32,883 nucleotides of DNA, taken from positions 1 through 32,883 of IMG/VR virus record IMGVR_UViG_3300023284_001561. One strand, given 5' to 3'. Under the pieces are notes generated by a model. That model was not told where the DNA came from, did not search any database, and saw only the letters and a program-made list of their open reading frames with translations. Shown here piece by piece: positions 1-32,883 of this stretch; position 1 is the first letter of the stretch, and each line of letters starts with the position of its first letter. The DNA is from a virus. Both the position numbers and the translations under genes were made by a program.

Positions 1-144
1 ATGGTGCCAGGATGTCGCGCATAGAATGGCTATTGATACCGGCGCCAGGCGCGTCATGGCATCGCCAAAGGATTCCCATTGCCGCTTTCTGAATACTTCG
101 CTTCGGGCTTCGGCTCGATTCTTGCAATAGTCGTCTACAATCAG
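1..144. repeat. Exact 144-bp terminal direct repeat (left copy)
   Basis: Bases 1-144 are identical to 32740-32883. The repeat lies inside the large terminase gene and keeps its reading frame: the distance from the proposed start to base 1 is 209 whole codons. The simplest explanation is an assembler overlap on a circular or circularly permuted genome. A real short terminal redundancy is possible but cannot be told apart from sequence alone. Confidence 0.95.
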
Positions 145-627
145 CAACCCGGCGCCCTTGCCTACCAGGGAGCCCCCCAGGCCCGCCGTCGTAACCAGGC
201 CGGTCGATCCCTCAATTTTCCACTCGTTGGCCGCGTCTGAGCCCCTGGCAATCTTTACGTCTGGGAAAATTGCCTTGTATTCCGGGCCCTGGATAATGTC
301 CTTGGCCTCCTTGCTAAAGCCTTTAACCAGGCTGTCCCCGTAACCGGTTAGGATTATATCCGGGTGGGATTGCATACACCGCCCCAGAAAGTAGGGAATC
401 AGCGCGCGGCTTACCAGGTCGCTTTTGCCGTGTCGGAATGGGACCTCAATGTCAACGCATGAGGAAACCCCAGCCAGGTAAAGTTCTATAGCCTGGTCGA
501 TTGCCTTGGCGATTTCGCGGGTATGGTGCCCGATCAGGAAAGGCCAGGGTTTCCACCATATAGCCTTAATAAATGTCAGGTAATCGGTTCGGGCGCGCTT
601 ATTCCGCTTCGCCCTGGCTACCTTCAA
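1..627 (-). CDS. terL: Terminase large subunit, N-terminal ATPase part (continues at the other contig end)
   Basis: This is the ATPase half of the packaging motor that drives DNA into the prohead. Translating the minus strand from 627 gives an N-terminus with the P-loop VPFRHGKS at about residues 62-69, like the PPRHGKS form in other phage terminases. A Walker B-like LLIVDD lies near residue 165. I chose the TTG at 627 because a GGAG sits about 10 bases upstream and no in-frame ATG precedes the conserved region. The start overlaps the end of terS by 29 bp. The frame runs off base 1 and continues in frame from 32739 to the stop at 31966. The joined protein is about 466 aa, normal for the family. 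Confidence 0.88.
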   Translation of the reverse strand, partial: MKVARAKRNKRARTDYLTFIKAIWWKPWPFLIGHHTREIAKAIDQAIELYLAGVSSCVDIEVPFRHGKSDLVSRALIPYFLGRCMQSHPDIILTGYGDSLVKGFSKEAKDIIQGPEYKAIFPDVKIARGSDAANEWKIEGSTGLVTTAGLGGSLVGKGAGLLIVDDYCKNRAEARSEVFRKRQWESFGDAMTRLAPVSIAILCATSWHH

Positions 628-1240
628 CTTCAGTAGACTCCTTTTCAAGTCGCTCAAGTTCGGCCTCCGCTTCCGCTTGTGTCATGGCGTCAATAGTGCC
701 GGTAATCTCGGCCCGGATACGCGTGGGCGCATGGTCCCCATACATCGTATTTAGTTCCTTGATCGCGCTTATAGGGTCCCTAAGCTTGACCTTTGTGGTG
801 TAGCCCTTTAGGCCGCCCTCCCGGTCGTATTCGGCCCGCTGGTCGACCTGGGCCAGGGCCGCGCCCGTCATCGCGTCCCCGCTGGTATCAATTCGGACAA
901 TCCCCTTTTCTGTGTCAATGAATTCGGCCAGGTTCCCCCTGGCTATCTCGGAAAGTATCCGGGCCCGTTCGTCAAAGCTTAGGATTGTGTCCTTTCGGCG
1001 CTCGGCCTGGAATTCCTCAACCTTGGCCTTAATACGGGGGTCTTTTAAAAGTTCGCTGCCTTTTTGCTTGGCGTATCTGGGCGAATATCCCGCGGCAATG
1101 GCCGCCTGGGTGGCAACTGGGTTTTTTAAGTATTCGTCAACAAACGCCTTGGCCTTGTCGGATAGGCCCGCCTTGCCCTTCTTGTTGGCGCCTGACTTGC
1201 TGGCCGCTTTTAGCTGTTCTGTTCCGCGTTTGCTTGGCAT
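599..1240 (-). CDS. terS: Terminase small subunit
   Basis: This 213-aa protein recognises the packaging site and loads the large subunit. Residues about 25-80 match the Terminase_2 pattern: a helix with AFVDEYL, then TQAAIAAGYSPRYAKQ, a helix-turn-helix, then LLKDP and a charged helix. A Glu/Lys-rich oligomerisation-like tail follows. The ATG at 1240 is preceded by GGGTG. The 3' end overlaps the terL start by 29 bp, which fits translational coupling. The leader upstream has hairpins and may hold the pac or cos site. Confidence 0.9.
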   Translation of the reverse strand: MPSKRGTEQLKAASKSGANKKGKAGLSDKAKAFVDEYLKNPVATQAAIAAGYSPRYAKQKGSELLKDPRIKAKVEEFQAERRKDTILSFDERARILSEIARGNLAEFIDTEKGIVRIDTSGDAMTGAALAQVDQRAEYDREGGLKGYTTKVKLRDPISAIKELNTMYGDHAPTRIRAEITGTIDAMTQAEAEAELERLEKESTEVEGSQGEAE

Positions 1241-1430
1241 CTCGTTTACACCCTATCAGGTCGGGGGGAAAATACAAAGCCCCTGCCGACCGTCTACGAC
1301 CTACCGCCTAAACGGTATATCAACGCCTCGGGTCAACAAGGGCTTCGTTCGGGGTGTCGATATGGCTTGCCAGCCCTGCCCCAATACCCTCAACCGTAGC
1401 ACCTTGCGCCGATTTGGCAAGGGAAAAAGG
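1241..1430. other. Noncoding leader of terS with hairpins
   Basis: No ORF here looks real. The minus strand has a hairpin at 1259-1291: a 6-bp GGTCGG/CCGACC outer stem, a two-base bulge, a GGGG/CCCC inner stem and an 11-base loop. A short TACCG/CGGTA hairpin lies further upstream near 1306-1321. Packaging sites commonly lie next to terS, so this is a reasonable place to look for pac or cos, but I see no direct proof. Confidence 0.45.
1259..1291 (-). promoter_or_regulatory. Hairpin in the terS leader
   Basis: On the minus strand GGTCGG pairs with CCGACC and the inner GGGG pairs with CCCC, leaving a two-base bulge and a loop of about 11 bases. It ends about 19 bases before the terS ATG, so it could influence initiation or be part of a packaging site. 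There is no U-tract, so it is not a typical terminator. Confidence 0.4.
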
Positions 1431-1495
1431 GGCGGGTGCAGGAGTTGAACCTGCGTTACGGGGTTCCCCGCGTGTTGCCCTTACACTATCCCGCC
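1431..1495 (-). ncRNA. tRNA-like element with a shortened anticodon arm
   Basis: Reading from 1495 down to 1431, a tRNA cloverleaf is recognisable. The acceptor strands GGCGGGA and ACCCGCC form six pairs plus one A-A mismatch. TA stands at positions 8-9. The D arm is GTGT/ACAC with a GG-containing loop. The T arm is GCAGG/CCTGC with the loop TTCAACT, a perfect fit to TTCRANY. Only 17 bases separate the D and T arms, about five fewer than normal. They fold as CGGG-GAAC-CCCG with no 7-base anticodon loop and no U33. No CCA is encoded and a T5 run follows. It is either a decayed tRNA or a tRNA mimic. Confidence 0.55.
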
Positions 1496-1500
1496 ATAAA

Positions 1501-1686
1501 TCAATTCTTGCCCGGACCATGCGAGCCAACCGCCGCCGCCTGACCGACAAGCGCCCGCCACTCTCCGGCTACGATTCCCAACAACTCCGTATAGGCCATT
1601 TTCCGCTTTCCCAGGGGCGCCGCCGAGTCAAAAAGGACCCGCTCCAGGTCGGCCATACGGTCTAAAAGCTCTGGGCTTACGCTCAC
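1501..1686 (-). CDS. Small hypothetical protein (61 aa)
   Basis: I do not recognise this protein. It starts at a GTG whose last bases form the stop of the upstream gene (GTGA overlap), the same coupling seen at many junctions here, which is the main support for it being real. The sequence is helical and mildly charged in the first 45 residues. It is the last gene of the early/middle block before the tRNA-like element and terS. Confidence 0.55.
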   Translation of the reverse strand: MSVSPELLDRMADLERVLFDSAAPLGKRKMAYTELLGIVAGEWRALVGQAAAVGSHGPGKN

Positions 1687-1922
1687 AATTCTAGCTCCCG
1701 AATAAATACGGGCGTTGCTGGCCCGACAAAGGACCCCGCCTGGTTGAACAGGTGGTATTCCCTGGCCTCATCTGGCGTCATGCCCTGGGCAACCAGGTTA
1801 GCCAGGACCTTTTCCAGGCTGTAGGCTATAACCGGTTGGTCCCCCAGGTCTAAAACGCCTAAAATAGCGTCGTCAAAGCCGTCCATAAACATCAAGGGCG
1901 CTGGCTCCTGGTCGTCCATCAT
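1683..1922 (-). CDS. Conserved phage hypothetical protein (79 aa)
   Basis: The start is taken at the ATG at 1922, which overlaps the stop of the zinc-ribbon gene (ATGA). A longer frame exists upstream but lies entirely inside that gene. The protein has an acidic N-terminus with MDGFDDAIL, then a YSLEKVLANL helix, GMTPDEAREYHLFN and TPVFI. This layout is common in small phage proteins of unknown function in replication regions. Nothing points to a specific activity. Confidence 0.7.
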   Translation of the reverse strand: MMDDQEPAPLMFMDGFDDAILGVLDLGDQPVIAYSLEKVLANLVAQGMTPDEAREYHLFNQAGSFVGPATPVFIRELEL

Positions 1923-2776
1923 AACCCGCACTTGCAACGCCAGGCGTGGACCGTGACCATTTTGACCAGGTGGCCCTTTATGTGGCCGGTCTGGCCGCTT
2001 TTCGGGTCGGGGACCTGTAGGGGCCAGGGCTTCATAAAGGTTAGGCAATGGGGGCAATAGGGGGCGCCCTCGGCGGGCTCAAGGGCGTCGTCAGTGAATC
2101 CAAGCGATTCCGCCTTTTCTATTATCGCCAATCGGTCGCCCTCTTTATACTCGCCTTCAGATGCCCCAACTTCGTAACGGTCGATGTTTCGAATGAAATT
2201 AAGGCAATCACCTATCAACCCCGACAGCCCCCGCGCGCGCTGGGCAAGCACCGGCGCCGCCTGGCGTAGGTAATCAAGCCCCCTGGCGGCGCTGGGCGCG
2301 TCTGGCGATTCGATATTGGTGATATTTATGGCCGTCAACTTGATCCCTTCACAAGCTTTTAGGATGTCCTGGGCAAGCGCCCCGGTCGGTTGGTGGGGTA
2401 TATCGTCGGGCCCGCCACCCTCTAGCGGGCTATAGTGGGCCGATCTGCTTAGGGCGTCCCCAGCCTTTACGCTCAAAAGTTCGTAGGGGTTTCCATCCCA
2501 CTTTAAGCGGGTGATTGCGCGCGCCAGGTCCGGGCCCTCTCCGGTCGCAACCGCCTCCTTTTTGTCACCGTCGACGACAATTATAGACGCCTTTTTGTCG
2601 TCCTGGTCAATCTGCATAAGGTAGCCGCCCGCTGTAAGGTACTCAATTCTGGCCTTATTCGGCGGCGTGATCCATAGGCCGCATTTCACGCACTCAACCA
2701 GGATAAACCTGGAAGATATATCCCCAGGGCGACGCAGCGCCCCACATTCACAACTACCCGCTTCGGTTACATTCAC
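1919..2776 (-). CDS. Hypothetical protein with terminal zinc-ribbon motifs
   Basis: The 285-aa protein starts at GTG (2776), seven bases after an AAGGGG site. It has a Cys pair near the N-terminus (CECG) with a second pair about 20 residues on (CVKCG). Another set lies at the C-terminus (CPHC and CKCG). Each set looks like a zinc ribbon. The middle is acidic and helical, with no recognised fold. A nucleic-acid or protein scaffold role is possible. Its end overlaps the next gene by 4 bp. Confidence 0.7.
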   Translation of the reverse strand: MNVTEAGSCECGALRRPGDISSRFILVECVKCGLWITPPNKARIEYLTAGGYLMQIDQDDKKASIIVVDGDKKEAVATGEGPDLARAITRLKWDGNPYELLSVKAGDALSRSAHYSPLEGGGPDDIPHQPTGALAQDILKACEGIKLTAINITNIESPDAPSAARGLDYLRQAAPVLAQRARGLSGLIGDCLNFIRNIDRYEVGASEGEYKEGDRLAIIEKAESLGFTDDALEPAEGAPYCPHCLTFMKPWPLQVPDPKSGQTGHIKGHLVKMVTVHAWRCKCGL

Positions 2777-2804
2777 TGTATTTCCCCTTATTTTTGGTAT
2801 TTTA

Positions 2805-3308
2805 TCACACTTCGGAGCTATCTATAAGCCGTTTATATTCTCGGTTTAGGTCGTGAACCTGGTGTTTCATGTGCCACATTCGATAATAGCAGGCCCGCCG
2901 AAGTTGTGCGGTTTGCTTGTTCGAGAATTTGCGGGCGTCCTTGTTGCGCTGGGCCTTTCGAACCACCTTGCAACCGTGTCCAGGCTTGCCGAACCGCTTA
3001 CACTCGTAAACGCCTATAATTCCGGCCCGCTCTGGAATATGGGGGTTTTCGGCAAGCTCCCCAGGTACAGCAAACCACAACTCCTTAAGAAAGTCGGATT
3101 CGTGGGCGTGTTTTTTCTTCAAGTCGGCCCTTATATCGGCCTTGCTCACCTTTATTTCTACCTCAATCGCCCAGCCCGACCGCCTCAACACAAGCAAGTC
3201 GCATTCGTGGCTTATCCCCTCTACGCAACCATGAACATTGCAAACCATAACGTTTTGGAACCAGTCCAGGTGATGGGAAAGCGCTATTTCTATGTCTGAG
3301 GATGTCAC
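2805..3308 (-). CDS. PD-(D/E)XK nuclease-like protein (MmcB-like)
   Basis: This 167-aa protein resembles MmcB-type members of the PD-(D/E)XK superfamily, metal-dependent DNA nucleases or repair proteins. The core is HECDLLVL (Asp37) followed by AIEVEIKVSKADIRADL, giving the E-x-K signature at Glu51/Lys53 and a further Asp58. The start is a GTG that overlaps the previous stop (GTGA). The C-terminal half is basic and His/Arg-rich, which suits DNA binding. It could process phage or host DNA; the substrate is unknown. Confidence 0.7.
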   Translation of the reverse strand: MTSSDIEIALSHHLDWFQNVMVCNVHGCVEGISHECDLLVLRRSGWAIEVEIKVSKADIRADLKKKHAHESDFLKELWFAVPGELAENPHIPERAGIIGVYECKRFGKPGHGCKVVRKAQRNKDARKFSNKQTAQLRRACYYRMWHMKHQVHDLNREYKRLIDSSEV

Positions 3309-3646
3309 GATTCCCCCCCCGATTTAAACACCCTATAATCCCGATTTTGCCGAATCTCAACCAGGTCATAACGCCCTTTATTCAGGCTCATCCAACCGCC
3401 CTCCGGGAATTCGCCGTCATCCTGGCCCCGGTCCTCAATCGTCAAGCCAACCGCCAGGCAATGCGCGGCCTGTACTCGGGTCAGGGGTGATCCTGGGTGA
3501 AGCCTAAACTTTGTCTCTGGCGTTACCGGTAGCGCCGCATATCCTTGGCAATCCTTCCATTTGTCCAAATGCTCAATGAATTGCTCGGTAGGCATATCAT
3601 TGACCCGACACAATACCGCCGCCTGGGTGTATGTGAGTACGCTCAC
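3305..3646 (-). CDS. Hypothetical protein (113 aa)
   Basis: I do not recognise it. I chose the GTG at 3646 because it overlaps the stop of the upstream FtsK-gamma gene (GTGA). The longer frame would run 36 bases into that gene. The first residues (VLTYTQAAVL) are helical. Residues about 35-80 include FRLHPGSPLTRVQAAHCLAVGL, and the C-terminus is charged. The last codons (GGGGGAATCGTGA) also act as the ribosome site for the next gene. Confidence 0.6.
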   Translation of the reverse strand: MSVLTYTQAAVLCRVNDMPTEQFIEHLDKWKDCQGYAALPVTPETKFRLHPGSPLTRVQAAHCLAVGLTIEDRGQDDGEFPEGGWMSLNKGRYDLVEIRQNRDYRVFKSGGES

Positions 3647-3900
3647 GATTCCCCCTCTGAGTCCGCGCAAAGGTCCTCGCAAGATACCCCTTGCAATATC
3701 TCCCTGGGGTGCGGCCCCCTGGCTGGGCCTACTATCCCGCGCTCTTCCAGGGCGTCGACCAGCCTAGCCGCGTCTGTGTACCCGATCCATAGGCGGCGCT
3801 GTAGGAATGAAGTCGACGCCTTTTGATGTTCGACGACAAGCAACTTGGCTTTTATGTATAGGGCCTCAAAATGGGCCTTTAGTCGTTCCTCCTGGCTCAC
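3643..3900 (-). CDS. Stand-alone FtsK gamma-like winged-helix protein
   Basis: The 85-aa protein is almost entirely a winged helix matching the FtsK gamma domain, with the diagnostic KASTSFLQRRLWIGYTDAAR followed by LVDALEERGIVGPA. In FtsK this domain binds the oriented KOPS sequence and contacts XerD. No translocase motor accompanies it here. The GTG start at 3900 overlaps the upstream stop (GTGA). It may be a sequence-specific DNA-binding regulator, or it may interact with host dif/Xer functions. Confidence 0.82.
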   Translation of the reverse strand: MSQEERLKAHFEALYIKAKLLVVEHQKASTSFLQRRLWIGYTDAARLVDALEERGIVGPARGPHPREILQGVSCEDLCADSEGES

Positions 3901-4415
3901 GGCATCACCCCGCAACGCTCACAAGGCTTCAAGTGTTCTTTAGGCATAAGACAGCAAGGGCATTCGGTATCCCATCGGTTTGCTGGCGGTTCTGGGTCGC
4001 GGGCCTCAAGCATTTTGTCGGCGTAATCAAACGCGTCCTTGGTGTCGGCCAGCCAGGCCCGATCGTTACCCCTGGCCCCCGCCAGAATCCCCGTAAGCGC
4101 CGCCATAGCGAACCGATCCCGCAACGTTACGGGTGGCATCATGTGGCGCCCGTCCAGGTCCGTATTGCCCTCGGCGTCGCCTATCTGGTGTAGGGCCATA
4201 ATTGGCTTGTGGGCGGGCTCGGGCTCGACTAGCTCAAGCTCTGACTCGAAAAAATACCATTCTCGGTCGTCGCTAATATCTTCGCTAAACAATACGCGAA
4301 GACCTGGGTTCTCCCGTTCGTCTATATTGGATATAACCCCTATTTTACCCACACAACCCTCCGGCGCCGATCCTCTATACACGCTTAATACCTTAACCTT
4401 ATCCCCGACTTTCAT
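3897..4415 (-). CDS. Hypothetical protein with SH3-like N-terminus and C-terminal zinc ribbon
   Basis: The first ~60 residues (KVGDKVKVLSVYRG then GKIGVISNI) look like a small beta-barrel of the KOW/SH3 type. A middle segment (PPVTLRDRFAMAALTGILA) is a motif often seen in small phage proteins of unknown role. The C-terminus has CPCC and CERCG, a likely zinc ribbon. AAGGGG lies upstream of the ATG. Function is unknown; the modules suggest nucleic-acid contact. Confidence 0.65.
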   Translation of the reverse strand: MKVGDKVKVLSVYRGSAPEGCVGKIGVISNIDERENPGLRVLFSEDISDDREWYFFESELELVEPEPAHKPIMALHQIGDAEGNTDLDGRHMMPPVTLRDRFAMAALTGILAGARGNDRAWLADTKDAFDYADKMLEARDPEPPANRWDTECPCCLMPKEHLKPCERCGVMP

Positions 4416-4771
4416 ACCTTTTCCCCTTCATTTGTACCGCTGTCTACTTTTGTCAATCCCACTATTACCTGAGAAACCCGCAATTCACCCCTACCCATAG
4501 CCGTTATAATCAGCGTACCGGGCCCGTAGTGGGGCCATAGGCGAACGATCGTCTTAAAGGTTGCCGAGTGTCCCAGCTTGAACGCTTCGAAGATGCTAGC
4601 CCCTGAATTGGAAGCCGTATAGGTAAAGGGCGACGTCCAGGGCACTTCCCCCAGGGTAAGCTTTACCCCCTGGAATACGCGTAGGTCCTCAATTAGGCCC
4701 CGCCGCTCGTTATCGCGCAACTGATTAAGCCGTTGGACGAAATACGGGTTTTTGAATGGGTCGGGGTTCAT
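4412..4771 (-). CDS. Hypothetical protein (119 aa)
   Basis: Start ATG at 4771 overlaps the upstream stop (ATGA) and is preceded by a GGGGGGAG ribosome site, so I prefer it over a longer frame. The N-terminal 40 residues are charged and helical. The C-terminal part is beta-like (TLIITAMGRGELRVSQVIVGL). No family is recognised. Confidence 0.6.
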   Translation of the reverse strand: MNPDPFKNPYFVQRLNQLRDNERRGLIEDLRVFQGVKLTLGEVPWTSPFTYTASNSGASIFEAFKLGHSATFKTIVRLWPHYGPGTLIITAMGRGELRVSQVIVGLTKVDSGTNEGEKV

Positions 4772-5040
4772 GCTCCCCCCTCTACGTCTTTTGCGTAATC
4801 CAGAAACCACGCAACACAATCGGCGTCACTTTCAAAATCAATCGCGTCGAATTGCTCCCGCGCATAGATGCACATAGCCGCCTTTAACCGCTCAATCTCT
4901 GAATCCTTCTCGGCAAGCGCGGCCTCTATGAGGTCGGGCCATTGGTCAAGTACGATCTGAGAAACCCAACAGCCGCCTATATTAATTCGGCGCTTACACC
5001 AGAGCCTTAATTCGTCCGCAACCGTCTTTTCCCCGCTCAT
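4768..5040 (-). CDS. Hypothetical protein (90 aa)
   Basis: A small acidic helical protein, not recognised. The ATG overlaps the stop of the 49-aa membrane gene (ATGA), and its own stop overlaps the next start the same way. It contains AALAEKDSEIERLKAAM, which could form a short coiled coil. Confidence 0.6.
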   Translation of the reverse strand: MSGEKTVADELRLWCKRRINIGGCWVSQIVLDQWPDLIEAALAEKDSEIERLKAAMCIYAREQFDAIDFESDADCVAWFLDYAKDVEGGA

Positions 5041-5186
5041 TTCACCCCCTCAATAAATCCGTCCTTAAACCCCTCTAAATATCCGTCGTGGTAGTCGTCG
5101 TCACTGACAACCGCCACCGCTACAAGGATTGCCCCTATAACCGCTAAAAGCAAAACGCCCTCCAGGTCCCAGAGTCTTGACCTCAT
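5037..5186 (-). CDS. Tiny single-span membrane protein (49 aa)
   Basis: The gap between two neighbours is filled by an open frame starting ATG at 5186 and ending TGA at 5037. It overlaps the upstream stop and the downstream start by 4 bp each (ATGA at both ends), which strongly supports it. The product has a hydrophobic segment (GVLLLAVIGAILVAVAVV) at about residues 10-27. An acidic tail with a DGYLEGFKDGFIEG repeat-like pattern follows. Coming right after the exported nuclease, it may act at the same membrane, but no function is known. Confidence 0.7.
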   Translation of the reverse strand: MRSRLWDLEGVLLLAVIGAILVAVAVVSDDDYHDGYLEGFKDGFIEGVK

Positions 5187-5716
5187 TTCAACACCGCCCT
5201 TTCCCGTATATGCCGGTAAATCACCCGCAAAAGCTCCATATCCTGAATAATATGGCGATTGTAGCCCTTATAGCCGTTTGGGTGGCCCACCGTCTTATGA
5301 TGTCCTATACACAATTCGACAAGGTTCGCCTGGTCGACCGCCAGCCAGGGGGCAAAACTAACCGGGATTTTATGGTGTATCGGGTTTCGGTTTTTGCTCT
5401 CCAGGCTCTTTTTTATGCCGCAAATCTCGCACCCCAGGCCCTTCGCCGCGTATAGGTCCTTGGCTTTCCTGATTTGGTAGTCCGTAAACCGGTTTGTATT
5501 GGAGCCAGGGGCCGATAATTGAACCGTGTATACATAAGCGTCCTCCGCGCTGAAAAACGTGTTTGTTATCCAGTACCAATCGCCAAACACCGTTATAGGC
5601 GCATTTGTCTCAACCGGGTCCGCCTTCGCTGGCGGCGCCAGGCACAAGCTAGAAATCCACAACGCCAACAAGGGGACCAGGAGCCCCCAGAATAGTCCTG
5701 TTTTACTTAGTCGCAT
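5183..5716 (-). CDS. HNH endonuclease with an N-terminal export signal
   Basis: The 177-aa protein has a basic start, a hydrophobic stretch (residues 8-27) and an AKA|D-type cleavage site near residue 32, i.e. a Sec signal peptide or membrane anchor. A spacer follows, then an HNH domain: C96-x2-C99, HH at 114-115 in NPIHHKIPV, N131 in ANLVELC, C136 and GHH at 138-140. This is the zinc-finger HNH layout. HNH nucleases usually act in the cytoplasm, so export is odd. The start overlaps the upstream gene by 14 bp and follows AAGGGG. A role against incoming or extracellular DNA is inference. Confidence 0.82.
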   Translation of the reverse strand: MRLSKTGLFWGLLVPLLALWISSLCLAPPAKADPVETNAPITVFGDWYWITNTFFSAEDAYVYTVQLSAPGSNTNRFTDYQIRKAKDLYAAKGLGCEICGIKKSLESKNRNPIHHKIPVSFAPWLAVDQANLVELCIGHHKTVGHPNGYKGYNRHIIQDMELLRVIYRHIRERAVLK

Positions 5717-5954
5717 TTTTTACCCCTTTTTTAGGCTTCTCTAATTCCACACATTCGGCCAAAAGCTCGTTTAAGGCCTTCAATTCCGCACTTTTCTCCG
5801 TTATCTCGGATTCAATCGCCTTTATCGCCGCCTCCTTTGCCGAGTTGAACCCGATAAAAGACGCGCCCAGGATTGCCAGGTGATTCATAGGCGCCCCGTC
5901 GCGGCTCTTTATCAACCAGAGCTTTCGACCCTCGCAATATACGGTTTTAATCAT
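5703..5954 (-). CDS. Hypothetical protein with C-terminal coiled coil (83 aa)
   Basis: Residues 1-30 look like a short beta-rich module (KTVYCEGRKLWLIKSRDG). The rest is a charged helix (AIKAIESEITEKSAELKALNELL) likely to form a coiled coil, ending in a Lys-rich tail. It overlaps the upstream gene by an ATGA. No family is recognised. Confidence 0.6.
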   Translation of the reverse strand: MIKTVYCEGRKLWLIKSRDGAPMNHLAILGASFIGFNSAKEAAIKAIESEITEKSAELKALNELLAECVELEKPKKGVKNATK

Positions 5955-6148
5955 TTGGCCCCCTTTTCAGACCATGAATCGCAACTATCCCACCACTCGC
6001 GCAACGTTTCCCAGGGAGAAGGGTCGGAACCTTCGGGGTAGTTGTCGCAATGGTGGGCCGTTATTCCGACACGTCCATTTAAGCCGGACAGCTTAAACGA
6101 CTTCGTTGCGTGTCGGCAATTGTAGCACTTTCTCTGCTTTTTCTTCAC
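5951..6148 (-). CDS. Small Cys-rich phage protein (65 aa)
   Basis: Four Cys plus His residues (CYNCRH, HHCDNYPEG, CDSW) suggest a small zinc-binding protein. Similar CYNCRH...C-type proteins are frequent in phage early regions with no known role. Start is GTG at 6148, overlapping the stop of the replication gene (GTGA) and preceded by AAGGGGG. Confidence 0.65.
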   Translation of the reverse strand: MKKKQRKCYNCRHATKSFKLSGLNGRVGITAHHCDNYPEGSDPSPWETLREWWDSCDSWSEKGAK

Positions 6149-7008
6149 TTCAACCCCCTTTTGAGCCTAAACTCAACCATTCCCCCGGCCTCAATCGCCT
6201 TTTCCTCGCCAAAAATCTCAATTATAGTGCTTAGGACGTCCTTTTCTGTCCCGTTGCCGTGGGCCTTGTGCAAGTTATCAACCCACCGCTCAAAATTGGC
6301 CTCCTTTTCCTTGTCCTCTCTGGCCTTGCTGGGCTTGGCGCTGGAAACTCCGGTTTTATATTCATCGTTCCACCGCTCGGCATTTAGCCAGGACGTAGCT
6401 AGGGCGATATGGCGCCTTTCGGCTTGGTCCCTGGCGCATACATCGGCGTAACGCCTGGCGCCATTGGCAACCATAGCCGGTTCCACGTTGGGGGCCTTGA
6501 CCGCTTTTTCAAACGCTTTTAAGGCGTCCTTTTTCTTCTCTTTCCTGGGATAATATTTCCAAAACACGGCAAACGCCTTGGCGGTTGGCCCCTCGTTCCT
6601 CGTTACCTCGTCCCCCGTTCCTCGTTCCTCGTCCCTCGGGGGCTTTCCGCGGTCAGGTGACGGACACTCGACCGCCAACTTCTGGAAACCTTTGGGGTCT
6701 GGATACTTAGACTTGTTGCACCGCCGCCGTTGGTCCCATTGCTGGATTTCCATATACTCCCTGCCGTCGGCCACATAAACCTTGATAAAATCAAGGCGCC
6801 GCAACCCATCAAGGGCCGCCTTAATGCTGGCGGGCTTCGCGGTTCCAAACGGGAAACACGTCGAACAAACCAGCCTCGGGTCGGCATGAAACCGCCCGAA
6901 GTCGTCGGCGCTTGTCAGTAGTAGAATAAACAACCTGAATTCTGCGTCCGTCAAAGCCGCGGCCTGTTCGCTTGTCCTGAGCCCTTCGCGTAGCTGTCTA
7001 TTTGGCAT
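6145..7008 (-). CDS. Replication protein O-like (DNA-binding initiator)
   Basis: The 287-aa protein begins MPNRQLREGLRTSEQ and has a winged-helix segment to about residue 95 (LTDAEFRLFILLLTSADDFGRFHADP, then GREYMEIQQWDQRRR). This is the layout of phage replication initiators that bind the origin and recruit host helicase. A low-complexity Arg/Glu/Thr linker (about residues 118-142) is encoded by a 7-bp repeat. The C-terminal domain starts FWKYYPRKEKKKDALKAFEKA, common in O-like proteins. It overlaps the exonuclease gene by 11 bp. No phage helicase or polymerase is seen, so host machinery is probably used. Confidence 0.8.
   Translation of the reverse strand: MPNRQLREGLRTSEQAAALTDAEFRLFILLLTSADDFGRFHADPRLVCSTCFPFGTAKPASIKAALDGLRRLDFIKVYVADGREYMEIQQWDQRRRCNKSKYPDPKGFQKLAVECPSPDRGKPPRDEERGTGDEVTRNEGPTAKAFAVFWKYYPRKEKKKDALKAFEKAVKAPNVEPAMVANGARRYADVCARDQAERRHIALATSWLNAERWNDEYKTGVSSAKPSKAREDKEKEANFERWVDNLHKAHGNGTEKDVLSTIIEIFGEEKAIEAGGMVEFRLKRGLK
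6590..6641. repeat. Degenerate CCTCGTT-type short tandem repeat
   Basis: Plus-strand units of about 7 bases (CCTCGTT and near copies) run through this stretch. In the gene frame it encodes the Arg/Glu/Thr-rich linker of the O-like protein. In another minus frame it reads as the NEERGTR-type peptide repeat that recurs as a minisatellite in some environmental bacteria. No inverted repeats or target duplications were seen. Confidence 0.7.
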
Positions 7009-8188
7009 CTTTAACCTCTACGATTTGGCCCGATTTGTCTTTAAAACTGATAACCCCTTTTAACATTGCCAGGGTCCGGTCCTCAGTGGCCTTTTTGGTC
7101 GGTTTCTTTTCGCCGTGGTGCTTTGCCCTTGCAACCAATTCGTCATGGACTATCCCCTTGCAATCCTTAAGGCTCACCTTACAGATACTTTGAAAGGCGT
7201 CTATACTTACGCCCGCCTGGCTGTTCAACGCATTAAACGCCTTCACCGAGCTTTTAATTTCCCGGACCTTCTGGGTTGGCCCCACTCCGAAGCCCGGTAT
7301 AAATTCAGGATCGACAACCAGGCCAGCCTTGGCGGCCTCCAATATCTTTTTGGCTACCTTTACCACAATCTGGGCGTTTACGAGCGTCTGGGCGCGCTGG
7401 GCGGGCTCCTGGTGGTTAAAAATGGCAATGGGGTCGTCCATCTTAATCACGTTGCCGTAGAATTTGTCTACCGCTGCAACGCTCTCCGGGCAAGCAAGCG
7501 TTCCCGCTGCGTTGCAATACAAACAACCGCTTTTTGTGACGTTGCGCGGCGCGTCGGGCTCCATAGCGTCAGAAACAATCGCCTTTATAACCGCCTCGAC
7601 TGCATAAAGGTTTCTTGTGTCATAATCCGTATAGGTGTGGTGCTCGCCCGCCTGGTTGCCAGCGCTCAACATATGAATTCTAACGCCTGGCGCCTCAAAT
7701 TGAGCGGCTGCCATAAGCCCGTAGCATTGTACCTGGATATGCTCGTCTGATAATTTCTGTTCAAGGTTACCGGTTTTGTAGTCCCACAAATCCAAGCCCT
7801 GGGGCGTCGAAATCAGAAGGTCTTTTGTTCCCTCGGCGCGGAATGTCTCAAAATCAACCCCGTCTTTATGCTCTGCAAATATCTCAAGGGCCCCGCCCCT
7901 GGCTTCGGTGTGTTCCTGAACCACAAAGGCAAACCAACGGAAAACGAAAAGCTCCCGGCCTTCCAGATTCTTCCATTCCGCAATGTCCTCAATCGCGCTC
8001 TCGGCGGCCTGCTTAGATTTCAGCGCGCCAGGGATTCGGGCCCACTCTTTTAGGGCTTCGTGGATAACATCGCCGCTAGTGGCTTCGGCGCTCCCCTTGT
8101 TTTGTATGCGAGCCTCGGCGGCTAGTGAGCCAGGGCAAACGTCGATACGCGGTAGGCTTGAGGGCCTAATAAACGGTAGTTTCTTCAT
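6998..8188 (-). CDS. PD-(D/E)XK exonuclease, Fe-S type (DUF2800/Cas4-RecB-like)
   Basis: The 396-aa protein has a RecB-like nuclease core: GDVIHEAL (His43), GTKDLL (Asp123), LWDYKTG (Asp136, Lys138) and a QVQCYGLM motif (Gln152, Tyr156). Four Cys are placed as in Fe-S exonucleases: C18 in VCPGS, then C222-x2-C225-x7-C233. It probably resects duplex ends for the annealing protein encoded just upstream. The ATG at 8188 follows GGGGAG. A longer frame would cover the hairpin upstream and overlap the bet stop, so I rejected it. Confidence 0.85.
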   Translation of the reverse strand: MKKLPFIRPSSLPRIDVCPGSLAAEARIQNKGSAEATSGDVIHEALKEWARIPGALKSKQAAESAIEDIAEWKNLEGRELFVFRWFAFVVQEHTEARGGALEIFAEHKDGVDFETFRAEGTKDLLISTPQGLDLWDYKTGNLEQKLSDEHIQVQCYGLMAAAQFEAPGVRIHMLSAGNQAGEHHTYTDYDTRNLYAVEAVIKAIVSDAMEPDAPRNVTKSGCLYCNAAGTLACPESVAAVDKFYGNVIKMDDPIAIFNHQEPAQRAQTLVNAQIVVKVAKKILEAAKAGLVVDPEFIPGFGVGPTQKVREIKSSVKAFNALNSQAGVSIDAFQSICKVSLKDCKGIVHDELVARAKHHGEKKPTKKATEDRTLAMLKGVISFKDKSGQIVEVKDAK

Positions 8189-8220
8189 TCTAATTACTCC
8201 CCGCCCAGGTTCATTTAAAA

Positions 8221-8258
8221 CCGACCGCGATAGGCTGGGCGTACCCTCTCGCGGTCGG
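8221..8258 (-). terminator. Perfect 10-bp inverted repeat, terminator or attenuator
   Basis: CCGACCGCGA and TCGCGGTCGG are perfect complements around an 18-base loop. On the minus strand the stem is followed by TTTTAAA. It lies in the 100-base gap between the annealing-protein stop and the exonuclease start. It looks like an intrinsic terminator or attenuator that lowers exonuclease expression relative to the annealing protein. A dyad operator is also possible. Confidence 0.6.
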
Positions 8259-8288
8259 GTTACAATATTGCAAACTTCGCGCTTGGCG

Positions 8289-9239
8289 TCAATCCGTAAA
8301 CGCGTTTGATTCACCAGGGGCCCCTAAGCCTGGTAGTTGGTCGTCTGGGTTGTCGGGGCCGCCGTTGTAGACCTTTGTAAGCTCTCCCTGGTCCTGGGCG
8401 TCGTCCCCTGGGTCGGTTGCGGGCTCGGTGTCTGGCTGGCCGTTATCGGCTGGGGGCTCGGTGCTGTCCCACTTCTCCTTTATCAATGCCTCGATATAGT
8501 TGGCGGTCATTCCGTCTTTTATCTCAAGCCCCAAGCCCTGGGCTTCGTCAACCAGGCGAGCGCGTCGCGTGTTGCGCAATCGCGCGGGCTTCTCTGTCCC
8601 CTTGCCGGTCGGCGTCCCGGTTTTAGCGGTCAAAAAGTCCGCTGGCGGGGTGTCGTCCTCTAGCTCCTCGCGTAAATACATCCCGCTAGTCACCGAAGGG
8701 AACGTTTTACGGATTGCAATGGCCTCGGCGCATTTGCAGATCATCAATTCAGGGTTTGAATTCCAAACACTTTGCCCCTTATTGAAGTGTTTAAGGGTGC
8801 AACTCGACTTTTGTGGGCGCGTCCGGTCGCTGCGATAGATGGAAGCCCAGCCCCCTAAGAGCTTGTGGCCGTCCTCTATGAAGTGACCGTCAAGCCATTC
8901 GACCCCCTCGCCAGTTTCGACGATAATGCCCGAATCCATGCCGTCGTAGGCTGGGTGGGTTTCCATACGCTTTAAAAGCGCCTGGTGGCCGGTGATAAGG
9001 TTCCAGCGTCCCTGAAAGGGGATAATATAGGCGTCCCCCTCAAACGGATTCAGTAGGCGCGCCCGACACAGCATCATAAATTTGATGCAATCGTTGGCCG
9101 GGGGCTTGTTGTCGCCAGAAACTAGCAAATCCTGAACCATTTTGACCGATAAATTTACCGATTCTTCTCCCGCCTGGAAGTGTACCGCCTTTATGTCGTT
9201 CGGCGCGATTGTCGTCAGGCCGTTTTCTGAGTCTGTCAT
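8289..9239 (-). CDS. bet: Single-strand annealing recombinase, Bet/RecT family
   Basis: The 316-aa protein anneals complementary single strands in phage recombination and possibly recombination-dependent replication. The signature is CRARLLNPFEGDAYIIPFQ followed by WNLITGHQALLKRM and THPAYDGMDSG, matching the Red beta/RecT core (about residues 50-210). Next come MYLREE and a long acidic, Pro-rich disordered tail (from about residue 210), typical of the C-terminal partner-binding tail. Start ATG at 9239 sits seven bases after AAGGGG, 104 bases downstream of a strong promoter. The partner exonuclease follows. Confidence 0.88.
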   Translation of the reverse strand: MTDSENGLTTIAPNDIKAVHFQAGEESVNLSVKMVQDLLVSGDNKPPANDCIKFMMLCRARLLNPFEGDAYIIPFQGRWNLITGHQALLKRMETHPAYDGMDSGIIVETGEGVEWLDGHFIEDGHKLLGGWASIYRSDRTRPQKSSCTLKHFNKGQSVWNSNPELMICKCAEAIAIRKTFPSVTSGMYLREELEDDTPPADFLTAKTGTPTGKGTEKPARLRNTRRARLVDEAQGLGLEIKDGMTANYIEALIKEKWDSTEPPADNGQPDTEPATDPGDDAQDQGELTKVYNGGPDNPDDQLPGLGAPGESNAFTD

Positions 9240-9311
9240 GTGTATTCCCCTTATTCGCTTGTTTTTAATGGCTGGTTTAAGGGCCAACCGTGTCCCCTTT
9301 TGTCGTTTCTT

Positions 9312-9339
9312 ATTATACGCTATGCGCGAAGTATTGCAA
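9312..9339 (-). promoter_or_regulatory. Sigma70-like promoter for bet-exonuclease operon
   Basis: Minus strand reads TTGCAA (9339-9334), a 16-base spacer and TATAAT (9317-9312). The spacer contains TTCGCGCATA, also found (TTCGCTCATA) in the spacer of the 11.4-kb promoter, offset by one base. A palindrome AAGCGCTT overlaps the -35. It lies just past the end of the 64-aa membrane gene and upstream of bet. Confidence 0.78.
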
Positions 9340-9343
9340 GCGC

Positions 9344-9538
9344 TTACTTACGTTTGTCCCTAAATTCGTATTTCTCCCTGAACCGGCCCTTTATTACCTC
9401 AATTTCAAGGTATACAATGCACAATCGGAATCCAGCCAGGACCCCCATAAGGGCGCAAACGCCCTTGATTATCTCGCCCTCAAGCGGCGCCACAACTAAC
9501 ACAAGCGCCGTAATCGTCCAGAATATAGCCTTTTTCAT
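9344..9538 (-). CDS. Small two-span membrane protein (64 aa)
   Basis: Two hydrophobic segments (IFWTITALVLVVA and GVCALMGVLAGFRLCIVYL) are separated by a short charged loop, with a basic tail ending REKYEFRDKRK. AAGGGG precedes the ATG. Small membrane proteins in phage early regions can affect the host envelope or superinfection; nothing here selects one role. Confidence 0.7.
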   Translation of the reverse strand: MKKAIFWTITALVLVVAPLEGEIIKGVCALMGVLAGFRLCIVYLEIEVIKGRFREKYEFRDKRK

Positions 9539-9550
9539 ACGTCCCCTTTT

Positions 9551-9874
9551 CTACGCCAGGTTGGCGGGTTTCAATTCAAATAGCCCAGCCAGGTCCGGGT
9601 TGTCGTCCATCAACATCCGGGCCAGGATAGGGCTGTAACTGTTCGAAATCTTAAACGTTTCCTTTCGAATAAAAAAGACTTCCCACCGTACCCGCTCCCG
9701 GACCATTGCAATGCTAATCTTTTCGTGCCCGGATTGCTTGGCCTCTAGCGCAAAACGCTTAAACGCTTCCCAGCCTACCGGGTTTGCCTTTACCCACCGC
9801 TCCGCCTTTTCCCGGTTGGTGGGGTCGTCCTGGTCCCCATCCGGGTCCAGGTGGGCGAAATAGGGGCTACTCAT
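9551..9874 (-). CDS. Conserved phage hypothetical protein (107 aa)
   Basis: It has a pattern I associate with a widespread small phage family: NPVGWEAFKRFALEA, then SIAMVRERVRWEVFF, FKISNSYSPILARMLMDDNP and LFELKPA. The molecular role of that family is not known to me. The ATG overlaps the ATGA of its neighbour. It lies in the first early operon. Confidence 0.7.
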   Translation of the reverse strand: MSSPYFAHLDPDGDQDDPTNREKAERWVKANPVGWEAFKRFALEAKQSGHEKISIAMVRERVRWEVFFIRKETFKISNSYSPILARMLMDDNPDLAGLFELKPANLA

Positions 9875-10179
9875 TCCGCGACCGCCCGGAAGTTCACGAA
9901 ATACGACCCGCTTTCGTCTGGCGTGAATCCAAAAATATCCTGGAAGTCCTGGAAGGTAAATTCATAGCTCTCATTCCAATAGATCGCGTCCCCAGGTTTA
10001 TCAAGCTCCAGCTTTACCTTTTGGGTGTGTACCGAATGCGTTTTTGCAAGCTCGGCGGCCCGCTTCTGGCGCTTGTGTTTCTGTGCCTCCAGCGTTTTCC
10101 TGTTCTTGGCCTTGCGTTTCTTCCAGGCTGCAACCTGTTCGTCCCCAGTCACCTTTTTAGTCTGCTTTTTCTTAGTCAT
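9871..10179 (-). CDS. Hypothetical basic protein (102 aa)
   Basis: The first 50 residues are very rich in Lys and Arg (MTKKKQTKKV, AWKKRKAKNRK, KHKRQKRAAEL), suggesting nucleic-acid contact. The second half is acidic and aromatic (WNESYEFTFQDFQDIFGF). No family is recognised. Overlapping starts and stops tie it to both neighbours. Confidence 0.6.
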   Translation of the reverse strand: MTKKKQTKKVTGDEQVAAWKKRKAKNRKTLEAQKHKRQKRAAELAKTHSVHTQKVKLELDKPGDAIYWNESYEFTFQDFQDIFGFTPDESGSYFVNFRAVAE

Positions 10180-10403
10180 TTGTCACCCTTCCCAGGTTTG
10201 ATGTGTGCCCAGCGTCGGCGGCTGATGATGTCAGCAAGCGCCCCCTGGCTTATCCCGTACCTTTTAGCTAGTTCGGCGCGATAGCCCCGCCTTGACCCGT
10301 TTGCGGCTACCAGGCGCCGAATTGTTCGAACCTTCTGGGCTGTCAATCGCGCGTTCGGATTGAGCCCGCCCAGTTTGGCCTTGCTTCTTGCGTTATTCTT
10401 CAA
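10176..10403 (-). CDS. Small helix-turn-helix DNA-binding protein (75 aa)
   Basis: The sequence ARLTAQKVRTIRRLV, then RAELAKRYGISQGALADIISRRRWAHI, is a helix-turn-helix of the kind found in small phage regulators and in the repeats of some HNH homing endonucleases (Leu-Ala-x2-Tyr-Gly-Ile-Ser, then Trp-x-His-Ile). With no nuclease domain it is probably a regulator. It is the best candidate here to bind the shared promoter motif, which is an inference from its position. Confidence 0.75.
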   Translation of the reverse strand: MKNNARSKAKLGGLNPNARLTAQKVRTIRRLVAANGSRRGYRAELAKRYGISQGALADIISRRRWAHIKPGKGDK

Positions 10404-10657
10404 AACTCCCCCTTTGCTTTTCGTATTAACTCGGCGGCCCGCTCCGACACTTCGGGCGCGACGCGTTCTGTTAATTCCTTGATTTCAACCAACATTTCCA
10501 GCATTTCCGGCGCTGCGGCTATCAACAGGGCGTTTGAGTGATCTTGCCCTTGCAAGACTGGCCCGCCTACGACCTGGGCAATTCGCCGCCCCCTGGAATT
10601 ACCTATATAGCCGTGTCTATCCGAACACCGCCAGGGCCCTCCACTATGACACATCAT
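10400..10657 (-). CDS. Conserved phage hypothetical protein (85 aa)
   Basis: Contains GPWRCSDRHGYIGNSRGRRIAQV and then DHSNALLIAAAPEMLEMLVEI, a module shared by many small early-region phage proteins. Function unknown. Start ATG overlaps the upstream stop (ATGA). Confidence 0.7.
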   Translation of the reverse strand: MMCHSGGPWRCSDRHGYIGNSRGRRIAQVVGGPVLQGQDHSNALLIAAAPEMLEMLVEIKELTERVAPEVSERAAELIRKAKGEF

Positions 10658-11019
10658 GCCCGCCCCGCTTTCTGTTCTGCCAGGATTTCACCCCTAACGT
10701 TTGCAATCCAGGCCGAAAGGTTCTCTGGCGGCCCTACAAAAACGGCTTTACGGTCGACCCCCGCGACGTCCGGCGCGCCCTTCGGCGGCTTACGCCAGCC
10801 CTTCCGGTGTAACGGTGGCGCCATACCCACCCGCAAAAGGTGGACCTCGGCCTTTCCGTTATCAAGCACCGTGAAAGTAAAGGACCAGACGCCCCCCAGG
10901 TCCTCAAGGGCCTTCAATTGCTCGGCCAGGGACACAACCAGGCCGCCGCGGCTGTCTATAAAGGCGCTCATTGCGCCAAACGTAGCCAGGCCGATTTTTG
11001 CTAGTATCTTTTCGATCAT
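10654..11019 (-). CDS. Hypothetical protein (121 aa)
   Basis: Not recognised. It has a helical N-terminus, then strand-like segments (VWSFTFTVLDNGKAEVHLL) and a C-terminal helix. It overlaps both neighbours by 4 bp. It is the second gene after the early promoter. Confidence 0.6.
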   Translation of the reverse strand: MIEKILAKIGLATFGAMSAFIDSRGGLVVSLAEQLKALEDLGGVWSFTFTVLDNGKAEVHLLRVGMAPPLHRKGWRKPPKGAPDVAGVDRKAVFVGPPENLSAWIANVRGEILAEQKAGRA

Positions 11020-11375
11020 ACCGCCGCCCCGTCCTGGCTGGCCTGGAATTGCTTGGCGGCGCGCTTATAACTAGACGCCAGGCGCTTTTCAATCCAGGCC
11101 GCCGCCTCTTCCCTGGTTTTGTGGTAAGAGGTCGCTTGCCCGGACCCGTATTGCTTCCCGTCCCTGGTCGCCTGTACGGTCGCGTGGTGGCGCTCGCCAG
11201 TCCCTTCAAAAAACTCTACAGGCCAGGAGCTACCATTCTGCCCTTCCGGCAATTCGACAACCTCAACCGTTCCAAGTTCCGACCTTGCGCCAACTCGGCG
11301 GCCCATTCTGTCGATAAGTCCCCAGGTAACGTGTTCGGTTTCCAGAGTCTCAGTGTTTTTAAGTGTTACTCTCAT
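11016..11375 (-). CDS. Hypothetical protein, first gene of the early operon (119 aa)
   Basis: Start ATG at 11375 follows AAGGGGAAAC and lies about 40 bases past the -10 box, making this the first gene of the transcript. The upstream in-frame extension overlaps the promoter and is rejected. Residues 1-75 are beta-rich. The C-terminus (EAAAWIEKRLASSYKRAAKQF) is a basic helix. First genes after strong early promoters often act on the host, but no specific function can be assigned. Confidence 0.6.
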   Translation of the reverse strand: MRVTLKNTETLETEHVTWGLIDRMGRRVGARSELGTVEVVELPEGQNGSSWPVEFFEGTGERHHATVQATRDGKQYGSGQATSYHKTREEAAAWIEKRLASSYKRAAKQFQASQDGAAV

Positions 11376-11416
11376 GTTTCCCCTTTTCGTTGTGGTTTCG
11401 TCCTTCATTTGTCTCA

Positions 11417-11444
11417 ATTATAGCCTTATGAGCGAACATTGCAA
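11417..11444 (-). promoter_or_regulatory. Strong sigma70-like early promoter
   Basis: Minus strand: TTGCAA (11444-11439), 16-base spacer, TATAAT (11422-11417). Spacing and boxes are identical to the 9.3-kb promoter. It reads into the early operon starting at 11375. An 8-bp inverted repeat flanks its -35 box. Confidence 0.8.
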
Positions 11445-11460
11445 GGGGAAACTTCGCTCA
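11429..11460. promoter_or_regulatory. Putative operator: TGAGCGAA/TTCGCTCA inverted repeat
   Basis: TGAGCGAA at 11429-11436 and TTCGCTCA at 11453-11460 are perfect inverted copies, 24 bp centre to centre. They flank the -35 box, and one arm lies in the promoter spacer. The spacing suits a dimeric regulator binding the same face of the helix about two turns apart. No regulator has been shown to bind. Confidence 0.6.
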
Positions 11461-11474
11461 AAAGGGATAAAAGT

Positions 11475-11512
11475 GGGGCCCCGGCCTATAAGGGGATACA
11501 GACCAGGGCCCC
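11475..11512 (-). terminator. GC-rich inverted repeat, probable late terminator
   Basis: GGGGCCC (11475-11481) pairs with GGGCCCC (11506-11512) over a 24-base loop. On the minus strand the stem is followed by CACTTTTA. It lies after the last late gene and just upstream of the early promoter, where a terminator is expected. The arms are self-complementary, so other folds are possible. Confidence 0.45.
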
Positions 11513-11523
11513 GGTGTGTTGGT

Positions 11524-11550
11524 GGCCCCCAATGAAGGGGAAGGGGGGCC
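11524..11550 (-). terminator. GC-rich 7-bp hairpin after the last late gene
   Basis: GGCCCCC (11524-11530) pairs with GGGGGCC (11544-11550) around a 13-base loop. It begins 10 bases after the stop of the NlpC/P60-like gene. There is no U-tract right after it. It may act with the second repeat as a composite terminator. Confidence 0.4.
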
Positions 11551-11559
11551 CGTACCGTC

Positions 11560-12135
11560 TTACACGTTTACGACAATAAGCCGCGTAAGGTCCTCGAAAT
11601 TATGGGCCAGAATCCGGTTTTCAAACGTCCTGGGCGTAAATAGCGCTTTCTTTTTGCCGTTCCGACCGTCCAGGCAATGGGCCAGGGCGGAAAGGTAGGA
11701 CCGCGCGCAAAGCTGGCTACACCAGGACAAGCGAATAGGCGGCAAAATGCCCGTTTTGTCGATCAGTAGGTTATAAAGCGGCATGGCAAGGAGTACCATT
11801 CGGCGTTTGCGGGGGTATTTGAGCCCCAGTAGATTGTCGACGAAATACCGGGCCGCGTTTTCCCGCTGGTCCGGCCCCAGGGTCAGGAGCCTATAAAAGC
11901 CCACTTCGTAGCCCTCGGCATTTATCAGGTTTTCGTAGTCATGTATGGGCGTCAACACGGATTCCGGGGGCTTGGCCTCGGCAATAAACCATTCGCCTTT
12001 ATGCCAAACCACCATAGCATTATGGTTACTTTCAGACTGTACCCCCACCCGTATAAGGGCCGATTCGGCCCCCTTGTTCGCGCGCCCGGTGACCAGTAGG
12101 CCGGGCTCCAGATGCTCTGTAAGTATTCGCTTCAC
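11560..12135 (-). CDS. Permuted NlpC/P60-like (YiiX-type) papain-fold protein
   Basis: This 191-aa protein shows the permuted papain order. His38 comes first in SNHNAMVVWHKGEWFIAEA, with Glu53 as a possible third residue. The Cys (C139) comes late in SWCSQLCARSYLSAL, at the start of a helix. Members of this fold cleave peptidoglycan peptides, amides or lipids. No signal peptide is present, so it would need a holin-like route, virion carriage or a cytoplasmic target. Start GTG overlaps the previous stop (GTGA). It is the last gene of the late block and a candidate lysis enzyme. Confidence 0.6.
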   Translation of the reverse strand: MKRILTEHLEPGLLVTGRANKGAESALIRVGVQSESNHNAMVVWHKGEWFIAEAKPPESVLTPIHDYENLINAEGYEVGFYRLLTLGPDQRENAARYFVDNLLGLKYPRKRRMVLLAMPLYNLLIDKTGILPPIRLSWCSQLCARSYLSALAHCLDGRNGKKKALFTPRTFENRILAHNFEDLTRLIVVNV

Positions 12136-12830
12136 TCTTCCAGGGGCTTTTTGACTGTGATTTTGTTTCTATTGCCGTCGACAATTAGCGTGGCGGGGTC
12201 GCTTTCAAGCGTTATCTCGTTTTCGTCACCCTTGACCCCCACAGACGTCACCGGGTTTCCCTTGGCGTCGACGGCATAGGTGGCGGGAATGAGATTCCTG
12301 GCCGCGCTCTTCTTTTGGGACCGCTTGGCGTCCTTTTCTTTCTTATAGTTCCGGTATTCGTAGGCGCCATAGGCCGCCAGGGCCACCATAGCCGATTCCT
12401 TTGGATTCTGCACAACCGTTTGCCCGGCCTTGCCCAAAAGCTTCCCAGCGCCGCCCAGGACCGCGCTGGCGCCATTGACGACGCCCGCCCCCAGGTTGAA
12501 CACAGTGGCGCCCAGCGCGCCCAGTGGCCCGCTACTCTGGCCCAGGGGCTTATATGGGACCTTGAAGCCGCTACTCCGAACGCTCTGGCCTATAACCTTG
12601 GCGTCCCAGGCGACCCGTACCCCGCCCCGCGTCGGTTGAACCCGAACCGGTGGCAGATTGTCGGCGGCTGTCGTCCTGAAAAAGATGCCGTTGAATTCTT
12701 CGCCGGTGTCGGGCTGGTCGGGCTCGCATGGTTCTACGGTCGCGGCTTCGGGTGCCAGGGCCTTGTCCTGGGCGATTGCGGTAATGGATAGAAACCCCAT
12801 AATTAGGGCCAGAATTATTGTCGTTTTCAT
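12132..12830 (-). CDS. Exported hypothetical protein with Gly-rich hydrophobic core
   Basis: A clear Sec signal peptide (residues 1-20, AIA|QD cleavage) leads to an acidic stretch. A Gly/Ala-rich hydrophobic region follows (LGALGATVFNLGAGVVNGA...), then a Lys/Arg-rich segment (EYRNYKKEKDAKRSQKK). The beta-like tail includes ITLESDPATLIVDGNRNKITV. The hydrophobic core could insert in or lie on a membrane. AAGGGG precedes the ATG. No family is recognised. It lies between two cysteine-peptidase-like genes. Confidence 0.7.
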   Translation of the reverse strand: MKTTIILALIMGFLSITAIAQDKALAPEAATVEPCEPDQPDTGEEFNGIFFRTTAADNLPPVRVQPTRGGVRVAWDAKVIGQSVRSSGFKVPYKPLGQSSGPLGALGATVFNLGAGVVNGASAVLGGAGKLLGKAGQTVVQNPKESAMVALAAYGAYEYRNYKKEKDAKRSQKKSAARNLIPATYAVDAKGNPVTSVGVKGDENEITLESDPATLIVDGNRNKITVKKPLEE

Positions 12831-12847
12831 GTGTTCCCCTTTTCGTG

Positions 12848-13600
12848 TTATTTTTTTATTAGCCCGTCGGTCCAGGACGTCCAGGCCTCTATTTCCTCTA
12901 TTTCGGCCATATAAGGGCCGTCATCAATAGCCGTTTCCAGCCAATATTCTTCTTTCAACGTGAAATAGCCGTATCGCCCGCGCCCGCTTCCCCAGGAGTT
13001 AAGCAAAACGCGCCATTTTGTCAACTCGCCCTGGTCGTCGTCCTGTTCCAGGGTGGCGCAAAGTAGGGTTGCATGGCCGCCTTTGTGCTTTCTTGAGGCT
13101 TCGTGATTAATACAACCCGATTCGGTCGACACGTCAAACCAACCGGGCGTTATAAAGTGACCTTGTACCAGTGGGGCGTCCAGTAATGCCCTGTTTACGC
13201 TGTTCCAGTCCTGGGCAATTCGTACCAGGTCGGACCCCTCTGGAATCCAGCCCAGGGAAACCGCGGCCTCGAAACCCTGGCTGATATGCAAGCCCCCGTT
13301 TAACTTATTCCCCCAGAACAGGCGCCGCCCTTCTTTCCAGATCGCCCGCCCGTCGATTTGCTCGCCCTCTGGGATAGCTCGTGGGTGAATATAGCGCCTT
13401 ACCATAGCCTCAATCCAATTTGCCCAGGCGTGGCCAACACATGAGTCCCCTTTCTGGTTAAAAGTCGGTAGCATATAGCCGAACCAGGTAGAAACCGGGC
13501 CCACGTCGCCAGATATAACCGACGAAGCCGCCAGGGGGGCGTCTGGTACAAGCGCGCCGCGCCAGGCGTTGGGGTCCTCGGTTATCGCGCCGCCGTTCAC
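12848..13600 (-). CDS. Papain-like (C1 fold) cysteine protease
   Basis: The 250-aa protein shows the full C1 catalytic set in the normal order. Gln49 (oxyanion hole) and Cys54 lie in NQKGDSCVGHAWANWIEAM, His176 in KGGHATLLCAT, and Asn201 in LLNSWGSGRGRYGYFTL. The NSWG signature is typical of papain. There is no signal peptide and no pro-domain of usual size, so it may act in the cytoplasm, in the virion, or on peptidoglycan after lysis begins. The GTG start overlaps the lipoprotein stop (GTGA). It is uncommon in phage genomes. Confidence 0.82.
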   Translation of the reverse strand: MNGGAITEDPNAWRGALVPDAPLAASSVISGDVGPVSTWFGYMLPTFNQKGDSCVGHAWANWIEAMVRRYIHPRAIPEGEQIDGRAIWKEGRRLFWGNKLNGGLHISQGFEAAVSLGWIPEGSDLVRIAQDWNSVNRALLDAPLVQGHFITPGWFDVSTESGCINHEASRKHKGGHATLLCATLEQDDDQGELTKWRVLLNSWGSGRGRYGYFTLKEEYWLETAIDDGPYMAEIEEIEAWTSWTDGLIKK

Positions 13601-13854
13601 TGGGCCACCGTGGCGGGCGCTGGGGCGTTGGTTGGCGCGCTGTTCGTCCAGGTGCCGGGAAAGTTCGTCCAGGATGGCGGCGCTACCAGGTTGCCGTCTG
13701 CGTCCCTCAACTGGCCCGGATATGGGAATTTACCGCCTAGAGTGGGGTCGGTTTGACAACCGGAAATCATTAAAACCAGCGCCATAGATACAAACAGGGC
13801 CGCCAGGGCCAGAAAAATAAGGGCGGGCTTATTGTTTGGGGGTTCCGGTATCAT
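13597..13854 (-). CDS. Small lipoprotein (o-spanin-like candidate)
   Basis: The 85-aa protein has a hydrophobic stretch (ALIFLALAALFVSMALVLM) ending in the lipobox ISGC, with Cys33 the likely lipidated residue. The mature part is short and Pro/Asn/Thr-rich, ending PTNAPAPATVAQ. Short Pro-rich lipoproteins in late operons are often outer-membrane spanin subunits, and a spanin would imply a diderm host. No matching i-spanin is certain; the upstream membrane/coiled-coil gene is a candidate partner. Confidence 0.65.
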   Translation of the reverse strand: MIPEPPNNKPALIFLALAALFVSMALVLMISGCQTDPTLGGKFPYPGQLRDADGNLVAPPSWTNFPGTWTNSAPTNAPAPATVAQ

Positions 13855-14210
13855 TTCTGCCTTTCCTTGTTTTCTCTCACCTTATCAACCCAGGCTATAA
13901 TATGGGCAAAGTCGTCCTTGTGAAATATCGGCAATGTCAAATCTGGGTATAAGTCTAAAACATATTCGGGCGGTAGGCTAGACATTACCATAGCAGGCGC
14001 CTCCGCCGCGCATACCTCGGCAAACCCGGCGCCGGACAAAGGGGGCAACCGATAATCTACTATATAGGCGTCGAACCCCTCAACTTGAACCATGCGCGCG
14101 GCGTCTGATAGGTTCGACGCATAGCGAACATCGTGACCCTCCAGGGCGTCGGATAACAAAAGAATCATATCAGGGTCATCATCGACCAGTAGAATTTTTA
14201 GACAAGTCAC
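13851..14210 (-). CDS. Stand-alone CheY-like response regulator receiver protein
   Basis: The 119-aa protein is a complete receiver domain. The acidic pocket is LLVDDDPD (Asp10-12), the phosphoacceptor is Asp52 in YIVDYRLPPLSG, the Ser pair is in MVMSS (77-78), and the conserved Lys98 is in FHKDD. All key residues for phosphorylation by a histidine kinase are present and there is no output domain. The GTG start overlaps the upstream stop (GTGA) and the stop overlaps the lipoprotein start (ATGA), so it belongs to the late operon. It could divert host two-component signalling; the target is unknown. Confidence 0.88.
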   Translation of the reverse strand: MTCLKILLVDDDPDMILLLSDALEGHDVRYASNLSDAARMVQVEGFDAYIVDYRLPPLSGAGFAEVCAAEAPAMVMSSLPPEYVLDLYPDLTLPIFHKDDFAHIIAWVDKVRENKERQK

Positions 14211-14635
14211 TGGCGTTTCTTTCGTCTGTGTATGGTTTCAGAAGCGCCTACAAGCTGGGTAACGGCTTCGATCTGTTCGCTTACCTGGCTTTGGTGTTCG
14301 GAATGTGTCTCGGCAAGCTGCAAAAGCTTGTTGATTCTATCCGACTGAGCCTCCCCGGCGCGCGTCGCTATTTTTGAGTGTTCTTGCATAACGGCTAACT
14401 GGGTCTGTATTGCGTGGGCGGTCGTCTGCAAATCCTTAACCGCTTCCCAGGCGTCGCATTCGGCGGGCGGTGCTGGCGGTGGTGGTGGCGGTGCCTCTGT
14501 GGCGGCCTTGGTGTCCCCCCTGGATTGCTGCCACCGCATGAAATCGAAACAAAGTTTAAACGCATACATTACACAAGCCCCCAGGCCGGTATATTTAAGG
14601 GTTGTGAGGTCGCTTGATAAGGCGTCTGCGAGCAT
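14207..14635 (-). CDS. Membrane-anchored coiled-coil protein, holin/spanin candidate (142 aa)
   Basis: I take the ATG at 14635 because GGGAG lies 8 bases upstream. A TTG at 14683 would extend it into the previous gene. The N-terminus has a hydrophobic span (residues about 9-32, LTTLKYTGLGACVMYAFKLCFDFM). It is followed by a Pro-rich linker (APPPPPPAPPAE) and a long helical region rich in Gln and Glu, probably a coiled coil. A membrane span plus coiled coil suits an i-spanin or a holin-like protein; position next to lipoprotein and protease genes supports a lysis role. Confidence 0.55.
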   Translation of the reverse strand: MLADALSSDLTTLKYTGLGACVMYAFKLCFDFMRWQQSRGDTKAATEAPPPPPPAPPAECDAWEAVKDLQTTAHAIQTQLAVMQEHSKIATRAGEAQSDRINKLLQLAETHSEHQSQVSEQIEAVTQLVGASETIHRRKKRQ

Positions 14636-14663
14636 TGGCGCTACTCCCGGCGTTATTAGCCCG

Positions 14664-15062
14664 TTATGGGCCGGTTGGAACAAAAATCTTTAGATCGAAA
14701 ACATGAAACATATTGGTACTGGTTGGAAAAACGCCTATTTCAAGCTGTGTAACGGTTGAGTTTGTGCCCTGGATATCGTCAATAATCGCCTGGGTAAGCG
14801 GGCCGCCGACTTCAAATTGCATACGGGAATACCAGAAAACCTCCCGCAAATCGTTTGTGTCGCTATTCAGGCCGAACGATACGCCCTGGCTGCAAGCGTT
14901 TGTCTTGCCGCATTGTACGTCTATAAGCGCGTGTACTCGGTTTACTTCGCTGGTTGAAAGGTTGTCGTGTTTCATCCATACGCCCACGACGTCCAAGTCA
15001 TTTGTTGCCTGGGCCGCTACGCCCAGCGTAAGAATAGCCGCAAATATAAAGCTTTTCATCAT
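14664..15062 (-). CDS. Exported hypothetical protein (132 aa)
   Basis: Start at the first of two adjacent ATGs (15062), right after the upstream stop and 8 bases past AAAGG. Residues 1-20 form a signal peptide (FIFAAILTLGVAAQA|T). The mature part has two Cys (QCGKTNACSQG) that could make a disulfide in the periplasm, and beta-like segments (VTQLEIGVFPTSTNMFHVFDLKIFV). No family is recognised. Confidence 0.65.
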   Translation of the reverse strand: MMKSFIFAAILTLGVAAQATNDLDVVGVWMKHDNLSTSEVNRVHALIDVQCGKTNACSQGVSFGLNSDTNDLREVFWYSRMQFEVGGPLTQAIIDDIQGTNSTVTQLEIGVFPTSTNMFHVFDLKIFVPTGP

Positions 15063-15063
15063 A

Positions 15064-15891
15064 TCAATTACCTTTCGTGCCGACGGTTGAGTCAAAAAAG
15101 GCCTGCACTTCGGCATCTGAAAGACGGACGTTCCACATAGCAACGTCATCAATCAAGCCAATCCAGGGCGACGTTGAACCCAGGCCAAAGTCCTCATTCC
15201 AGCCAATAAGCCAGCGATTGTTGACTTGGATTTCTGTCCAGTTTACCGAATCCGTTACCTGTATTTCATTTACCAGGGCGCCCGCCGAGCTAGAAAAGAA
15301 AAACTCTGCTTTGTCGTCCGAAGCGCTACCCCTGACAAGCCAGAAACGCCACTTGTTTATAGTCAAGTCGCCCGCGGTGCTATGCCAGGGCAATCCGGTT
15401 ATATCGTGGTGGTGGGTAGAAACCCGAAAAAGGGGCCGGTGCGTATTCACAATAAATGAATTTTGTATTCCGTTCTGACTGGCGCCGCCGCCGTCGGGCA
15501 AGTTCGGCCCTTTCATAGCCAGGGGGGCGGAAGCGATACGGAAAGCCGTGGTTTCCTTGGCCCAAAAACACCAGGTAACGTCCGCCTCGGTATCCAGAAA
15601 GGCCAAGTCTGTCCCTATAACCCAGTAATCGTTGCCGTCATGCGACGTATAACCGCCTGTTAGCGTTGGCGTACTTGACCCCCCTGGGTCAACCAGGTCA
15701 TAGGCCGCGCCCAGGGTGCCCGCGTTGGCCGTTGAACCGCCTTCAAACTGGTACAGGGTCAAGGGGTCGGGGAAGTCAAAGACTGGCTCCGAGTCGCCCA
15801 CAAAGCCCACCGGGAAAGGCAAGGCCAACACGCCAGCGACAAATACAGCCACAAGCCCGACCGCCAAAGATGATATTTTCCAGGCGCTCAA
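15064..15891 (-). CDS. LamG/concanavalin A-like lectin-fold protein with N-terminal hydrophobic signal
   Basis: The N-terminus (SLAVGLVAVFVAGVLALPFPVGF) is a signal peptide or anchor. The remainder is a LamG-type beta-sandwich, with LTLYQFEGGSTANAGTLG at the start, WCFWAKE, INKWRFWLVRG, and the closing IGLIDDVAMWNVRLSDAEVQAFF, the diagnostic end of Laminin_G_3 domains. Such domains bind carbohydrate, so it may act in adhesion to host glycans. The TTG start overlaps the fibre-like gene (TTGA). Confidence 0.8.
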   Translation of the reverse strand: MSAWKISSLAVGLVAVFVAGVLALPFPVGFVGDSEPVFDFPDPLTLYQFEGGSTANAGTLGAAYDLVDPGGSSTPTLTGGYTSHDGNDYWVIGTDLAFLDTEADVTWCFWAKETTAFRIASAPLAMKGPNLPDGGGASQNGIQNSFIVNTHRPLFRVSTHHHDITGLPWHSTAGDLTINKWRFWLVRGSASDDKAEFFFSSSAGALVNEIQVTDSVNWTEIQVNNRWLIGWNEDFGLGSTSPWIGLIDDVAMWNVRLSDAEVQAFFDSTVGTKGN

Positions 15892-17156
15892 GGCGTAAAC
15901 CCCTTGATTGTTGGGACCGCGTAGAATTTCGACCCGCTACGGGCTACAAACGTTATTACGTCCTCCTTGCCCCCGGTCGTCGTCAAGGTCGGCGCGGAAA
16001 CGCCATCGCCCCAGTCGTAACCCGCCGCCCAGGTAACCGTCCGCGTCCCCGTCCCGTCCTGTTGTAGCAGTAGCATATAGGTTGCCCCTGGCTGGATATT
16101 GCTGGGTAAGTTGATTGTGGGGTTTCCGGTCAGAATAACAAATTGAATATTTCCATTATCGGCATCCCAGTCCAAGGACGCATTATAGGCTATTTCGTTG
16201 ATTCCCACGTTATACACCTGGCCGGTGATCGCCAGGTTACCGTTTAAGGTGGTGTCGCTATTCACGTTTATTCCGTTTGTTGCCACCAATTCAAGGGTAT
16301 CGTTGGCCCGGATTTCTATGGGGCCGGTTACGCCCGCGTGGATATAGCCCGCGGACAGCGCCGGGGAAGCGCCAAAAAGTACGTTGGTCGTGAAAACAAC
16401 ATAATTCGTCAGCGCGTGATTCAACATAGGCGTCCCCTCAGAGGAGCCCAGGGTACGCGTTTGCCAATTGTAAGAAATTGTGGCCGTAGAGTCCTGTAAA
16501 TGCCTCAAGTTCAACAAGGCGACGGGGTTTCCCGCCGTGTCCCTGACTTGGCCGTCTGTGCCGCTTATCATTTCCTGGCCGGTTGAGTATACAAGGGACG
16601 TAGCCGTTGACGTCGCCAGGATCGCCGCCAGGTATTCAACGTTATTCGTCAATACCCAGGGCGCTTCACCGGTGTTTTGTACGCTGTCCCAATTAACGAT
16701 TTGTTGCAAGTTGAGTGTACCGGGCCCGCCTGTTATAGGGCTCCGGCTTACCGCCAGGGTTCCCTTGCCCAGGACGAAAGCGCTACCTATTTCGGTGCTA
16801 TTGGTCTGTACTGCTTGCCAGAAAAAGGACCCGTTTTGCGCCAGGTCAGATGCCGGGATTTCAAGGTCAAAATAGTTGTCTGTAGTGTTCGCGCTGGCCT
16901 CAATCAACACCATAGACGTCGAAAGGTCCCAGTTTGTCCCGTAGCCGAACAAAATAAAGTCGTCGACCGTCAAGGTGTTTAGCTCGCCCTCTGTATAGCT
17001 GTAAATCCTGACTTTTGTAGTCGATAATTGGACGGTGCTTATAACTTTCGACTCGGTGGCGCTCTGGGATTCAACGCGAACGTTTATGTGTGGCGCGCCC
17101 AGGGAGCATGACGCCCCCAGGGCAAGCGCCATTATTGCAAATATGTAGGTTTTCAT
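15888..17156 (-). CDS. Fibre-like protein with signal peptide
   Basis: The 422-aa protein starts with a Sec signal (residues 1-21). An N-terminal beta domain (about 25-150, VRIYSYTEGELNTLTVDDFILFGYG) recalls BppU-type upper domains of phage receptor-binding proteins. A central region of repeated beta strands (TLELVATNGINVNSDTTLNG) follows. The C-terminal segment (TINLPSNIQPGATYMLLLQQ, then TWAAGYDWGDG) is a pattern common at phage tail-fibre ends. A tail fibre with an export signal is unusual. It overlaps the upstream gene by ATGA. Confidence 0.75.
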   Translation of the reverse strand: MKTYIFAIMALALGASCSLGAPHINVRVESQSATESKVISTVQLSTTKVRIYSYTEGELNTLTVDDFILFGYGTNWDLSTSMVLIEASANTTDNYFDLEIPASDLAQNGSFFWQAVQTNSTEIGSAFVLGKGTLAVSRSPITGGPGTLNLQQIVNWDSVQNTGEAPWVLTNNVEYLAAILATSTATSLVYSTGQEMISGTDGQVRDTAGNPVALLNLRHLQDSTATISYNWQTRTLGSSEGTPMLNHALTNYVVFTTNVLFGASPALSAGYIHAGVTGPIEIRANDTLELVATNGINVNSDTTLNGNLAITGQVYNVGINEIAYNASLDWDADNGNIQFVILTGNPTINLPSNIQPGATYMLLLQQDGTGTRTVTWAAGYDWGDGVSAPTLTTTGGKEDVITFVARSGSKFYAVPTIKGFTP

Positions 17157-17401
17157 GGCTTCGGCTTTTCCTTTGGGCTGTTTTGCTGGGCGATTTGTAG
17201 GGCTCCGGTGACAACCCGATTATATAGCGCTTGGGCGTGGGGGTAAAGTTCATCGTTCATAGCCAGGGGCAAGTTTTGGATAGCATGGCACAAAACGCTC
17301 GCCTCCATATCATTCAACTCTAGGGCCAGCGTCGACTTGATTACAGGCGCGGCCTTCTTTTTGCTGGCTTTTTTCTTCTTGGTTCTGTTCGGCTTTGGCA
17401 T
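17153..17401 (-). CDS. Small Lys-rich protein (82 aa)
   Basis: Start ATG at 17401 follows AAGGGG. The first 22 residues are extremely Lys-rich (PKPNRTKKKKASKKKAAP). The rest is a helix pair (LALELNDMEASVLCHAIQNL, then ALYNRVVTGALQIA). Its basic tail suits nucleic-acid or polyanion binding. It is the one clearly cytosolic-looking protein inside the exported cluster. No family is recognised. Confidence 0.6.
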   Translation of the reverse strand: MPKPNRTKKKKASKKKAAPVIKSTLALELNDMEASVLCHAIQNLPLAMNDELYPHAQALYNRVVTGALQIAQQNSPKEKPKP

Positions 17402-17417
17402 GGTTTCCCCTTTAGTT

Positions 17418-17684
17418 TTACTCAGACACGACAATCCATACGCCATTTGTTAGCCTATGGAAGGTGTTTGTTGTTGGATTGCCTATATAATAAAAAGGGT
17501 GTGGAATGCCAGAAACAACCGACTCAGCGCTCGCATCAAAGGCCCCGTCTGTAGCCCAACTATTGGTAGAAACGTACCCACCGCGTAACAAGTTGCCCGT
17601 TGCGGTTTCGATAACACCGTTGCCGCCAGCAAGCAAAGCCGCCGCCAACGTCACCAAAAACAAAAAGAATGCTGAAATTTTCAT
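17418..17684 (-). CDS. Small exported protein (88 aa)
   Basis: Start ATG at 17684 overlaps the upstream stop (ATGA). Residues 1-20 are a signal peptide (SAFFLFLVTLAAALLA|GG). The mature 68 residues are small, polar and aromatic, ending HRLTNGVWIVVSE. No family is recognised. Confidence 0.65.
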   Translation of the reverse strand: MKISAFFLFLVTLAAALLAGGNGVIETATGNLLRGGYVSTNSWATDGAFDASAESVVSGIPHPFYYIGNPTTNTFHRLTNGVWIVVSE

Positions 17685-18445
17685 TTTAGTTCGTCGTCCC
17701 ATTTTAATAGCATTATACCCAGCCGGTTTTTCGTGTGGGTAACCTTGTATTCTACCTCCTGGCTCGCGTCGGTCAGGATGTCCGCCCTATAATAAGTAAA
17801 ATCCCCGCTTTTGTGTCCGTTCTGGATTCTCGCCAGGGCCCAGTCCGCATCTTTGGCCTTTATCCTTGCCGAGTCGTTATCTTCTGGCCCGGCGCCCAGG
17901 CCGGTTTTAAACTCGATTTCGATAGTTGCCTTTTTCGACGTCGGGGGAACCAGGGAGCCCAGGCCCACCGTTGTATAGTTGGTTGCGCTACCCCCGCCCA
18001 TAACTCTAAGGTCTGCCTTTTGTTCGTCGTACCAATAAGCCCGGTCCCGACCGCTACCGCTCTGCCTAAAATCCAGTAAATCGCCGCCCGGGCCGTTCCT
18101 TATCCAGCCGATCCGCCTGGCCGCGTCATAGCCTACGGGGGTCGCGGCGTTGGTCGAAAGTACCGCCTCATACGCCTCATTAGTTTTTGCAATATAGACG
18201 GCATACCACATATCAGGCGCCTCCGCCCCCGCGTCAAGGTCGTCGGGTAGCGTGACGGTGACGGTATTGGTGAAGTTCAGATAACCTTTGCCGTCCGAAT
18301 CAATACAGGTTCCGACGGCAATTGTTACGTTTGAGGCGCCGCCGTAGGTCATTTCTAGGCCCGATATGTAACCGGTTTGATTTACCATTGTGACGCCACA
18401 AGTTATGGCCGCCAGAAATCCCATCAAAGCTATTTTCTTATACAT
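17681..18445 (-). CDS. Exported tail-appendage-like protein (254 aa)
   Basis: Start ATG at 18445 follows GGTGG. The signal-like N-terminus is KKIALMGFLAAITCGVTM. The body has the motif WYAVYIAKTNEAYEAVLSTN, then PVGYDAARRIGWIRN, a pattern frequent in phage tail-appendage proteins (WY-hydrophobic, LSTNA, GYDxxRRIG). C-terminal beta strands follow. With the neighbours it forms a run of fibre-like proteins bearing signals. Confidence 0.72.
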   Translation of the reverse strand: MYKKIALMGFLAAITCGVTMVNQTGYISGLEMTYGGASNVTIAVGTCIDSDGKGYLNFTNTVTVTLPDDLDAGAEAPDMWYAVYIAKTNEAYEAVLSTNAATPVGYDAARRIGWIRNGPGGDLLDFRQSGSGRDRAYWYDEQKADLRVMGGGSATNYTTVGLGSLVPPTSKKATIEIEFKTGLGAGPEDNDSARIKAKDADWALARIQNGHKSGDFTYYRADILTDASQEVEYKVTHTKNRLGIMLLKWDDELK

Positions 18446-18452
18446 ATCCACC

Positions 18453-19253
18453 TCAATCGTACTGTACAAAAAGCTGTATTCGCACATCTTCCGGGCTGTC
18501 GCCCTTTTCGTCTATATCCATCGTAAAGAAATCGCCCGCCGCAAAGGCCACCACGTCCGGCAATATAGCCTCAAAAATATAGTTGTCATCCTTGCCCCCT
18601 GCGTCGCCTACAATCGTCGGCCTATTGCCCTGGGTTGTATATACGGTTGTGCCCGTCGTTCCCCCCCTGGCTGTGGTTATGGGCTTTGTAGGGACGTGCA
18701 AATTGATGTCGAACGTTGCCGGGGTTCCAACAAGGTCCTTGCGTTTTATGGCTGTAACGACAATAGACACAATTTGCCCAGCCTGGGCAAACGCGCGTAT
18801 TCCGTCGATGCCGTCGCCGTCGTTGATAGGGCCGTTTATAATCCACGCAACTTCCTCCTGGGACCTGACAGCGCTAGCCCCCAGCGCCGCGTCGATGCCC
18901 GCCAGGTGTTCGGATATCGTGTTTGTAGCAACCGCAACGTAACCGGTGGGCGCATAGGTCGCGGGAGTGGCCGCGCCGTCTGCTAGATTGAGCGTAAGGA
19001 CCCCATTGGAGTCCGTACCTAGCAACGGAATCGGGTTTGTAAAGCCGCCCAGGGTGAAAAACGTCAAATTGGTGGGCCATTGCATAAGGCTTTCCCGCAT
19101 ATCCCAGGTTACAGAACCCATGCTGGTCGTCGATACCCCCTGGCTTTCCATATCCAATAAGCCCGTAGTCAGGTCGACCGAAACCGGCGAAAAGTTTGTC
19201 TGGGCGTATATCGGCCCGCAGATAAAAACCAGCAATATTGCCAAATTCTTCAT
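18453..19253 (-). CDS. Exported structural-like protein (266 aa)
   Basis: Residues 1-18 are a signal peptide (LAILLVFICGPIYA|Q). The body is beta-rich, with Gly/Thr-rich segments and the sequence MGSVTWDMRESLMQWPTNL. The C-terminus looks like a beta-sandwich (TFDINLHVPTK, then FFTMDIDEKGDSPEDVRIQLFVQYD). It directly follows the 443-aa tail protein. I infer a tail-appendage or surface protein. Confidence 0.65.
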   Translation of the reverse strand: MKNLAILLVFICGPIYAQTNFSPVSVDLTTGLLDMESQGVSTTSMGSVTWDMRESLMQWPTNLTFFTLGGFTNPIPLLGTDSNGVLTLNLADGAATPATYAPTGYVAVATNTISEHLAGIDAALGASAVRSQEEVAWIINGPINDGDGIDGIRAFAQAGQIVSIVVTAIKRKDLVGTPATFDINLHVPTKPITTARGGTTGTTVYTTQGNRPTIVGDAGGKDDNYIFEAILPDVVAFAAGDFFTMDIDEKGDSPEDVRIQLFVQYD

Positions 19254-19260
19254 AATTCCC

Positions 19261-20592
19261 TTATGGAGTACACAAAATCCCGTTATTTATTACACACTCT
19301 ACAGGACCGCCAGGCCCCACCCGCGTCAAGCGTACCGTTTCGCCGTCAATGGCTATTTTCCCGCTAACCTTCAACTCCCCGGCAAAGTCAAAGGTAACCT
19401 GGCTGCCTGCGTCGGTCGTCTGCAAAACCAGGTCATCAAGCCCGCTGCCACCGGTGGCGGTCGTCGTGACCCGCTCAACCGAAGCCCTAAACTCTGTCCC
19501 GCCGCCCCCGTCGTCGCCCCAGCGATTGTTAACCGGGTCGACAACATAAGCCAGGACGTTCGCGTGGATTTCCCCGGTTGTGTGAAAGGTCTTATCCTCG
19601 GGGACCGTAGCGCCTGAATATCGCAAATATCGGGGGTCGTGATCTTCGCACAACTCCCCGCCGCCGTCGGCAAAGTCGCCCGTTGTCGATCCGGTGATTG
19701 AATCTATTTCGTGGTGCTGAATTATCGCGCTCCAGGTAGCCCCCAGGCCAGGCGTTGCGTCGATGATAGAAATAATTTCGTTGATAAAGTCGATGTCTAC
19801 AATATTGCTGGCGAATAGGTCTTGAACGCCCTGCAAAGTCCCGTATTTGAGGGTTTTGTTTACGTCGTCGTCCTGCCATAAAAGGACGTCGGCTAACGTT
19901 GGCGTGACGTCCGGGTGTGTATCCCAGTCGAATAGCTGCAACGTCTGGCGGTGTAGGCCGCCCCGGTCGGCGTATTGTAGGCTGTTGTATTTGCGATCAA
20001 TAAAGGCCTCGGGTGGGTTTGTCACATCAAAGGCGCTGTCTGAGTCGGGGATAATAGCAAAATCATCTATATCACCGGTCCAAAATTGCTTCCAGACCGA
20101 GCCCGTAAACTTGCCGATTACCCTAATTACGTTGTTGGTATCGCCTGGCTCTGGGTCCGTGATGCTGCTTTTTATCGTGACCTTAAAGGGCGCCAGGGCT
20201 GGGTCCTCATCGGCATTTGTAAGCAACACAAACTCGCGCTCCAACTCCAAATAAATATAGTCCTCTGTCCCGTAGCTAGTGATTGTCTGGTAACCCTTGT
20301 CCAGGTCCAGGGTGATACTGACCTTTTTCCCGCGACGGCTCCAGGCGCCCAGGTAAACAAAGGACGTGCCGTCTAGCTGGTCGATTAGCTGAAAGCGCAA
20401 AGGCCCGTTATTCAACTCAGAGGAATCGACAATGATTTGCCACCCCAGGCCCTCGCCCCCTGGCGGCTTCTCAATATGGCATCCGATACCCTGGATATCG
20501 TTGAATATATTGGCGACGGTTTTAAGCCAGGCCGCCTGTATATTGGCGATAGGTTCGCCGGGCCTGAACACGTTATTTAGCGGAAACCCCAT
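19261..20592 (-). CDS. Tail protein, probable distal tail/fibre component (443 aa)
   Basis: No signal peptide. It starts NNVFRPGEPIANIQAAWLKTVANIF, like many phage proteins that open with an arm binding the virion. Beta-rich domains and a Gly-rich C-terminal part follow. It includes YADRGGLHRQTLQLFDW and ends with a small Cys-containing tail. Position after the tape measure supports a tail-tip or fibre role. Canonical Dit and Tal proteins were not recognised. Confidence 0.65.
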   Translation of the reverse strand: MGFPLNNVFRPGEPIANIQAAWLKTVANIFNDIQGIGCHIEKPPGGEGLGWQIIVDSSELNNGPLRFQLIDQLDGTSFVYLGAWSRRGKKVSITLDLDKGYQTITSYGTEDYIYLELEREFVLLTNADEDPALAPFKVTIKSSITDPEPGDTNNVIRVIGKFTGSVWKQFWTGDIDDFAIIPDSDSAFDVTNPPEAFIDRKYNSLQYADRGGLHRQTLQLFDWDTHPDVTPTLADVLLWQDDDVNKTLKYGTLQGVQDLFASNIVDIDFINEIISIIDATPGLGATWSAIIQHHEIDSITGSTTGDFADGGGELCEDHDPRYLRYSGATVPEDKTFHTTGEIHANVLAYVVDPVNNRWGDDGGGGTEFRASVERVTTTATGGSGLDDLVLQTTDAGSQVTFDFAGELKVSGKIAIDGETVRLTRVGPGGPVECVINNGILCTP

Positions 20593-20595
20593 TTT

Positions 20596-20886
20596 TTACG
20601 GCTCCACAACTTCCCAGTCCCCGGAAACGTCCTCGGTTTTCTCAACCGCATAGCTCCCGCCCCCTGTTTTCTCTGTGTGGGAATCAATCACGTCGTCGTC
20701 GTTCGAGAAGTCTAGGGCCGCTGTTTCCGCCGCGGCCTGGGTTAGCCCAGGGTAACGCGTAACGGTGACCGTCCGCGTCTGGGTATACATACGGCTTTCC
20801 CCGAATATCACCCATAGCCGGTTCGTCATATACTTTTTGCTCTCAACGATTGTGCCCGCTGCGGTTATTGATCCAAGCCACGCCAT
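20596..20886 (-). CDS. Small tail-associated protein (96 aa)
   Basis: Start ATG at 20886, just after the tape-measure stop (TAAAATG), with a strong GGTGGGGG site. It is beta-rich (RTVTVTRYPGLTQAAAETAALDFS) and ends acidic. Tail-region small protein of unknown family. A frame extending 12 bases further upstream would be less well placed. Confidence 0.6.
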   Translation of the reverse strand: MAWLGSITAAGTIVESKKYMTNRLWVIFGESRMYTQTRTVTVTRYPGLTQAAAETAALDFSNDDDVIDSHTEKTGGGSYAVEKTEDVSGDWEVVEP

Positions 20887-20887
20887 T

Positions 20888-22645
20888 TTAACCCCCACCT
20901 TTCAGGACCAACAAGCCCTCTATTTTCTGCCGGATACCCTTGATGTCCTTTGCCTGGTCCGCTTCCCGCTGCAAACGCAATTTCTCCAGGTTAAGCTTTG
21001 CCTGTTCGATTTTCTTGCGCTCTTTTTCTACGGCAACAACCGCCTTTCGTTCGTCAATCAAGCGCCGTTCGTGGGGGGTCAGTTTTTGCCCCTCCTTTTG
21101 GCGCTCAATCAGCTTGTCGACCTTTTCATTATTCTTCCGGTCCTCATCTAGGGCCAACTCCTCGCCCTTGGTAAGGTCGTTGCGGTTCGCCTTTCGTAGC
21201 CGAAAATCCCTAAGCTCCTCCTGGGTAAAGCCCCTGGCCAGCGCCTTTTCCCGCTCTGCCTGGCGCCTATCCTTTCGATCCTGGGGCGTTTCCCGCCGCC
21301 TGGCCGCCGCCCGTTCAAGCGCCGCCTGTTCCCGGCCTAGCCGCTCCTCGGCTTTCTTCTTTGCGACCTGGTTGTCCCTGACTTCCGCGCCGCGCTCAAA
21401 ATCACGCACCTTTTTACGCAAGACTTTCAAGTCCTTTACAGCCTTTTCCGCCGCTTTCTTGGCCGCTTTATCGGCTTTTTTCTCGGCCTCCTTGGCTGCC
21501 TTTTCGTCGGCCTGCTTTTGCCCTAAAGCCAGGTCGTCGGCAATCCTCTTAGCGGCTGCCTTCTTTTCAAGTTCTGCCTTCTTTTCGATTTCCAGCTTCT
21601 TTTTGGCGGCCTCCTCGGCAAGCCTTGACTCCTCCTCGGCGGCTTTTTCTGCAATCCGGTCCTTGCCCCCCTTTAGGGCGTCAGATATAAACTTTCTGGC
21701 TATAACGCCCGCCGCGGCCTCCTCCAGGCTTTCGCCATCGTTCATTCGCTTTACGACCTTTGCCGCAAAGTCTAGTTGTTCGATAACAAATTTAATGCCC
21801 TTGGCCAGGGCCTCCATTGCTTCTAGGGCGTGGTCCGCCCATTTGTCAATTGTGCCGTCCTGCCTCAAACGGTCTATCATATCAATCAAGCCCTGGATTT
21901 TGTCCTTTGCAAGGTCCTTAAATTTGTCCCCAAAAGCGGCAAGAGCGCCGGTCCACTTGTCTTTAAGCGTTGAAATCAGGCCGTCGCCGGTTAGACTCAG
22001 CTTTTCCATCCCGCCTTCGCTTTTCTCTAGCTCGGCCTGTAGGAGCCCCCAGACTTCGGCGTTGCTGGCGCCCGCCTTCTGTAATTCCTCCATTTTTTGC
22101 CGCGCCGAGCCTGACAAAATTCCCATTTCTTGCAACCTGGCCGCCGCTTCCCCGAATGGTTGGCCGTTACGGATCGCCCCATAGGCCCTGGCGGTCCACA
22201 TCCCGACTTCTTGAATAGGCGCGCCCACCGCCGCCGCCGCGTCGCCTACGAGCATTAGGCTATCTTTAAGCCCCAGCACTCCGCCAGTCATCGCCAGCAT
22301 AACCTTTGAAGCCGCGGCAATGTCGGTCAACTGGAAAGGCGTTACGTTGGCAAACTCCTTAAGGTCGTCAAAATGCTGTTTTGCCGTGTCCATATTGCCG
22401 AATAGGACGGCAAACTGGGTCTGGTATTTCTCAAATTCAAAGGACGTGGCAATTGCTTTGACGAAAGTTGCCGCTATTGCTGTAAATCCAATGAACCCAG
22501 CCGCCAGGCCCTTCAAGCTTAGTAGCGCGCCTGTTACGCCAGAACTAAAGCGCCGCCTAAACGCGTTGACGCCCTGGGCAATTCGGTTAAACCCGCGCTT
22601 TGTGAGATTCTTTACCCTTACGATAATTGATAGTTCTTCGGCCAC
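20888..22645 (-). CDS. Tail tape measure protein (585 aa)
   Basis: The protein starts LSIIVRVKNLTKRGFNRIAQGVNAF, with a hydrophobic segment at about 40-65 (SLKGLAAGFIGFTAIAATF). The core FEKYQTQFAVLFGN...FANVTPFQLTDI is the usual tape-measure N-terminal motif. The second half is long Lys/Glu/Ala-rich coiled coil. The start is GTG, overlapping the upstream stop by one base. It is short for a siphovirus. At about 1.5 angstrom per residue this implies a tail near 90 nm, as an estimate. Confidence 0.85.
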   Translation of the reverse strand: MAEELSIIVRVKNLTKRGFNRIAQGVNAFRRRFSSGVTGALLSLKGLAAGFIGFTAIAATFVKAIATSFEFEKYQTQFAVLFGNMDTAKQHFDDLKEFANVTPFQLTDIAAASKVMLAMTGGVLGLKDSLMLVGDAAAAVGAPIQEVGMWTARAYGAIRNGQPFGEAAARLQEMGILSGSARQKMEELQKAGASNAEVWGLLQAELEKSEGGMEKLSLTGDGLISTLKDKWTGALAAFGDKFKDLAKDKIQGLIDMIDRLRQDGTIDKWADHALEAMEALAKGIKFVIEQLDFAAKVVKRMNDGESLEEAAAGVIARKFISDALKGGKDRIAEKAAEEESRLAEEAAKKKLEIEKKAELEKKAAAKRIADDLALGQKQADEKAAKEAEKKADKAAKKAAEKAVKDLKVLRKKVRDFERGAEVRDNQVAKKKAEERLGREQAALERAAARRRETPQDRKDRRQAEREKALARGFTQEELRDFRLRKANRNDLTKGEELALDEDRKNNEKVDKLIERQKEGQKLTPHERRLIDERKAVVAVEKERKKIEQAKLNLEKLRLQREADQAKDIKGIRQKIEGLLVLKGGG

Positions 22646-23433
22646 TATTCAGCCTCCACTTTTTCGCGCTTTGCCCGCGCCAGGTGCTTGTCCCGAATAG
22701 AACGTAAAGCCGTTTCGAATCGGTGGGTTGCCTGCATATTTGAACCGCTGGAAACCTGGCCGTTTGAGTTTGCGTCCGAATCCGCCGAGGCCTGCAATAG
22801 ACGAAAGGCCACCGATTGCGGGGGCGTCCAGGTCCAGTATTCCATAGTCGTCCCTGGGTAGGTCTTTATAAGGCTTTCAATCAGGGAGAAATAAGCCCCC
22901 TGGTCAAGCTCTGGCGGCAAAAGGTTCGGGTCCTCATCCGGCCTATCTGGCGGCCAGTCCTGCATACATTCCGGGCAAAACTTATCCTCCTTGCCTGGTA
23001 CGCTCTCCTCTGGCAACAATTTATCCAGGGCGTCGCTGAGTTCGTCGCGGGTCGCGCTGCAATCGCCCGCCCAGGCCTCTACAACCTTTGCCGCCTGCTT
23101 GGCCTCGACAAGCTCAATCAAAACCTCGGGCGTCCTGGCCATAGCATAAGCAAATGCGCAGGCGTAAAACTCCAGCGTACCATTGCCCTCAAACCAGGGA
23201 AGCGCCCGACCGTTTAGCCATTGCTCGGCGCCTATGGTCAAAGGCCAAAGGGTACAGTTTCCCGCCCTTACGGGGTTCCCCAACACAGACAAGCTGGGGG
23301 CCCCTTCGTTACGCTCCACGCGCTTTCCGAGTTCATGCAAGGCCGCCACGTCGTCGAGGTCGGGCTCTATGCCCTGACCCCTCAGACGGAAAACGCCTTC
23401 TTTAGCAACTAACGACAACTTGGGAAGCCTCAA
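22645..23433 (-). CDS. Tail assembly protein candidate (262 aa)
   Basis: It lies exactly between tail tube and tape measure, where tail assembly chaperones are found, and starts TTG after AAAGGGGG. The middle is acidic, with a Cys pair (CPECMQDWPPD). The C-terminus is basic (RSIRDKHLARAKREK). I looked for a frameshift slip site at the end, as chaperones often use, and saw no classical one, so it may be made as one protein. Assignment rests on position. Confidence 0.5.
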   Translation of the reverse strand: MRLPKLSLVAKEGVFRLRGQGIEPDLDDVAALHELGKRVERNEGAPSLSVLGNPVRAGNCTLWPLTIGAEQWLNGRALPWFEGNGTLEFYACAFAYAMARTPEVLIELVEAKQAAKVVEAWAGDCSATRDELSDALDKLLPEESVPGKEDKFCPECMQDWPPDRPDEDPNLLPPELDQGAYFSLIESLIKTYPGTTMEYWTWTPPQSVAFRLLQASADSDANSNGQVSSGSNMQATHRFETALRSIRDKHLARAKREKVEAE

Positions 23434-23448
23434 CGCTACCCCCTTTGT

Positions 23449-24207
23449 TTAAGGTGCTACGAAACGAGCTAGGCCCTTGGTCGCGTTTATAGAAACCTGG
23501 TCAAAGTCGGCATTGCTGTCGTTGTTGGCGTCGCTTGTCAGGTCCCAGCCGGTCGTCGTTAACGTCGGATCACCGTAATAGGTGGCCGTAATGTTCTCGG
23601 TTCCGTTTTTGTTGTTTCCGGCCAGGTGTTCGCCCACGTTGTTAGGTACGTCAACGTGTTCGGCTGCTAGCGTATAGGTTACGTTTTGCACCTTGGCGTC
23701 AACATTGCTATTTGCAAACAAGTCAGGCGCGCCGAAGCCAGCCGGTAGAACGATAGACGGCTTATATTCCACCATGCTCCCGTCTACATGGTCCGCTGTT
23801 CCGTGGCTGTGCCCGGTTACCGTGATTGTGGGGTATCCCGTATTAGTATAGGCAACCTGTACCCCGTCGATATGGAACCCGCCAGCAACCTTGCCAATAA
23901 ACAGGCTACCAAGGGCGATATTGCCGGTGTCCGCGCAATAGGAATAGGTAACGCTAACCTGGTTTTTCGTGTCATAAAGGGTGCTTGTGAGTTCGTCGCC
24001 CTTGTTGTCCTGACACATAGCGCGCTGCTTTTGCAGGTCGTCGCTAGAAGTCTGTGATTGAAAATCACCGCCTAAAGCAAATAGGTCCGTTGATTCAATG
24101 CCGCCAACCGAAGCGTCCACGCCAAGAAGTTCAGCCGCCAACGGTTTGCCTTTTGCCGAGCTTTTAGCGGCTACGGCTTCCGCTTTCTTTTTCTGTTTGT
24201 CCGTCAT
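23449..24207 (-). CDS. Major tail protein (tail tube)
   Basis: The 252-aa protein has a basic N-terminal arm, then beta-rich segments typical of tail-tube subunits (NQVSVTYSYCADTG, ITVTGHSHG, VTYTLAAEHVDVPN). It ends with an FDQVSINATKGLARFVAP tail. It lies directly after the tail terminator, the standard order. An AGGAGAGG site precedes the ATG. No Ig-like extension was seen. Confidence 0.72.
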   Translation of the reverse strand: MTDKQKKKAEAVAAKSSAKGKPLAAELLGVDASVGGIESTDLFALGGDFQSQTSSDDLQKQRAMCQDNKGDELTSTLYDTKNQVSVTYSYCADTGNIALGSLFIGKVAGGFHIDGVQVAYTNTGYPTITVTGHSHGTADHVDGSMVEYKPSIVLPAGFGAPDLFANSNVDAKVQNVTYTLAAEHVDVPNNVGEHLAGNNKNGTENITATYYGDPTLTTTGWDLTSDANNDSNADFDQVSINATKGLARFVAP

Positions 24208-24230
24208 CTGATGCCTCTCCTGTGTTCTTG

Positions 24231-24695
24231 TTATGTCTGTTGGTTGTTGTAAACTACTCTAAACGATACAGTTAGGACGTAATACAGCCCGATTATTTCG
24301 CCGCTTTCGTCGGCCAGGGGGACGTCCACTATATCGGGATGCTCTAAAATCTCGAAATTGCCCACGTTCGGCTGAAGCCCTGGGGCGTTGCCGGTTCTGC
24401 CTGGAAAGCCGTTTTGAATCTTTCCCAGGACCTCTATCGCCTCGGCGCGTGTTTCGAAATTCATTTGAAACATCGCATTTGCTAGCCAACGGCAACCGAT
24501 ACCCTTTGACCCGAAATTCTGTGTTTGTTCTGGCCCGGTGCCGATGCCGAAAACGCCCGCGCCAGCCAGGGCGGGTTCTAGCCAGCTTCCCCGGCGAATA
24601 TCTTTACTCTCGCCAACCTCTATTCCAAGGACCTTACCCAGAAACAATAAACAAGCCTGTTCGGCTCGGTCAAAACTGCTTAATGCGGTTGCCAT
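24231..24695 (-). CDS. Tail terminator/tail completion protein (154 aa)
   Basis: An alpha/beta protein with an N-terminal helix (SFDRAEQACLLFLGKVLG), then WLANAMFQMNFETRAEAIEVLGKI and a final beta strand (YYVLTVSFRVVYN). This matches the size and layout of tail terminators. Its place between the neck protein and tail tube agrees. AAGGGG precedes the start. Confidence 0.6.
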   Translation of the reverse strand: MATALSSFDRAEQACLLFLGKVLGIEVGESKDIRRGSWLEPALAGAGVFGIGTGPEQTQNFGSKGIGCRWLANAMFQMNFETRAEAIEVLGKIQNGFPGRTGNAPGLQPNVGNFEILEHPDIVDVPLADESGEIIGLYYVLTVSFRVVYNNQQT

Positions 24696-24710
24696 AATGC
24701 CCCTTTTGAG

Positions 24711-25115
24711 TTATCCAACGCTACCAAGCACCGCCTTAAATAGCGAATGTATTTTCTCATCGTTATCATTGACCGCCCTGGTTATATATTTGCGGTCGGC
24801 CCTGGGCCCCTTTGACACTGTACCCGGCCCGCGGTTGTATTCGCCGTTGTGCATACGCTCGGCATATTTGCCAGCCGGGGTGTTTATCGGCACATAAACC
24901 CTGACCCCGCCGTCTATAACCTGGAAAGTTATTCCCCGCTCAAGGTCGCCCTCATCGAAAGGCGCGTTTCGCCTGGCTTCGCGTTGAACCAGGAGCCCGA
25001 CCGCGCGGCTCGCCTTTTTAATACCCTTTTCGACAAGTTTGGGCTCCCAGTTTAAGCGCCTGGTAAGGGCTGGAATGCCCTTTATGATTATTTCGCCCTC
25101 TTTGCTTCTTGGCAT
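24711..25115 (-). CDS. HK97 gp10-like neck/head-closure protein
   Basis: The motif AVGLLVQREARRNAPFDEGDLERGITF, with a beta strand and then INTPAGKYAERMHNGEYNRGPG and a final helix, matches HK97 gp10-like proteins. These link head and tail at the neck. Size (134 aa) is normal. AAGGTG lies upstream. Confidence 0.8.
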   Translation of the reverse strand: MPRSKEGEIIIKGIPALTRRLNWEPKLVEKGIKKASRAVGLLVQREARRNAPFDEGDLERGITFQVIDGGVRVYVPINTPAGKYAERMHNGEYNRGPGTVSKGPRADRKYITRAVNDNDEKIHSLFKAVLGSVG

Positions 25116-25118
25116 AGC

Positions 25119-25370
25119 TCAATACACCTTTTCTAGGGCGTCCTGGTCGTCCGGCGCCTGGCGGGGTTGCTTTTCGCTGATAATCTGACCGCCGAAAAGC
25201 TCAATTGCATAGGCTACCAGGTCGGAAAGCGGGTCCTGGGTTGTGTGCTGGGTCGGCGGGTCGTTCTCGGTGCTGTTTAAAAGGGCCTCAAGCTCCTTGT
25301 CGTCGCTTTCCCATCCGTCGGTTTCCTCCCCAATGCGCGCTATTGCGGTAGTAAAGTCGACTTTAATCAT
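25119..25370 (-). CDS. Small head-tail region protein (83 aa)
   Basis: Not recognised. It is acidic and disordered-looking in the middle (NSTENDPPTQHTTQDP), with helices either side. It overlaps the minor head gene by ATGA. A connector or accessory role is inferred from position. Confidence 0.5.
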   Translation of the reverse strand: MIKVDFTTAIARIGEETDGWESDDKELEALLNSTENDPPTQHTTQDPLSDLVAYAIELFGGQIISEKQPRQAPDDQDALEKVY

Positions 25371-27463
25371 GCCGGGGCCCCTTTTGCGGTGTTTATCATA
25401 AATTTGAAGTATTCGGGCTCTTCTTTTGCAAACCTAACCGGGTCATTATATAGCTTTTCGATGCCCATAGACAATACCTCGGTATGCTGTATATCCTCGA
25501 TTAGCTCTGGGAATTGCGAGATGTCAAAATCCTTTCCAGATACCTTATTTGCGAAAGCCCTGGCGTCGCTCTTGAATTTTCCAACGTAGATTTTGCCGGA
25601 ATAGGGGTTTTTCCAGTCGTCATCAACTGAAATCTCCTGGGGCTCGTATTTTGAACCTGGGAACCTCTCTTTTAGGCGCTCTATTTTGCCCCCGGTGTTC
25701 CGCTTTACCAGAAAATCAACCGCCCGCTTATGCAAATCGGGGTCCGCCGCTTCTAATCCGTGGGTTAGTTCGTGGGCGACGACTCCAGGATTTACCGATT
25801 TCTCTAAAAGGACCGCCTTGCTACCTGGGTCATAATAGGACCGACCGCGACCGCGTTTCCTGATTTTGACCTTTAGGCCGTCAATTGACGGGCGCTCGCC
25901 CCAGAATCGCCGCGTAAAGTCCGCGCCCTGGTCTACGGTTTCCCGCCGCTTACCCGTCCAGCCTTTCGAGTCGAATTCATGTTCAAATTTAGACGCGTCG
26001 CCCTTGTCGAAAAGGAAACTGTCCCAGCTTTTATCGCGCGTTTCAATCAAGATTTTGTTCTTATCCTTTTCAAGTTCTGCCTTTAAGTTCCGAGCGTTGG
26101 CCAGGTTGCCAAAAGCCCGCTGCCTGGCTGGCTGAGTCTCTACAAGGCCGTGACGTTCGTGGACAGGCAAGCGTAGCCACTCATCCCTTGACATTGTAGC
26201 CTTTGCCGACTCCAGGGCCGCGCGGTGTGAGTCAAAGGCCGCCTGGTCGGCCTCTACTCTTTTCGTTTCCGCGGCTTGTATCTGCTTGTTTACCCGGTCC
26301 AGGCGAGAAGCGCCCCGCTTGTCCGCCGCCAAAACCGCGTCTAGGGCCTCCTGGCCTGGGTCGATCTTTGCCGCTGCAACTTCATTAATGGGCGCGGGCG
26401 CAACCGGCACAACGTTTATAGGCTTCTTTGGCGCTGGCTTGACCAGGTTGACGTCCTTGGGTGGCGGCTTCGGCGCGTCTTTGGGCTTTTTCTTCGGCGG
26501 CTTTACGTCGTTCGGTGAAATAAGCTTTTGTGTTTTCGGGTTTCCCAGTTTCTTCGCCTGGGCCCTTACCCTGGCCTCCTCCTCGGCGGCCTCCTCCTCC
26601 TCCCCTGGGAACATAACCGCCAGGTAATGCCTACAACGTGGGTGAAACACCCGCCCCTTCTTGGCCTCTTCCAGGCTGGGGTATTTCTTCGAAGTCCCGG
26701 AAACGGAAACGATCTTTCCCACCCACTTAAGGCAAAAGGGGCAACAATTCGGGGGTATCCCGCCCTCAATTGTCGCCAGGTCATAGCCGTCTTCGGCCAT
26801 TGATGAAAGGTAGGAATCCCGCGCGGTGTTGGCTGAAAGCGTCCGATTGAGCATATTAAAATAGTTGTTTGCCGTCCAGGTCTTGCCTGATTTGTCTATG
26901 AAGTTCCAGGCGTCGCCCGTTTGCTCCATAACTTCGGCTTGTACCGTCCGGCGCCACTCCTTGGCCGTCATGCCGGTTGCGGCCTGTAGCCTGGTCGTAT
27001 CCATAACCACCTGGCGCAAGATATCAATATCCCTTTTCAGCATTCCGCCCAGGGCTGGGGCCAGGTCCCCGGCGCCCACCGCCGCCAGGCCGCCCATCGT
27101 TGACGGGGTATACTGTTGAATCATCAAATTTAGGTAATCCGTTGAAAACCGGTTCCAGGCCGTCTTTGGCTTGGTCCCCGCGTCGGTAGCGGCCAGGCCC
27201 ACCCACGTCCGGGCCCCATTTTCAACCGACGTAGCCGCCCAGCCGTCAAGGTCGCCCTGTAAAACGAGATACTGGCCTTTAAGGTCCTGATAAAGGTTGT
27301 CCCGTAGCCAGGCGGCGCTTGCAATATTGCCCTTTTGGGTCGCGCGCAAGATTTGCTTTTCGATACGGTCGCGGGCGCCCAGTAGAACCCGGCGCAAAGC
27401 CTCGGCGTTGGCCAGGATTTGGCCGTCAAGTATAGGCTGGCGGTCGCGCCGATCCGGTGGCAT
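25367..27463 (-). CDS. Minor head protein fused to a zincin-like metallopeptidase domain
   Basis: The 698-aa protein has two parts. Residues 1-285 resemble phage minor capsid protein 2/SPP1 gp7-like head proteins, with a CPFCLKWVGKIVSVSG...HPRCRHYLAVMFPG zinc-binding motif (C241, C244, C277, H279). A Pro/Lys-rich disordered linker (about 290-370) follows. The C-terminal region (about 480-698) carries HELTH at 564-568 and TEVLSMGIEKLYNDP from residue 661. HExxH is the zincin signature, and Glu662 is a candidate third ligand. Head proteins with peptidase tails may be injected into the host. The ATG lies after AAGGGGTAGGCA. Confidence 0.82.
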   Translation of the reverse strand: MPPDRRDRQPILDGQILANAEALRRVLLGARDRIEKQILRATQKGNIASAAWLRDNLYQDLKGQYLVLQGDLDGWAATSVENGARTWVGLAATDAGTKPKTAWNRFSTDYLNLMIQQYTPSTMGGLAAVGAGDLAPALGGMLKRDIDILRQVVMDTTRLQAATGMTAKEWRRTVQAEVMEQTGDAWNFIDKSGKTWTANNYFNMLNRTLSANTARDSYLSSMAEDGYDLATIEGGIPPNCCPFCLKWVGKIVSVSGTSKKYPSLEEAKKGRVFHPRCRHYLAVMFPGEEEEAAEEEARVRAQAKKLGNPKTQKLISPNDVKPPKKKPKDAPKPPPKDVNLVKPAPKKPINVVPVAPAPINEVAAAKIDPGQEALDAVLAADKRGASRLDRVNKQIQAAETKRVEADQAAFDSHRAALESAKATMSRDEWLRLPVHERHGLVETQPARQRAFGNLANARNLKAELEKDKNKILIETRDKSWDSFLFDKGDASKFEHEFDSKGWTGKRRETVDQGADFTRRFWGERPSIDGLKVKIRKRGRGRSYYDPGSKAVLLEKSVNPGVVAHELTHGLEAADPDLHKRAVDFLVKRNTGGKIERLKERFPGSKYEPQEISVDDDWKNPYSGKIYVGKFKSDARAFANKVSGKDFDISQFPELIEDIQHTEVLSMGIEKLYNDPVRFAKEEPEYFKFMINTAKGAPA

Positions 27464-27466
27464 TGC

Positions 27467-27865
27467 CTACCCCTTGGCGATTTTAAGCCGCCCCACCCTT
27501 GCGTAATTTAGCGCGATAGGCGAGATTCTAAAGCCCGTATGGGGCTCATCCTGGGAAGCGCCGAGCTTTTTAACCTTTGACGTCGTACTAATCCGTAATT
27601 GGCGGTCTAGGATGTCAAGCGCTTGTTCGTAACAGGCCCAGTCGTCGTGTGCGTCGCTGTCCACAGAATCAAATATTTCGCCGCTGCCAGGAATCTCAAG
27701 CTCTCTGTCCAGGTAGGCCTCTAGTTCGCGTTTAGACGTAGCCAGGGCCCCCAGGCGGGCCGTTGCGTCGTATGTTCCCCACTCTGGGCCGCGATTATGG
27801 TTGTTTGGGTTGAAATATTCGTCCGCCCCGTCCGCCGTCGGCTTGAATTCGTTACCATGCGCCAT
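27467..27865 (-). CDS. Head-tail adaptor/connector candidate (132 aa)
   Basis: The stretch DATARLGALATSKRELEAYLDREL follows a Trp-containing loop, as in the small DnaT-like or gp6-type adaptors that sit between coat and neck genes. It is mostly helical with an Asp-rich middle. An AGGAGGG site is upstream, right after the terminator. Assignment is by pattern and position. Confidence 0.5.
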   Translation of the reverse strand: MAHGNEFKPTADGADEYFNPNNHNRGPEWGTYDATARLGALATSKRELEAYLDRELEIPGSGEIFDSVDSDAHDDWACYEQALDILDRQLRISTTSKVKKLGASQDEPHTGFRISPIALNYARVGRLKIAKG

Positions 27866-27892
27866 CTGTTCGCCCTCCTGGGTTGCCTAGTT

Positions 27893-27916
27893 AAAAAAAA
27901 GAGGGGCCGAAGCCCC
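27893..27916 (-). terminator. Intrinsic terminator after the capsid genes
   Basis: On the minus strand GGGGC-TTCG-GCCCC forms a 5-bp stem closed by the very stable UUCG tetraloop. It is followed by TCTTTTTTTT, a classic rho-independent terminator. It sits after the 101-aa gene and before the head-tail adaptor, ending a scaffold-coat-small protein unit. Leaky readthrough would still be needed to reach the tail genes. Confidence 0.92.
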
Positions 27917-27930
27917 AGGGAGAAAATTGT

Positions 27931-28236
27931 TTAACCGTCGTCGCCCGCTGCAAGCTCTCCGTTTGCCTGCTCGACTACCGCCGCCGCTTCGCCCTTTTTA
28001 AGTGGCTCGGCGTTTAAAACCGTTTCGGTTTCTTCGCCATTGACGAATAAAACCGCGTCCCATGCGCCAGCTTCACGCATAACCGCCCGGTATTCGTCGG
28101 GCTTTGGCGCCGGTGGCTCCGTAGGCGCTTCGCCTGCAACTGAATAGCCATTTGCTTCCCAGTTTGCGACGTCAGACGCGTTTACGGTCACTTTCGCGCC
28201 GTCCTTCTCTACTACTACTGTCTCAACCTTGCCCAT
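27931..28236 (-). CDS. Small head protein, possible decoration/accessory (101 aa)
   Basis: Start ATG at 28236, with AAGGGA nine bases upstream. The longer frame overlaps a hairpin and is rejected. It begins VETVVVEKDGAKVTVNASDVANW, then a Pro-rich stretch (PTEPPAPKP) and an acidic tail. It lies between the coat gene and the terminator, where head accessory proteins are often found. The role is inferred. Confidence 0.55.
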   Translation of the reverse strand: MGKVETVVVEKDGAKVTVNASDVANWEANGYSVAGEAPTEPPAPKPDEYRAVMREAGAWDAVLFVNGEETETVLNAEPLKKGEAAAVVEQANGELAAGDDG

Positions 28237-28267
28237 GTTCTGTTTCCCTTCATTCGTGTTAGGTAAA

Positions 28268-28303
28268 GCGCCCTGGCTCCTTTCTACTTCGGAACCAGGG
28301 CGC
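28268..28303 (-). promoter_or_regulatory. 13-bp hairpin between coat and small head protein genes
   Basis: GCGCCCTGGCTCC (28268-28280) and GGAACCAGGGCGC (28291-28303) pair over 13 bases, with a single G-U wobble on the minus strand and a 10-base loop. Only a short U stretch follows. It probably partly terminates or stabilises the coat mRNA 3' end. Confidence 0.75.
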
Positions 28304-28332
28304 ACAATTTCAGCCACTAGGGCCGCCGCTCT

Positions 28333-29469
28333 CTAGCCAGCGATAAGCGCGCCGCCGTCGGGCTGAATAACTCGCGCCCCACAGAATACGTCGATTACCA
28401 TTGAATCACTTAAGCTTGTGATCGAACTATCTTGCGACACCCGGACAGATACGCCCTGATGGGTTGCAATCACGCTGTTTCCGCCTGAAAGGGGCTCGGG
28501 TGCGACAATTGCGACCGTTGCGGCGTTCGGGTGGAATACCAGGTTAGAGAAGCCAGCCGCTTCAAACGTCACCGCGGCGCCGTCGCCAGGTGCGGCAACC
28601 AGGGCCGGGAATACCGTCAAACTGACAGCATTTGAGGCAATGGTGGCGTCCTTGCGAACGACGTAGCGGGTGGAGTCACCGGCCAGGGTGAACACCGCAC
28701 CGGCAAAAATGGTGCCGGTTGCGTTTGTAATGCCGTCGATAGGCACTACAGTCGCGCCAATTGCTGGCGTCCCGTTGGTCAACACTGTTCCCGTAATGTC
28801 GTCAGGATCAGCCGAACGTACAAACACGTCTAGGTTAGGGTTGACTACCCAGTCAAAGCCATAGCGGCGCCCCAGCATAGCGTTACGCAACGCCATAGGC
28901 CCATCCTCGCCGAAATCGCGATTCTGGAATTGTGCCAACTGGGAAAACGATTCCTCAACCGTCGTGTCCAGCAAGCCTATCCGCATTTCTTCCAAGATAA
29001 AGTTGTCCTGCATTACCTTGTGGGCCGCGGCAATATGAGCCATTGACGACGGGCGGTTAGTCACCGTTCCGGCCAACTGGGCGCGGAAAACCTGTAGCTG
29101 CGAATTAACGTACTTGTCAATTGAGCTAGCAATACCACCCATAAAAGGCGCGGTAATCAAGCGGGTGAATTCGGAAAGCTCAAAGCTTTTCTGTTTGGTC
29201 GTCAAGTCAACGCGTTTGTAATAGTGCTTATCTAGCGTCAAGTCGATTTCGGTTTCTGTGATGTCAGAAGCGACCGTCGAACCGGTGAATTCGCTTGCAT
29301 CCGATACCGCTGGGGGGACGGTTACCTTGATCGAATCGCCGACCTTTGTGCCCATAAAGCGGGCCTCTTTGTCCCGAGAGACAAGGTTTGCGGTTTTCAT
29401 GCGGTTATAAAGTACAACCGCTGCGTCCCGCGCGACGTCCGTGGGTGTTACGAGTGTGTTAGTTGACAT
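28333..29469 (-). CDS. Major capsid (coat) protein, P22 gp5-like
   Basis: The 378-aa protein starts TNTLVTPTDVARDAAVVLYNRMKTANLVSRD and contains KVGDSIKVTVPPAV, TTKQKSFELSEFTRLITAPF, and an SSMAHIAAAHKVMQDNF helix. This layout matches the P22-type coat family (HK97 fold). An inserted beta domain spans about residues 220-320. A separate scaffold gene lies just upstream and no prohead protease was recognised, which fits the P22-type strategy. GGAG lies upstream of the ATG. Confidence 0.88.
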   Translation of the reverse strand: MSTNTLVTPTDVARDAAVVLYNRMKTANLVSRDKEARFMGTKVGDSIKVTVPPAVSDASEFTGSTVASDITETEIDLTLDKHYYKRVDLTTKQKSFELSEFTRLITAPFMGGIASSIDKYVNSQLQVFRAQLAGTVTNRPSSMAHIAAAHKVMQDNFILEEMRIGLLDTTVEESFSQLAQFQNRDFGEDGPMALRNAMLGRRYGFDWVVNPNLDVFVRSADPDDITGTVLTNGTPAIGATVVPIDGITNATGTIFAGAVFTLAGDSTRYVVRKDATIASNAVSLTVFPALVAAPGDGAAVTFEAAGFSNLVFHPNAATVAIVAPEPLSGGNSVIATHQGVSVRVSQDSSITSLSDSMVIDVFCGARVIQPDGGALIAG

Positions 29470-29507
29470 TTTCCATTACTCCGTTTTTTAGCCTTTTGGC
29501 AGACTGG

Positions 29508-30146
29508 TTATATAATCTTCATTTCTTGCAACTGCTTTTCGCGTTCTTCGGTTGAGATTTCGTCCGATTTCCCGCCCTTCCCGTCGTCGTCAGGTCGTTC
29601 GCTTCCGCCGCCTCTGGCCTGGGATTCCGCCGCAATAATTGCCTTATTGCTTTCCCGGAAACCGTCCATTGCCGCTTTTACGTCTGCCTCATTTGACAGG
29701 TCCTCAACTCCCGACAGCGCGCTTTCTATAAGCGTCCTCCCGGCTCCAGGTGCTAATTGGTCAATAAACTTAAGCCCACCGGCGATTTTATCCATGCTAC
29801 TTGTCCGAGTCGCTTTCGCGGTTTCGGCCAGCAAGCTTTTGTTTGTCGCTTCCGCGGCCTCCAGCCTTGCCAGGATGTCCTTGTTGGCTTGCGTCGACTT
29901 CTCAGCTTCGGACATTCCCGACTCTTTCAAAGCTTTTAGCTCGCCCTCTAGGGTTGTCGCCTTTTCTTGGGCACTCTTCTTTTCATCAAGAATGCGGCCC
30001 GCTTTTGCTTCTGCGTCGTTGGCCTTTGTTTCCAAAGCCTCAACAGAACCCACCATAGCAGATAAGGCCTTTAGGCCCTCGGCTCCGATCAATTCCTTTA
30101 CCGCTTCCGCGCTTGCTAGCTTTTCCAATGCCTGTTTTGCGTCCAT
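29508..30146 (-). CDS. Scaffolding protein
   Basis: A 212-aa, strongly helical protein: an Ala/Lys/Glu-rich coiled coil (residues about 30-110, KANDAEAKAGRILDEKKSAQ), then DQLAPGAGRTLIESALSG and a Gly/Asp-rich tail with a Glu/Lys helix at the end. This is typical of capsid scaffolds, and it sits directly before the coat gene. AAGGAG lies upstream of the ATG. Confidence 0.8.
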   Translation of the reverse strand: MDAKQALEKLASAEAVKELIGAEGLKALSAMVGSVEALETKANDAEAKAGRILDEKKSAQEKATTLEGELKALKESGMSEAEKSTQANKDILARLEAAEATNKSLLAETAKATRTSSMDKIAGGLKFIDQLAPGAGRTLIESALSGVEDLSNEADVKAAMDGFRESNKAIIAAESQARGGGSERPDDDGKGGKSDEISTEEREKQLQEMKII

Positions 30147-30252
30147 TTTTCCAATTTACTCCTTGCGCAACATTTCGCTAGTTGCCAGCTTTACACAGAT
30201 AAACACGGTATCTGCAACCAATCACCGGGAAACGGTCCCGGCCACCAAAATT
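30147..30252 (-). promoter_or_regulatory. Intergenic control region before scaffold/coat: possible promoter and two hairpins
   Basis: The region has a possible promoter: TTGCAG (30217-30212), 16-base spacer, TGTAAA (30195-30190), with the same spacing as the other two promoters but weaker boxes. A hairpin CAGATA/TATCTG (30196-30214) overlaps the spacer, and a second, CCGGGA/TCCCGG (30225-30241), precedes it. Together with the terminator at 27.9 kb this suggests a separately controlled capsid unit. It may instead be mRNA structure only. Confidence 0.4.
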
Positions 30253-31953
30253 CTATACGTCGGGCGTGGGTTGCGCCTGGGTCGCGCCTATCAAGGCGCC
30301 CGCCTGGTCGCTTGTCACACCTAAAAATAGCACTAACTGAGCAATCGCGCCAGCCCTAGATATTTCGCCCAGGTTGACCGCCTTTGCCAACCGGTTCACC
30401 GCGTCAATTCTCGCGCCTACGGTTCCCTGGTCCCCGCTATCCCCGCCGCCGTCGCCCTCGCCCTCGCCGTCGTCGTCACCTTCGCCGCCCGGCATCCCCT
30501 CCATAAAGGCGTTAGGAGCAAAGATTTGTATTGCGTTGGAAATCGCCTTTTCTTGCTCTTCTGTTAGCGCTGTCGTTCCTATTTTCTTGCTGCGCTCGTA
30601 TAGCTTGCCGAGCAAGAAACGGTTTAATTCGTCCGGCATAGAAACCATTAAGGCCTCTGTGATCGACTTTATTTCCTGTTCAAAATTGCCCACGTCGAAA
30701 TTGCGGTTGTATTTAGGCTCCCAGGGCGTAATTGTCGGGTCCCAGGTCGTCATAATCGCAACCGCGCGCGCCTCGCACTCCTCCAGAAGTTCCGCGCGCT
30801 CTCGCATTACCTGGGAAACGTCAAGAAAGTCCCAGGCCTTGGCCTCGGCGCTGGCTACCTGGCGCGTGTTCTGTTGCATCATAAGGCCGACGACTTCAAA
30901 CATGGCGGCCTTTAGGCTATCAATTTCGGTTCGCATGGTTCCGGTTGCGCTGGCGTCCGGCATCATGTACCCAGGCTCCTTGTCGTCTGGGTTTAGCAAA
31001 ATCGGATACCCCTGGCCGAATATCATAGAAACGGCTTCCTCGGCGTTTACCTCGAATTGCTGCTTTACCATTTCAAGCACCGTAGCGGGGACAAAGGGCT
31101 GGGGGAAAACGCAATTGAAGAAATTCGACCGATTACAGCTTTCCAGGTCCATTATCGTCCGGTTTACGCTTTCCAGGTTGTCAAATTGGTGGGGCTGGCC
31201 GCTGATTTCACCTTTTAGGACAAAGGGAACCAGGTCAAGGGCTACGCCTGGGCTGATTTCAAGGGGTATTTCCTCGAAACTCAATATTTCGGTTTTGCTG
31301 TCGGGCTTAAATACGAAGTTTGTCACCTTGCCGGGCTCCCATAGGCGCCGGACCATGCTGCGCTGGGCCTTGACAAAGGGGCTGCTTGATTTGTAAATAA
31401 AACCCTCGGTAATCAGCCAACGGATTCCGCCTTTGCTGTCAATTTTCCAGTCTACGACCTCTAGGGCATTATATAGCGTCCAGTATGGCCTAAGTTTTTC
31501 GGCCTCCTTGACCGCCTGGGATACCGTCCCCGCTGGTACGGCTTGAACATCAAGGCCTATCCAACACCAACCGCACGACGTAATGAGACTATTGGCCCGC
31601 CTCATAAACTGGTTTAGGCTTTCGCCGTCAAGCGTTATGTCGTCAACTACTTCGGCCTGGGCGCCCTCCCTGGTTGGCCGCTCGCCTAAAACGTGTTGAT
31701 TGATCTTTTCGACAATCCGCCCCAGGTAGGGAATACAGTGGCTTTGCTCCAGGCGTCCGTTGATTTTTGAGCCGTCTTTACGCTCTGAGCCCTTCCAGTC
31801 GCTAGTTGACTCGCCGGAAAAGCGGGAAAGGCGCTCGTTTACATAAGGCCGCCCGCCTTTCATGCCCAGAAGGTTGATTTTTAGTTGGCCTTTTCTCTCT
31901 GAGTAGATTTGGTGTTCGCGGGTGGCAACAATCTTAAGCGCGCTGTGTTCCAT
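30253..31953 (-). CDS. Portal protein
   Basis: The 566-aa protein forms the dodecameric channel at the head vertex. It follows terL by 12 bases and precedes the scaffold, the standard place. Features include LNQFMRRANSLITSCGWCWIGLDV (the hydrophobic strand motif of DUF4055-like portals), PYWTLYNALEVVDWKID, and a clip/stem segment with ASAEAKAWDFLDVSQVMRERAELLEECE. The C-terminus is Gly/Asp-rich, disordered, then helical. Confidence 0.85.
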   Translation of the reverse strand: MEHSALKIVATREHQIYSERKGQLKINLLGMKGGRPYVNERLSRFSGESTSDWKGSERKDGSKINGRLEQSHCIPYLGRIVEKINQHVLGERPTREGAQAEVVDDITLDGESLNQFMRRANSLITSCGWCWIGLDVQAVPAGTVSQAVKEAEKLRPYWTLYNALEVVDWKIDSKGGIRWLITEGFIYKSSSPFVKAQRSMVRRLWEPGKVTNFVFKPDSKTEILSFEEIPLEISPGVALDLVPFVLKGEISGQPHQFDNLESVNRTIMDLESCNRSNFFNCVFPQPFVPATVLEMVKQQFEVNAEEAVSMIFGQGYPILLNPDDKEPGYMMPDASATGTMRTEIDSLKAAMFEVVGLMMQQNTRQVASAEAKAWDFLDVSQVMRERAELLEECEARAVAIMTTWDPTITPWEPKYNRNFDVGNFEQEIKSITEALMVSMPDELNRFLLGKLYERSKKIGTTALTEEQEKAISNAIQIFAPNAFMEGMPGGEGDDDGEGEGDGGGDSGDQGTVGARIDAVNRLAKAVNLGEISRAGAIAQLVLFLGVTSDQAGALIGATQAQPTPDV

Positions 31954-31965
31954 ATTGAGCCCTAT

Positions 31966-32883
31966 TTAAGCTATTTCGACAATACCGCTCTTTGCTTTAA
32001 TGCTCGCATGATAGCAGATTGCCAGGCTGTCACAAGCGTCATCATGCGCGCCCAACGGAAATAGTTGAAATTGCTTTTTCCATTCCTCCAGCCAGGGGGC
32101 TCCTTTGGGGACGTAAACGTTGCCCACTTCAAAGATGGGTTCCATATCCGCGCATTTAACCGACTTGTCCCCCGATAGGTGGGATTTGTGAACCATGCGC
32201 CGCCCCTTCAACACGCTTTTTATAGTCGTAAACGCGTCCTTGTAAGCGCCGAAAGCCTCAATGTGTATCTGGATGGCCGCGCCGTCTGTATCGGTCGTCT
32301 TTAGGATTACCTGGTTACGCTCCGGGGCTTCCCATTGCCCTATTACAACGTCCTTAACATAGATATGCTCCATACCAGATTTGTCCGTTATCACCCCCGC
32401 CTTTGTGCCCACCGTATAATCTGGGTCGTCTTTGTCGCGCTCTTTTTTGGAGCTAGCCAGGTCCCAGGCTCGGGAATACGGAATATCTGGGAATTGGTCC
32501 GGGTCGATTTCCTGGATTTTGTCCACCTTAAACCGGTTGCCGCTTTCTGGCATAGGCGAGCAATCAAGCAAGGCGCTCGCCCAGGATTGCAACATTGCAT
32601 ACTGCCGCCTATACCACTCGGCGCCGAAGCGCTCGGTAAACAGAAAGGACCCGTCTGGGTTTTTGGCCGGGAATCGTAGCGTCTTAAACTTTGGCATTTC
32701 CAAGTCTTTAGAAGCCCTCAAGCGGCCCCTTACGTCGTCATGGTGCCAGGATGTCGCGCATAGAATGGCTATTGATACCGGCGCCAGGCGCGTCATGGCA
32801 TCGCCAAAGGATTCCCATTGCCGCTTTCTGAATACTTCGCTTCGGGCTTCGGCTCGATTCTTGCAATAGTCGTCTACAATCAG
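31966..32883 (-). CDS. terL: Terminase large subunit, C-terminal nuclease part (continues from the other contig end)
   Basis: This is the RNase H-fold nuclease half of the large terminase, which cuts DNA during packaging. Near its start it repeats part of the ATPase half because of the 144-bp overlap. Visible nuclease landmarks are RAWDLA, whose Asp is a likely metal ligand, and HDDACDSL near the C-terminus, a typical last acidic motif in Terminase_6C-like nucleases. The stop is followed 12 bases later by the portal gene, the usual order in tailed phages. An ATG exists at 32796, but it lies between the ATPase motifs and the nuclease and is not the real start. Confidence 0.9.
   Translation of the reverse strand: MIVDDYCKNRAEARSEVFRKRQWESFGDAMTRLAPVSIAILCATSWHHDDVRGRLRASKDLEMPKFKTLRFPAKNPDGSFLFTERFGAEWYRRQYAMLQSWASALLDCSPMPESGNRFKVDKIQEIDPDQFPDIPYSRAWDLASSKKERDKDDPDYTVGTKAGVITDKSGMEHIYVKDVVIGQWEAPERNQVILKTTDTDGAAIQIHIEAFGAYKDAFTTIKSVLKGRRMVHKSHLSGDKSVKCADMEPIFEVGNVYVPKGAPWLEEWKKQFQLFPLGAHDDACDSLAICYHASIKAKSGIVEIA
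32740..32883. repeat. Exact 144-bp terminal direct repeat (right copy)
   Basis: Second copy of bases 1-144. Removing one copy gives a unique length of 32739 bp and restores one uninterrupted large terminase gene. Confidence 0.95.

Follow-up and report, generated by a model that had tools for sequence, protein, structure and literature searches.

Introduction

Assembly of tailed phages, including that of their fibers, is held to be entirely cytoplasmic. Exported phage proteins are known from other settings: the coat proteins pIII and pVIII of filamentous phages carry signal peptides and are exported before they enter the particle, and superinfection-exclusion lipoproteins such as T5 Llp are phage-encoded, exported, and act on receptors. 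In a survey, phage DGR target proteins were found to lack signal peptides, unlike the surface-displayed bacterial ones (PMC6199706), and for verrucophage P8625 (KP792622), the SignalP run of its authors found no signal peptide in any protein (PMC4642752). We found no report of tailed-phage fibers with Sec signals in the open-access literature, although this is weak evidence, as most subscription journals lie outside it. Here, we discuss the virus record IMGVR_UViG_3300023284_001561, analyzed over its whole length of 32,883 bases (hereafter, the window), in which a sequence-only reading had noticed a cassette of fiber-like genes with export signals inside a tail operon.

Results

The ends of the record overlap by approximately 145 bases: words from one end are found again at the other, and the terminase frame repeats 48 residues at either end. 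These direct terminal repeats indicate a complete genome of approximately 32.7 kb, so that few other fiber candidates remain. Family searches identified the terminase, the portal, the major head protein (28333..29469, minus strand; phrog_283, E = 1e-59), and the tape measure protein (585 aa; 20888..22645, minus strand; phrog_973, E = 5e-16), which bears no signal and points to a tailed phage with a long tail. The cassette, also on the minus strand, comes after the tape measure gene, a 96-aa gene, and, directly upstream, a gene for a 443-aa tail protein without a signal (19261..20592, minus strand; 38% identical to a 530-aa protein of the relative G550), and is followed by spanin-like and peptidase genes. 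It is thus placed between the tape measure and tail tip genes and the lysis genes, as is its counterpart in G550. The host is probably a member of Verrucomicrobiota, because relatives of the head protein and of the LamG-like protein sit in Verrucomicrobiota genomes.

Signals were scored with an in-house gene caller and a score built from N-region charge, hydrophobic core, and a cleavage matrix, the last derived from 17 E. coli-type signals; 17 known E. coli signals scored 12.6–25. A gene was counted as signal-bearing at a score of 5 or higher or with a lipobox, a threshold picked after the window had been seen. By this measure, a signal was carried by 8 of the 12 genes within 12132–19253 that encode 80 aa or more; elsewhere in the window the figure was 2 of 33, and in loci of unrelated phages serving as controls it was 11 of 389 (Fisher p approximately 8e-5 and 2e-9, respectively; both values are indicative only, as the threshold was post hoc and genes are not independent). 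All six cassette genes in question, encoding proteins of 266, 254, 88, 422, and 132 aa and the 275-aa LamG-like protein, were located where the sequence-only reading had placed them and scored above 5, in agreement with its view that each begins with a Sec-type signal, and the 82-aa Lys-rich gene among them (17153..17401, minus strand) was likewise found to be a cassette member without one. No gene from position 19261 to the right end scored above 5, and no signal was present from the terminase through the 443-aa tail protein.

The N-region, hydrophobic core, and type I site are clear in the 266-, 88-, and 132-aa proteins and in a 232-aa protein of the same operon, whereas the cleavage site is weak in the 254-, 275-, and 422-aa proteins. 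Scores of the 254-, 422-, 275-, and 266-aa proteins (5.4–9.0) fall short of the values for strong E. coli signals, and these signals are therefore less certain than those of the 88- and 132-aa proteins. The starts of all six genes overlap the preceding stop codon or sit no more than 8 bases from it; this spacing, together with ribosome-site-like sequences, ruled out wrongly called starts as the source of the signals. None of the six proteins has a lipobox, which in this operon is confined to an 85-aa spanin-like gene, and they do not show the combination of lipobox and small size that marks superinfection-exclusion lipoproteins. No C-terminal surface anchor was noticed on the mature proteins, which is a mild argument against a role as a host coat, one of the roles first suggested alongside an exported adhesion layer and uptake by virions after lysis. 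A need for disulfide formation was considered as a reason for export and judged unlikely, because the mature parts contain 0–2 cysteines.

The first cassette gene (18453..19253, minus strand) encodes the 266-aa protein, whose predicted Sec-type signal MKNLAILLVFICGPIYA ends before Q (score 9.0) and which has no family match. The 254-aa protein (17681..18445, minus strand; signal MYKKIALMGFLAAITCG, score 5.4, weak cleavage site) carries the second, receptor-binding protein domain of Mtd (PF21916, E = 1.6e-8, over the curated cut-off), which begins almost directly after the signal; within phrog_34307, the match starts only at position 164. The start of the 88-aa gene (17418..17684, minus strand) overlaps the preceding stop, and its product bears the signal MKISAFFLFLVTLAAALLA before G (score 12.0); kinship of this protein with the capsid-adjacent family described below was considered, but the similarity was not convincing. 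The 422-aa protein (15888..17156, minus strand; signal MKTYIFAIMALALGASCSLG before A, score 6.3) consists of a mature N-domain and a tail-fiber-type C-terminus, the latter supported by phrog_9017 and others (E about 2e-5; domain of tail fiber families) and by tblastn matches to annotated fibers. Searches of phages and of 388 Verrucomicrobiota genomes gave no match to its mature N-domain, and Pfam and PDB gave nothing meaningful, weak antibody matches being taken as chance. The fold of this domain was not predicted with confidence; single-sequence structure predictions reached mean pLDDT values of 39 and 44, too poor for a fold search. The LamG-like protein (15064..15891, minus strand) starts at TTG and has a hydrophobic N-terminus (score 8.1, weak site), with PF13385 at E = 7.8e-6, just below the cut-off. 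The last gene (14664..15062, minus strand) encodes the 132-aa protein with the signal MMKSFIFAAILTLGVAAQA before T (score 13.6). The fiber-like identity proposed from sequence is therefore supported for the 254- and 422-aa proteins and narrowly misses the cut-off for the LamG-like one; the 266-, 88-, and 132-aa proteins, which in family searches matched no known fiber or receptor-binding domain, may be called fiber-like from their position and composition.

Two signals in the same operon go beyond the six noticed earlier. One is the strong signal MKTTIILALIMGFLSITAIA before Q (score 17.4) of the 232-aa protein (12132..12830, minus strand), which has a weak DUF3060 match near its C-terminus and is encoded between papain-like and C92-like genes. 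The other belongs to the 85-aa proline-rich lipoprotein (13597..13854, minus strand), which has a lipobox and is probably an ordinary spanin, a part of lysis; a 142-aa protein with an N-terminal membrane segment and a coiled-coil-like tail (14207..14635, minus strand) is possibly its partner. The papain-like peptidase (C1 family; 12848–13600, minus strand) is 57% identical in G550, and a permuted papain of the C92 type is weakly matched at 11560–12135 (minus strand); both may be lysis or processing enzymes. The late operon also contains a stand-alone response-regulator receiver domain (13851–14210, minus strand; PF00072, E = 4e-8). Elsewhere in the window, a 177-aa HNH-like protein (5183–5716, minus strand; below the Pfam cut-off) has the strong signal MRLSKTGLFWGLLVPLLALWISSLCLAPPAKA before D (score 17.3) and is possibly an exported nuclease.

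Relatives were sought with the major head protein, which across the 388 Verrucomicrobiota genomes had counterparts with 61% identity in G376 and 33% in G048. An alignment of the three capsid proteins led to ten viral contigs at 40–67% identity and two distant ones. Genome relatives of the LamG-like protein were found only in Verrucomicrobiales, and weak genome matches of the 254-aa protein were judged spurious on inspection. When IMG/VR was scanned with one protein at a time, the capsid, 254-aa, 266-aa, LamG-like, terminase, and PDDEXK-nuclease proteins yielded no relatives, and RecT gave mosaic neighbors only, without the cassette; tblastn of the LamG-like and 266-aa proteins against 50,697 phages gave no match.

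The closest relative with tail genes was G550 (L042, L056), which has the same core gene order at 38–75% identity. Directly after its 530-aa counterpart of the 443-aa tail protein follow signal-bearing proteins of 440, 90, 138, 851, and 89 aa, then a 126-aa protein with a membrane segment, and then the papain-like gene; the synteny is therefore preserved in another phage, with five signals at the same place. The 851-aa protein shares its N-domain with the 422-aa protein of the window (56% identity over the mature domain), whereas the C-termini differ, that of the 851-aa protein reading as LamG-like by eye without being reported by Pfam. In this pair, similarity is most evident after the predicted cut, but approximately 9 of 21 signal positions are still shared, so that the extent to which the signals have diverged speaks only mildly for cleavage. 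The 440-aa protein has a weak tail fiber match at its end (phrog_24754, E = 6.5e-4).

A small signal-bearing protein is also encoded next to the capsid gene in seven relatives, in the position of a decoration protein. It follows the capsid gene in G550, L043, L044, L046, L047, and one G376 element (C10) and precedes the likely capsid gene in the second G376 element (C6); it is absent from the window and from L045. In G550, this protein carries a lipobox and may be attached to the membrane. Signal-bearing proteins with collagen repeats are encoded in both G376 elements (871 aa, Pfam collagen 5.5e-39; 593 aa, Pfam collagen 1.3e-15). The two match at 55% in the middle but not over the first 100 residues, indicating that the domain after the signal has changed and the signal itself has persisted. 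No tape measure gene was recognized in the G376 elements, which may therefore be short-tailed, decayed, or satellite-like. These elements (L037, 5002–18079; L089, 1032–11919) are related and contain head, collagen-fiber, and lysis-like genes; one has stress-protein-like and transporter-like genes between its terminase-like gene and portal, and G376 has two further portal fragments.

Conversely, in six fuller and more distant Verrucomicrobiota prophages found with a portal profile, a signal was present in 1 of 108 genes, and this gene may belong to the host. When P8625 was scored in-house, a few weak matches were obtained, none of them on a fiber or LamG gene. Signals as a property of all Verrucomicrobiota phages were thus rejected, and the trait characterizes a clade, not the host phylum as a whole. 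The view that exported fiber-like proteins in a tail operon are unexpected is strengthened by this pattern of recurrence in relatives and absence from distant phages of the presumed host phylum. Many Verrucomicrobiota genomes also contained a compact block of portal (~460), ~175-, ~384-, ~122-, ~170-, and ~417-aa genes followed by host genes, or a portal with a ~97-aa gene (L095, L097–L099, L101, L103, L118–L121, L124–L127), some portal frames having in-frame stops; this block may be a domesticated or gene-transfer-agent-like element.

Discussion

Fibers are usually regarded as cytoplasmic proteins free of export signals, but signal-like N-termini are predicted on all six proteins discussed here. 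From these predicted signals, their conservation in the clade, two fiber or receptor-binding domains, the operon position, and the signal-free core genes, we infer export, cleavage, periplasmic storage, and attachment at lysis, and tentatively propose that proteins of the virion exterior pass into the periplasm, undergo processing, and attach to virions when the cell lyses. The cassette would encode fiber- and lectin-like proteins destined for the particle surface. A cleavable Sec signal on each would direct it to the host periplasm, where signal peptidase I would cut and the soluble mature protein would be kept. Heads and tail tubes, made without signals, would be assembled in the cytoplasm; upon lysis, the inner membrane would open, the two pools would meet, and mature fibers would bind the tail tip. 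In relatives, the exported capsid-adjacent protein would attach to the capsid likewise.

We favor export followed by joining because it explains both the fiber cassette and the capsid-adjacent gene. The signal on the latter and the conserved N-domain with a swapped C-terminus (422 vs. 851 aa) argue for virion-exterior proteins, the domain arrangement looking like that of fibers with a conserved anchor, here a putative one. We also count P8625 in its favor, since this phage has normal virions with fiber and LamG genes after the tail genes and no signals. On the other side, we know of no tailed phage that assembles by export and subsequent joining, no known family matches the putative anchor domain of the 422-aa protein and its predicted fold is not a confident one, the product of the capsid-adjacent gene in G550 bears a lipobox, several cleavage sites are weak, and the G376 elements have no recognized tape measure. 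The broader proposition that a clade of Verrucomicrobiota tailed phages sends virion-exterior proteins through Sec and finishes building its particles at lysis, beyond the cytoplasm, by a two-compartment route, is more doubtful.

The main alternative, which we consider unlikely although close in weight to export followed by joining, is that the proteins are exported but never enter the virion: as receptor-binding lectins located in the periplasm or at the surface, they might occupy receptors or glycans of the infected cell, block superinfection, or act after lysis as decoys, so that progeny do not adhere to debris. Such receptor masking would suit the 254-aa protein, in which the signal lies so close to the Mtd domain that there is no room for a virion-binding domain, as well as the lipobox in G550 and the signal-bearing HNH-like protein, which implies that the phage may use export for other ends. 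However, a site between capsid and head-completion genes is odd for a host-surface protein, the mature parts have no noticed anchor, and the conserved N-domain with exchanged C-termini has the appearance of a virion anchor. The hydrophobic N-termini could instead remain uncleaved and act either as helices that are part of the virion structure or as tethers to the membrane of infected cells. We regard this as quite improbable: the weak sites of the 254-, 275-, and 422-aa proteins fit it, whereas the Lys-containing n-regions, hydrophobic cores, and AxA-like sites of the 266-, 88-, 132-, and 232-aa proteins and most relatives do not, nor do a hydrophobic pattern kept while the sequence changes and a 422/851-aa similarity that, despite the partly shared signal, is clearest past the predicted cut. 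Least probable of all is a cargo site gathering host-type exported proteins such as adhesins, with host-inherited signals and no defined phage role, which would agree with LamG relatives from Verrucomicrobiales bacteria only but not with the same position and trait and partly shared proteins in G550, the fiber domains, or the similar signal-bearing gene at the capsid.

A clade with signals on its fiber genes but not on its head and tail-core genes would mean either that the last steps of particle assembly take place outside the cytoplasm or that the phage's own receptor-binding proteins form a separate exported layer. Either outcome would change how fiber genes are recognized and annotated, as such genes may pass for host or secreted proteins; for two-compartment assembly, if true, we found no earlier description in tailed phages.

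Compared with known systems, the 254-aa protein shares the second domain (PF21916) of the major tropism determinant Mtd, but here a signal precedes the domain, and no reverse transcriptase was seen in the window. The phage resembles P8625, a Verrucomicrobia siphophage that has a comparable genome size, a P22-like coat annotation, and fiber and LamG/ConA-like genes after the tail genes, but the proteins of P8625 lack signal peptides. Filamentous phages differ in that they are not tailed and are assembled at the inner membrane with extrusion and no lysis. Exclusion proteins of the T5 Llp type are single small lipoproteins, whereas the window encodes a run of larger fiber-like proteins without a lipobox in a tail operon.
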